Source: Arenicola marina (lineage: Eukaryota; Annelida; Polychaeta; Arenicolidae). Taken from it: a DNA stretch of 64,000 nucleotides. A program made the translations under genes and the position numbers. The stretch lies in contig OZ025257.1 of assembly GCA_964019135.1 (NCBI GenBank), positions 23,854,352-23,918,351 on the forward strand. Reading direction: 5' to 3'. This document shows, piece by piece, positions 1 through 64,000 of this stretch. A model generated the notes under the pieces. That model was not told the DNA's origin, did not search any database, and saw nothing but the letters and a program-made list of their open reading frames with translations. Every line of letters starts with the position of its first letter. Positions within the stretch are counted from its first letter, which is position 1.

Positions 1-13
1 ACATGGAACATAC

Positions 14-102
14 CTTAAATTTCTCCAGGTTCGCCTTCCTCTCCTGGGGCTTGCGGTCGCCATGGAGACAGACACATGAGAATTCCCGGTTGCGTGCCTT
101 GC
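14..102 (-). CDS. DDX1: DDX1 exon E (helicase C-terminal domain, HGDRKP segment)
   Basis: Fifth DDX1 exon visible on the minus strand, 89 nt. It follows an acceptor ending in cggcag and is closed by a GTATGT donor at 13. It begins with the last two bases of a split Gly codon and then encodes 29 residues including [20 protein letters not shown] and ending EKFK. Vertebrate DDX1 has [16 protein letters not shown] at this point, from memory, so the match is close. The segment belongs to the second RecA-like domain, just after motif IV. It joins the exon at 1435-1581 in phase, giving IQAGGG then KARNREF. The following exon (CTDVAARG region) lies outside the window. Confidence 0.93.
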
Positions 103-1434
103 CTGCCGTAAGCAGACTCTCGCATATCAATAACGTGGAATACAATACCCCACGCCATTCAAGCAGCTTAATGCAATAATCCCTACATTAACGTATAACT
201 GATATCCGAATGGTGCGAAAAGTGCTGGAGTTGTCACTTACTGAAAAGGGGACCGTAACCAGCTTTTTCCCCTAAATCAGATTTGTCATTAAATTAAGTG
301 CTGATATGATTTATATCAATCTAATTCCGAGAGACCTTCCAGTCAAAAGAGATGAACAAACGGTAAGTAACTGTCATTTAATAAATTAAGCGCTGATATC
401 TTGCATATAAATATAATTCCGAACGACATTCCGAAAAAAAGGAAAACGAGTTGGGGGGAGATAACCGATAACTTTGCTTTGTTGACTGATGTGTTGCGCT
501 TATAGATGCATGATACAGTTTTTTTCTCTCTAGATTTTGATCTTCTCTCTAGAGATGCCCACACTATTTGAAAAGCATTGCTTACTGAGCTCAAAAATGA
601 GAAAAAGTATATATGTCATGTGTTTCAATGCGATTTTGCGTTACACGTGATGTTGAAAGCACTGTGAAATAAAAATGAGAATCTAATTTTGTCAATAAAG
701 ATATACCTACTAAATATATAAAAATTACGGATATGTAAATCTCCTAACAGTTTGTTTTAACGCAAAAAATATCATGAAACACATGTTAAAAATATGGCGA
801 AGGTAGGGAGGGGCCCCTCATTGAAATGTTTCTAGCTCTATAACAAGCGTGATGACATATATTTTAGCTTTCATTTTTGAACTCCGTATATCATGTATCA
901 ACTGTATCATGTATCAACTGTATCATGTATCAACTGTATCATGGATCAACTGCATCATGTATCAACTGTATCATGTATCAACTGCATCATGTATCAACTG
1001 TATCATGTATGATACTGACCAACTGTATCATGTATCAACTGTATCATGTATCAACTGTATCATGTATCAACTATATCATGTATCAACTGTATCATGTATC
1101 AACTGTATCATGTATCAACTTGCATTCATCATGTATGATACAGACCAACTGTATCTTGTATCAACTGTATAATGTATTAACTGTATCATGTATGATACAG
1201 ACCAATTGTATCATGTATCAACTGTATCATGTATGATACAGACCAATTGTATCATATATCAACTGTATCATGTATCAACTGTATCATGTATAAACTGTAT
1301 CATGTGTGATACAGACCAACTGTATCTTGTATCAACTGTATCATGTATCAACTGTATCATGTATCAACTGTATCATGCATCAACTGTATCACGTATCAAC
1401 TGTATCATGTATCATGCATTTTTGACAAGCTCAC
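103..1434 (-). other. DDX1 intron between exons D and E
   Basis: GT-AG intron of 1332 bp on the minus strand, phase 1. The donor GTGAGC starts at 1434 and the acceptor cag ends at 103. Within about 10-25 nt of the donor it turns into the 16-bp minisatellite at 887-1424. The remaining 103-886 is AT-rich sequence in which I see no gene; a 252-nt open frame at 343-594 has no recognisable product. Confidence 0.85.
887..1424. repeat. 16-bp minisatellite (TCATGTATCAACTGTA)
   Basis: About 33 tandem copies of a 16-bp unit, with interspersed variant units carrying atgatacagacc or atgatactgacc. Several ORFs of about 80-119 codons run through it in different frames because of the repeat; none resembles a protein. 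The array lies immediately downstream of the DDX1 exon D donor on the transcribed strand. Confidence 0.95.
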
Positions 1435-1581
1435 CGCCGCCCGCCTGGATGAGATAGGCCTCCATGTTGTCACAGTCCACCTTGGTGCGGCAGAAGATGA
1501 TGGCCTTGTCCATCTTGTGCTCGCGGATGGCTCTCACCGTGTACTCGCCCTTCAGGATCTTAATGGCTTCAGACAGCATTT
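1435..1581 (-). CDS. DDX1: DDX1 exon D (motif IV region)
   Basis: 147-nt exon on the minus strand. The acceptor catttgcag precedes 1581 and the donor GTGAGC starts at 1434. It starts with AA, which completes a GAA (Glu) codon whose G ends exon C, and then encodes 48 residues: [13 protein letters not shown], then [19 protein letters not shown], then [13 protein letters not shown]. The AIIFCRTK core is helicase motif IV at the start of the second RecA-like domain; vertebrate DDX1 has [15 protein letters not shown] here. Phase agreement across a 56.7-kb gap to exon C (TP|E|MLSEA, vertebrate SPEMWSEA) supports a single gene and not two fragments. Confidence 0.96.
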
Positions 1582-1639
1582 CTGCAAATGAAAGGAGTTG
1601 TTTTAGGGTTTTAGGCCGCTTTTGTGAACACAATGGATA

Positions 1640-1745
1640 GGCTGGATGGGTGAGTGGATAGGTGAATGGATGGGGAGTGGATGGGTGGGTGGATGGATGA
1701 GTGGATGGATGGATGCGTGGATGGATGAATGTGAGGATGGATCGC
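1640..1745. repeat. GGAT/GATG tetranucleotide-rich repeat
   Basis: Degenerate run of ggatggatg, gtggatgg and gagtggatg, about 60 bp inside the 3' end of the giant intron (upstream of the exon D acceptor). On the minus strand it is pyrimidine-rich (CATCCATC). A similar tract is present at 57220-57340. Confidence 0.85.
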
Positions 1746-2440
1746 GGAATGGAGGGAAAGAACAAGTCAGCGGAATACAAACAAGACATTACAAACCATG
1801 TTCAAACTGGGGTTACCGTAAGCCCCCGACTAAACCACGTATCCTCCCAAGAGGGTTGCAAAAGTCGCCAGGTGGACCACATCACATACTGGAATGGGAG
1901 TCACGTGATATCATTCCCTTCCCTCATTCGCTAGGTCTCATGGACAAGCTACATATGTCAATGAGGATTCTTTCTGTCGGTGCGACCCACCATATTGATA
2001 CGGGTCAGGGATGAAACCGTAGGCCCTGGCAATAAAGCCATCCCATCCCACATCACAAGTAGGCGTTCTGTTAAAGAATCTCGCCCTGTAAAACAGGCAT
2101 TCAGCAACCTACAGTCATCGATGACGATGACGATGACGATTTAGGAAAGCCATCTGTCCCCATCTGCGAAGAGGATAATCCAGCCGCGGGAATTCTTTCT
2201 TTTCTTATCAGTTTTATTATTATACCATTTTAATTTAACAGCAACCGTTTCGACATTTAAAGTCGGCTTTCGAAAGAAAATTCCTCGATCTGGGTCCCGA
2301 CATGTGGACAATAAAACGTGTTTTAGGGTAGGATTTACTTCTCATCGATTGCGGTAAACACGTCCTCAATTCGGCAGGAGAACTTTACTTGACGACTTAG
2401 CGAAGACATTCGTCGAATATAAGGATAAGGCGGCCGGCTG
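1746..2440. other. No gene seen
   Basis: Unique-looking intronic sequence. It includes a short (GATGAC)n run at 2119-2140. No protein similarity recognised in any frame. Confidence 0.6.
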
Positions 2441-2760
2441 CCGTGGGCGTGAGGGTGGCGGGTAGAGGGGAGGGGAGGGGAGGGGGAAGACACAGGGGAG
2501 TGAAGCCGTGGGCGTGAGGGGAACGGGTAGAGGGGGGGAGGGGGAATACACAGGGGAGTGAAGAGGTGAGGGTGGGGTGGGAAAGATAGATGGGGGTGGG
2601 AAAGATAGATGGGGGTGGGAAAGATAGATGGGGGTGGGAAAGATAGATGCGGGCATGGCAGGGAGAGGGGTGCGGGGTAGATTGAGGTGAACAGGGCAGG
2701 GACAGGGGTGCGGGCGGGGAGGGGTGGGGATTGGGGCAAAAAAAGAGGGGAAGTTGGGAG
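2441..2760. repeat. Purine-rich tract with 19-bp units
   Basis: G/A-rich region (gaggggagggg runs). It contains four near-identical 19-bp units built on gggaaagatagatgggggt at about 2575-2655 and a pair of longer related blocks (gtgggcgtgagg) at 2440-2530. The proline/serine-rich minus-strand ORFs here are low-complexity artefacts. Confidence 0.8.
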
Positions 2761-3198
2761 GGCGAGGGAAAAAATGAAATGAGGTGTTTTAGGCCTATAT
2801 TGTGCATACATGCGAAAAGACTCGGGGAGGATCAAGGGCTAGTCAACAAGATAATAGTCAAGATAATCACGAGAAAAAAAGAGACGATATCAAACGTCTC
2901 CTGGTCACTAAATGGTGATGACTGCCACCGCTGGCCATGCCTGTCGGGGGTGCGGGGTGGAGGGGTGCTACGCTAATATTTCACCTGCCAATCTCAATAA
3001 TACCGCCCCTCGCATTACGTCATCAACAGACGGAGAGCAATGCTTCATTGCTTCAAACACTGACCACGACCCGCCGCCCCTCAAGCCCCCACCCCCCCTC
3101 CGCCCGCCGCCCCTATCACCAATCCGCCTTGTCCCCCTCCCCTACCCCCTCTCCCCATTATAACACACAGACTGAAACCTTATGACCTGATAAAGACT
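2761..3198. other. No gene seen
   Basis: Intronic sequence with a C-rich stretch at 3065-3160. No recognisable coding or RNA feature. Confidence 0.55.
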
Positions 3199-3228
3199 CT
3201 CTCTCTCTCTATATATATATATATATGA
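3199..3228. repeat. (CT)n(AT)n microsatellite
   Basis: A ctctctctctct run passes directly into atatatatatat. Confidence 0.95.
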
Positions 3229-3604
3229 AAAAAATGCCTGTAAACACGGGGGGAAGCCTGATTTGACGAGAGCAAAGGCAAAAGGAGGCGTGCCTTAAAG
3301 TGGGCGGGTGGTTCGTGTAGCAGGTGATACGTCGAGGATGAGGGTCAGGGAGGGAGAGGGGAGAGAGACGGGCGGGCACCAGCAGGCCTGTCGTGCCGGG
3401 TCTATCTACAGGGCCCTCCATAACAACACCAACGGAATCACTACCATTGCAAATTGCAGCCAAGATAAAGTCGCTATTATAACAATGGTCTTTTTCGGCC
3501 TGTGGGGTTTCTTCGTGGTAATCAAAATGGAGCGACTCGGTGTCTATACAGACTATTAGTAGACAGAGGTACGGTCTGGCCCGCGCTAGTTGGCCCGCGG
3601 TATC

Positions 3605-4245
3605 ACATTGGGGCGGGATTATATGGGGCAGAATTATTACCACCCTTCGGTATTATTTGGGGCAGAACTATTATACCTCTGCGGAATTACCTAGGGTGGT
3701 ATTATCTGCGGGCGGCGTTATATGGGGCAAAACTAAACTATTATCCGCGGGCGGCGTTATATGGGGCAAAACTAAACTATTATCCGCGGGCGGCGTTATA
3801 TGGGGCAAAACTAAACTATTATCTGCGCGCGGCGTTATATGGGGCAAAACTAAACTATCATCTGCGGGCGGCGTTATATGGGGCAAAACTAAACTATTAT
3901 CCGCGGGCGGCGTTATATGGGGCAAAACTAAACTATTATCCGCGGGCGGCGTTATATGGGGCAAAACTAAACTATTATCTGCGCGCGGCGTTATATGGGG
4001 CAAAACTAAACTATCATCTGCGGGCGGCGTTATATGGGGCAAAACTAAACTATTATCCGCGGGCGGCGTTATATGGGGCAAAACTAAACTATTATCTGCG
4101 GGCGGCGTTATATGGGGCAAAACTAACTATTTTTTGCGGGCGGCGTTATATGGGGCAAAACTAACTATTATCTGCGGGTGGGGTTATATGGGGCAAAACT
4201 AAACTATTATCTGCGGGTGGGGTTATATGGGGCAAAACGCGGGGC
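3605..4245. repeat. 37-bp minisatellite
   Basis: About 14 regular copies of a 37-bp unit (core GGCGTTATATGGGGCAAAAC, then taaactattatc), preceded from about 3605 by diverged units. Variant units with ctgcgcg or ctatcatc recur in the same order, indicating duplication of two- to four-unit blocks. Because 37 is not a multiple of 3, the repetitive ORFs (220 codons) in several frames are period artefacts. Confidence 0.95.
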
Positions 4246-6882
4246 AGAGCGCGTTATATGGGACAACTATTATCAGGTATAGAGCGCGTTTTTTTTTTAT
4301 CTTCAACAGGTTTTGTTTACATAAACCTTCAAATTAAACCTTTAACGGTGCGTTTTCTTATTCTCAACCAAATCAAAAAGCTCAAAAGGTTACTGCAACC
4401 TCTTTAACAAGTTCAACCTTATTGACACTATGGTTTACATGATGACGCCATCGCGTTTGACTAAAGTTCAACAGAAACCGCAACAAAATTGCAAACACGT
4501 TTTGTTATCCTCAAAAGATTCTATTCATAATCCTCAAAATATTTAGAACGGTTTTGCTGCCTTTGAAATGGAACGCATGAAATTGGTTGTTCAACGTCAA
4601 GCCCCATCCCCGCGGGACACACTCAAAGTGTACAGCGAAAAATCTTCAAGCTCTACATCCCAATGACGTTGTCATGTCAATACAGCAAACACATCCATCG
4701 ACACACGACATCCTGCGGATAATGCTACAGGCGGAAAACAAACAGCAGTGAATTAGTATTGAATGGCTAGCAGTTCCTGGACAAACAGAGAGGGTGCCGT
4801 TATAGTGGATATCTCGTCCATCAAACCCGACACGCTGTCATGGTAACGCGATCTGCCTCGCCCCTACACGATGGATGACGTCATTTCGACGCGAGGGTAA
4901 TGCAAGGTGCTTAATTTCATGGCTCTTGCCGCGAGCTCGAAATTAAGTTGAAACACGTTCTGTTTCCTCCGACGCCTAGCGGAGAGCACACTCGCCTGAG
5001 GTCAGGAAGTACATGTAACTGACAAATTATCGATCTCCCGGCAGAGGGCGTAACGCTTACGCCATGGTCCCTCTGCCTCACGTCATATTTAGCACTCAGG
5101 AATATCCTTCATACACGAAAATGAAGATGAATCTAATTGAAGATAAATTCGTAGTTATGCATCAAATACACCACTGTTTGGCATTTACTGCGCTACTGGT
5201 ACCGGACGAATTCATTCGAGTTTTGTTAATTAGAAGGCATGTTACTTTCGAACTATATTTTCGACCGAGGTCAAAGGCATGAATCGTTTTAAATTTTGAC
5301 CGCATGTTATTTTGAAAAATGTTTTCGCTTTACTCTGCTATTGTTATCTTTCGACAACGGAATGTCCATATTTGTCAAATTCTGCACCGAAAATACAATA
5401 TTCAATCCAAACAACCCTTTCGTGACCGAAGCACCGTTGTGGTCCACCGTCAAGTGGGCGGTGACGTGGGGCAGAGGTTATATGAGAAACGAGCTGCCTC
5501 TGCTTGCAGAGTGACAACTGGCGCAGGACATTTTTGAGATTTCAAATTTTCCACTGTACAAGCCTGTACAATACTGGACATTAACTGTCATAAAATAAAT
5601 TAAACTCGAATTTCAACCACATCTTGATTGCAACAACATTGATCCGTGATCAGAGATCGACCGAATATTTTGTACTCGGGGCGTCATTGAGCGTGGCGGA
5701 CAGGTTGCCGAGCCGGACAACAAATATACTTAATAAAGATATCCGTCTGCCTTGCTCAGCCCTAAATTGTTTAAACACATTCGAGTAACTCATATGTCAA
5801 TCACAAGGTAGAGCCACTGATCACCAAACTTGCTGAGACGAAGACTTGTAGAATTGGAGACAGATCGACGGATGAGCAAGCCACCGGTAATACTAGCAAG
5901 TGGCCAGATATATAAACTTTTGACTAACAAAATCTGACCTTCATTTCACCGAACGTGTTGTTAACCAGAATAATTTAGTGTCGCTTGTGAGAACTCTTTC
6001 GTCTCAGCGGATATGTCTTACCCGGTGATTATGACGTCGTTAATCAAAAAGAGCGCGGTAGTTTAATTCGACCGTGACTACCGATTACACTATCTGACAA
6101 TGCCTATATTGGGCTTGCTTGCAAATAAAAAATACTAATATGGCTACCGTATCGACATTTATAACAATTGAGCATGGAAATAGCCAGCCCAATTCAAGAC
6201 CTCATCTGAGGTTCTAGATGAGTGAAGTGCTGCCGCCTAGTGGCATCTCCTGGAGACCGGATATCCGTACAAACAAAAACGTTTCTGGGCTCCCGTGCAT
6301 GGTAATTATCACTTGCGTTCACATCAATCCCCCATAGTCTGGAGATTGATTCACATGCCATTCCGACCCTCTCACCGTCGCATGGCGACCTTTCCGCCAG
6401 TTTACTCCAGTAATGTGCAAAAGTGCCCCAAAGCTATCACTTAAATCATAACTTGAATAGCCAGTTTAGCATTAAATACGCATTATCTCGATTTATCTTT
6501 AAAGCGCAATAAAGAACACATCACCACCTAAGTAACACATCAGCGGAATCCGACATCCGCCCCGCCAACGCACCGGGGCAGAAAGGAAGACACATCGTAA
6601 GAAATATCAAGACCATAAAAAGCGGCCGACTGATCGTGTAACTCACGAGGCCCACGCCACCAAGCTTCCATCGTCCGACAACCGCAACTGAAGCCATTGT
6701 CCGAGCCAGCAACAACCACAGGGTTTCTACAGAGTTCATCACACACGATTTGTCGCGCCCTGACATACGTTTATTCGGCTTGACCTTGGCGTCACACAGA
6801 CTGTGAATGGAAGCTTTGACCACGAGCGAATGCCGTTACTTCCGTCACGGAGAAGCCCGCTCCTCGGTGGGGTGATAGGGGG
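4246..6882. other. Unique intronic sequence, no gene seen
   Basis: About 2.6 kb of mixed-composition sequence. Short ORFs (for example 5064-5282 and 6521-6823) show no family resemblance, and I see no tRNA or transposase remnant. Confidence 0.6.
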
Positions 6883-7565
6883 GTAATGAAGTCCCAGTCT
6901 GCCCTGCTGTGAATGAGGACAAACTGCGGCATAAATGTCTGAATCTGTCCGCCTACCATGACGTGGCCAAGGACATGTGTCCGAGGCACCACATCCACCC
7001 ACCCGATCTAACCCCTTGCCATTGTAGGGCGAGGGGGGGGGGGGCAAGGGGGGGGGGGGGGTTCGTGTTCCCAAATCACGAAGAATAGATTTCTTTCTTC
7101 CCAGGTCAAGAGGAATCAAATGGACAAATGGACCCGCATACAATGGAAGGGGCGGATACATGATATCAATTGGCGATTTCCCAATTCACGGTTATTTATT
7201 ATTAAAATTCTCAGCTCACGATTAACGAAAATCATTATTTTCCTCATCCCCAGTTCACGATGAAATGAAAGGCCAGTTGCCGAGAAACGTAAATACCTCT
7301 TGCTCCCCCTCCCCCCCCCCCCTCGCGTTCCAGTTCACGATGAAATGAAAGGCCCGTTCCCGAGAAACGTAAATACCCCTTGCCTACCCCCGTCCACCCC
7401 CCCCCCCCCCCACCCGCCATTATACAGATGACGACAAGGACAACCAGCGGAAGAAAAGCCACAACTCCTCATCTGCCCTGCTTTCAATGAGGACAGACTG
7501 CGGCATAAATGTCTGAATGTGTCCCCCAACCTTGACGTGGCCAAGAACACACAAGGGGCACCAGT
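6883..7565. repeat. Pair of diverged direct repeats with poly-G/poly-C tracts
   Basis: The block at 6883-6990 (containing ctgcggcataaatgtctgaa and tgacgtggccaag) recurs at 7459-7565. Between them, 7255-7300 and 7336-7380 are near-identical copies containing ttcacgatgaaatgaaaggc. Long G or C homopolymers occur at 7029-7060, 7308-7321 and 7398-7411. Part of the block (7040-7385) is also related to 35088-35330. Confidence 0.75.
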
Positions 7566-7659
7566 CACATTCTACCCACTTGCCCTTGTACACGTGTCCC
7601 ATTAACACGTTTACAGTTGTCAACATGGGCCATTCCTGCCTCATCTACACTTGTAAAGG

Positions 7660-8150
7660 TGTGGACAATGACACAGTGGAACTAATGTGATAAACTGCCC
7701 ATCTAAAGTCGTGCAGGCGGTAATACGGACAAACAGTGGAACTAATATCATAATCTGCCCATCTATACTGGTACAGCTGGTGACAAAACAGCGGAACTAA
7801 TGTCATAATCTGCCCATCTATACTTGTACAGCTGGTTATAAAGACAAAACAGCGGAACTAATGTCATAATCTGCTCGTCTACACTTGTACAGCTGGTAAT
7901 AAAGACAAAACAGCGGAAATAATGTCAAAGTCTGCTCATCTACACATGCATAGCTTGTAATAAAGACAAAACAGCGGAACTAATGTCATAATTTGCTCAT
8001 CTACACTTGTACATCTGGTGACAAAACCGCCGAACTAATGTCATAATCTGCTCATCTACACTTGTACAGCTGGTAACAAAGACAAAACAGCGGAACTAAT
8101 GTCATAATCTGCTCATCTACACTTGTACATTTGGCAATGAAGACAAAACA
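7660..8150. repeat. 61-bp minisatellite
   Basis: About eight copies of a unit near 61 bp with conserved segments acaaaacagcggaactaatg, tcataatctgctcatctaca and cttgtacagctggta. The first copies (7660-7760) are more diverged. Confidence 0.9.
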
Positions 8151-9261
8151 GCAGCCAATGGCTTACAACAACCAGACAGGCCCGTTAAATTTAATCGGGG
8201 GTTTGAGTGGGGGGGTGGGGGCATATTGGGACATTAGAAAATGACCAAATGGTCAATTGTCGCGACAGTTCAACCGCAACTGCGGTGAGCGGTATATGCC
8301 AACATATCACGTGGAGGCCAGCCAGTTAGGATCCCGCGCACATATTATTATGTACTGTCATATGTTACTGGAGTGGCACGCAGTCCCCAGGCCGTGCGTC
8401 GGCTGCCATGAAATGAATCCTAGGGCCGTGACGCGTAGCCTAAGTTTGGATTATGAATACCGGCCAAGGTGTCAAAGAGCCCGGGCGTCGCGCCTGTCGC
8501 CTGGCTTAACCCCTACCCCCGATCCACTCACAACTAAGCCTCCCACCCACGGAGGAGGGGAAGGGATGGGGCGGGAGCCGTATGCATGCAGCAGTCCGTA
8601 GGCGAGGGGACACAAGAGCCACGCCCCCCACAGCCAGCCAGCCCGCCTGGTGGCGGTGGTGGTGGTCACAGCACAACGCATGCAGACGCCTCCTTTCCAT
8701 TTCGGCTGCCGCGCAGACCTAGGCGACTGAGGATATCTCCCCGAGTCCTGCGGATCAGTCGATGGGGAAGCGCCAACGCTGGCGGCAGCATTGTAATTGC
8801 ACCACTCGAAAGGCCATAGGCTAGTTGTTCCAACGCGGGCGGAAGAAAGTGAATTCAGCCTGTTTTCAGTTTTTTTCGCAAACATCGACCAGCTGTCATG
8901 GCCGTTTACATTAGCTGCGATCATGATGGATGTTTTTTTTTTTTAAAGTAATAATTATTAATCTGTTAATCCTACGTTACTGAGTGTCGGAAAATGGATA
9001 AATTACAAGCCAAAGACACTGGATTACGTACGTGATGCGATGATGCCTTGCAGTCCTCTCTTTGGTAAGTTCATGTGATATTTCCCCATCGACATTTGTT
9101 TATACCTTTTTTTGCCGACAGTCGAATGACCAAGCCCCCACTTCTATTACCGAAGATCATTTGCTCCCCAAATCTATGGTATCAATACTACACACGAAAA
9201 AATCGCACTTTACTAAAGGATTGATCAATTGGAAGCCATTCAGGATCATCTCATCCCCACG
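8151..9261. other. No gene seen; small MITE-like fragment
   Basis: Mostly unique sequence. The stretch 8427-8466 (gcgtagcctaag, then gattatgaata) matches the inner edge of the MITE described at 15483-15743 and is probably a fragment of that family. Confidence 0.55.
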
Positions 9262-9447
9262 CGGTATAGAGCCAATCGCTATTACAGCTTTCGGCCAGAG
9301 GAAGATAATTAGCCAATCGCCGTCACCGCTTTGGGAAAGACGAAGATAATTAGCCAATCGCTGTCGTCGCTTTGGGAAAGACGAAGATAATTAGCCAATC
9401 GCTGTCACCGCTTTGGGAAAGACAAAGATATTTAGCCAATCGCCGTG
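9262..9447. repeat. 41-bp minisatellite
   Basis: Four to five copies of a unit with ttagccaatcgc, cgctttgggaaagac and gaagata. The first copy is diverged (ctttcggccagaggaagata). Confidence 0.9.
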
Positions 9448-9979
9448 ATCAATTTTCTTCTTTCGAGATGATAGTAAAAATAGTCAAATAATAAAAGTGG
9501 GCCTTGGTGTTTGGCGCGCATGACCTATGAGGGAAGCTCTGTCAGGCCAGCCATCGTGCCGTAGTTCGTGAACCCGACTGTGCGAATGTCCACGACCGTG
9601 TATGATAAAAAAAAAACTTTTCACTCTTTGAAGGGTGAAAAGTCGTAGGGCGTATTTCATCCGTGCATACACCATCGTCCCGGGGAGGTACCGCGACCCG
9701 GTGTTTTTTAGCCCGTGTGCGCACAAAAGCGGCATAAAATCATTTCAGGTAGGAGTTAGTAATGCGTGATCTGTACCGACACAATGGTCGGCGCCAACAT
9801 GGAAGAACGTTTATGGGTTTGGTGCATTCACGGGTAATCCTATATTGTGACTGTAGCCACGCGTACCACATACAGAGCAGGGTATGCAGGATGTTCCCGG
9901 CCTGCCTCAAAAGGATCAACGTTGACCTGCACAAGTCTTGCCTGGGCAGGTGATTTGGAGGTTTTCTTACAAGATCCGG

Positions 9980-10257
9980 AGAGAAGCGATTTGGTCACCC
10001 GAGCAGAAGTTGGCGGCCGGCTTTATATCCCTGCGCGCTTGTTTGCTGTTCGGTATTTTTTGTGTGTGATGTCGACCGCGGCTCGCTATCACGTCCGCGC
10101 GCCATATAAATAAACCGCGCAGTTTTATGTTCAAATTGATGTTTTACAGACTGTCAGAGATATAAAACATATGCATCATAATTTTGGGATACTTTTAGTC
10201 TTGATTCCAAAATGTAAAAAATCTAAGATAGCGCATGTGAGTATATTGCTTTAAGCC
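9980..10257 (+). repeat. Dispersed repeat, copy 1
   Basis: About 280 bp that matches 13178-13458 in the same orientation at high identity, from agaagcgatttggtcacc through ctttatatccctgcg and taaataaaccgcgcag to gtatattgctttaa. A shorter related pair (9908-9970 and 10335-10400; tcaacgttgacctgcac versus tcaactgtgacctacgc) flanks it. No termini or coding capacity identified. Confidence 0.85.
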
Positions 10258-10838
10258 ATGCAGGTTGTGTAGCGCAGAACAACATAAACTTAGGGTAATA
10301 GATTGGCTATATCAGGACAACCTTCATCCAGCCTGGACCTCTCGAAGGGGTCAACTGTGACCTACGCACTCCTTGCTTGGGCACTTGACTGGGAAGTCAA
10401 TAATGTGAGTGTCAGGCGTGAGAATTTTGACGATTCATGTGAGAAGGACCCCTTTGCACTGGGCGTTTGTCATGCATTTAACTTACTTACGCCTGACATG
10501 GACAATCTATAACTGACCTCTTTGTATGGGTAAACAGGCGCTCCAGTCTAATGTCTATAATATTGGGGCATATAATAGCATGATTGTAGATTTTCCTTCC
10601 AAGAAGCCTAATATTTTTGATAACATTATTCCGTAGGGTCGTAGCGCCGTAGCGTCGTGGCGTCGTAGCGTCGAAACTCAATATCTGATAGCAGTATACT
10701 TCTTGACTAGTTTTAAAACCATGACCCAAAAGGTGCGATAATATATACTAGTATATATCTGGACTAGTCTCTAGAATCGCGGACACAGGAATCCAATGTT
10801 GTTGTATTGCACTGGTTGTTGCATTGGAACCATGACCC
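10258..10838. other. No gene seen
   Basis: Intronic sequence. A short run of cgtagcgtcgtggcgtcgtagcg units at 10634-10675 is the only visible structure. Confidence 0.55.
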
Positions 10839-11340
10839 CAAGAAATCCAGCATCAGGCCCAAGAAATTTCTTGACCCAATTTATCATGAAACACAACAAC
10901 CCCAATTTTATAAATCCCGGGAAATTTCTTGATCCAATTTATCATGAAACACAACAACCCCAATTTTATAAATCCCGGGAAATTTCTGGACCCAATTTAT
11001 CATAAAACACAAACATGTCATTTTAGCCTCATTTTGACCAACCCCCATTTCATTATCACGACAATGTCTTGGCCCACTTTAGTCTCGCTGTGCACAAAAG
11101 TGGCCTAAAACACAAACATACTATACTTGGGCTCACTTTGTCCAACTCACGTTTTCATTATCCTGGAACATTTCTGGACCCACTTTATCCTGGACGTGCG
11201 ACAAATTAGGCTAAATTATAGACATTATTATATTTAGCCTCGTTTTGTCCAACTCCCATTTCTTTACCCCGGAAAATTCCTTGACTCATTTTAGTCTCGA
11301 TGTGTATAAAACGTGATCTAACACATAGAAATCTTAAGTT
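10839..11340. repeat. 58-bp repeat decaying into degenerate copies
   Basis: Two and a half good copies (10858-11005) of a unit with caatttatcatgaaacacaa and caaccccaattttataaatc, followed to 11340 by strongly diverged relatives (tttgtccaactc, cattatcctggaacatttc, acccactttatcctgg). Confidence 0.8.
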
Positions 11341-11344
11341 TTAT

Positions 11345-11825
11345 GCACCAGTACTTCTGTTGCCTCTTGGACGACAATATCTATAACACTATTATATCTA
11401 TTGCCTCTTGGACGACGATATCTATAACACTATTACCTCTATTGCCTCTTGGACGACACTATCTATAACACTATTACATCTATTGCCTCTTGGACGACAC
11501 TATCTATAACACTATTACATCTATTGCCTCTTGGACGACGATATCTATAACACTATTACCTCTATTGCCTCTTGAACGACCCTATCTATAACACTAGTAC
11601 CTCTATTGCCTCTTGGACGATAATATCTATAACACTAGTACCTCTATTGCCTCTTGGACGACACTATCTATAACACTAGTACCTCTATTGCCTCTTGGAC
11701 GACGATATCTATAACACTAGTACATCTATTGCCTCTTGGGCGACGATATCTATCACACTATTACCTCTATTGCCTCTTGAACGACCCTATCTATAACACT
11801 AGTACCTCTATTGCCTCTTAGACGA
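11345..11825. repeat. 41-bp minisatellite
   Basis: About 11.5 copies of a unit containing ctattgcctcttggacgac, then tatctataacactatta. Variants (cgatat, cactat, ccctat; attacc, agtacc, attaca) mark sub-blocks. Confidence 0.95.
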
Positions 11826-12388
11826 CACATCGAAGACGTCACCACTTTGGACAACGCAACCCTTTCCTCCCTCCTCCTTGCCCTCTCTCCTGTACCCCCT
11901 CCATCCCTCTCTCCTTCCCGCCCTCCCTCCTGCCCTCATTTCTGCCGTCCTTCCCTCATTCCCGGCGGGATAACCGGGGGGGGGGGGGCGCAGGTCGGTG
12001 CCGCGGGCCCGAGGCAGCCTCGCTATCAATCCACGGCCTCGAAGTGGGTGAATGGGTCGCGGACGACGTCTTTGTGTCGCTGGGGGCATAACGAGAGGAG
12101 GGGGAAGAGAGACGGAATCCATGACAGAAGGGATAGGACTTCGACTGGCAGCATTCGATCGCCATCTGGTGTGCCACTCACCGGGGGTGATGTCAACACC
12201 ATACTAAAAAAAAAAATCAATAAAATCGTGTGCCGCTCTCCAGGACCCCCCCCCCCCCCATCGCCCCCCACCCTCCCCCACACACAAAACCCAATCGACT
12301 GACCCACCCACCCACCCATCGCGACTCCCACGACCCGATCTAGCTCAATTTGCGAACATCATGCAGCTTAATCGTACGTTTTATGGGG
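11826..12388. other. Low-complexity pyrimidine-rich sequence, no gene
   Basis: C/T-rich 11866-11960 (ccctccctcctgccct type), a G11 run at 11974 and a C-rich tract at 12246-12320. Short ORFs reflect composition. Confidence 0.6.
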
Positions 12389-12610
12389 TCATCCTGTGGC
12401 CCAGTCGGTAGCGTGTACGTCTACTGTCGAGTGCGCTCTGCTAGGCCGGCCCTCGCAGCCGGTGCGTGGTTCGAATCCCACATGAGCATATTTAGAGGTT
12501 TGCGCAGAATAAAGATCCCATGTGTTCCTGCCCATGCAGAGAGCAGGGGGGGGGGGTTACTCCCATAAACATGGCTTCTTCTCTGCCTTGACTGTTCGGT
12601 TTAATTACAT
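12389..12610 (+). mobile_element. tRNA-derived SINE, alternative head
   Basis: The tRNA-like 5' part has an A-box-like TGGCCCAGTCGG at about 12397 and a B box GGTTCGAATCC at about 12468. It is followed by a body (aataaagatcccatgtg, a G run, then ttactcccataaacatggc) that is related to the body of the common SINE of this window (ataaagatcccatgtcc, then gttacccccggggacatggc). The head sequence differs from the common one, so two SINE subfamilies appear to share a body with different tRNA parts. Confidence 0.75.
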
Positions 12611-13177
12611 TCTTCGTAAATATCACATGAAGCGTGTGTGTGAGTATACATACTGGATTTCTTGACGAGCACAACAACATATTCCATTACATGATTGCGA
12701 CTCAACCATTTTTCATACTTGTGTAGCTGCTTTTTCGCTAAATGAATTTGTTTTCCCAACTTAATATGATACCGTAAGACGATCTCAAGAATATGGAAGC
12801 TGGCAGGTGGCACCTGACACTTCTGTTTGCGAACAAAATTCTTTGAAACAAGCAAACACTGAGTATTTAAGCGAGTAATCTGTCGCAATATTTCCTAATA
12901 ATAATTGCAGTTCTTTTAGATGAAATAACAATTCCACCAAGATAAAAACTTGTCCCAGAATGTTCTCGCCATAGGGTAAGATATAACCCTTCGGATGGTC
13001 GTATCTGTTCCATTACAATAATCAGGTCGACCTTTCGTATTGTCGCGATATGCTCTGCAGATCTTAAAGCGTTCCACATAACGCAATATAGTCTGTAATT
13101 TTTTGTATTACCAACCTCTTCCCCGTGTCAAATATGTATATTTCTGTCTTTAATTTAAATTCTGAAAGTCTATGGGC
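12611..13177. other. No gene seen
   Basis: Unique-looking intronic sequence; ORFs on the minus strand (12601-12888) show no family resemblance. Confidence 0.55.
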
Positions 13178-13458
13178 TATGCGGAGAGAAGCAATTTGGT
13201 CACCGGAGTAGAAGTTGGTGGCCGGCTTTATATCCCTGCGTGCCTGTTTGCTGTTCGGTATTTTTTGGGTATGATGTCGAAACCGCGGTTCGCTATCACG
13301 TCCGCGCGCGATGTAAATAAACCGCGCAGTTTTATGTTGAAATTGTTGTTTTACAGACTCTCAGAGATAGAAAACATACATGCATCATAATTTTGAGATA
13401 CTTTTATTCTAAAATGTAAAAAATCTAAGATGGCGCATGTAAGTATATTGCTTTAAAC
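13178..13458 (+). repeat. Dispersed repeat, copy 2
   Basis: Second copy of the element at 9980-10257, same orientation, with small indels (for example near tactttta). Confidence 0.85.
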
Positions 13459-13642
13459 CAACCAACTAACCGTGAAAATAATGTCGGCGAAAGTACCCAT
13501 ATACAGTCTCCTTCAGAACACCATTAAAAGTGTTTTTCATTCACGATCCAGGCTCCATGACCTCATATTCCCAATACGGATGCGAGTCCAGCTGTTCAGA
13601 TCCGGAACAATGAATTTTAGAAATGGGTGGCATGAAACCCAG

Positions 13643-13851
13643 GTTGGTTGGTTGTATATTCCGGACGCTTTAACCACCTTTGGTCATACTGCGTCAATGG
13701 AATACGGAGGGGAGTGTGAAGCCATGCCCCGGGGGTAACCCTCGTACTCTTTGAGAAGAAGGACATGGGATCTGTATCCTGCGACCACACAGACACGGCC
13801 ACAGCAGGGCGCGAACCATCGATCCACGTGCCGTTAGGCTTTCAGGTGGCC
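13643..13851 (-). mobile_element. tRNA-derived SINE, head-truncated
   Basis: It runs from the 3' end (ggttggttgtatattc) through the body and the B box region (gaaccatcgatccacgtgcc on the plus strand) to ttcaggtggcc, and stops before the A box. The family consensus is about 250 bp with A box TAGCTCAGTGG and B box GGTTCGAGCCC. Confidence 0.85.
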
Positions 13852-14164
13852 CTTGAAACCCAGATACAGGTGCCTGGCTTCGAGCCAAGAGCCTATGGCA
13901 GCTCAGTTTCCTTACCAACTAGTCAAGGGAGTGAAGGAGTGAAGAGATGTCTATTACGCCACGTAATAGCAAATCACCCGACCCAAGCATGCCAGACACA
14001 AACTAAGCCACACTAAATCTCGACCCGCCAATCCGTCCTCCCCTCCTCCGCCTTTCCCTCTCCTCCCGCTTTGACCCGCCTTGGTTGGACGTCCCTACGT
14101 TGGTTGGCGGAGTGGGAAGGCGGGTCCCCAGCATATATCCCGGTGACATAACTGAGACATGAGG

Positions 14165-14615
14165 GAGTGGATGGGTGTGTGGGTGTGGGTGTGGGTGTGG
14201 GTGGAGGTGGAGGTGTGGGTGTGGGTGTGGGTGTGGGTGTGGGTGTGGGTGGAGGTGTAGGTGTGGGTGTGAGTGTGGGTGTGGGTGTGGGTGGAGGTGC
14301 GGCTGGAGGTGTGTGTGTGGGTGTGGGTGTGGGTGGAGGTGGAGGTGTGGCTGTGGGTGTGCGTGTGGGTGTGGGTGTGGGTGTGAGTGTGGGTGTGGGT
14401 GTGGGTGGAGGTGTAGGTGTGGGTGTGAGTGTGGGTGTGGGTGGAGGTGCGGGTGGAGGTGTGGGTGTGGTGTGGGTGGAGGCGGAGGTGTGGCTGTGGC
14501 TGTGGGTGTGGGTGTGGGTGTGGGTGTGCGTGTGGGTGTGGGTGTGCGTGTGGGTGGGGGTGTAGGTGTGGGTGTGGGTGTGGGTGTGGGTGTGGGGGTG
14601 GGTGGCGCTGGGGTG
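14165..14615. repeat. GGGTGT hexamer array
   Basis: About 450 bp of gtgggt units with regular interruptions (gtggaggt, gtgcgt, gtgagt). It is G-rich on the plus strand and CACACCCA on the minus. Repetitive ORFs of up to 216 codons on both strands are composition artefacts. Confidence 0.95.
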
Positions 14616-14635
14616 GGGGTGAAGTACGCCGCGGT

Positions 14636-14720
14636 ACTCGACTGCCATCGGTTGGGGGTTCAAGCCCCCACTCGTGTCTGAGGCCGGTCCATCCTTTCCA
14701 TCTCCCTAGCTCACGCCAGG
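14636..14720 (+). repeat. tRNA-like head fragment
   Basis: Contains ggttgggggttcaagccccc, a T-arm/B-box-like element, with a preceding cgactgccatc anticodon-side remnant. It looks like a SINE head fragment and not a functional tRNA: no complete acceptor stem is visible. Confidence 0.45.
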
Positions 14721-15269
14721 CCGGGGGGTTGATTCGCTCACTAAGCCCGGTTTAGCCCAAGCTCGCGCAACGGCGGCCTGAGACAACCCTCTGGTCACCC
14801 GTAACCACAGACACGTGGTCACAGGGGTCAAGGCCACCCCTTTTCGCCACCCTAATTGGGCGTATCCCTTCCAGCACTTAAGGCCCAAAGCCCCCCCCCC
14901 CACCCCAGCCGACCCCCCAACGCCCTCCCGCCACCCTCCTTGGCGGGTTCAAGGTCATAAACAACAAGACGTCTCAACAGACGTCATCCAGACTCCACCC
15001 ACCCACCAACCCCTACCTCGCCTCGCCCCGTTTGATCTCAGAGAAAGGCCAGGGGGAGGGGAGTGTGGGGGGGACAATCGATGTCTTCCGCTGACACCCC
15101 AGGGCGGCGCCCCACGCTCCGACGTCGGAAGTGAATTACCCTTCTGGCGTCCCACAAAAACAAATCCTCACTTATCACGGCTCGCAGACACCCGTCGACG
15201 GCGACATCAATCGCATTTACGTGCGCGACTGACAAAGCCCGGGTCCAGAGCTGCCAGGATTATCAGCAC
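14721..15269. other. No gene seen
   Basis: GC-rich intronic sequence with C runs at 14888-14902. The 219-codon ORF overlapping it runs into the next minisatellite and lacks a recognisable domain. Confidence 0.5.
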
Positions 15270-15398
15270 CCAGCGCCATATCCAATCTCCAGGTACCACC
15301 GCCATCCCCAGCGCCATCTCCAATCTCCAGGTACCACCGCCATCCCCAGCGCCATCTACAATCTCCAGGTACCGCCATCCCCAATCTCCAGGTACCAG
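15270..15398. repeat. 38-bp minisatellite
   Basis: About 3.5 copies of a unit with ccatctccaatctccaggta and ccaccgccatccccagcg. Confidence 0.9.
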
Positions 15399-15399
15399 G

Positions 15400-15928
15400 G
15401 ACGTCAGTGGGATAGTTCAGTGGGTTAAGGCGCTCAATGCTAGAGCGCCCGCATTGAGCGCCCTGATCACCTAACGGCACCTGGGGCAGTACGCATAATC
15501 CCCTCGTAAATTACGTACACAAAGTGCATCTTCGTCTTAGCCTTCGTCTCAGAAAGTGGTGAAGAAATCTTCTTCAATATAATTTGTACACTTTCTTAAT
15601 TCAGAAAATCCACTTCTTGGGTAGCTACTTCACAGCTATGTAGCTATAGCTATGTATTTTGAACCCGATAATCGCTCGACCAATCTTCCACTTAGCGCTA
15701 AGTCCAGTGGCGTAGCCTAAGTGGCGATTATGAATACGGCCCCTGGATCGGTGGTTCGCGCCCCGCTGTGGCCATGCCTGTGTGGTCGCAGGATGAAGAT
15801 TCAATGTCTCTCTTCGCAAAGAGTAGGGGGTTAACTCTGTGGATATGGCTCCACTCTCCTTTCCTTCTCCCATTGACACGATATGGCCAGAATTTCTAAA
15901 AAGCGTCCTGAATATACAACCAACCAAC
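15400..15928 (+). mobile_element. tRNA-derived SINE interrupted by a MITE
   Basis: The head at 15400-15482 has the A-box-like gatagttcagtggg and reaches cctaacggcac. The body resumes at 15744 with tggatcggtggttcgc and continues to the 3' end aatatacaaccaaccaa at 15928. The 261 bp in between is a separate inserted element. Confidence 0.85.
15483..15743 (-). mobile_element. MITE-like element nested in SINE (copy 1)
   Basis: Ends with atgaatacggcccc and starts with the diverged inverted counterpart ggggcagtacgcat. Inside, it matches in reverse complement the element at 39512-39732 (ataatcgctcgaccaatctt, ctttcttaattcagaaaatc). It has terminal inverted repeats and no coding capacity, so it is non-autonomous. 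The target duplication is at most 1-3 bp and cannot be fixed exactly. Confidence 0.75.
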
Positions 15929-16032
15929 TATCACAGAATGGATGGACGACTATCAAAGAGTGAATCGCTGACTGTTACGGCATTACATGCACAAAATGAC
16001 ACCCTGGCTCCTATACAATCGATAGATGATAG

Positions 16033-16280
16033 GGTGTGGGTTGTATATTAAGGACGCTTTAACCACTTTTGGTCATACGGGGAAGGAAGGGAGAGTGGAG
16101 CCATGTCCCCCGGGGTAACCCCCTACTCTTTGCGAAGAAGGGCATGGGATCTTTATCCTGCGACCACACAGACATGACCACAGCGGGACTCGAACTATAG
16201 ATCCACGTGTCATTAGGCTCTCAGGTGGCCAGAGCACTCAAGGCGAGCGCTCTAACCCACTGGCTACCGGGACGGCCCCC
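16033..16280 (-). mobile_element. Full-length tRNA-derived SINE with target duplication
   Basis: Complete copy. On the minus strand it starts with the GGGGGCCGTCCCGGTAGC head and ends at the gttgtatatt tail side. It is flanked by exact 14-bp direct repeats TCGATAGATGATAG (16019-16032 and 16281-16294), the expected mark of retroposition. Confidence 0.9.
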
Positions 16281-16368
16281 TCGATAGATGATAGATCATA
16301 CAGGGTGAATTGGTGACAACTATGATGAATTAATTCAAGGCATCACACAACAACGAGCATGCCAGTGT

Positions 16369-16432
16369 CAGTAGGGGGTTGCCCCCGGGGACATGGCTCC
16401 ACTCTCCCTTCCTTCTCCCATTGACGCGACAT
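16369..16432 (+). mobile_element. SINE body fragment
   Basis: 64 bp matching the body (agtagggggttgcccccggg, then catggctccactctcc) without head or tail. Confidence 0.8.
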
Positions 16433-16673
16433 GTTATCCAGCGGATAAAATGGAAATTAATGACCACACCGACCGTGCAGGTGCCATTGACATTGCTAAA
16501 GATGAAAGCAGATTGAGTGAAATTATGAAGAGGTATTAATGAGTAGCAAATACCTAAGTACTCCTGCCCGAAAACTGAGCTAACGGCGGGGTATCCCCGT
16601 CAAGTATGTATCCAGAAGCCAACGGCTTTGATGCACATGCCACGGCTGTCTCCCTGTAGATATAGCACAGCGA

Positions 16674-16873
16674 NNNNNNNNNNNNNNNNNNNNNNNNNNN
16701 NNNNNNNNNNNNNNNNNNNNNNNNNNNNNNNNNNNNNNNNNNNNNNNNNNNNNNNNNNNNNNNNNNNNNNNNNNNNNNNNNNNNNNNNNNNNNNNNNNNN
16801 NNNNNNNNNNNNNNNNNNNNNNNNNNNNNNNNNNNNNNNNNNNNNNNNNNNNNNNNNNNNNNNNNNNNNNNNN
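16674..16873. other. Assembly gap (200 N)
   Basis: Exactly 200 undetermined bases. ORFs running through it are meaningless. Confidence 1.
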
Positions 16874-17144
16874 TTTGATCGGCTTATGTGTACTACTATA
16901 CGGTAGCATGGAACAGTAATAAGGAAGTGCTTCACAAGATTATAACCCACAGGGTTTACGTAAAAAGGCAGACTTTAGCCGGTATTTGTCTTCATTGCTC
17001 AAGAGAAAAGAAAAGAAATCGGGAGAGAACGTAAGAAGGTTACTAAGGGATTTTTGCCCCGTGAATTGACACCACATTGTCGCAAGCGACGCATTTTTCC
17101 GGATTGAGTTGAGAAAGAAAACCTGCTGGCCACTTTGACAGTCA

Positions 17145-18975
17145 TCGGACGTCGCGCCTGGCCACCGTGACAGCCATCGAACGCCGCGCCTGGTGACATT
17201 GACAGCCATCGAACGCCGCGCCTGGCCACCTTAACAAGTCATCGAACGCCGCGCCTGGTGACATTGACATCCATTGGACGGCGCGCCTGGCCACCTTGAC
17301 TAGTCATTGAGCGCCGCGCCTGGTGACATTGACAACCATTGGACGGCGCGCCTGGCCACCTTGACTAGTCATTGAACGCCGCGCCTGGCCACCTTAACTA
17401 GTCATCGAACGCCGCGCCTGGTGACATTGACAGCCATTGGACGGCGCGCCTGGCCACCTTGACTAGTCATGGAACGCCGCGCCTGGCCACCTTAACTAGT
17501 CATCGAACGCCGCGCCTGGTGACATTGACAGCCATCGAACGCCGCGCCTGGTGACATTGACAGCCATTGGACGGCGCGCCTGGCCACCTTGACTAGTCAC
17601 TGAACGCCGCGCCTGGCCACCTTAGCTAGTCATCGAACGCCGCGCCTGGTGACATTGACAGCCATCGAACGCCGCGCCTGGTGACATTGACAGCCATTGG
17701 ACGGCGCGCCTGGCCACCTTGACTAGTCATTGAACGCCGCGCCTGGCCACCGTGACAGCCATCGAACGCCGCGCCTGGCCACCGTGACAGCCATCGAACG
17801 CCGCGCCTGGCCGCCGTGACAGCCATCGAATGCCGCGCCTGGCCACCGTGACAGCCATCGAACGCCGTGCCTGGTGACATTGACAGCCATCGAACGCCGC
17901 GCCTGGTGACATTGACATCCATTGGACGGCGCGCCTGGCCACCTTGACTAGCCATTGAACGCCGCGCCTGGCCACCTTAACTAGTCATCGAACGCCGCGC
18001 CTGGTGACATGGACAGCCATTGGACGGCGCGCCTGGCCACCTTGACTAGTCATTGAACGCCGCGCCTGGCCACCTTAACTAGTCATCGAACGCCGCGCCT
18101 GGTGACATTGACAGCCATTGGACGGCGCGCCTGGCCACCTTGACTAGTCATTGAACGCCGCGCCTGGCCACCTTAACTAGTCATCGAACGCCGCGCCTGG
18201 TGACATTGACAGCCATCGAACGCCGCGCCTGGTGACATTGACAGCTATTGGATGGCGCGCCTGGCCACCTTGACTAGTCATTGAACGCCGCGCCTGGCCA
18301 CCTTCACTAGTCATCGAACGCCGCGCCTGGTGACATTGACAGCCATCGAACGCCGCGCCTGGTGACATTGACAGCCATTGGACGGCGTGCCTGGCCACCT
18401 TGACTAGTCATTGAACGCCGCGCCTGGCCACCTTAACTAGTCATCGAATGCCGCGCCTGGTGACATTGACAGCTATTGGACGGCGCGCCTGGCCACCTTG
18501 ACTAGTCATTGAACGCCGCGCCTTGCCACCTTAACTAGTCATCGAACGCCGCGCCTGGTGACATTGACAGCCATCGAACGCCGCGCCTGGTGACATTGAC
18601 AGCTATTGGACGGCGCGCCTGGCCACCTTGACTAGTCATTGAACGCCGCGCCTGGCCACCTTAACTAGTCATCGAACGCCGCGCCTGGTGACATTGACAG
18701 CCATCGAACGCCGCGCCTGGTGACATTGACAGCTATTGAACGGCGCGCCTGGCCACCTTGACTAGTCATTGAACGCCGCGCCTGGCCACCGTGACAGCCA
18801 TCGAACGCCGCGCCTGGCCACCGTGACAGCCATCGAACGCCGCGCCTGGCCACCTTAACTAGTCATCGAACGCCGCGCCTGGTGACATTGACAGCCATCG
18901 AACGCCGCGCCTGGCCACCTTGACTAGTCATTGAACGCCGCGCCTGGTGACATTGACAGCCATTGGACGGCGCGT
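17145..18975. repeat. Higher-order minisatellite, 32-33-bp monomers, about 98-bp trimer
   Basis: About 56 monomers that share a cg(a/g)acg(c/g)cgcgcctgg core. Three types alternate: one with gtgacattgacagc, one with attggacggcgcgcctgg followed by ccaccttgactagt, and one with ccaccttaactagt. The order A-B-C repeats as a trimer near 98 bp, with insertions of extra A units and of a ccaccgtgacagc type. It is CpG-rich, and the B monomer carries GGCGCGCC. Confidence 0.93.
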
Positions 18976-19679
18976 CCTTACACTGTAAAAAAGTCCGCAA
19001 AATTTGGTTAAGAATTTAGGAATTTACACTGTAAGTTAAGCAATTCTCAAATCGTTCTCAAACCGGTACGAAATATACACTCCGAACCCGAAACAAACTG
19101 TGTGAAATAGAATAAGCCGACACGAAACCCACGTAATGCAACCAAACAATAAGGTCAGGAAAATGACTTTCCTTCCAAATATACTTATAATATATGATAT
19201 GCAAACGCCACGAAATGCCCCAGTGTGAACCAGACAGGATATGGACGTTATGCAACAGGACCGGGATTCTGCCCGGTATATCAGCATTGGATACCCATAG
19301 ACAAGCACGTATACAAAACTGGCGATGGGCTATGGGTACCTGCAAATGTCAGATGCAAATGCTGGTGTTTGCGGATGGAAATCCTCCCAGAAGTGGATTG
19401 AAAAAACAAGCGATATGACCGAGGAGCAATAACGCTGACGGTGTGGTAGAGATGTTGGTAGCGGGTGATGAAATGGTGATCTCATAAACCAGACACGACC
19501 AACAATATATCTAATATAAATCGTTGCAATTTGGCAAATATTACCAAAAAAACGGGGCAGAAATAATGCCATAGGAAACGCCAAACGATGGCGAACTACG
19601 AACCCCTGTTGACATTATAGACGGCTTCGGGAGACTCTGACCTCCCACGGGGCTGACCCATCGACCGTCCCTCTACACT
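18976..19679. other. No gene seen
   Basis: Unique-looking sequence; short ORFs on both strands show no family resemblance. Confidence 0.55.
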
Positions 19680-20075
19680 TCAGTCCCTCCACATCACCAT
19701 CCCATCCTCCACCCCTCTCCCCTCCAGGATCCTCTACCCTACACCCACCCCCCTCCTCGTCCAGCATCCCCTATACTACACCCACCCCCCTCCCCTCCAG
19801 CATCCCCTATCCTACACCACACCCCCTCCCCTCCACCATCCTCTACCGTACACCCCACCCCCCTCCCCTCCAGCATCCCCTACGCTAATCTCACCCCACT
19901 CCCCTCCACCATCCTCTACCCTACACCCCACCCCCTCCCCTCCAGCATATCCTACCCTAATCTCACCCCCTCTCTTCCACCATCCTTTACTCTATCCCCG
20001 CACCCCCTCCCCTTCACCATCCCCTAGCCTACCCCATACGCCCACCCCCATCCCCTTCACCCCTCCCCCCCCCAC
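19680..20075. repeat. C-rich degenerate repeat
   Basis: About seven diverged copies of a roughly 55-60-bp unit (ctccaccatcctctacccta and caccccctcccctccagcat). Confidence 0.8.
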
Positions 20076-20205
20076 CACGTCCTTGTTTATTCGGCCGCGG
20101 CATAAACGAGGGTCAGACACCTGTGTCATCCACATTATAGACACGTCCGTCTGGCCAGCAAGCGCCCTCCCCGCCTCTTGTCATTTCACGCCTGTCTGCC
20201 GCCCC

Positions 20206-20325
20206 AGCCCTGCTCGCTTAGTGCTGCTTCTTGCTTTCATCAGCCCTGCTTGCTTATTGCTGCTTCTTGCTTTCATCAGCCCTGCTTGCTTACTGCTGCT
20301 TCTTGCTTTCATCAGCCCGTCTCGC
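20206..20325. repeat. 36-bp repeat, three copies
   Basis: Three copies of a unit with cagccctgcttgcttactgc and tgcttcttgctttcat, directly next to the 17-bp array. Confidence 0.9.
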
Positions 20326-23300
20326 CTTCCCGGTCAGTCCCTGCCCGCCTTCGGTCCCTGCCCGCCTTCGGTCCCTGCCAGCCTTCGGTCCCTGCCTGCC
20401 TTCAGTCCCTGCCCGCCTTCAGTCCCTGCCCGCCTTCAGTCCCTGCCTGCCTTCAGTCCCTGCCTGCCTTCAGTCCCTGCCTGCCTTCGGTCCCTGCCTG
20501 CCTTCAGTCCCTGCCTGCCTTCAGTCCCTGCCTGCCTTCAGTCCCTGCCTGCCTTCGGTCCCTGCCTGCCTTCAGTCCCTGCCTGCCTTCAGTCCCTGCC
20601 TGCCTTCAGTCCTTGCCTGCCTTCAGTCCCTGCCTGCCTTCGGTCCCTGCCCGCCTTCAGTCCCTGCCTGCCTTCAGTCCCTGCCTGCCTTCAGTCCCTG
20701 CCTGCCTTCGGTCCCTGCCTGCCTTCAGTCCCTGCCTGCCTTCAGTCCCTGCCTGCCTTCAATCCCTGCCTGCCTTCAGTCCCTGCCTGCCTTCAGTCCC
20801 TGCCTGCCTTCAGTCCCTGCCTGCCTTCGGTCCCTGCCTGCCCGCCTTCGGTCCCTGCCTGCCTTCGGTCCCTGCCTGCCTTCAGTCCCTGCCTGCCTTC
20901 AATCCCTGCCTGCCTTCAGTCCCTGCCTGCCTTCAGTCCCTGCCTGCCTTCAATCCCTGCCTGCCTTCAGTCCCTGCCTGCCTTCAGTCCCTGCCTGCCT
21001 TCAGTCCCTGCCTGCCTTCAGTCCCTGCCTGCCTTCGGTCCCTGCCTGCCTTCGGTCCCTGCCTGCCTTCGGTCCCTGCCTGCCTTCAGTCCCTGCCTGC
21101 CTTCAGTCCCTGCCTGCCTTCAGTCCCTGCCTGCCTTCAGTCCCTGCCTGCCTTCAGTCCCTGCCTGCCTTCAGTCCCTGCCTGCCTTCGGTCCCTGCCT
21201 GCCTTCGGTCCCTGCCTGCCTTCAGTCCCTGCCTGCCTGCCTTCAGTCCCTGCCTGCCTTCAGTCCCTGCCTGCCTTCAGTCCCTGCCTGCCTTCAGTCC
21301 CTGCCTGCCTTCGGTCCCTGCCTGCCTTCGGTCCCTGCCTGCCTTCGGTCCCTGCCTGCCTTCGGTCCCTGCCTGCCTTCGGTCCCTGCCTGCCTTCAGT
21401 CCCTGCCTGCCTTCGGTCCCTGCCTGCCTTCAGTCCCTGCCTGCCTTCAGTCCCTGCCTGCCTTCAGTCCCTGCCTGCCTTCGGTCCCTGCCTGCCTTCG
21501 GTCCCTGCCTGCCTTCGGTCCCTGCCTGCCTTCAGTCCCTGCCTGCCTGCCTTCAGTCCCTGCCTGCCTTCGGTCCCTGCCTGCCTTCAGTCCCTGCCTG
21601 CCTTCAGTCCCTGCCTGCCTTCAGTCCCTGCCTGCCTTCAGTCCCTGCCTGCCTTCAGTCCCTGCCTGCCTTCAGTCCCTGCCTGCCTTCAGTCCCTGCC
21701 TGCCTTCAGTCCCTGCCTGCCTTCGGTCCCTGCCTGCCTTCGGTCCCTGCCTGCCTTCGGTCCCTGCCTGCCTTCGGTCCCTGCCTGCCTTCAGTCCCTG
21801 CCTGCCTTCGGTCCCTGCCTGCCTTCAGTCCCTGCCTGCCTTCAGTCCCTGCCTGCCTTCAGTCCCTGCCTGCCTTCAGTCCCTGCCTGCCTTCAGTCCC
21901 TGCCTGCCTTCAGTCCCTGCCTGCCTTCAGTCCCTGCCTGCCTGCCTTCGGTCCCTGCCTGCCTTCGGTCCCTGCCTGCCTTCAGTCCCTGCCTGCCTTC
22001 AGTCCCTGCCTGCCTTCAGTCCCTGCCTGCCTTCAGTCCCTGCCTGCCTTCAGTCCCTGCCTGCCTTCAGTCCCTGCCTGCCTTCAGTCCCTGCCTGCCT
22101 GCCTTCGGTCCCTGCCTGCCTTCGGTCCCTGCCTGCCTTCAGTCCCTGCCTGCCTTCAGTCCCTGCCTGCCTTCAGTCCCTGCCTGCCTTCAGTCCCTGC
22201 CTGCCTTCGGTCCCTGCCTGCCTTCAGTCCCTGCCTGCCTTCGGTCCCTGCCTGCCTTCAGTCCCTGCCTGCCTTCAGTCCCTGCCTGCCTTCAGTCCCT
22301 GCCTGCCTTCGGTCCCTGCCTGCCTTCAGTCCCTGCCTGCCTTCAGTCCCTGCCTGCCTTCGGTCCCTGCCTGCCTTCAGTCCCTGCCTGCCTTCAGTCC
22401 CTGCCTGCCTTCGGTCCCTGCCTGCCTTCGGTCCCTGCCTGCCTTCGGTCCCTGCCTGCCTTCAGTCCCTGCCTGCCTGCCTTCAGTCCCTGCCTGCCTT
22501 CGGTCCCTGCCTGCCTTCAGTCCCTGCCTGCCTTCAGTCCCTGCCCGCCTTCGGTCCCTGCCTGCCTTCAGTCCCTGCCTGCCTTCAGTCCCTGCCTGCC
22601 TTCGGTCCCTGCCTGCCTTCAGTCCCTGCCTGCCTTCGGTCCCTGCCTGCCTTCAGTCCCTGCCTGCCTGCCTTCAGTCCCTGCCTGCCTTCAGTCCCTG
22701 CCTGCCTTCGGTCCCTGCCTGCCTGCCTTCAGTCCCTGCCTGCCTTCAGTCCCTGCCTGCCTTCGGTCCCTGCCTGCCTTCAGTCCCTGCCTGCCTTCAG
22801 TCCCTGCCTGCCTTCAGTCCCTGCCTGCCTTCGGTCCCTGCCTGCCTTCAGTCCCTGCCTGCCTTCAGTCCCTGCCTGCCTTCGGTCCCTGCCTGCCTTC
22901 AGTCCCTGCCTGCCTTCAGTCCCTGCCTGCCTTCGGTCCCTGCCTGCCTTCGGTCCCTGCCTGCCTTCGGTCCCTGCCTGCCTTCAGTCCCTGCCTGCCT
23001 GCCTTCAGTCCCTGCCTGCCTTCGGTCCCTGCCTGCCTTCAGTCCCTGCCTGCCTTCAGTCCCTGCCCGCCTTCGGTCCCTGCCTGCCTTCAGTCCCTGC
23101 CTGCCTTCAGTCCCTGCCTGCCTTCGGTCCCTGCCTGCCTTCAGTCCCTGCCTGCCTTCGGTCCCTGCCTGCCTTCAGTCCCTGCCTGCCTGCCTTCAGT
23201 CCCTGCCTGCCTTCAGTCCCTGCCTGCCTTCGGTCCCTGCCTGCCTGCCTTCAGTCCCTGCCTGCCTTCAGTCCCTGCCTGCCTTCGGTCCCTGCCTGCC

Positions 23301-23555
23301 TTCAGTCCCTGCCTGCCTTCAGTCCCTGCCTGCCTTCGGTCCCTGCCTGCCTTCAGTCCCTGCCTGCCTTCAGTCCCTGCCTGCCTTCAGTCCCTGCCTG
23401 CCTTCAGTCCCTGCCTGCCTTCAGTCCCTGCCTGCCTTCAGTCCCTGCCTGCCTTCAGTCCCTGCCTGCCTTCAGTCCCTGCCTGCCTTCAGTCCCTGCC
23501 TGCCTTCAGTCCCTGCCTGCCTTCAGTCCCTGCCTGCCTTCGGTCCCTGCCTTCC
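20326..23555. repeat. 17-bp minisatellite, about 190 copies (TTCAGTCCCTGCCTGCC)
   Basis: 3.2 kb of one 17-bp unit, differing mainly at a single A/G site (ttcagtc or ttcggtc), with occasional 21-bp units that carry an extra tgcc and rare cccgcc units. All three plus-strand frames stay open for 1153-1165 codons. This is a consequence of a stop-free unit whose period is coprime to 3, not evidence of a protein. A block of about 522 bp is duplicated near the 3' end (see findings). Confidence 0.97.
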
Positions 23556-24644
23556 CAAATCCAATCCCCAGGATTGAGCAAAGCCGTTTCTATGCACGCA
23601 CTTCTTCTGCCCAGCACCCAGCATATTGTATATACATGATTACAGATCGAGGAAGCGATGGCACCACCACGTCCAGTCATAGAGGGTGGGCGGGGGGGGG
23701 GGTGGGGGAGAGGGGTTGTGACGGGTAAGAACAGCGATGACGTTAACGTGAAGTTGACCCACACTCTGTCAGTGCACGTTCGCACCAGACGGTGGCACAA
23801 TAAGGGTTCCCGGCATTACTAATGATGACCTAACTTCGCTGACTTTTCCTTGGACTATAAAGTAATAGTTTTTGTGTCCCGATTCACCCATTAATTGCCA
23901 TGGCCACAATGTTTTTCTTTCAAAAGTCACCAACCTTCCCTACAAACATATTTTACCCTCGGTCTTATCTTTCTAAGTTTGTTATACCTCTATACCATTA
24001 ACCAATGCAGTCAGACGTTTGCCACACCAAAAGAGAAAAGAAATGGGGTCAGGGTCAAAACATTCAGTCATGTTCTGGTCTTCCTCACGTTCAAGGTCAT
24101 TTCTTCAAGGACAATTTGTTGCATGGTCCAAACATTCGGCCACACCGATAGCCCTGTCAACAGCCATTAATTCTCAGACAATAGCTTTATTCTCCACTTG
24201 GCTGTGCAAGTGGTTTTGTAACCCCGAGTGCATCGTTTCCATAGGGCTCTGGTTTCATCTCGGTTGCTGTTTTGAGACTACTTCGGTGCAACTCTTTGTA
24301 TTGCTAGACTAAAGTAGTTTATCCTCTAACTGACAATTACCATTAGATTTCAAATATGAGAAGAAAAATCACGAATAAAAGGACAGCTAAGGCAAACGAC
24401 AATACTTTGCTATGAGTGGATTTCCCAACCCGGAGATTGTATGCAAAATGATCAGACCTATATTTAACGTCACATTTCCTATTAGCCATAAATATGTCAT
24501 ATTTCCTAGGAATAATGACATGTAAATAGCAATAAGAGACGCAATTGAATTATTGCATGTAATTAGAGACTTGCCTTGTCCGCGAATTGCTAAGGGATTT
24601 TGCCCATGCCTTTATTAAAGGTTTAACATTTCACTGCGTCTATT
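23556..24644. other. No gene seen
   Basis: AT-rich to mixed sequence. It includes a G-rich run at 23685-23715 and short ORFs (23895-24312) with no recognisable product. Confidence 0.55.
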
Positions 24645-25080
24645 TATAACGTGCATGTATTTCTGTAATGTTAATTTTCAACATGTATATGAATTACCCC
24701 ATTTCTAGTAATAATATATAAATATATGTCTAGTATTAATATATAAATTACCTCATTTCTAGTAATAATATATAAATATATGTCTTCATGTCTATTTCTA
24801 ACATGCTTATATTGTATACATCCTATTTCTAACGTGTGTCTATATTTCATAATTCCTATTTCTAACATGCCTATATTCCATAATTCCTATATTCAACATG
24901 TGTATAGTTTCTAAGTCTTATTTTTAACATGTGTCTATATTTTATCATTACTATTTTCAACATGTGTCTATATTTTATAATTCCAATTTTCAACTAGGGT
25001 TAATATTTCATAATTCCTATTTCTAAGATGTAAAAATATTTCTATATATGCCTTTCCTCCTGTCTATTTCTAACACGTCT
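24645..25080. repeat. AT-rich degenerate repeat, about 33 bp
   Basis: About 12 diverged copies built on cctatttctaacatgtgtct and atatttcataatt, with two copies of a longer unit (ctagtaataatatataaata) at 24705-24780. Confidence 0.85.
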
Positions 25081-25467
25081 ATGACATTACATTATAGGTG
25101 TGTCGTTTCGCGTCAGAGCAGCGGCATCTTCTACCCCATCAGTACGCGTCGCCGCAACATCTCGACACTAAAATCCAAGCCGGACTCACCTGGCGGATCG
25201 ACAGCCGGCCAACTTGTCTCGGGAGAAGAAGCCTACAACCCCAGGCACGCCGCCACCATGTCGCTATGCAGGAGACGCATCGTGCAATGTAATCCTGCAA
25301 AAAGCATGGCTAGAATATCGCTGTCGGGCCACGCCTTTTACTGGTATGGATGTGCAACCAGCGGCGAGTGCGCTCTATCGGATACAGTATTGTTTTTCGT
25401 GTATTAAGGAGAATATAAACGGGGAATTGGCCATAGCTCTCTACGTTGATGGGATTTAACTCCCGAT
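25081..25467 (+). promoter_or_regulatory. Putative 5' flank/leader of the GPCR gene
   Basis: Less repetitive, higher-GC sequence that starts right after the AT-rich array. A TATA-like ATATAAAC occurs at about 25414-25421, roughly 47 bp before the start codon. A cattatag sequence at 25089-25096 could serve as an acceptor of a 5' untranslated exon. Neither is proven. Small ORFs here are not in frame with the receptor. Confidence 0.4.
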
Positions 25468-26631
25468 ATGAATGAAATATCGGAGTCAAACGGCGACTTC
25501 GCCGCCGAGAACAGCACGATGAATTCCTCGACCACCTACTCCCCAGACCTGCAAACGCCGTTCGCCGGGTACGAGTTCTCGCGAGAGTTGACGGTGGCCC
25601 GCTTGTTGGACACCTACGCGCCTCCGATTCTCATCGTTGTCGGCAGCATCGGAAACGTCTTGGCCGTTTTGGCGCTCACTAGACGGCGCTTCCAGCATAG
25701 TTCCATCTGCGCCTACATGGTGGCGCTGGCGGTGGTTAACACGCTGGCGCTGTACGTGGGCTGCGGCCTGAATTGGATCGCCGTGGTCAGCCGGCGGCCG
25801 CACGTTGCGGTCCTTCAGGATTGGATCTGCAAGATCTGGGACTTCAGCCACAAGCTGTGCGAGTCCACGTCGACGTGGCTACTAGTCGCCATGGCGACTG
25901 ATCGCTTCCTAGTCACGTGGTTGCCCCTGCGGGCCATGACGCTGTGCACGCCGTTCATCGCCAAGTTCGTGAACGCCTTCCTGGTGGTGGGCCTCACGTC
26001 CATCCACATCCACTCCATGTGGACCTACGAGGTGACGGCCTCCAGGGGGCGACACACGTGCTCCCTCAACAACTCCCAGCACGACTTCGAGACGGAGGCC
26101 TGGCCCTACATCGCCGCCACCTTCTCCCACTACCTGCCGCTGCTCATGGTCTTCACCTTCACGTCCCTGGTGGCCAGCGGCTTCTTCTGCCCCTCCAGCC
26201 GGGGCGCCGCGGGGGGCGCTGCGGGCGCCGGGGGCAACCCGCAGGAGCCCAACCAGGAGCGCCTTACCTACGTCACCATGGTGCTGGCCGCCATCTTTCT
26301 GCTCTGGTCGCTGCCCTTCCTCATCCACAACATGCTCCCGTATTTCTTACCGCCGGACTGGTTCCGGCCGCCCCTCCGCTTCGACCGCTATTACCTGGCC
26401 TACACCGTGCTCCAGACAGCCAAGTTCTTCTACTACGCCATCAGCTTTCTCGTCTACTTCGCCCTCCTGCCCTCCTTGCGTGCCGAGCTCCGCGCTGTTC
26501 TCTCACACGCACTCTGCCCCAGTCAGCGGCGCTCCGGCCAGGAATTGTCCGACACTGGCGCCGCCAACGGGCTTCTGCGGAGGGAAAACTCCAGCAAAGT
26601 GGAGGTCACGACAGTGGTTTCCTACGTGTGA
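25468..26631 (+). CDS. Rhodopsin-class GPCR (peptide-receptor-like), intronless
   Basis: 387-residue seven-helix receptor, complete from ATG to TGA in one exon. The N-terminus carries two N-glycosylation sequons (N15-S-T, N19-S-S) and no signal peptide. Helices lie at about 52-74 (with G62-N63), 80-103, 119-147, 163-185, 212-240, 267-290 and 308-333. C121 at the start of helix 3 and C198 in loop 2 can form the canonical disulfide. Helix 3 ends in D145-R146-F147, in place of DRY. Helix 6 has W280-S-L-P283. The usual acidic residue of helix 2 is Asn (N91), and the NPxxY motif of helix 7 is replaced by I325-S-F-L-V-Y330. The third inner loop is short and Gly/Ala-rich, and the tail is about 50 residues. 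The pattern recalls the FMRFamide-receptor/GPR139-like orphan group of invertebrates; the ligand is unknown. The gene lies antisense inside the giant DDX1 intron. Upstream start choice: it is the first ATG of the frame after the leader. Confidence 0.93.
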   Translation: MNEISESNGDFAAENSTMNSSTTYSPDLQTPFAGYEFSRELTVARLLDTYAPPILIVVGSIGNVLAVLALTRRRFQHSSICAYMVALAVVNTLALYVGCGLNWIAVVSRRPHVAVLQDWICKIWDFSHKLCESTSTWLLVAMATDRFLVTWLPLRAMTLCTPFIAKFVNAFLVVGLTSIHIHSMWTYEVTASRGRHTCSLNNSQHDFETEAWPYIAATFSHYLPLLMVFTFTSLVASGFFCPSSRGAAGGAAGAGGNPQEPNQERLTYVTMVLAAIFLLWSLPFLIHNMLPYFLPPDWFRPPLRFDRYYLAYTVLQTAKFFYYAISFLVYFALLPSLRAELRAVLSHALCPSQRRSGQELSDTGAANGLLRRENSSKVEVTTVVSYV

Positions 26632-27454
26632 CAAATGGATTTGTTTTCTTGACGTTGCAATCCTCAACCCGTCGGTAAGGTAATGATTAAGTCGCCCCCA
26701 GTCACAGACTCGTCTCGACTGGTCACCATGGGCGACCGGGTGCCTCCACACGTGCCCACGTGACCGATCGAGACCGGCCCAATCAAAGCCTTGAGATGCC
26801 AACCCTGAGCAGTGAGCACTCAAGTCACAGACTCGGGAGTTCTGTGGACGGACAGTGGGGGTTTTAAGCCACTTTTGTGCACAGCAAGACTCTATCGGAG
26901 CAAGAACGCCCGTGGGTGCAAACCCCAAAGATTTGGACCCGAGTCGTCGAGTTTGTTGGCGACATTCGGGGTTGTGATTCGAACCTTTTTAGACAGTGAA
27001 CTATACCTAAAGCTAGAGCCCAGCGCGATCACGATGAAATGGATTCATTACTGCTATCAGTACATATCCCCCGTCGTCAGACAGCATATACTGCTGCCCC
27101 ATTACGTGCTTTGTGTGTACATCGGGAATAATAAAAATATGCTATCAAAAAATATGGCATCAACATCGACGTAATGGATATGGTATCAACGTAAAAAAAA
27201 GTCTAATTATCTAGGTAACGGATACGGACCGAGACTTTAACGAGATTGTGTTGACATACTAGGTGCAAAGCCGTATCGCTCGCTAGCCGTCTATTTGCTG
27301 GCCACCAGGGGGCCGTATTCGTAACCCACACATAGCGTACGCATGACATTTCATGGATAGTTAACAGCTAATGACGGAGTGCGGGTTTTCCTCGTGCCAT
27401 TGCAATTAGATATGATATGATACCATAGTCACGATGTCAGTAACTGCATAGATC
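26632..27454 (+). other. 3' flank of the GPCR gene
   Basis: Probable 3' untranslated region up to the poly(A) signal at 27130, then unique sequence. A fragment at about 27308-27330 (gggggccgtattcgtaa) resembles the terminus of the MITE at 39512. Confidence 0.5.
27130..27135 (+). terminator. AATAAA poly(A) signal, candidate for the GPCR gene
   Basis: Canonical hexamer about 500 bp after the stop codon on the coding strand; cleavage would fall near 27150. No competing AATAAA was noticed between the stop codon and this point. Confidence 0.5.
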
Positions 27455-27690
27455 GATAGATATTGAACAATATAATTGAATGTAATTGAACAATTTCATT
27501 GAATGTAATTGAACAATTTCATTGAATATAATTGAACAATTTAATTGAATATAATTGAACAATTTCATTGAATATAATTGAACAATTTCATTGAATATAA
27601 TTGAACAATTTCATTGAATATAATTGAACAATATAATTGAATATAATTAAACAATATAATTGAACATAACTGAACAATATAATTGAACCA
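27455..27690. repeat. 23-bp AT-rich minisatellite, array 1
   Basis: About ten copies of attgaatataattgaacaa followed by tttc or tata. Confidence 0.93.
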
Positions 27691-28384
27691 TATTATAGAC
27701 CGTTCCAGATAACCCAGGCGACATCTATCGTCAAAAATATACACTGCGTGTTACGGGTTAGAAAGCAGATTCTCGCATGCGTTTACCATGCATGCCTACG
27801 GAGTTAGTTCAGGTGCCCGGCTTCAACGTTTCTTTTGTCAGGGGAAGGTTTGTTCTATGGCATTGTTATTCGCAGAACAAACACACAAGATGTCTCCATC
27901 AACTCTCCTGTAAGTATTATATTATATAATGGAATCACAGCTTATATTTCACTAGATTCGGAACAGTTTAATAGTCCTATCTGTTCGGCTCCCCGTTCGA
28001 CATTCCTGGTTGCGAGCGACATTCCTGGTTGCTACGCAACAAGGCCACTTCAGTGCACTCGGATTCGTATTGAAAAGACGCGTATAGCGGTCCATATAAT
28101 CGCTTTATAACAAGTTATAATCGGTACACATCTGGAACCCAGTTATGTATTCTGTACAACATATATCCCTGAATCAGATTTGTAACATATCTAGACAAAA
28201 TAAGACGCCAGAACGATCATTATTTCCGCACTGAAGAACAGCAGCAAACCGAGAATATGGCCGCTTTCCTGCCAACCGCGCAGCGTTGTGACAGTCATTA
28301 CGTTCGCCGGTTAGCATTTATATCAGCTGTTTTCTCGGCTTTTATGCCTCCATCTCGTTCTTAAAATGGTATTATTTGATAGTC
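27691..28384. other. Spacer between two related AT-rich arrays, no gene seen
   Basis: Unique sequence; the ORF at 27835-28110 has no recognisable product. A short direct repeat (cgacattcctggttgc) occurs twice near 27999-28033. Confidence 0.55.
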
Positions 28385-28745
28385 AAGATATTTAATTGAA
28401 TATAATACCAACAATATAATTGAATATAATTGAACAATTTAATGGAATATAATTCAACAATATAATTGAATATAATACAATATAATTGAATATAATTCAA
28501 CAATATAATTGAATATAATACAATATAATTGAATATAATTAAACAATATAATTGAATATAATTAAACAATATAATTGAATATAGTACAACAATATAGATC
28601 TAATTGAATTTAATTCAACAATATAATTGAATATAATTCAACAATATAATTGAATATAATTCAACAATATAATTGAATATAATTCAACAATATAATTGAA
28701 TCTAATTCAACGATATAATTGAATATAACTGAACAATATAATGGG
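28385..28745. repeat. 23-bp AT-rich minisatellite, array 2
   Basis: About 15 copies of ttgaatataattcaacaata, the same family and orientation as array 1 at 27455 with a characteristic ttcaac instead of ttgaac. Minus-strand ORF reading YIQLYCIIFNYI is an artefact. Confidence 0.93.
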
Positions 28746-28971
28746 CCTACCGAATATTTTCACGCTTAGGCTGCGTGTGGGTGCCGCCACTGGAGTCAGA
28801 TAAGATAAAATGATTTACGAGGCCTCATTAAGAGAGGCGACTCGATGTCACGTATAGATAGGTGAGGATTACGATAGACGGTAGACGCAGACATTAATGT
28901 CACATGACTTCGCATACGCAACGACACAAGTCTCACGTTTGTGGCGGATACTAGGTCACGCCATGAGCGGA

Positions 28972-29215
28972 GGGGTTGGCATTCAGGACGCTTTAACACT
29001 CATATCGCGTCAATGGGAGAAGAAGGGGAAGAGCGGAGCCACGTCCCCCGGGGTTAACCCCCTACGCTTTGCGAAGGAGGACATGGGATCTTTATCTTGC
29101 GACCGTTCAGACATGACCACAGCGGAGCCGCCGATCCACGTACCGTTAGGTTTTCAGGTGGCTGGAGCGCTCAATGCGAACGCTCTAGCCCACTGAGCTA
29201 TCGGGGCGGCCCCCG
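28972..29215 (-). mobile_element. tRNA-derived SINE, near full length
   Basis: Complete head (A box side gctcagtgggctagagcg on the minus strand) and body, ending at ggcattcagga. A short deletion has removed the bases between the B box and gccgccgatccacg. Confidence 0.88.
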
Positions 29216-29990
29216 GTTGGTCGGTTAGCTTAAAACAAGGCGTCCTGACGAGCTATGTATGCCGTATTGCGACAATGGTGGGAAGGGTCCATGCGGCGAG
29301 GAGTCCTGTCTCCGGAAGTGTGAGTGTGTGTGTAGGGGGGGGGGGGTATTATTTACACTTTGCAAAGAAAAGCTCTCTGGGGATCTGTCGTGTTAACATC
29401 ATGTGAGCCGCATGACTCATATGTCACGTTTCGTAGAGGGGCCACACACGTAAACGGATTATATTTCCAACCACATACGTCCTACAACAATAGAAAGGTT
29501 CAGGTGCAACATCAGATGCGAAAAGAAGATGAAAATGTATATACGAGCAAATATGAACTTTTTTTTAGTCTAAGGTGTCCGTAGCAACCACTGAAAAATG
29601 CATGAAATATGCGCGACAGGCCCGTAGAGATAACAATCTGGGGAATCTAAAAGTCATGAATATTCAAATATGACGTCATGTACTGGATGCAAGAAAAACT
29701 GCCAGAAAAGAGTGTGCGGGTTATTAGGTCCAGCGATCCGTGATGCAACATAAGGGGGAAATGGTCGGGAAATAGGTAAACGGGTGCAGACTCTGCACCT
29801 AACCCTAGTTTTTTCATCTAGTGGTTTACTTTGGTACTCCATTCTACCATAAAACGTCATAGTTTGGGGCCAAGGGTCTCAACACGAGCATGCTTAAAAT
29901 TATGAATAATCTAGTAATTGTCAAATGAGAAAAATAAACGGTCCGGTGCTTCCGCATTATTGGAAGTAGACCTTTCCAGATCTGTCAAGT
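29216..29990. other. No gene seen
   Basis: Includes a (GT)n-G run at 29320-29346; otherwise unique-looking. Confidence 0.5.
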
Positions 29991-30171
29991 GCCACCCGAT
30001 GGCTCAGCGGGTTAGAGCGCTGGCATTCAGCGCTCTTGCAACCTGAGAGCCTAACGGCACGTGGATCGGTGGTTCGAGCAGAGATCGTATAGTCTCTGGT
30101 TCGAGCCCCGCTGTGGTCATGTGCGTGTGGCTGCAGGATAAAGATCCCATGTCGTCCCCCTTTTGAGACGC
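29991..30171 (+). mobile_element. tRNA-derived SINE, 3'-truncated, with duplicated B-box segment
   Basis: Head gccacccgatggctcagcgg with both promoter boxes. The B-box region ggttcgagc occurs twice, separated by agagatcgtatagtctct, so the box was duplicated within the element. The body stops after gacg at about 30171. Confidence 0.85.
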
Positions 30172-31974
30172 TAGATGCATGTGGCATGGGCACAAAGAAG
30201 CTTTCTCAAGCCAAAAAACACCTCGCAAAAACAAAATTTGACCACATGGAGCTCAAGAAAATATCCGATATAATTGGGCATGGATGGATTATTAATGGTT
30301 CCGCGAACAGAGGGTATTACTCGGCGGGAGGGCTTATGGATTTAACAAGGGTATCGTTGCCATTATCAACGTATCAATGCTTCCCAGCTCGTTGTCTTTG
30401 TCATTTTATCCTACTTTGTCTCTTAAGTTGGCGAGGAATTTGCAAGGGAACGCGTAGCTATGACATGGACAGAAAGTCTATTTCAACACATTCTTGAACT
30501 TCTTCTCGCGGATGGTTTTCATACGTCGATGGACATTTATTTGATAACTATCCGATTTCCCTTACAAACTCGTCGCCAAGCCAACCTACCTGATGATTAA
30601 TCAAATGCGAAATACAACAAGCTGGAAACCATCCATAGGTTGTTAACGACGCGCACAGCTTATTGGACGCAACCTCTCTCACAGCCCAGAATTAATCAGC
30701 AACTCGAGGGATGTAGCAATAGACTTGCTACAGGCGCCCCCAATCGCCGCGAATTAGACGAGTGGGTGGCTATGAGCGGATTTCGCGGGTGCGCATATCA
30801 TGTCTGGGCAATCTATTGCACGCTGGGACACCCATGTGATGAGTGTCTTCGCTTCGCGCCCGTGTCTAGTACATACATATAAAATGAAATGTTGGCGATT
30901 TACGAGTCTCTATTAGAGGCTAAACATGATGACTAAACAGGAACCGTTCCCAAAATATACAAGATGGTCCCTTCATCCAAATAAATACTCGGCATCTGTC
31001 TTACGTCTACTTTCTCTAAAAACGTAGTTATAAGACAGGCTGTACAGTCACTACGGGATCTGATCGAGACGCCACGAGACAGGGATAATTATGCTCTATG
31101 TCAATGCCTAGCATCAACGGCCTGTACTTGCTGCCTACCTTCCGGTTGTTTGCCTTCACTCGCATCACACACAACATCGGCTAAAGCTGTCATCAGAATT
31201 ATAACCATCAGAGTAGATTTATGTAATATATGAGCGGTCAAACGGTTGATGAACCAGAATGGGGCTGTTTCATGAGTGACTGTCAGTATCAGACAGACTA
31301 GTGTGCTGCGCGGGATTTTTCATGTCGTGTGACGTAATAATCATTATGACTAGCATGTCTGCGCGCGGTATCTACGTAAAAACGTAAAACGTAAACACGT
31401 TCAGACTGAGCAGGCGAGGACAATCGCTCTCCCTTTGTAAACACCGATGATTGGCCTCAAAATACATCGCTTCCAAAAGTCTCATCAGACGGACCACATG
31501 CATTATGGCGAGATACATATCTTATCTTTAACTATATTATGATTTTATAGTTAGGGATGCCTGGACCAAAGCAAACCAAAAATAATTTCACATTCACTCG
31601 ATTCTTTACGCACAAACCGCGCAGCCAGCCGGTTCCCAACACTCAAACGTTGACTACAATGAGGGCGCGTCGCGCAAGTGCAGCAAGGCACCAGCGTGAT
31701 GCGCATTCGTTCTAAGAGCACGCGCTTTTTTCTTGGTCCCCAAAGAACCGGAAATAGAATCCACGAAAACTGTACAGCCCTATAGAACAAGGATGTAACA
31801 AAAAGAAGGAACATAACAATATAATTCGCCCCCTAACGTTGCTTTCTCATTGCCGGTGTAATGATACCCCCAATCAAACAATTTGATCTACTCGCTTCAT
31901 ATCAGAGTGGCCCGTTCAGGCAGCAATCGAATAAAGGGTTGGGAGAAGGCGCCTTGAAACTACTGCATCGTGAT
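30172..31974. other. No gene seen
   Basis: 1.8 kb of unique-looking intronic sequence; short ORFs (30186-30497, 30640-30882, 31551-31814) lack recognisable domains. Confidence 0.55.
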
Positions 31975-32180
31975 AAATATATAATAGATAGATAATTTAT
32001 TGCCAACTTCAGGCACCAGACCCATCGTAAAAAATAGAGAACACAATAAATAACATGTAAACGACTAAAACAAACTTTGGTAATAAGAGAGAACTGGGCT
32101 AAAGCCTTTTTCATATATAGTGAACGCTTTTTTGTACAAATTTTGCCAAGGAGATTAAGCACGGTTTTTTCAGGTGTCAT
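31975..32180 (-). pseudogene. Possible LINE 3' end remnant
   Basis: On the minus strand an open stretch (KKRSLYMKKALAQFSLIT and following) runs into caataaattatctatctat, a short A/T-rich tandem tail at 31985-32005. The combination of a basic C-terminal reading frame and a tandem tail resembles the 3' end of a non-LTR element. The similarity is weak and the family is not identified. Confidence 0.3.
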
Positions 32181-33921
32181 AATACATAAGACTCTTGATC
32201 GTTAAATATCTTGTAGAAAAATAATTTTTCGCATAATGTCATACAATGGGAATTTCATTAAAATATGGAACTCGTCAAGAGATGATGCATTTTCACCTGA
32301 GAGATGTATCATACTTGAGAATCCGTCATGGGAGAATGACCACATGGCCGGAAATGACATGTTTGTTGTTTTATGACAGTTTTGTGCACACGAGTGCTAC
32401 ATCAGGCCTCACTTTTTACAATTTGAGATCATTCCGCAGAGAAACATAATCCCCAAAATAGTATCCCTAGTTTACTTCATCTTTCTCAACGCTGGAACGG
32501 CGATTGGCCAGGTTAGTTGGATAACGCAAAGGGGGCGAGATAATCCCTGTCGTTTTTCCGCTAATCCCTAATCCATCTGAGTCAAGTGCAATTTTCGTGT
32601 GGCTATCATCTAATCCCATAAAAGCCCGGCCAGGCCAAGGAGCCTCCGAGGACTATGACTGACTTAGATGAAATACGCCGCAGAATAGATCTGGTATTTT
32701 ACCCCTCGGCCAAGGCAGTTATGCCCCCTGACTGGCTGGACTAATCTCCGGCGGCCAATCTTTGTACACGTATCGGCCAGACATGGGTGTAATGTGTCGC
32801 ATTGTCACAAATTTTGCCCCGGGGTCAACGCCCAGCGGGGCGGGGGGGGGGGGGTATCTCAAGGTAATAGACTGCTGGCGACGTGCCCTTTGAAAAGGTC
32901 TTTTTCGCGCATTTTGGTAACGCCAATATGTCCTACATTATCCACATTTGGTACCCGCATGGGTCTACTTTGGGGAGCTGTTGGGAAAAAGTCATTTTGT
33001 ATTTACTACAGACGGTACATATTTCTTGAGCATTATCAAGACCGTCATGTTATATAGCCATCCTCAGTTTCTTGATACTTTCTTGAACAGTCTGACCTAT
33101 ACGACCTCTTTACCGTCTTAACTGACGCAAGATCATAGGAGGCTGGCGCCAAGCCACTTTCTTGTATATAAAGTATGACTTTGGGGCTCCCATAGGCAAC
33201 CCTTTATATAATTTGTTGTATCTAGTTAGCTAAGGTTTACGTCAAATTAGATTTTGTCAAAGTCCTGCATCTTTCTCATCTGGTACGTGGATGGACTAAT
33301 TTCATACAGTTCTTTGTACTTGGATGGGTAAAACATTGGAGGTCCCATAGGCAACTCTTTATAATTTTTTGTAACTAGTTACCCCCCGGGGGTCAGCGCT
33401 GCGAGGCGGAAATCAGCTCCTCTCGGGGGGGATCAGCGTAATTGAGCTCATAAAACCGACTGTTTTTTCTCCAGCAACTCACGGGGCGTTTCCCTCTGTG
33501 AAGAGCATCGGCGCTAACAAAACAAAGCCATAAAATACCGGAACTACTTGCGCCTAGATGCTTCGCGATAAAAAAAAAGACTTAAATACTGCATTGAATA
33601 AAAAAAAAAAAGAAGCAAAATACCATGAAAAGTACATAAAAAGACCGACTGCGGAAATAATACGGCCATTGTTGAGATTTGAAACAGCGTTTGAAGGTTT
33701 TATCCTTCGCAGTCGCAACGACCCAATTGCAATTAAATGACGACACAGCGCACTGCTGACCTCAGTGGACCTACGTCCGGACGCAAAGGTTTTCAATTGT
33801 GCTGTGATTCGTGGTCAACACATAACAGCTAATCAAATAGAAGTACACTGGTGCCTGACCGGTAGGTATGTAGGCATGGTGAACTATTGCCTGGTCAACA
33901 CCAGTCTCTGAAAGACACCAT
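32181..33921. other. No gene seen; one local duplication
   Basis: 33159-33235 and 33306-33380 are diverged direct copies (tcccataggcaac, then tttgt and tctagttagc or actagttacc). A G11 run lies at 32842. Otherwise unique-looking. Confidence 0.5.
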
Positions 33922-34262
33922 ATTGTCGTCGCCGTATTGTCGTCGCCGCTGTATCGTCGTCGCCGTATATTGTCGTCGCCGTATTGTTGTCGCCGTATTA
34001 TATTGTCATCGCCGTATTGTCATCGCCGTATTATATTGTCATCGCCGTATTGTTGTCGCCGTATTATATTGTCATCGCCGTATTGTTGTCGCCGTATTAT
34101 ATTGTCATCGCCGTATTGTTGTCGCCGTATTATATTGTCATCGCCGTATTGTCGTCGCCGTATTGTCGTCGCCGTATTGTGGTCGCCGTATTATATTGTC
34201 GTCGCCGTATTATATTGTCATCGCCGTATTGTCGCATTGTCGCCGTATTGTCGTCGCCGTAT
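33922..34262. repeat. Minisatellite of GCCGTATTGTCGTC units
   Basis: About 340 bp. Basic units gccgtattgtcgtc combine with gccgtattatattgtcatc into a 33-bp higher unit in the middle. Three overlapping plus-strand ORFs (98-127 codons) are artefacts of the repeat. Confidence 0.93.
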
Positions 34263-35087
34263 CATGAATGGCACCTGTGAATTTGTTTTTCACCAATCTG
34301 GTTTTATTTTAGTAGAGTAAACATTGCCGTTATGCATCACTTATCAAAACATTCAAACGCGCCCGGAAAACAACGGTCCGTTTCACCAGGACGTATAACT
34401 TTCAAGAAATCGTTGGCACCGTCCTGCGGAGCGAAAAAACAAGTAAAGTCTAATGCAGCACTTTGCACCTGGTACATTTTCACATAAGATGCTCCAGACG
34501 AAATTGTAGCCAATTAGCCCGCGCCCGCTTGTCGTAACCACAGCTTGCCTTGGGCAGCCGCACGCTGGACTTCTTTCCTATGTGGACACCGGCCAGGGTT
34601 TTTCTTCACACAAGCGACATGGCAAGACGACACGTCGAAAGAGGGTTTGGCCTCTGGTGGCCACAGGTCAATGCCCAAGGCCCGAGGCGGGGGAAAAAAT
34701 AAATGGTTATGTTCGTGGCGACCGGGGAGGGGAGGGGAGGGGAGGGAGACTGAAAGGAGTGCTCTTCGGCGGTAACTCGAAGCACCTGTCATTGCAGTCA
34801 ACTGTCCCCAACTAGAAATACAAAGCGAGACACCGAGTTATCTCCCCCCCCTCCCCGCCCCCCCTTCGCTCCCCCCCCCCCCCATTGCTTCGGCTTCGCA
34901 GATCACACGAGGGCTTCAGACGACGACCGCCGAGACCACGTGTGCCACCTGATAACTATCAAGGTAAGTCCTGCCAGACTAGTCTCCCGCATGGGGGCGC
35001 CATCATCTGCCTCTATGCTTACGGTAAGCCACAACAAACAGCCATAATAAACAAGGGGGGGGGGCAAGCGTGGAGGGCAAGGAGGGG
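34263..35087. other. No gene seen; low-complexity C and G tracts
   Basis: A (GGGGA)n run at 34727-34748 and C-rich 34843-34883. Unique sequence otherwise. Confidence 0.5.
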
Positions 35088-35330
35088 GGGGGGGGTACTG
35101 TTCCCACGCCACGATGAATTAAAAGGATAACTTTCCGCATACAAAGAAAGGGCGGACACGTGATGTAAATTGGCGATTGCTCGGTTCAAGGTTATTTAAT
35201 TAAAATTCACGATTAATGAACATCCTTGATCCCGAACACTCTGTTCCCAGTTCAGGAAGAATCCTTTTCCTCACTCCCAGTTCACGGTATAATAAAAAGT
35301 CGATTCCTGAGGAACGGAAATACCCCTTGA
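35088..35330 (+). repeat. Dispersed repeat related to 7040-7385
   Basis: Shares with the earlier copy a G run followed by tgttccca, then gggcgga, attggcgatt, ggttattta, aaaattc, cacgattaa, cccagttcacg and cggaaatacccct (the earlier copy has cgtaaatacccct). No coding capacity or clear termini. Confidence 0.65.
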
Positions 35331-35525
35331 AAAACAAAATTTGCCCTTATTCGCGAAATGCCATGCAAGGCCTGGTCTTGACAAATCATAGCAGTTAGAC
35401 CGAATTGTCTGGTAAGGCAAGTGTTTCAGGTCACTTTTGTCCATAGGACGAGACTATGGACGAGAAGTCTACACGGGGGCAAGAATTTCCCGGGGGGAAA
35501 ATGACATGGGGTTGATAGGAACACG

Positions 35526-35590
35526 CCGGGGCGCGAACCCATGACCTGTTGGTCTGCAGCTCAGCGGCATGCTTGCCAAAGTTTCCCCCC
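35526..35590 (-). repeat. tRNA-like fragment (T-arm region)
   Basis: On the minus strand gcagaccaacaggtcatggg leads into GGGTTCGCGCCCC, a B-box/T-arm-like sequence. A related sequence sits at 46178-46225. No full cloverleaf is evident. Confidence 0.45.
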
Positions 35591-37216
35591 GCAATGCTTC
35601 GAATGTAGCCGCAGATATCGATCCAGCTTACCCCAATTGAACCGCATTTTCCTTTGTTTCTCCCGGGACGAGGAAGGATGGACAGATCAAACATTCGGAT
35701 CTCTTTATTTGCGGTATAATGCGATCAATGAGTAAAAAATAACAGGGTAACGACCTCTGCGCAACGATCGCGCAACGTCCGAGGGCGCCACTTACCGGTC
35801 AGTGCGGAACCCCATACCCTGTGGGTGTGGGTGTGGGTGTGGGGTAGGGGTAGGGGTAGGGGTGGGTCACAGGAAGGGTTGCCAGGGAGCTGCCAGGAGG
35901 GGGGGAGGGCAGATAAGTTCATGTCGTACTTTTCACACCACCTCATTCACGCCTGTGTCCTTCCCTTACCGAACAACTTTGAGAAGATTCTTGAACGAAG
36001 TGGCGCGTGTTTCCGGCGGTTTTACGACAGACAAGAGGCTAGGGCCACCAATGACGGCGTGGCGACCTCCTAACCCAGTCGCTAGCGAGCCGTGGAAACG
36101 CCAATACGACGTACTGGCGACGACCTCTTCAGAGCGTCTTAAGCGGCGTGTTTACCATGCGGCAGTCATTTCCGCCGGGCCGCCTTGGGCAGCTGGTCCC
36201 CCCCAAGGTGTTCCCCAATCACGGGCCATAGCCTCGGGCCACTTGTAAAGACCACACCAGTCTGATATATGACCCGGGGGGTGACGCTTACTGCCTTTAG
36301 GTGTTTGTCTGTGGACAGCCCCCCCCCCCCTCAGACCCCCCCCCCACAAGCCACTATCTCGGTAACTTCTGTAGCCTCTCTCATCTTATCCCTTATCCCC
36401 TCCCACCGCAAATTGCTACCCGCACCCATCCCCAATCCCTACCACCCCCCACCCCCAATCCCTATACTATCCCAACCCGCCATCCACCCACCCACCAGGC
36501 CACGTCATCATGGTAACTAAAGGGATAACGGTGACGGAGACAGAGAGAGAGGGAGCCTACAGCGGCCGGGGCGTCCCCAATAAACCACTTAAATGGCGCC
36601 CCCGGTAAAGCCCAGCACAGCACAGCTCGCACAAAGTTCTCAAGCTACGGCAGTCCGGCGGGTGATTCCATTATAGAACGACCTGCAGGCAATAAAGCGG
36701 AAGGCGAAATGACCAGCAGATGTCCAGTGAAATCACTACCCCCAGTCACGTGGCATCATGCAAATCGTGGTTGAGGACGAGCTGTAAAGTCCCCTGGTTT
36801 TCTCGCCCGTTTAACGACACGCGAAGTACCGACGGTACATTACTTACATCTGTGGTTGCCCTGTCCTGTTTAAAAAGGGTCTTCATTTAGAGAAAGAATC
36901 ATAGTTGGCTTCTAGTGACCCTGCTGTCTTACACTGGCCAGTGTGTGTGTGTAGGGCGGGGGGGGAGGGGCAACTTGATGATTAAGCTTGCACTGTACTG
37001 ACAAGCTTGTAATTAAAGCGGTTGGCCCGCCCCTCTATTCCCCTCCCCATCCCCGCATGGCCCCGATCTCTCGACATACCATACAGCTCCTGCATTATTT
37101 ACTGTGAATAAAACAAGAAAAGCACTTAAAGAAACCTGGCTGTCTAGAGTTGTACGCCTGCAGACAAACATATGTTGAGTAAAGCACCCACTCGGGAATA
37201 GATGCCACGTTTCGCG
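35591..37216. other. No gene seen
   Basis: Contains a gtgggt run at 35820-35862, C-rich 36320-36480 and a G run at 36957-36970. ORFs in the low-complexity parts are not convincing. Confidence 0.5.
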
Positions 37217-38335
37217 CCTCTCGCCAGTCTCACTCCCTCTCACATTGCCCCGTGCTCACCCCGGTGGGTGCAGAAGGGTGAAGCCAGTCTCACCACCTCT
37301 CACATTGCCCCGTGCTCACCCCGGTGGGTGCAGAAGGATGAAGCCAGTCCCACTCCCTCTCACATTGCCCCGTGCTCACCCCGGTGGGTGCAGAAGGGTG
37401 AAGCCAGTCCCACTTCCTCTCACATTGCCCCGTGCTCACCCCGGTGGGTGCAGACGGGTGAAGCCAGTCTCACCACCTCTCACATTGCCCCGTGCTCACC
37501 CCGATGGGTGCAGAAATGTGAAGCCAGTCTCACTCCCTCTCACATTGCCCCGTGCTCACCCCGGTGGGTGCAGAAATGTGAAGCCAGTCTCACTCCCTCT
37601 CACATTGCCCCGTGCTCACCCCGGTGGGTGCAGAAGGGTGAAGCCAGTCCCACTCCCTCTCACATTGCCACGTGCTCACCCCGGTGGGTGCCGAAGGGTG
37701 AAGCCAGTCCCACTTCCTCTCACATTGCCCCGTGCTCACCCCGGTGGGTGCAGAAGGGTGAAGCCAGTCCCACTCCCTCTCACATTGCCCCGTGCTCACC
37801 CCGGTGGGTGCAGACGGGTGAAGCCAGTCTCACCACCTCTCATATTGCCCCGTGCTCACCCCGGTGGGTGCAGAAGGGTGAAGCCAGTCTCACTCCCTCT
37901 CACATTGCCCCGTGCTCACCCCGGTGGGTGCAGAAATGTGAAGCCAGTCTCACTCCCTCTCACATTGCCCCGTGCTCACCCCGGTGGGTGCAGAAGGGTG
38001 AAGCCAGTCCCACTCCCTCTCACATTGCCCCGTGCTCACCCCGGTGGGTGCAGAAGGGTGAAGCCAGTCCCACTCCCTCTCACATTGCCCCGTGCTCACC
38101 CCGGTGGGTGCAGACGGGTGAAGCCAGTCTCACCACCTCTCACATTGCCCCGTGCTCACCCCGGTGGGTGCAGAAGGGTGAAGCCAGTCTCACCACCTCT
38201 CACATTGCCCCGTGCTCACCCCGGTGGGTGCAGAAGGGTGAAGCCAGTCCCACTCCCTCTCACATTGCCCCGTGCTCACCCCGGTGGGTGCAGACGGGTG
38301 AAGCCAGTCTCACCACCTCTCACATTGCCCCGTCA
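37217..38335. repeat. 60-bp minisatellite, about 18.6 copies
   Basis: Exact 60-bp period. Unit segments are cactccctctcacattgccc, cgtgctcaccccggtgggtg and cagaagggtgaagccagtct. Only a few sites vary (aagg/acgg/aatg, tctcac/tcccac, ctcc/cacc/ttcc). Since 60 is a multiple of 3, a plus-strand frame (37202-38494) reads a 20-residue repeat for 430 codons. Changes are spread over codon positions, so I do not call a protein. Confidence 0.97.
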
Positions 38336-39307
38336 CCAACAATAGATTTACCCCGATGGTGCCGATGGCCAGCTAGCAGCTTGGATTTTCCTATTTTAAT
38401 TTCCCTTTTTCTTCGTTTGCCCAACTGTCGTCGTGACAGCACGATTAGGACCGAGAAAAGCAAAATAAGTGCACGGGTACTCACTTGCTTGTAGCACGCG
38501 GTGCGACAGCCCTTCTCGGGCTACAGCATTGGTGTCACGAGATAATGTCGATCAAGGTCAAGGTCAAGTTCAGTGAAGGCGACACTCGTGGCCAATCAGC
38601 GACGAGCTAGACAGCTGTTCCCAGGCCAACAGGGGTCAGGGTAGACGACCTTTCTCCGTCAAGCAAGGGTTTCGCTTCCAGCAGACAACGAAGGACACTC
38701 GCCTAAAGTGGCAGTAATTGCAGTGGCCTCCAGGACAATTGAATAGAACACTTGAACGGCGTCAGAAAGATCCATGTGAGGCAAAAAACGGCCGGACTAT
38801 TTATGGTTCCCCATATAGAACTAGGCGTAGTTATTGGGTTAAGTCAATTGTCTCCATATAGTCCGGATAGCAAGGTCCAGTGTCGCGTTTTCAAGTTACC
38901 CAAGTGCTGCTCTCCCGGTCTGTTATCATGGGATATATTATCGCAGCGGGGATGAGGGAGGACGGAACTGACTTTGCCACATTCTCATTTACATCACAAA
39001 TGTTGTCTCTCCGTGCCTCCGGCACCACCACTCAAAACTAAATAAACAAATTATAAAAGAACAATAGATCTTAAACATTTCATGTTCAGGGGATACAAAG
39101 TAAAGGGAAGTCTAAGTGAAGAGCGATCCCATCAGGCAAGCCACCGCGCCCGAATACAGCGCCGGTTCGGATACCACTGTCCCAATGTCCATGTTGTACC
39201 TGATACAAGTCTGAGAGTGGTAGATTATAGTCTAAAGGGTATGATGGGTTTAGCGGCGGAGACATGGTTACCTATCTTCACCCACTCACCTCCCCCCGCC
39301 CTCCATC
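38336..39307. other. No gene seen
   Basis: Unique-looking intronic sequence without recognisable domains. Confidence 0.55.
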
Positions 39308-39784
39308 CAATTCTATATTCAGGACGTTTCAACCAATGCTGGTCATATCGCGTCAATGGGAGTAGGAAGGGAAGAGCGGAGCCATGTCCCCGGGGTGACT
39401 CCCTTCTCTTTATAAAGAAGGACATGGGATCTTTACCCAGCGACCACACAGACATGACCTCAACGGGGCTCGCACCACCGATCGACGTACCGTTTGGCAC
39501 TCAGGTGGCCAGGGGCCGTATTCATTATTGCCACTTAGTGCTAATTGGAAGATTTGTCGAGCGATTATCGGGGCTCAAAATACAAATGCAAGTAGTCACC
39601 CAAGACGTGGAGGATTTTCTGAATTAAGAAAGGCCTAAAACTCTATTCAAGAGGATTTCTTAATCATGAGCACCACCGCAAAGACGCAAATGCACTTTTC
39701 GTGCGTAACGAGGGGATTATGAATACGGCCCCAGAGCGCTCAATGCGAGCGCTCTAGCCCACTGGGTTATCGGGGCGGTCCCCA
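39308..39784 (-). mobile_element. tRNA-derived SINE interrupted by a MITE
   Basis: The 3' part and body cover 39308-39511. The head (agagcgctcaatgcgagcgc, then cactgggttatcggggcgg on the plus strand) resumes at 39733 and ends at 39784. The two halves join cleanly when the inserted 221 bp is removed. Confidence 0.88.
39512..39732 (+). mobile_element. MITE-like element nested in SINE (copy 2)
   Basis: 221 bp with perfect 14-bp terminal inverted repeats GGGGCCGTATTCAT and ATGAATACGGCCCC. The interior matches 15483-15743 in reverse complement. No ORF of its own. Confidence 0.85.
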
Positions 39785-40535
39785 GTTAATGTGCATGGGG
39801 CAGCACGAAGCTAACTGCAGCCTAGCGCACTGCTACAGTGTCATATCAACAATTTCACTTAAAAAGAAAATCGGCTGGCCTGTAAACAGGAGCTTTCAAC
39901 TTTACATCAAAGGTGGATAACATTTGTTGTCACATATATTATAAAGCGTTATTAATATTATGTCCTCTACCCAGACGAAAGCAATCGATAGAGCCCTTTC
40001 AAATATTAGCATCCCCTTGCTGGCCTTAATTTAAAATATGTCTCGTTTTTTTATTCGATCGATTTGGATTTGGTCAGATTGTCTGCCCGGTGTCGGCTTC
40101 CCTGGTGGTTTACATCCGTTTCATCCCCTCGTCATCTCCACGCCGCTTTTCCCCTTCTTCTTTCGCCTTTTATGATTTTTTTCCCCCGGAAGGGCTCCCT
40201 CCGTCATCTTTGATTGTACCCTCACTGGAGCGTTGATGGCGGCAATTACCGGAAGCGGAAGTGCTTTCATCGCCATTTCCACTACAGCGCATGCGCGACA
40301 GCCGCGGTTCGCCACATGCCGAATATCTCGTCCGCTTCGTCCATTGTGAAGGACAATGGACGCCATTTTATTGTATGGCGATAAGGAAGAGATAGGAACC
40401 CCCAGTAGTCGTTACGGCTTTGAGCGGCGCCCATATCATGCCGGCTTCCTGTTATATATGAGTTTTTCCCCCGATACCCGCAACCGTTCGTTAACACACG
40501 GTCCTAAACACTCAACTGCAAGACCATTTCCCGCC
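39785..40535. other. No gene seen
   Basis: Unique-looking sequence up to the start of the 45-bp array. Confidence 0.55.
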
Positions 40536-43500
40536 TACACTCACCCCTCTCAGACCCCCATCAATACAAGAGGGTGGTGTCACACTCACCCCTCTCAGAT
40601 CACCATCAATACAAGAGGGTGGTGCCACACTCACCCCTCTCAGACCCCCATCAATACAAGAGGGTGGTGCCACACTCACCCCTCTCAGACCACCATCAAT
40701 ACAAGAGGGTGGTGCCACACTCACCCCTCTCAGACCCCCATCAATACAAGAGGGTGGTGTCACACTCACCCCTCTCAGACCCCCATCAATACAAGAGGGT
40801 GGTGTCACACTCATCCCTCTCAGACCCCCATCAATACAAGAGGGTGGTGCCACACTCACCCCTCTCAGACCCCCATCAATACAAGAGGGTGGTGTCACAC
40901 TCACCCCTCTCAGACCCCCATCAATACAAGAGGGTGGTGTCACACTCACCCCTCTCAGACCCCCATCAATACAAGAGGGTGGTGCCACACTCACCCCTCT
41001 CAGACCCCCATCAATACAAGAGGGTGGTGTCACACTCACCCCTCTCAGACCCCCATCAATACAAGAGGGTGGTGCCACACTCACCCCTCTCAGACCCCCA
41101 TCAATACAAGAGGGTGGTGCCACACTCACCCCTCTCAGACCCCCATCAATACAAGAGGGTGGTGCTACACTCACCCCTCTCAGACCCCCATCAATACAAG
41201 AGGGTGGTGCCACACTCACCCCTCTCAGACCCCCATCAATACAAGAGGGTGGTGCCACACTCACCCCTCTCAGACCACCATCAATACAAGAGGGTGGTGC
41301 CACACTCACCCCTCTCAGACCCCCATCAATACAAGAGGGTGGTGTCACACTCACCCCTCTCAGACCCCCATCAATACAAGAGGGTGGTGTCACACTCATC
41401 CCTCTCAGACCCCCATCAATACAAGAGGGTGGTGCCACACTCACCCCTCTCAGACCCCCATCAATACAAGAGGGTGGTGTCACACTCACCCCTCTCAGAC
41501 CCCCATCAATACAAGAGGGTGGTGTCACACTCACCCCTCTCAGACCCCCATCAATACAAGAGGGTGGTGCCACACTCACCCCTCTCAGACCCCCATCAAT
41601 ACAAGAGGGTGGTGTCACACTCACCCCTCTCAGATCACCATCAATACAAGAGGGTGGTGCTACACTCACCCCTCTCAGACCCCCATCAATACAAGAGGGT
41701 GGTGTCACACTCACCCCTCTCAGATCACCATCAATACAAGAGGGTGGTGCCACACTCACCCCTCTCAGACCCCCATCAATACAAGAGGGTGGTGCCACAC
41801 TCACCCCTCTCAGATCACCATCAATACAAGAGGGTGGTGCCACACTCACCCCTCTCAGACCCCCATCAATACAAGAGGGTGGTGCTACACTCACCCCTCT
41901 CAGACCCCCATCAATACAAGAGGGTGGTGCTACACTCACCCCTCTCAGATCACCATCAATACAAGAGGGTGGTGCTACACTCACCCCTCTCAGACCCCCA
42001 TCAATACAAGAGGGTGGTGCCACACTCACCCCTCTCAGACCCCCATCAATACAAGAGGGTGGTGTCACACTCACCCCTCTCAGATCACGATCAATACAAG
42101 AGGGTGGTGTCACACTCACCCCTCTCAGATCACCATCAATACAAGAGGGTGGTGCCACACTCACCCCTCTCAGACCCCCATCAATACAAGAGGGTGGTGC
42201 CACACTCACCCCTCTCAGACCCCCATCAATACAAGAGAGTGGTGTCACACTCACCCCTCTCAGATCACCATCAATACAAGAGGGTGTTGTCACACTCACC
42301 CCTCTCAGATCACCATCAATACAAGAGGGTGGTGCTACACTCACCCCTCTCAGACCCCCATCAATACAAGAGGGTGGTGCCACACTCACCCCTCTCAGAC
42401 CCCCATCAATACAAGAGGGTGGTGTCACACTCACCCCTCTCAGATCACGATCAATACAAGAGGGTGGTGTCACACTCACCCCTCTCAGACCCCCATCAAT
42501 ACAAGAGGGTGGTGCCACACTCACCCCTCTCAGACCCCCATCAATACAAGAGGGTGGTGCCACACTCACCCCTCTCAGACCCCCATCAATACAAGAGGGT
42601 GGTGTCACACTCACCCCTCTCAGATCACGATCAATACAAGAGGGTGGTGCCACACTCACCCCTCTCAGACCCCCATCAATACAAGAGGGTGGTGTCACAC
42701 TCACCCCTCTCAGACCCCCATCAATACAAGAGGGTGGTGTCACACTCACCCCTCTCAGATCACCATCAATACAAAAGGGTGGTGTCACACTCACCCCTCT
42801 CAGACCCCCATCAATACAAGAGGGTGGTGCCACACTCACCCCTCTCAGACCCCCATCAATACAAGAGGGTGGTGCCACACTCACCCCTCTCAGACCCCCA
42901 TCAATACAAGAGGGTGGTGTCACACTCACCCCTCTCAGATCACGATCAATACAAGAGGGTGGTGCCACACTCACCCCTCTCAGACCCCCATCAATACAAG
43001 AGGGTGGTGCCACACTCACCCCTCTCAGACCCCCATCAATACAAGAGGGTGGTGTCACACTCACCCCTCTCAGATCACCATCAATACAAGAGGGTGGTGC
43101 CACACTCACCCCTCTCAGACCCCCATCAATACAAGAGGGTGGTGTCACACTCACCCCTCTCAGACCCCCATCAACACAAGAGGGTGGTGTCACACTCACC
43201 CCTCTCAGATCACCATCAATACAAAAGGGTGGTGTCACACTCACCCCTCTCAGACCCCCATCAATACAAGAGGGTGGTGCCACACTCACCCCTCTCAGAC
43301 CCCCATCAATACAAGAGGGTTGTGTCACACTCATCCCTCTCAGACCACCATCAATACAAGAGGGTGGTGCCACACTCACCCCTCTCACACCCCCATCAAT
43401 ACAAGAGGGTGGTGTCACACTCACCTCTCTCAGACCCCCATCAATACAAGAGGGTGGTGTCACACTTACCCCTCTCAGATCTCCATCAATACAAGAGGGT

Positions 43501-43832
43501 GGGGTCACATTCGCCCCTCTCAGACCACCATCAATACAAGAGGGTGGTGTCACATTCGCCCCTCTCAGACCCCCATCAATACAAGAGGGTGGTGTCACAT
43601 TCGCCCCTCTCAGACCACCATCAATACAAGAGGGTGGTGTCACACTCACCCCTCTCAGACCCCCATCAATACAAGAGGGTAGTGTCACACTCACCCCTCT
43701 CAGACCCCCATCAATACAAGAGGGTGGTGTCACACTCACCCCTCTCAGACCCCCATCAATACAAGAGGGTGGTGTCACACTCACCCCTCTCAGACCCCCA
43801 TCAATACAAGAGGGTTGTGTCACACTCACCAC
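40536..43832. repeat. 45-bp minisatellite, about 73 copies
   Basis: 3.3 kb with a strict 45-bp period: cacactcacccctctcagac, then cccatcaatacaag, then agggtggtgt. Variants are cagaccacca, cagatcacca and cagatcacga, plus gtgtcac, gtgccac and gtgctac. Units near 43490-43620 carry a diverged cacattcgccc. The period is a multiple of 3 and the unit is stop-free in two plus frames and one minus frame, which gives ORFs of 1108-1115 codons on both strands. I regard them as artefacts. Confidence 0.97.
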
Positions 43833-44407
43833 GTGAGAGGACCCACGTGAAGACAAGGGCTTGTGTCACCATGGTCACAGGTTGGGTGCTGGATGCAGGC
43901 GTCACCATGATCACAGGCTGAGTGCAGTGACCCGGGTGTCACCATGGTCACAGGTTGGGTGCAGGCTGCAGGTGTTGAGTGCATTGACCCTGGTGCTCGG
44001 GGCAAGGTGGCTAAGCACATCCGTGTCCAGAGAGGCCGTTTACACCACTCGGCCAACACGCCCTCCTCCTCAAAGCTTAATCACCCCTAACCTCTCCAGC
44101 CCCCCTCCCCCTTTCCTCCTCTCCATCCCCATCTCTATCCCCCTCCCCTACCCTTTCCCTCCCCTCTTTTCCCATCGGTAGCCCCCCCCCCCCACTGCCC
44201 CCACCCCCACCCCCCCCCCCTTTCCTCGTCTCCATCTGCCTCAATCTGCCTGTGTAATTCCACTATAATACAAAGACATTTGCCTTTACCATGCATGGTG
44301 GCACACGAGTAACAGATTGGACACTGATTGGGGAAGGTTTACCTGTATTATAGTAGACAGTCACCTGTTATACACACATATGTCTCTGCATACAGGTGAA
44401 CCTTAGC
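43833..44407. other. Short local duplications and C-rich tract, no gene
   Basis: Three partial copies of caccatggtcacaggttggg with gtgctggatgcagg or gtgcaggctgcagg variants at 43868-43975, then a C-rich tract at 44095-44222. Confidence 0.6.
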
Positions 44408-44575
44408 AAATAAAATATAATATAATATAATATCATATAATATAATATAATATAATATAAGCTTAATATAATATAATATAATATAATATAATATAATATA
44501 ATATAATATAATATAATATAATATAATATAATATAATATAATATAATATAACATAGTTATATTATATTATATATT
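44408..44575. repeat. (ATAAT)n microsatellite
   Basis: About 33 copies of ataat, interrupted once by aagctt at 44459. Inverted atta units appear at the 3' edge (tatattatattatata), so a hairpin is possible. Confidence 0.95.
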
Positions 44576-44923
44576 ATAAGAAGTTCCCCTTGGTTACAGT
44601 ACAACGTTGTGCAACGGGAGGTCAGTGCGGCTTGGATAATCTTGGCTTTTAACGCCCAGGCCCGACTTGTGCTGCATATGGCATAGTGGGGGTGGTGGGG
44701 GGGGGGGGGGTGGCATGGTGCACCCTGTACGCCATTACCACGCAGACAGGGGACAATTAAGAGGCGGAACAGCCACCTTAACACGCTGGAGACAACGATA
44801 TGAACTTCTCGGCGGCAACTGGTGCCCTGAGTGTGACCTGCGACTCATGATGGCGCCAAGGAATAAAGAAGCGAGGGTAGGGGAGGGGGAGAGAGGGTGA
44901 GAAGGGGGGCTGTGACGGAGGAG
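44576..44923. other. No gene seen
   Basis: G run at 44699-44711; otherwise unique-looking. Confidence 0.5.
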
Positions 44924-44939
44924 TGCGGGTTAACTTAGG

Positions 44940-45196
44940 TTGGTTGTATCGTCAAGACGGCCTATTAACCACTTTTGGTCATATCGCGTCAATGGGAGAA
45001 GGAAGGGAGAGTGGAGCCATGTCTCCGGGGGTAACCCCCTACTCTTTGCGAAGAAGGACATGGGATCTTTATCCTGCGATCACACAGACATGGCCACAGC
45101 GGGGCTCGAACCATCGACCCACGTGCCGCTAGGCTCTCAGGTGGCCAGAGCAATCAATGTGAGCGCTCTAGCCCACTGAGCTATCGGGACGGCCCT
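44940..45196 (-). mobile_element. Full-length tRNA-derived SINE with target duplication
   Basis: Complete 257-bp copy with A box (agctcagtgggctagagcgc on the minus strand) and B box (ggttcgagccccg). Flanked by 16-bp direct repeats that differ at one base: TGCGGGTTAACTTAGG at 44924-44939 and TGCGGGTTCACTTAGG at 45197-45212. It is the clearest retroposition event of the window. Confidence 0.93.
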
Positions 45197-45212
45197 TGCG
45201 GGTTCACTTAGG

Positions 45213-46059
45213 ACGTGGATTTCTATGTTGAAGTCGTCACGGGAAATTTAGTGGGGATTTTTTGTTTTCTGGTTTTTAATGTTAATATTGCAGGAGGGGT
45301 GAGGGGGTTGTGTAGGAGGGGGGGGTACGGATGGCGATAAAAATGGTGTGTGGTAAGGGATGGGGAGATGGGTGGTGAGGCATGGGGAGATGGGTGGTGA
45401 GGCAAATACTTAGAAGGCGAACCAATAATACGACAATGGGGTCAAGAATATTGGCTCAAGGAGATTAACAGAACGACTTGGATTAAAACGACGGTGTGTA
45501 CCGACGATTGTAAACACAGGAGGGGCTGTCTTATTTAAACAGCTGTCGCCGACACCGCATCACAGACGCCCATGACGCGGGATAACACGTCATTTGTACG
45601 CAAGATATCAACCCTGGTGCTCTAAAGTAGTTACTCAGCTATAATTTTAAAGTGAAGAGTTCACGACCTTTCGCCACAGCTGGCAATATAATATCCAGAT
45701 ATTTTTGTGCTCCAGATTTGTTCTAAGAATACGTAAAGATTCTGAATTTCCGGATTACAGGACAAAGATGGACTATGTTGCTTGGGAAGCCTATAATTGT
45801 ATTATATATATATATATATATATATATACATCGCGGTGACATCTTGCAGGGGGTGGGGGCGGGATATTTGTCACACCACTTTGGAGAAAGACAGACAGCT
45901 GCCTCCGGCATAAACATTGCGAAATGCAAAAGAAATAAAAGGTTTTAAGCCACTAATGAAGGCTGAACTGGGACAATGCCACGGGGTTACCTGAAACCTG
46001 CCCATCTCATGCATGCAGGTAGCAGGGCTCTTACTCTGTTATTTCTTAGGTACAATTTA
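45213..46059. other. No gene seen; (TA)n at 45806-45828
   Basis: Unique-looking sequence with one dinucleotide run. Confidence 0.5.
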
Positions 46060-46179
46060 ATATCTGTTTAGACAATCACCAATTGGTTGAGCGCCGTATT
46101 GTGTATTTTTTTGGATGAATGTGTTTGCGAATGTGACGCACTATTTGTGAAATAAAACTTTAAAAAAAAAAAAAAAAAC
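46060..46179 (+). mobile_element. Polyadenylated retroposon 3' end, candidate
   Basis: Sequence ending in gtgaaataaaacttt followed by 17 A. An AATAAA lies about 10 nt before the A tract. This is the look of a reverse-transcribed polyadenylated RNA 3' end; the 5' extent and source are not identified. Confidence 0.5.
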
Positions 46180-46377
46180 AGGGCGCGAACCCCTGACCTG
46201 TTTGGCCTGCAGATCAGTCCGTCATGTGAGGAACGTCCGCTTGGGCTGTTCAGACCCCAGCTCTACTAGCCCCATCAGAGGAAAAACTTAGCGCACGTCG
46301 CGCATCTGAGTCAACGCGCCGACGACCGTCATGTGGACTGGGGTTAAAGCTAGCCAGAGAGAGACCAGAGATTGATC
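46180..46377 (-). repeat. Dispersed repeat with tRNA-like end
   Basis: The body (46229-46377) matches 47113-47264 in the same orientation (gaggaacgtccgcttgg, cgcgccgacgaccgtca, gtggactgggg). On the minus strand the element ends in a T-arm-like GGGGTTCGCGCCC followed directly by a run of T, which could be a Pol III terminator. Confidence 0.6.
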
Positions 46378-46477
46378 GCGTCCTGATGGTGCCAGGGGGT
46401 AAAGAAGCGAAGGCGGCTGGAAGAGGGAGGGGGGAGGATGGAGGGTGAGAAGGGGGCGGGGCTGTGGCAGAGGATAT

Positions 46478-46728
46478 GGTTGGATATTCAGGACGCTTTA
46501 ACCACTTTTGATCATATCATATCATTTAGATCATGGGAGAAGGAAGGGAGACTGGAGCCATGTCCCCGGGGGTAACCCCCTACTCCACAGACATGGGATC
46601 TTTATCCTGCGACCACGCAGACATGGTCACAGCGGGGCTCGAACCACCGATCCACGCGCCGTTAGGCTCTCAGGTGGCCAGAGCGCTCAAGGCTAGCGCT
46701 CTGACCCACTGAGCTACCGGGCGACCCC
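46478..46728 (-). mobile_element. tRNA-derived SINE, near full length
   Basis: Complete body and head, with a small atcat expansion near 46515-46530 and a short deletion after ccctact (no aagaagga). Confidence 0.88.
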
Positions 46729-47112
46729 TCTAATGCGTCGGCCCGTAGCGTAAAGAGACCCCCTGTCTCAAAAGACACCCCGACATGTTTGCTCCGCCCG
46801 ATGACAGTTGTGAACTGGTGAACCCAGATTAGGGGCTAATATAATTCGACCGGCTGGTTCCCTGATAAAATATTTCATACCCTTCTTCCGACCATTTCGG
46901 GATATAACAGAGTAAATGGCAGAGCAAAAGTTGACAATGCTTAGAAACAAAAAAGAATCCCAAATAATTTGACTGGTGCAACTGACCGCCGACTGTGCTA
47001 GAGCCAGCACGGGGTCAAAAATAATACACATTTTTCAGTGACCGGGGTTGGTATGTTCATGTTTCACTGCCCCTTCGGAATATGCAATTAACACGCTTCC
47101 TAATACAGTGAA
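46729..47112. other. No gene seen
   Basis: Unique-looking sequence. Confidence 0.5.
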
Positions 47113-47264
47113 ATGAGGAACGTCCGCTTGGTCTGTTCCGGCCACCCCAGTTTTATTAGCCCCATCTGAGGATAAACTTGGCGCACGTCGCGGACCTGAG
47201 TCAACGCGCCGACGACCGTCACGTGGACTGGGGATAAAACTAGCCAGAGAGACACCAAAAATTG
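47113..47264 (-). repeat. Dispersed repeat, second copy without tRNA-like end
   Basis: About 150 bp matching 46229-46377 at high identity; the tRNA-like end is missing. Confidence 0.8.
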
Positions 47265-47775
47265 ATCTGTCTTTCCCGTTTTGCCCTGTTATCCCACAAA
47301 ACCGTCCATCATTACCACACGAGACGGCATCGATACCATTCATTCAAAGAAAACGCCAACAGTATACTACGATCACGCCAAAAACACTCCGCAAAACCAG
47401 ACAATTAATCTCCTTCCTTCGACCCATGCGGGCTGCATTACCACTAACCACACAGGAGTCAGTCACACAGCCAAGCCTCATCCAATAACAGCGCGACGAT
47501 CACGCCGTAAAACCAGAAAGTTATCCTCCTTCCCTCGATCCAGTCGGCTGCATTAACACTAATCACACAGGCGTCATCCACACAGCAAACATTTACCCAA
47601 ATAATTGCGTCTCGTTAAAAAAAAACACACACAAAACTCGTGACTATCACGAAAAAAAAAATCCTAACCTAATCCTAACACCAGGGCGCCAGTCACTCAG
47701 TCTCGCTGTTTTATATCTGACAATTTGATTTCGTGAAAAATAAACAGCAATAATAAGTGACTACCCCACATAAAA
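47265..47775. other. No gene seen; one diverged duplication
   Basis: 47405-47460 and 47525-47575 share tccttcc, tcga and ggctgcatta, then cactaaccacacagg or cactaatcacacagg, so a roughly 115-bp segment is duplicated. No coding feature. Confidence 0.5.
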
Positions 47776-48330
47776 AGAGGTAAGGAGACCCACCCCGGGA
47801 GGTAAGGAGACCCACCCCGGGAGGTAAGGGGACTCACCCCGGGAGGTAAGGAGACTCACCCCGGGAGGTAAGGAGACTCACCCCGGGAGGTAAGGAGACT
47901 CACCCCGGGAGGTAAGGAGACTCACCCCGGGAGGTAAGGAGACTCACCCCGGGAGGTAAGGCGACCCACCCCGGGATGTAAGGAGACTCACCCCGGGAGG
48001 TAAGGAGACTCACCCCGGGAGGTAAGGCGACCCACCCCGGGATGTAAGGAGACTCAGCCCGGGAGGTAAGGAGATTCACCCCGGGAGGTAAGGGGACTCA
48101 CCCAGGGAGGTAAGGAGACCCACCCCGGGAGGTAAGGAGACTCACCCCGGGAGGTAAGGAGACCCACCCCGGGAGGTAAGGAGACTCACCCCGGGAGGTA
48201 AGGAGACCCACCCCGGGAGGTAAGGAGACTCACCCCGGGAGGTAAGGAGACTCACCCCGGGAGGTAAGGCGACCCACCCCGGGAGGTAAGGAGACTCACC
48301 CCGGGAGGTAAGGAGACCCACCCCGGAAAG
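47776..48330. repeat. 23-bp minisatellite (GGGAGGTAAGGAGACTCACC)
   Basis: About 24 copies of a 23-bp unit (the quoted 20 bases plus ccg), with ggcgacccac and gatgtaagg variants. Confidence 0.96.
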
Positions 48331-49420
48331 AGATTGCTTGGATATAAGGCGTCGGGGCGAGATAGTCCTCAACGTTTTTGTCACTAATCCATCATAGAAA
48401 AAGTGCGATTTCCGAGTGGAGAGCATTTAATTTAATATTTGCGGGATTCAATTACCTTCGATAGTAAAAATGGGACTGGACAGACAGACAGACGGACAGC
48501 AAGCATCAAATCAGTAATCGGCCAATACGGGGTATAAAAAGCCATGCAACAAGACAAGCGAAGTCCAATTAAGGCGGTGGCTTTTCTCATACCTCGTGGT
48601 GGATTCAACCGAGCGCTGATCACCTTCCCCCCGCACCCACACCTCCTTATCTCCCCCCTCCCTCACCTTCCCCTTTCCTCCCTCCCTCACCTTCCCCTCT
48701 CCCCCGCCCTCACCCACACCTTCCTCTGCCCCCTCCCTCACCTTCCGCTCCACTCCCCCCTCCCTCACCCAGGCTTCCCCTCGACTCCCCCCACTTCCTC
48801 ACCTCCCACCCCCTCACCTTCCACTTCACCCCATCTCCCTCGTCATAGAAACCGAAAGGAAGAAAGACAGACAGGGAGAGAGAGGGGAGAAAGGGAAGGG
48901 AGAGCGGGGAGAGTGCGAGAGAGTGGGGCTAGATAGAGAGGTTGGGGGGGGGGGGCGGTTGAGACGCTCTACAATGGCGCCTCTTTGTGGAGCCGGTCTT
49001 CCTATTGTAGCTGCAGGCTCTTCCGCCGCGGGAGCCATCGCCCTGGGCTTAGAGCTCATCTCGTGAAGACTCAGTCGTGTTGATTAATTTGAAATGAACA
49101 TATTAACAAAAACTCGACCGACTGACCAAAGACCCATGGCTCTTTCCGTCGTCAAGATCAAACACGTCCTACTCTCCGTATGAGAGAATTTTCAACGTGG
49201 GACAACGATATCGGGGGACCTCTCATACAATGTGTGACGGGATTGGTAATTCATGGGAGTATTCTGTAGGACTGGCATGTCCAGACTTCTTAGGTATTGA
49301 TTAATGATATTGTCTGTATAGTGTCTTGTTTGAAGCATATGAAAGAACAAATTTAAGGAAAACAAAGATTCATGAGACACAACACCATGGGGTCTGGCAG
49401 TAGTCAGGCCGTCACACCAA
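48331..49420. other. No gene seen; C/T- and G/A-rich tracts
   Basis: Pyrimidine-rich 48625-48840 (diverged ccctccctcaccttcc units) followed by a purine-rich block to 48955; the rest is unique-looking. Confidence 0.55.
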
Positions 49421-49490
49421 GGTTAGGCTCTCAGGTGACCAGAGCACTCCAATGCGAGCGCTCTAGCCCACTGATGATATTGGTGGCGTC
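49421..49490 (-). mobile_element. SINE head fragment
   Basis: Matches ggttaggctctcaggtg and gcgagcgctctagcccactg of the SINE head; body absent. Confidence 0.75.
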
Positions 49491-49777
49491 TAGCATATTC
49501 TAGTACTTAAGCTACAGCTTGACACGTGTCGCCACTTCCCATTTATCACGGTAACCTGATTCCGACAAAAAAACTACGGCTATTCAAATTCTAGACACTG
49601 GCGAAGATGAAGTTTTCCAGGTCATTCATTATTTCGCGGAACGAGGACAATTGAAAGAAGTGACCATGACATTATTGGGTGCGTTTTACCCGTGATCCAT
49701 CGCTTGGCCCTTTACTAACTAGTGTCGCGGTGCTAAATCCCGGGGTGTTCACGCTAACCGGCTTGAATCTCTAAAGC

Positions 49778-50052
49778 CCCGTCCAGACCGTAGGTTTTTC
49801 CTATAGGTTTTTCTTGTGGGTGTGTCGACCTATGAGACAGCACTGTCCACACTGTGCGGTTATCCCACGGGTGCGAGTCCGTTTTTATCACGTGACGAAA
49901 GGGCATGCATTGATTGGCCAGAGATTTTATGACCTATAGTTTTGACCTAGCGAATAGAGCATGTTCTATTCCACCCGACAAGACGTCACAACATAATGTG
50001 TTTGCCAGAAGGTAAGATTTTCTATAGGTCCTGACCCATAGGAATTGAAGCT
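49778..50052 (-). mobile_element. MITE-like element, truncated copy
   Basis: Begins agccccgtccagaccgtagg and matches the reverse complement of 51872-52229 (gattttatgacctatag, then cctagcgaatagagcatgtt). The distal terminal repeat is lost or strongly diverged. Confidence 0.75.
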
Positions 50053-51871
50053 CAGCCTGCGTACTAAATGAGCTAAAGAGGACCCCAAGGCAACGTGAAC
50101 TAGCGCCATTAGATCTCGTTAAGAGTCGCGTGCATTTTCCTCTGATTGCCTTTAGAACTGGAGGTCACGAGAAGCACGGATGTCACTTCCGGTTGATGAC
50201 CCCTAGCTAGGACTTACAGGTACACCCACGAGCCACGCAGCACACAGGCCATACACGTGCTGCTCCGCGCCCCCCCCCCCCCCCCTCCCCGGCCTCCACC
50301 CGCTTTCCGACTACATATTACGTGCTTCAGGCTAATGTATCAATTATTAACTCGTACAATATTAGCGTGAGGGATGGAACAGAAGCGACCGCTTGAAGAC
50401 TGCAAAAACCGGAAGCATTAAACAGGGGGGGCGGGGCGGAGCAGGGGCGGATCTAGTGGGGGGTAGGGGGGTCGCAACCCCCCCCCCCTTGGGAACCTGA
50501 ACATACACTGTTAAAGTCGGCTTCTCCGAGCCTCTCCCCCCGACCCCCCCCCCCCCCCCCCAACCCCTCCCGGTCGGAAGTTTTCAGAGAGCAACCCCAC
50601 CCCCTTGGCAAATTCCTAGATCCGCCCCAGGCGGAGGGAGAAAGCACCCAGGCAACGAGAGTGACCCCTTCCCTGAGTCAATTACTGGCGGAGGAAGGAG
50701 GGAAGGGGAGGGGAGAGGGGTTACGTTTTGACGGCGCTAGGACCAGAGATCGTATAAATAATCTCTGCTACGACAGAGTATCCTCACTTAGAAATATTAT
50801 CGGGTACGCCGTGAAATGAAAAACGATACTAAACGAGCGTTATTATCCCAGGGTCAAGCCCAATAGATGTAGTTAAACGCCAGAGGTGACGTCACAGTAA
50901 AGGGACAAGCCCCCCACCCTACCCCCGGTCCCGCTGATAGATAACAAGGCATATCGATTGAACTCAAGGACCCCATCTCCTATATCAGGCTACAGTACGT
51001 CGCCTACATCCTAACTACGCGACCGAAACGTTAGTTGTCTGGGAATAAAACAAACCACGTGGATTTTACAGGTGATATATATCTAGCACTAGCATTGATC
51101 CCCCACCCCCCCCGGGGTTCGCGTAGTGCGAAAATCATGTTTTTTAAAAGACCCACATTTCAAGAGCGTAAAACATTGCAGTTCAACCATTATGGTTCAA
51201 CGAAAGACCGTCCATAAACGCGATATCGTTACGGGACATATGATGTGGAACTGTGGAGAACTCTAATTGGCGGCGATTACTCGGAAGTTGTAATAGGACT
51301 ATCGTAAAAGTCACATAAGTTTATACACACATAGATATTTAATATAGTATATATATAGTGCCAATAATAGTAAGTTTGGTTGCATTGACGACCGGAGCGG
51401 TCTGGTTGCCATAGACAACGGAAGTGTTTAATACGTCATAACTACGCGCGCCAGCAGTTTATATCCAATAAATCGTGCAAATCGTGTTGTAACCGGATAC
51501 AGCAATCCATTACAGTGGCCAACTGGTGCGGCTCTATGGCGGTCGCGGGCTGTCTCGGAGGGGGGGGGGGGGCCCAGGGGAGGGCGAGGGGGGGGGGGAG
51601 CCAGGGCATCGGGTGGCGCATTAATATTTATGGTTATATTGACCTGACATGTGGACAACATTGGAGCAAATGAGAGTAGGGGGTGCCCTATGGCCGAGAC
51701 AACACTTTGGCACTATCAGTATCAAACTCGTCGCCATTGCAAAATTCCAAAAATGGGAGTGTCACAATTTTGAGAAAAAAAAACAAGACTGCAGACATAT
51801 TATTTGTTGTGGCGATGTGATCATCAAATAGCAAGTCTGGTAAACATTTCATTTCAGAACTTGCCACGAAA
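50053..51871. other. No gene seen; homopolymer C/G tracts
   Basis: C or G runs at 50270-50285, 50480-50488, 50545-50561 and 51560-51572. Unique-looking otherwise. Confidence 0.5.
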
Positions 51872-52229
51872 AACCCTGTCTAGACCACACGATTTTACCT
51901 ATAGGTCACGCCTATGGGTCATGAAGCCTTGCCGTCAGGACAGGCGCTGGGACAAAGCCATAGGTTCTTTTATGACCCATAGGTCTTGCCGGGTTGGAAT
52001 AAAACATGCTCTATTCGCTAGGTGAAACCTGCAGGTCATAAAACCTCTGACCAATCAGTGCATGTCTGTCTGTCACGTGATCGAAGCGGACTCATGTGAT
52101 TGGGTAATAAGGATATGACCTACGGGATAATACCACCGCGTGGAGAGTGATATCTGACAGGTCAGAAAACCAACAGCAAAAACCTATGGTAAAGACCTAT
52201 GGGAGAGACCTATTGTCTGGACAGGGCTT
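51872..52229 (+). mobile_element. MITE-like element with terminal inverted repeats
   Basis: About 358 bp, ending in gtctggacagggctt and starting with the imperfect inverse aaccctgtctagacc (outer TIR aarCCCTGTCyAGAC). Internal direct motifs tatgacccataggt repeat several times. No coding capacity. Inverted relative to the copy at 49778. Confidence 0.8.
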
Positions 52230-52829
52230 AAGTGATGCAATGTTGCAGAGGCTACTACTTCCCTAAAAGACGAGGGGAGAGGAATCTGTTGTATGCCACA
52301 GAGGACGAGCCCTAAATGCACACCCCACTAACCCATGGCCGTGACAATAGACCACTTCGCTAATCATAGTTCCAATTTTGCCACCGTGAGGCGCCACTGC
52401 ATGTGCAATGCATTCTGGGTATTATTTTGGTCTTTGCGAGATATCAAGATGGCGTCATCGTCTGACAACGTATTTTGTAGACATTTAAACATGAAATAGT
52501 GTCATCTATGTAACGGAAAAGTCACGTAAATCTGAATATAAGTTAGATATGCTCACTAATTTTATACATGCCTTGCCAATAACGTGGAAATATGGTATTT
52601 ATCTCCATTGAAAATTCAAGATAACACCAAAATATTTCCCATAACTCTTTGCGCCAGTCTCGATTTTTCCAAGATGGCGTATAATAGCGAAGCCGTGACA
52701 ATGGGACAACGACAATTGCCCGTGGTCAAGGGACAGCGTACACTAGCCCCTGCAGGCCAATAGGCTGGGGGGTCAGACCTGACCAGTGTCTGGGGCCGTG
52801 TCATCCTTTGGTAGCATTGTCGAAGGGAT
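52230..52829. other. Unique sequence with promoter-like motifs
   Basis: See the separate motif entry at 52409-52456; a second AAGATGGCGT lies at 52671. No gene is recognised after either. Confidence 0.5.
52409..52456 (+). promoter_or_regulatory. ZNF143-like and YY1-like motif pair
   Basis: TGCATTCTGGG (52409-52419; reverse complement CCCAGAATGCA, the core of the ZNF143/THAP11 site) is followed at 52446 by AAGATGGCGTC, a match to the YY1 consensus. In animals the two motifs often mark core promoters. The ATG inside the YY1 motif opens only a 16-codon frame. Confidence 0.35.
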
Positions 52830-53049
52830 TCAGCGGCCCCATTCAACCCTATTGCACATAAGTGGCATGACAACGGTTCCTAATCAGTCAGTGTATGTGC
52901 GTGGCGGGGATGTTGGTTAGTTATTCAGGACGCTTTAACCACTTCAGCGGCCCCATTCAACCCTATTGCACATAAGTGGCCTCACAACGGTTCCTAATCA
53001 GTCAGTGTATGTGCGTGGCGGGGATGTTGGTTAGTTATTCAGGACGCTA
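52830..53049. repeat. Direct duplication of about 105 bp with SINE ends
   Basis: 52830-52933 and 52946-53049 are nearly identical (cagcggccccattcaaccct, then gtgcgtggcggggatgttgg, then ttagttattcaggacgct). Each copy ends in the 3' terminal part of the SINE, just before the complete SINE at 53092. Confidence 0.88.
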
Positions 53050-53091
53050 CCACTTTTTTAGTCATATCGCTGCAATGAAAGAAGGTTAATT

Positions 53092-53347
53092 GGCTGGTTG
53101 GTTATTCAGGACGCTTTAACCATTTTTGATTATATCGCGTCAATGGGAGAAGGAAGGGAGAGTGGAGCCATGTCTCCGGGGGTAACCCCCTACTCTTTGC
53201 GAAGAAGGACATGGGATCTTTTACCTGCGACCACACAGACATGGCCACAGCGGGGCTCGAACCACCGATCCACGTGCCGTTAGGCTCTCAGGTGGCCAGA
53301 GCACTCAAGGCGAGCGCTCTAACGCACTGAGCTATGGAGGCGGCCCC
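53092..53347 (-). mobile_element. Full-length tRNA-derived SINE
   Basis: Complete head, B box (ggttcgagccccgctg on the minus strand), body and tail side (ggttggttattcagga). Confidence 0.9.
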
Positions 53348-54289
53348 CGTGGTGGGAAAGAACAGGATGAACAGAACTTTCATTTCAGTGCCAGATTCCG
53401 TTAATACCAAGCGGCGCAGGGAACCTGATGAGGGGATTACAACTACAGAATGCTGCCCATCTGGCAATGAATGACTGAATCGGCCGGGCAGCTGAGGGCA
53501 ATATTATACGGAATTTGGCAAGCAAATGAAAAAAAACGAAAATGGTTCACATACGTGATGTACGACAGCGAATAGGTTTCGTTATATCTACATAATAATT
53601 ATAATGAACGACGCAATAGAACTGCCGAAAAGAAGAAATTCGCGTTTGTCGAAAATGAGCACAAATTCCAACATATTTCTCTAATGTAACCAGCATAAGT
53701 TTCAAAACTACTTTTTTTCTCAATAACTGAAACCCCCAAGGCTAAAGCATCTTTCGCCCTTCAAATACATATATCTCAATATGCCTCACCATACGTTGAC
53801 AACGTATGTATATTTATACAATGTACTTAACAGCAAATCATATATTTACTAATATATATATGAAGTACTACATATATTAAATATTATATATATTAACTAC
53901 TACATATATTAGATACAATATATATTAACTACTACATATATTAGATACTATATATATTACATATTATATATATTAAATAATATATATATTACATACAATA
54001 TATTTTACATAGCATATACTATAAATATCCCTATATATTAAATACACTTTAAAAACATAAATCTTAGGCATCCTGAGTTTCCAATGGGTGGGTCGTTCAA
54101 AGTATGACAGTGTTGTTTGTTGCTCAGTACCTGAAGCCGCCATGGCTGCAGCATCGTCCGGTGATCAAATGCTTCCTTCGTGGTAATGGCCACGCTCAGA
54201 TGTCGCACAACGTCCGGCAGCCAGACGCCAAAAGCCACTAACGAGAACGCTAAGCGTGACCGGCAGGTCGTGTGTCAAGGTCACGACGC
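53348..54289. other. No gene seen; ATATATTA-rich region
   Basis: 53820-54035 consists of irregular tatatattaa and ctacatatatta units. The rest is unique-looking. Confidence 0.55.
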
Positions 54290-54430
54290 CATTTTCATCT
54301 TTCTTTACCTTCCCTCCCCTCCCCAGCGCCCCCCCCACCGCCTCCTGCGACACCCTCCGCCAAAGCCATCCCGATCCACCCCGCCCCTCCTCCTCAGTGA
54401 CCCATCTCTCCCCCGAGCCATCCCGCCAAA

Positions 54431-54484
54431 ATGGCGGATGTCTTGGAAGTGAGCTCAATGAACTGGGCTAATGAACCCCCGGAA
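54431..54484 (+). other. Candidate first coding exon of an unknown gene
   Basis: An ATG in strong context (gccaaaATGG) opens a frame reading MADVLEVSSMNWANEPPE, ending exactly at a good donor GTAGGT at 54485. Unspliced, it would stop after 38 codons at 54545. It is preceded by a CT-rich tract (54296-54330) that could be an oligopyrimidine leader. I do not recognise the protein and found no second exon, so this is only a candidate. Confidence 0.25.
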
Positions 54485-54668
54485 GTAGGTCCAACAACAA
54501 CAAAGACCGGGGTCCCTTCCTTCCCGCGCGGGGTCCGCATGCAATAGCGCACGGTCGGGGGGCGGGGGGAAGACACGCGTTGTCATAACTGGCTGGAACA
54601 CGCCGCCGATCCCGGCGGGTTTAGCATCGGAACACGGGAAGGAAGAACTGCACACAAACAATACATCT

Positions 54669-54693
54669 CCGTGGGGGGTCGAACCCCCCACGG
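54669..54693. other. Perfect hairpin, T-arm-like
   Basis: Arms CCGTGGGGGG and CCCCCCACGG (10 bp) around tcgaa. Read on the minus strand it gives GGGGGTTCGACCCCC, like a tRNA T-arm/B box. No complete tRNA surrounds it. Confidence 0.6.
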
Positions 54694-54755
54694 GCAAATA
54701 ACGATAATGGATAGTGCCTGCCATTGGTCTCAAGACTATTTAAGATTAAGTAACT

Positions 54756-55199
54756 ATGTTAATGTATGTGTTCGATGTAAAAATAGCGGAATTTCATTTT
54801 AAGGTACTTCACGATATACATGCATGTCAGTCAAATCTGAACAAATGGAAACTACACAACAATAATATATGTCATTTCTGTAAATATGTGTGATGTCAAA
54901 CATCTTTTGTTTTAATGTAAGCATGCCAAAGATATCTGGTCAAAGGTTGAACTAGTCATTAAGCGAGCCATAACTTCAGAAGATGGGATCTTAACAGAAT
55001 TACCGACTGATGAAGCTTTTATTATCAACCTGATGTCTTACCTGATCTATAAGGAATTTCTATAGTTAAGAGATGTAGATGCATCATCGACTAGAAGAAC
55101 ATTTTATGTCAGAACTACGTTCCAGACTGTTTACATGTTAATGAAAAAAGCTCGAATATGCGATCTCATTGATGCCTTACTTCCAGATAAGGTACTTTA
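54756..55199 (+). pseudogene. Non-LTR retrotransposon ORF2 C-terminus, degenerate
   Basis: The reading frame FHFKVLHDIHACQSNLNKWK, then LHNNNICHFCKYV, is followed after a one-base frameshift and an in-frame stop by CKHAKDIWSKVELVIK, then after a further stop by LRDVDASSTRRTFYVR and LIDALLPDKVL. The layout (KxLHDI, NKW, CxFC, then an HAKDIW-type block) matches the zinc-binding C-terminal region that follows the reverse transcriptase in many LINEs. Frameshift and stops show it is dead. 3' flank up to about 55430 has two AATAAA motifs and may be its 3' untranslated region. Confidence 0.65.
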
Positions 55200-56154
55200 G
55201 TAGGTCTAATTTCATTTGCCTAAACTGTTTGCAACTTGCCCGCTTTCTTAAATAAAGCATTTTACTATTTTTTTAAATTGTTATCTCTTCACATCTCTAC
55301 CACTGTCTTTCTTCTGCACTAAAATTTGCATATATTTAACTATTTATTTGTATATGTACGAGGTGGTCATACCCATGTGTATTTCGATATTTATAACTTC
55401 GATAAATAAATGTTTCTACAACAACAAACGGTAACTAGATGACCGCTGTGGTCGACCTTCCCATTTGCCCTGAGCCTTGACCTTCAGCGAACAAAGGTGA
55501 AAGGCAACATATATAATTGGAGTATCATGGTGGCGAAATACATGCATCGATAGATGTCTCGTAGATCCCCCCGGGGGCGGGGAGGAGAGAGACAGTGTGA
55601 TGGGGGGGGGGGTGAGGTAAGCATCTAACAGCGAGCTGCTGTGGACGTCTACCCTCAAAGATCAACGATACGATACTTTAATGGAGGCAATGAACCCAAT
55701 CTCCGGGCTAAGTAATGAATCTACAAAGAACTAAGGCACATGACAAAAAAAACAGGCGCGAGGTAGCCTCCTATATATCCAGAAGCAAGAAAGTAGGCTA
55801 ATATGTCTGTAACAGCACCCAGGTCCAGGAAATGGCCCTTTGTCGTGTCAGAGGTTTAGCTGGCCATCAAGGCACTAGACGTTCAGATATATGTGATCTA
55901 CAGCAATTACTGAAGCTATTCTTGAAACTCCCCGGGGCGAATTACCCCCATGTCCAGTCACATATCAGTATCACTAGAGCATCAGCGGCAGTTTTCTCTC
56001 GGAAACACCGCCTAACTCACTGCGATGGGTAACTGTGATAAGACAACGTCCATGTAAAGAAGAGTCACGTTTTTTTTTACAGTCAAACTGGAACGAAGGT
56101 AATTCAGTCTCTCGATGTTTCAAGCTGAATCCCATGATTTGACTTTTCCAGACT
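55200..56154. other. No gene seen
   Basis: AT-rich 55200-55430 (possible LINE 3' part), then unique-looking sequence with a G run at 55602-55612. Confidence 0.5.
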
Positions 56155-56640
56155 GCAGAAATGAATTCGGCGCAGTCAAATGAATTCGGCGCCCTCAAAT
56201 CGCTGCAGAAATTAATTCGGCGTCAAGTCGCTAAAGAAATGAATTCGGCGCCCTCAAATCGCTGCAGAAATGAATTCGGCGCCCTCAAATCGCTGCAGAA
56301 ATGAATTCGGCGCCCTCAAATCGCTGCAGAAATGAATTCGGCGCCCTCAAATCGCTGCAGAAATGAATTCGGCGCCCTCAAATCGCTGCAGCAATGAATT
56401 CAGCGTCCTCAAATCGGTGCAGAAATGCATTCGGCGTCCTCGTGTCGCTACCGAAATGAAATTGGCGCCCTCAAATCGTTACAGAGATGAAATCGGCGTC
56501 CTCAAATCGTTACAGAAATGAATTCAGCGTCCTCAAATCGTTACAGAAATGAATTCAGCGTCCTCAAATCGGTGCAGAAATGCATTCGGCGTCCTCGTGT
56601 CGCTGCAGAAATTAGTTCGGCGTCCTCAAATCGAGGATTT
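56155..56640. repeat. 31-bp minisatellite
   Basis: About 15 copies of aaatgaattcggcgccctca followed by aatcgctgcag. The central copies are nearly identical, and the later ones carry cgtcctc, gttacag and cggtgcag variants. Most units contain EcoRI and KasI-type sites in the same positions. Confidence 0.95.
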
Positions 56641-57404
56641 AACAGTGTGAAATACGATTGATCACAATGTAACTTGTTACAACAGTAACTAATATCCGCG
56701 TCTTTGGGCGCCATTTTTATCCTTCGGCCTTTTAAACGTGAAGCATTAAGCTCATATAGTGCTGGGAAGACCGCAGAAATAGATAAGGTATGGCAGTTTT
56801 GTCTGTTATCCACTGTCAGATGGGCAGGAGTTACAACTGCCTTTCAGAGAGGGAGAAAAAAAACAAAAAAAACAGTACGTATCATAGCGTCAACATGGAC
56901 TGAGACGGAACAAGCAGTGTCTCTCAGAGTGAAGGAGCACGTTATGATTCATAGCTTCGACAGCGCCAAATAACTCTCCGACAGGCGCCCTAAATCTCCG
57001 CAATGTACAGACCGCCATTCCTCTCAAAGCAGGACTTGGGATGTTATTAAACAGGACATAAAACACTATGGTCATCAAATAATACAACCAGATACAGTGC
57101 GGTACAGTGCTTTCCAATCACTGTCGAATTTCAGATGCCTTCACTGTGGCGCATTATAACCACCCCATCCTCACCCTCTCCCCCCCCCCCCTCCCCCCTT
57201 TCCCTCTATCGAATGGGAAGGATAGGAGGATGGATTGATAAATAGATGGATGGATAAATAGATGGATGGATGGATGTATGGATAGGTAGGTGGGTGTCTC
57301 ATTGGATGTCTGAATGGATGGATGGATGGATGCATGGTTGGAAGGTCATTTCGGACACCAATGTGCACGCATGGGATAATACCTCAGTGACATTAAGCTC
57401 GACC
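56641..57404. other. No gene seen; GGAT-rich tract at 57220-57340
   Basis: Unique-looking sequence, a C-rich run at 57180-57197 and a degenerate ggatggatgg tract like the one at 1640-1745. Confidence 0.55.
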
Positions 57405-58291
57405 AGGGCGGCTCCCAGGCCACTGATGGGCCGCCCTGTACATTGGGTAATGAGAGGCCGCCTACCTGGGGTCTCAGGTCACTGATGGGCCGCCCTGTAC
57501 ATTGGGTAATGAGAGGCCACCTACCTGGGGTCTCAGGTCACTGATGGGCCGCCCTGTACATAGGGTAATGAGAGGCCACCTACCTGGGGTCTCAGGTCAA
57601 TGATGGGCCGCCCTGTACATAGAGTAATGAGAGGCCACCTACCTGGGGTCTCAGGTCACTGATGGGCCGCCCTGTACATTGGGTAATGAGAGGCCGCCTA
57701 CCTGGGGTCTCAGGTCACTGATGGGCCGCCCTGTACATTGGGTAATGAGAGGCCACCTACCTGGGGGCTCAGGTCACTGATGGGCCGCCCTGTACATTGG
57801 GTAATGAGAGGCCACCTACCTGGGGTCTCAGGTCACTGATGGGCCGCCCTGTACATTGGGTAATGAGAGGCCACCTACCTGGGGTCTCAGGTCACTGATG
57901 GGCCGCCCTGTACATTGGGTAATGAGAGGCCACCTACCTGGGGTCTCAGGTCACTGATGGGCCGCCCTGTACATTGGGTAATGAGAGGCCACCTACCTGG
58001 GGTCTCAGGTCACTGATGGGCCGCCCTGTACATAGAGTAATGAGAGGCCACCTACCTGGGGGCTCAGGTCAATGATGGGCCGCCCTGTACATTGGGTAAT
58101 GAGAGGCCACCTACCTGGGGTCTCAGGTCACTGATGGGCCGCCCTGTACATTGGGTAATGAGAGGCCACCTACCTGGGGTCTCAGGTCACTAATGGGCCG
58201 CCCTGTACATTGGGTAATGAGAGGCCACCTACCTGGGGTCTCAGGTCACTGATGGGCCGCCCTGTACATGAGTGGTAATGAGAGGCCACCT
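57405..58291 (-). repeat. 59-bp minisatellite containing the DDX1 5' splice site
   Basis: Fourteen 59-bp copies plus a partial one, ending at the DDX1 exon C donor. On the minus strand each unit reads GAGACCCCAG, then GTAGGTGGCCTCTCATTACC, then a spacer with tgtacagggcggcccatca. The first 10 bases are the last 10 bases of exon C and the next six are its donor. The copy next to the exon has two extra bases, so the step there is 61 bp. GTAGGT is intact in all 14 copies. In two copies (about 57765 and 58060) the C run in front reads gagcccccag. Confidence 0.97.
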
Positions 58292-58293
58292 AC

Positions 58294-58405
58294 CTGGGGT
58301 CTCTATACCGGGGTTGAGGCGGTCCTTGGCGTGGACCCCGTCAGTGGCCACGTGGTTCTTCAGTTCCTTCCACAGCTGTTGCTCCCGCGGATCCACCTTC
58401 AACAC
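58294..58405 (-). CDS. DDX1: DDX1 exon C (inter-RecA linker)
   Basis: 112-nt exon, acceptor cgctgcag before 58405, donor GTAGGT at 58293. It encodes 37 residues, VLKVDPREQQLWKELKNHVA, then TDGVHAKDRLNPGIETP, and ends with the first base of a Glu codon completed in exon D. Vertebrate DDX1 reads NPKTDRLWERL and RTDDVHAKDNTRPG here, so position, spacing and the VHAKD block agree. The linker lies between the two RecA-like domains. Its last ten bases are copied in the adjoining 59-bp minisatellite. Confidence 0.95.
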
Positions 58406-58835
58406 CTGCAGCGACATACACACATCAATCCAGATCGTTGGACTCTCTGATTGGTAGGTCACACACAGTCAAGCCCCACCAGCTCCGATCCGCGAAACAT
58501 TCAAACTACATATTAAAGGGTCTGGAAGGAGGGGTCCAGTGTCCAGTGTCGATTTTTCACGACGTTCAATGTCGTTGTTTCAATGTCGATGTCGCTTTTT
58601 TCAGATTCTCAGTGTCGGCATTTGGGGGTCAGTGTCTATTTCTCATATATGCCTGTGTCGCGTGTCGCCAGTTACCCCTTCCAGACCCCTATATTACGTT
58701 GGTCGGTTGGTTTAAGTATAGAAGCTTTTACCTCCACAGCTGACTGTTGTCACTTGCTGGATTCCAGAATGACATTTACTACTCCTACGTATATCTGAAG
58801 CGTTTATGAAGGAAACCATTGCCATAGTAACGTAC
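58406..58835 (-). other. DDX1 intron between exons B and C (430 bp)
   Basis: GT-AG intron, donor GTACGT at 58835, phase 0. It contains loosely repeated agtgtc and caatgtcg motifs at 58530-58660 and nothing else recognisable. Confidence 0.88.
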
Positions 58836-58910
58836 CACGTGATGCACCGTTTCCGGGACGCTGTCCTGTCCCTTCAGATCAATCCAGATTGGAAAATGCA
58901 TGAGCTTCTC
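58836..58910 (-). CDS. DDX1: DDX1 exon B
   Basis: 75-nt exon, acceptor tctgtttcag before 58910, donor GTACGT at 58835. It reads exactly 25 codons: [20 protein letters not shown] then TVHHV. Vertebrate DDX1 has [20 protein letters not shown] then TVHHVV, so nearly every residue is conserved or similar. It belongs to the end of the first RecA-like domain after motif III. Frame and phase match exon A (KKMA) and exon C (VLKVDP). Confidence 0.97.
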
Positions 58911-58984
58911 CTGAAACAGACACGTGGAGAACGGAATGTGATGATGCAACTAGATATCCACAAAAATAGCTTGAAAGCGAGCAC

Positions 58985-61330
58985 CGAGCGAGGGACAAGA
59001 GAGAGAACCATCGAGCATTGAGAACAAGAGAACCATCGAGCATTGAGAACAAGAGAGAGAACCATCGAGCATTGAGAACAAGAGAGAGAACCATCGAGCA
59101 TTGAAAACAAGAGAGAGAACCATCGAGCATGGGAACAAGAGAGAACAATCGAGCATTGAGAACGAAAGAGAACCATCGAGCATTGAGAACGAAAGAGAAC
59201 CATCGAGCATTGAGAACAAGAGACAGAACCATCGAGCATTGAGAACAAGAGAGAACCATCGAGCATTGAGAACGAAAGAGAACCATCGAGCATTGAGAAC
59301 AAGAGACGGAACCATCGAGCATTGAGAACAAGAGACAGAACCATCGAGCATTGAGAACAAGAGAGAACCATCGAGCATTGAGAACAAGAGAGAGAACCAT
59401 CGAGCATTGAGAACAAGAGACAGAACCATCGAGCATTGAGAACAAGAGACAGAACCATCGAGCATTGAGAACAAGAGAGAGAACCATCGAGCATTGAGAA
59501 CGAGAGAGAACCATCGAGCATTGAGAACAAGAGAGAGAACCATCGAGCATTGAGAACAAGAGAGAGAACCATCGAGCATTGAGAACGAGAGAGAACCATC
59601 GAGCATTGAGAACAAGAGAGAGAACCATCGAGCACTGAGAAAAAGAGAGAGAACCATCGAGCATTGAGAACAAGAGAGAGAACCATCGCGCATTGAGAAC
59701 AAGAGAGAGAACCATCGAGCACTGAGAATAAGAGAGAGAACCATCGAGCATTGAGAATAAGAGAGAGAACTATCGAGCACTGAGAAAAAGAGAGAGAACC
59801 ATCGAGCATTGAGAACAAGAGAGAGAACCATCGAGCATTGAGAACAAAAGAGAGAACCATCGAGCATTGAGAACAAGAGAGAGAACCATCGATCATTGAG
59901 AACAAGAGAGAGAACCATCGAGCATTGAGAACAAGAGACAGAACCATCGAGCATTGAGAACAAGAGAGAGAACCATCGAGCATTGAGAACAAGAGAGAGA
60001 ACCATCGAGCATTGAGAACGAGAGAGAACCATCGAGCATTGAGAACAAGAGAGAGAACCATCGAGCATTGAGAACGAGAGAGAACCATCGAGCATTGAGA
60101 ACAAGAGAGAGAACCATCGAGCACTGAGAAAAAGAGAGAGAACCATCGAGCATTGAGAACAAGAGAGAGAACCATCGAGCATTGAGAACAAGAGAGAGAA
60201 CCATCGAGCATTGAGAACAAGAGAGAGAACCATCGAGCATTGAGAACAAGAGACAGAACCATCGAGCATTGAGAACAAGAGAGAGAACCATCGAGCATTG
60301 AGAACAAGAGAGAGAACCATCGAGCATTGAGAACAAGAGAGAACCATCGAGCATTGAGAACAAGAGAGAACCATCGAGCACTGAGAATAAGAGAGAGAAC
60401 CATCGAGCATTGAGAACAAGAGAGAGAACCATCGAGCACTGAGAATAAGAGAGAGAACCATCGAGCATTGAGAACAAGAGAGAGAACCATCGAGCACTGA
60501 GAAAAAGAGAGAGAACCATCGAGCACTGAGAAAGAGAGAGAACAAGAGAGAACCATCGAGCATTGAAAACGAGAGAGAACCATCGAGCATTGAGAACAAG
60601 AGAGAGAACCATCGAGCACTGAGAAAAAGAGAGAGAACCATCGAGCATTGAGAACAAGAGAGAGAACCATCGAGCATTGAGAACAAGAGAGAGAACCATC
60701 GAGCACTGAAAAAAGAAGAGAGAACCATCGAGCATTGAGAACAAGAGAGAACCATCGGGCACTGAGAACAAGAGAGAGAACCATCGAGCACTGAGAATAA
60801 GAGAGAGAACCATCGAGCATTGAGAACAAGAGAGAACCATCGAGCATTGAGAACGAGAGAGAACCATCGAGCACTGAGAAAAAGAGAGAGAACCATCGAG
60901 CATTGAGAACAAGAGAGAGAACCATCGAGCATTGAGAACAAGAGAGAGAACCATCGAGCACTGAGAATAAGAGAGAGAACCATCGAGCATTGAGAATAAG
61001 AGAGAGAACCATCGAGCATTGAGAACAAGAGAGAGAACCATCGAGCATTGAGAACGAGAGAGAACCATCGAGCATTGAGAACAAGAGAGAGAACCATCGA
61101 GCACTGAGAAAAAGAGAGAGAACCATCGAGCATTGAGAACAAGAGAGAGAACGATCGAGCATTGAAAACAAGAGAGAGAACCATCGAGCACTGAGAAAAA
61201 GAGAGAGAACCATCGAGCATTGAGAACAAGAGAGAAAACCATCGAGCACTGAGAACAAGAGAGAGAACCATCGAGCACTGAGAACAAGAGAGAGAACCAT
61301 CGAGCACTGAGAATAAGAGAGAGAACTATC
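58985..61330. repeat. 25-29-bp minisatellite (GAACCATCGAGCATTGAGAA)
   Basis: About 82 units of gaaccatcgagcattgagaa plus caagagaga, or shorter caagaga or cgagaga. A second unit type has gcactgagaaaaagagaga. It is pyrimidine-rich on the DDX1 sense strand. The unit is stop-free on the minus strand, giving overlapping ORFs of 769-879 codons (SLSCSQCSMVLS-type repeats) that are artefacts and extend out of frame over exon B. Confidence 0.97.
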
Positions 61331-62215
61331 GAGCACTGAGAAAGAGATAGAGAACGTTTGGGCACTGAGAGACCGAGAGGGAGAGAGAACTTTCGAGCAC
61401 AAGGAGAGAAAGAGAACCTTTGGGCCCAGAGAGAGAAGGGGAGACAGAACGTTCGACCACTGCGAGAGCAAACGAGAGAGAACGTTTGAGCACTGAGAAG
61501 TAGAAGAAAACATTCGAGCATTGGGAGAAGGGGGGGGGGGCGGCGAGAGAACTTTCGATCACTGAGAAGTAGAGAACATTCAAGCCCTGAAATACCGAGA
61601 GGGAGAGAGAACTTTCGAGCCCAGGGAGAGAAACGGAGAAAGCATTGGGAGGGGGGGGGGGGAGAACGTTCGAGCATTGGGAGGGGGGGACGTTCGAGCA
61701 TTGGGAGCGGGAGAACGTTCGAGCATTGGAAGGGGGGGGGGGACGTTCGAGCATTGGGAGCGGGGGGGGGGGGGGAGAACGTTCGAGCATTGGAAGGGGG
61801 GGGGGACGTTCGAGCATTGAGAGCGGGGGGGGGGAGAACGTTCGAGCATTGGGAGGGGGGGGACGTTCGAGCATTGGGAGCGGGAGAACGTTCGAGCATT
61901 GGAAGGGGGGGGGACGTTCGAGCATTGGGAGCGGGGGGGGGGGAGAACGTTCGAGCATTGGAAGGGGGGGGGGACGTTCGAGCATTGAGAGCGGGGGGTG
62001 GGGGGGAGAACGTTCGAGCATTGGGAGCGGAGGGGGGGAGAACGTTCGAGCATTGGGAGGGGGGGACGTTCGAGCATTGGGAGGGGGGGGACGTTCGAGC
62101 ACTTAGAAAGAGAGAACGTTCGAGCACTGAGAAAGAGAGAACGTTCGAGCACTGAGAGAGAGAGAACGTTCGAGCACTGAGAAAGAGAGAACGTTCGAGC
62201 ACTGAGAAAGAGAGA
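61331..62215. repeat. Minisatellite with GAACGTTCGAGCAT core and G tracts
   Basis: Degenerate start (61331-61640), then about 17 copies of agaacgttcgagcattgg followed by variable G runs of 5-15 (61640-62100), then five copies of a 25-bp unit gaacgttcgagcactgagaa. The core contains the palindrome GAACGTTC. Confidence 0.93.
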
Positions 62216-62243
62216 TATAGAGAGAGCGTTCGCGGCGCAGTGA

Positions 62244-62495
62244 GGGTTGGTTGTATATTCAGAACGCTTTAATCAATTCTGCACATCTCGCGTCAATGGG
62301 AGAAGGAAAGGAAGAGCGGAGCCATGTCCCCGGGGTTATCCCCTACTCTTTGCGAAGAAGGACGTGGAATCTTTATCCTGCGACCACACAGACATGGCCA
62401 CAGCAGGGCTCGAACCACCGATGACGTTAGGCTCTCAGGTGGCCAGAACACTCAATGCGAGTGCCCTAACCCACTGAGCTATCGAGGCGGCCCCC
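62244..62495 (-). mobile_element. tRNA-derived SINE inside DDX1 intron
   Basis: Near full length, same strand as DDX1. Its head lies only about 38 bp downstream of the exon A donor. A 9-bp deletion occurs next to the B box (accgatgacgttagg). Confidence 0.88.
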
Positions 62496-62533
62496 GCGCC
62501 GCCAGGGAATGTCTGGCCAATGCTACCACTTAC

Positions 62534-62674
62534 CGCCATCTTTTTGACGTCGAAGGAGTGCAGCGTGGCGGAGCACACGACCATCTGGAGCCGCTTGCCG
62601 TCCGGAGTGACGTTCGGGATCTGGCGGTGGATCCGGCTGATGAGGTCTCCGTACCCCGCAGACAACAGGCCGTC
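62534..62674 (-). CDS. DDX1: DDX1 exon A (motif III, SAT)
   Basis: 141-nt exon, 47 codons. Acceptor ctcgccttcag before 62674 and donor GTAAGT at 62533, phase 0 on both sides. It encodes [20 protein letters not shown], then [20 protein letters not shown], then FDVKKMA. Vertebrate DDX1 has [20 protein letters not shown] and [23 protein letters not shown], so the identity is unmistakable. The first Asp is the last residue of the DEAD box (motif II), whose first three residues are on the preceding exon; SAT is motif III, which couples ATP hydrolysis to unwinding. DDX1 acts in RNA processing, including the tRNA ligase complex, as known from vertebrates. Confidence 0.97.
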
Positions 62675-64000
62675 CTGAAGGAAGGCGAGCAGGACCCCGT
62701 CATTACCTAGCGCAGGACGCCATGCCCCCCCCCCCCCCTCTCCGGTCAGAGCAGACCCGCGTCCTAGTATTAAACTCTGGACAGCGATTTTTCTGAAGTA
62801 TGCAATATTTTACATATGCCCGCAAGAACTGTCCTGCTGCATTGTGGGAAGAAAACTAGTTCCTTGTGACCCATGACGTTGGATAGCGCACTCCGTGTGA
62901 CAGAAATTGTGCGCGGCGGTCGACCGCGATGCGGCCCGGGATGTTGAGAGATATTGTACTTACGCACTGAGCCAGGATGTTTGGAGACCTTGTACTGACG
63001 CACTGAGCCTGGATGTTTGGAGACATTGTACTTACGCACTGAGCCAGGATGTTTGGAGACATTGTACTTACGCACTGAGCCAGGATGTTTGGAGACCTTG
63101 TACTGACGCACTGAGCCAGTATGTTTGGAGACATTGTACTTACGCACTGAGCCAGGATGTTTGGAGACATTGTACTTACGCACTGAGCCAGGATGTTTGG
63201 AGACATTATACTTACGCACTGAGCCAGGATGTTTGGAGACATTGTACTTACGCACTGAGCCAGGATGTTTGGAGATATTGTACTTACGCACTGAGCCAGG
63301 ATGTTTGGAGACATTATACTTACGCACTCAGCCAGGATGTTTGGAGACATTGTACTTACGCACTGAGCCAGGATGTTTGGAGACATTATTCTTACGCACT
63401 GAGCCAGGATGTTTGGAGACATTGTACTTACGCACTGAGCCAGGATGTTTGGAGACATTAGACTTACGCACTCAGCCAGGATGTTTGGAGATATTGTACT
63501 TACGCACTGAGCCAGGATGTTTGGATACATTATACTTACACACTGAGCCAGGATGTTTGGAGACATTGTACTTACGCACTGAGCCAGGATGTTTGGAGAC
63601 ATTGTACTTACGCACTGAGCCAGGATGTTTGGAGACATTGTACTTACGCACTGAGCCAGGATGTTTGGAGACATTATACTTACGCACTCAGCCAGGATGT
63701 TTGGAGATATTGTACTTACACACTGAGCCAGGATGTTTGGATACATTATACTTACACACTGAGCCAGGATGTTTGGAGACATTGTACTTACGCACTGAGC
63801 CAGGATGTTTGGAGAGATTGTACTTACGCACTGAGCCAGGATGTTTGGATACATTATACTTACACACTGAGCCAGGATGTTTGGAGACATTATACTTACG
63901 CACTGAGCCAGGATGTTTGGAGATATTGTACTTACGCACTGAGCCAGGATGTTTGGATACATTGTACTTACGCACTGAGCCAGGATGTTTGGAGACATTG
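62675..64000 (-). other. Upstream DDX1 intron, incomplete
   Basis: Begins at the exon A acceptor and continues beyond the window. It contains a C run at 62727-62739, about 180 bp of unique sequence and then the 36-bp array. Confidence 0.8.
62940..64000 (-). repeat. 36-bp minisatellite carrying GTAAGT
   Basis: At least 29 copies, running off the window. On the minus strand the unit is cagtgcGTAAGTacaatgtc, then tccaaacatcctggct. Variants are ggatacat, ggagatat, cttacac and ctcagcc. The 36-bp period keeps several frames open (RKYNVSKHPGSV repeats); not a protein. Confidence 0.97.

Follow-up and report, generated by a model that had tools for sequence, protein, structure and literature searches.

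A minisatellite spanning a DDX1 exon-intron junction sets fourteen copies of the 5' splice site behind the authentic one

Tandem repeats that copy an exon-intron boundary have been described in amphioxus, where the Adh3 and globin "mirages", a name that PMC3087553 credits to a 2002 Adh paper, are reported to carry AG/GT signals in many, though not all, of their units. These repeats are described as unstable in length, RT-PCR suggests that the genes bearing them are spliced regularly, and intron gain from such repeats has been proposed (PMC3087553). TnC has been added to the series, with data that again suggest regular splicing, and a PGBD5 mirage composed of imperfect duplications is likewise suggested to be spliced regularly (PMC3902484). 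The unit lengths given are 10-72 bp for Adh3, 60 and 108 bp for PGBD5, and 150-160 bp for the globins (PMC3087553, PMC3902484), and in the BflGb6 mirage the units at the cluster boundary are described as exempt from homogenisation (PMC3087553). In humans, the CBS gene contains a 31-bp VNTR, c.1444_1467+7(16_21), repeated 16-21 times (PMC2630376), and a review reports lower CBS activity at higher repeat numbers (PMC5188458). A further human minisatellite, the 38-bp VNTR of TERT intron 6, reportedly influences splicing by RNA pairing and shows a copy-number threshold for this effect (PMC3948165).

The DNA considered here, a window of 64,000 nucleotides from Arenicola marina, contains part of a DDX1 gene on the minus strand, and the array at the end of one of its exons is real and striking, yet of a kind known already from lancelets and from one human gene. 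Exon A (62534..62674), with a translation ending in ...DVKKMA and the donor GCG/GTAAGT, matches residues 167-216 of human DDX1 (8tbx) at E=3.6e-18. Exon D (1435..1581; acceptor TTTGCAG/AAATG, donor GCG/GTGAGC) matches residues 278-329 at E=7e-22, and exon C (58294..58405, 112 nt, preceded by the acceptor CTGCAG) matches residues 241-278 at E=1.5e-05, in a search in which three engineered repeat proteins rank higher, none of them with a single stretch that passes threshold. The DDX1 identity proposed in the initial annotation is borne out by these three alignments. Exon B (58836..58910) was placed by its translation and splice signals, and probably resembles human DDX1. No DDX1 exon preceding exon A turned up in the 64-kb window; it may lie past the window's end.

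The last complete codon of exon C aligns to Pro278 and is followed by one further base, and the first two bases of exon D complete the Glu aligned to residue 279, with no residue missing or extra at the junction. Because the two alignments to human DDX1 are contiguous, the authentic donor can be placed without RNA, and the exon end that had been proposed for exon C gains independent confirmation. The same protein argument suggests that the mRNA is made from this exon-proximal donor. The intron running from exon C to exon D, its downstream partner, spans 56,712 bp as assembled, with one 200-N scaffold gap inside it at 16674-16873, in agreement with the 56.7 kb that had been claimed. This intron also holds, on the plus strand, an uninterrupted open reading frame of 393 aa (25450-26631) that resembles a rhodopsin-type receptor; its top match, P0001, carries PF00001 and is 51% identical across 82% of the query.

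Read on the minus strand, exon C terminates in ...GGTATAGAGACCCCAG and the intron opens with GTAGGTGGCC. The junction, GAGACCCCAG/GTAGGT, has the authentic 5' splice site CAG/GTAGGT at 58288..58296 (first intron base 58293) and recurs 14 times behind it, the exon sequence running uninterrupted into the array. Tandem Repeats Finder reports the array at 57416-58303 with a period of 59, 15.0 copies, 96% matches and a score of 1660. Its unit spans the boundary, beginning with the final 10 exonic bases and continuing with 49 intronic ones, and the 15 copies include the authentic junction. The decoy donors (57460..58235) have their first intron bases at 58232, 58173, 58114, 58055, 57996, 57937, 57878, 57819, 57760, 57701, 57642, 57583, 57524 and 57465. 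Junctions are spaced by 59 bp in 13 of 14 steps and by 61 bp in the first, the unit next to the exon being the sole length variant; motif positions and Tandem Repeats Finder together confirm the fourteenfold repetition and the spacing as initially noted. The minus strand of the window has 16 occurrences of CAGGTAGG, of which 15 fall at the array (the real site and its 14 copies) and one, unrelated to the array, lies at 30592, and no exact 13-mers of the consensus unit were found elsewhere in the 64-kb window.

The claim that every decoy shares the donor context of the real site stands in large part. CAG/GTAGG is kept in all 14 decoys and the full 9-mer CAG/GTAGGT in 12, but two have C at +6, and identity over the 16 bases GAGACCCCAGGTAGGT extends to only 10 of the 14, two decoys distinct from the +6 C pair having an A>C change inside the exon-derived bases. 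Mean pairwise identity among the 14 decoy units is 97.1%, and the lowest is 91.5%. With 5' splice sites scored in bits by a donor matrix, the real donor and its 12 identical decoys score 6.06 and the two +6 C decoys 4.79, against 5.38, 3.99 and 2.25 for the donors of exons A, D and B; among the window's 4010 GT sites on the minus strand, about 0.6% score at least 6.06. On the same matrix, 25 intron sites score at least 6.0 bits: 13 belong to the exon C array, one belongs to a different array and the other 11 to none.

The resemblance to amphioxus mirages, pointed out initially, is substantiated by the published tandem junction repeats (PMC3087553, PMC3902484). As in Adh3, BflGb6, BflGb9, PGBD5 and TnC, the DDX1 unit spans a boundary and carries a splice signal, and the deviant 61-bp unit that adjoins the exon recalls the boundary units of BflGb6. 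Unlike the amphioxus examples, the array lies in DDX1, has 14 extra copies where the two BflGb6 haplotypes have 6 and 3 units, stands at the head of a 56.7-kb intron and is known here from the sequence of one assembly. The CBS VNTR is alike in layout, with 24 exonic and 7 intronic bases across the donor by its coordinates; it differs in its mostly exonic unit, its vertebrate gene, the reported effect on activity and the review's description of the sequence as non-coding (PMC5188458). This comparison concerns layout alone and claims no sequence relation. The TERT VNTR shares with the DDX1 array the nature of an intronic minisatellite, but it lies over 1 kb away from the nearest junction and promotes exon skipping, and its abstract mentions no donor copies (PMC3948165). 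DDX1 thereby joins a short list of junction-spanning minisatellites in the literature compared, and sequence plus a homologous protein is enough to recognise such loci.

We favour, with a probability of roughly 0.72, the reading that the array is a neutral mirage minisatellite whose exon-proximal donor is the one in use; the array is most likely harmless. A tandem duplication would have happened to span the 3' end of exon C and 49 bp of intron, seeding an array that unequal exchange or slippage may then have amplified and homogenised, in a region with about 30% of its bases in tandem arrays. The decoys would be mostly silent, or their products destroyed. Consistent with this reading are the junction set by homology, the 97.1% likeness of the units, the position of the sole length variant beside the exon and the in-frame stop that precedes all 14 decoys, together with the regular splicing reported or suggested for amphioxus mirages (PMC3087553, PMC3902484). 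Against it stands the human CBS VNTR, whose reported loss of activity with rising repeat number means that neutrality is not to be assumed (PMC5188458).

The placement of an array at a junction can be weighed against the repeat content of the window. After filtering, 23 arrays cover 19,398 of the 64,000 bases, about 30% of the window, and a second set, merged by hand from the Tandem Repeats Finder list, has 26 arrays covering 20,743 bases. When 26 seed units are placed at random, 5.0% of trials cover one or more of the four donors and 11.1% cover a donor or an acceptor, with acceptor positions within 2 nt of those reported. An array falls on a junction by chance in about one of ten or twenty comparable windows, and an occasional match therefore needs no special cause. 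Chance fares less well in a post hoc test, devised after the data had been viewed, in which an array edge lies at -10 to 30 nt from two of the four donors (C and D), a result that random placement gives in 0.15% of cases.

The best of the competing explanations, although still unlikely, is that the decoys act as length-tunable poison donors: part of the transcripts would be spliced from decoys, acquire a premature stop and decay, and repeat number would set DDX1 output. Translation past the real donor meets an in-frame TGA after ...IETPGRWPLITTHVQGGPSVT, ahead of 14 of 14 decoys, as the initial annotation had claimed for decoy use, and splicing from a decoy is predicted to lengthen exon C from 112 nt to between 173 (first decoy) and 940 nt (last). 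To these stops and the 12 decoys that share the real 9-base donor can be added the CBS VNTR, a like layout with activity reported to fall with copy number (PMC5188458). In many human genes, intron-distal sites with SRSF1 attached immediately upstream are reported to be suppressed, to the benefit of intron-proximal ones (PMC5585400), and because the authentic DDX1 donor is the intron-distal member of its series, this rule could favour a decoy over the real donor. A 68-bp insertion in human CBS that duplicates the intron 7/exon 8 junction, with the more distal copy reported as strongly preferred (PMC2630376), similarly speaks against the exon-proximal reading here. Nevertheless, splicing is reported to be undisturbed by the mirages of Adh3, the globins and TnC (PMC3087553, PMC3902484), and the suggestion that decay tunes DDX1 through the decoys found no supporting evidence, although the CBS VNTR is reported to lower activity.

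If the array is neutral and the exon-proximal donor in use, exon definition, by which the shortest exon would be chosen, is the simplest account of donor choice, and it would probably operate together with first-come U1 pairing; a local hairpin formed at the decoys only would perhaps assist. A stronger version, which we consider improbable, is that each decoy is silenced by its own unit, its donor being paired in a predicted hairpin ACCUG-AGACCC-CAGGU. The intron end of the preceding unit supplies the 5' arm of this hairpin, which is why the arm is missing at the authentic junction. The decoy hairpin is predicted at -6.4 kcal/mol with CAGGU paired, and the real counterpart folds differently, at -1.8 kcal/mol. 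Predicted accessibility ranks the authentic donor first among the 15 in seven of ten settings and second in another; in a comparable run with a longer flank, it takes first or second place in all eight settings. In the remaining two of the ten settings (span 30), however, it comes 14th of 15. Moreover, shuffled units reach an equal or larger accessibility gap in 9-61% of trials over six settings, and 293 of 3000 shuffled units form a comparable hairpin. Since shuffled units perform likewise, in both the accessibility gap and the hairpin, the hairpin was dropped as a proven discriminator and is kept as a testable lead, its performance not being beyond chance. A combination of the two preceding ideas, a splice-site ladder in which length-variable, near-identical poison donors set the loss of DDX1 pre-mRNA and a hairpin from the tandem layout partly masks the decoys, appears slightly less probable again. 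Whatever the mechanism, 15 near-identical donors, one behind an exon and 14 without, constitute a natural test of 5' splice site choice that could separate exon definition, first-come pairing and downstream-site preference.

That the array was falsely expanded, or its junction misassembled, is very improbable: scaffolding was needed within the same intron, as the 200-N gap attests, but this gap is some 40 kb distant from the array, point changes distinguish the units, the first spacing differs from the others and exon C passes unbroken into the repeats. U1 snRNP protects long introns from premature cleavage and polyadenylation, a function known as telescripting. The least probable proposal, a very improbable one, is that this and other donor-bearing arrays of the intron form a platform loading U1 snRNP against such cleavage: the intron has 121 DDX1-sense sites of at least 3.99 bits on the donor matrix (97, including the real donor, fall within three arrays and 24 lie elsewhere) and 36 sense-strand A(A/T)TAAA motifs, but sense donors occur in 3 of 23 arrays against a shuffled mean of 1.39, which is not significant, and one donor-rich array has more antisense than sense donors (23 vs 14).

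The other arrays of the window were compared with shuffled units for donor motifs in general. The sense-strand count is reached by 13% of shuffles and the antisense-strand count is 1 of 23 against a shuffled mean of 0.59, and the idea that arrays of the window are generally enriched in donor motifs was accordingly rejected, neither strand lying significantly above shuffled units. Individual arrays have features of their own. A 22-bp unit at 47777-48326 carries the donor-like GAG/GTAAGG on the plus strand and GGG/GTGAGT on the minus strand, each found in fewer than 1% of shuffled units. The 45-bp unit at 40537-43830, in 73 copies, has 68 donor-like sites on the DDX1-sense strand, and this array also carries open reading frames of more than 1,100 codons; in a 17-bp array of 187 copies at 20334-23552, all three plus-strand frames are open for more than 1,100 codons. 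Two of the four DDX1 donors in the window, those of exons C and D, adjoin an array, the one at exon D being a 16-bp repeat of 34.8 copies (889-1414); its start lies 20 nt downstream of that donor, whose first intron base is 1434. A 36-bp array at 62939-64000 has GTAAGT on the DDX1-sense strand and reaches the window end toward the preceding DDX1 exon; it could be a second junction array, and its donor, with C at -1, has a low score of 0.34 bits on the donor matrix. ARAGORN identified no tRNA genes in the window, including within an interspersed repeat of about 220 bp, and an Rfam scan gave no matches. This repeat, present at 62280-62500 and elsewhere, has a start that appears tRNA-like and is perhaps a SINE; near full-length copies, 80-88% alike, lie at 53132-53349, 44980-45195, 16079-16283, 29001-29215 and 46533-46728, and shorter pieces are also present.
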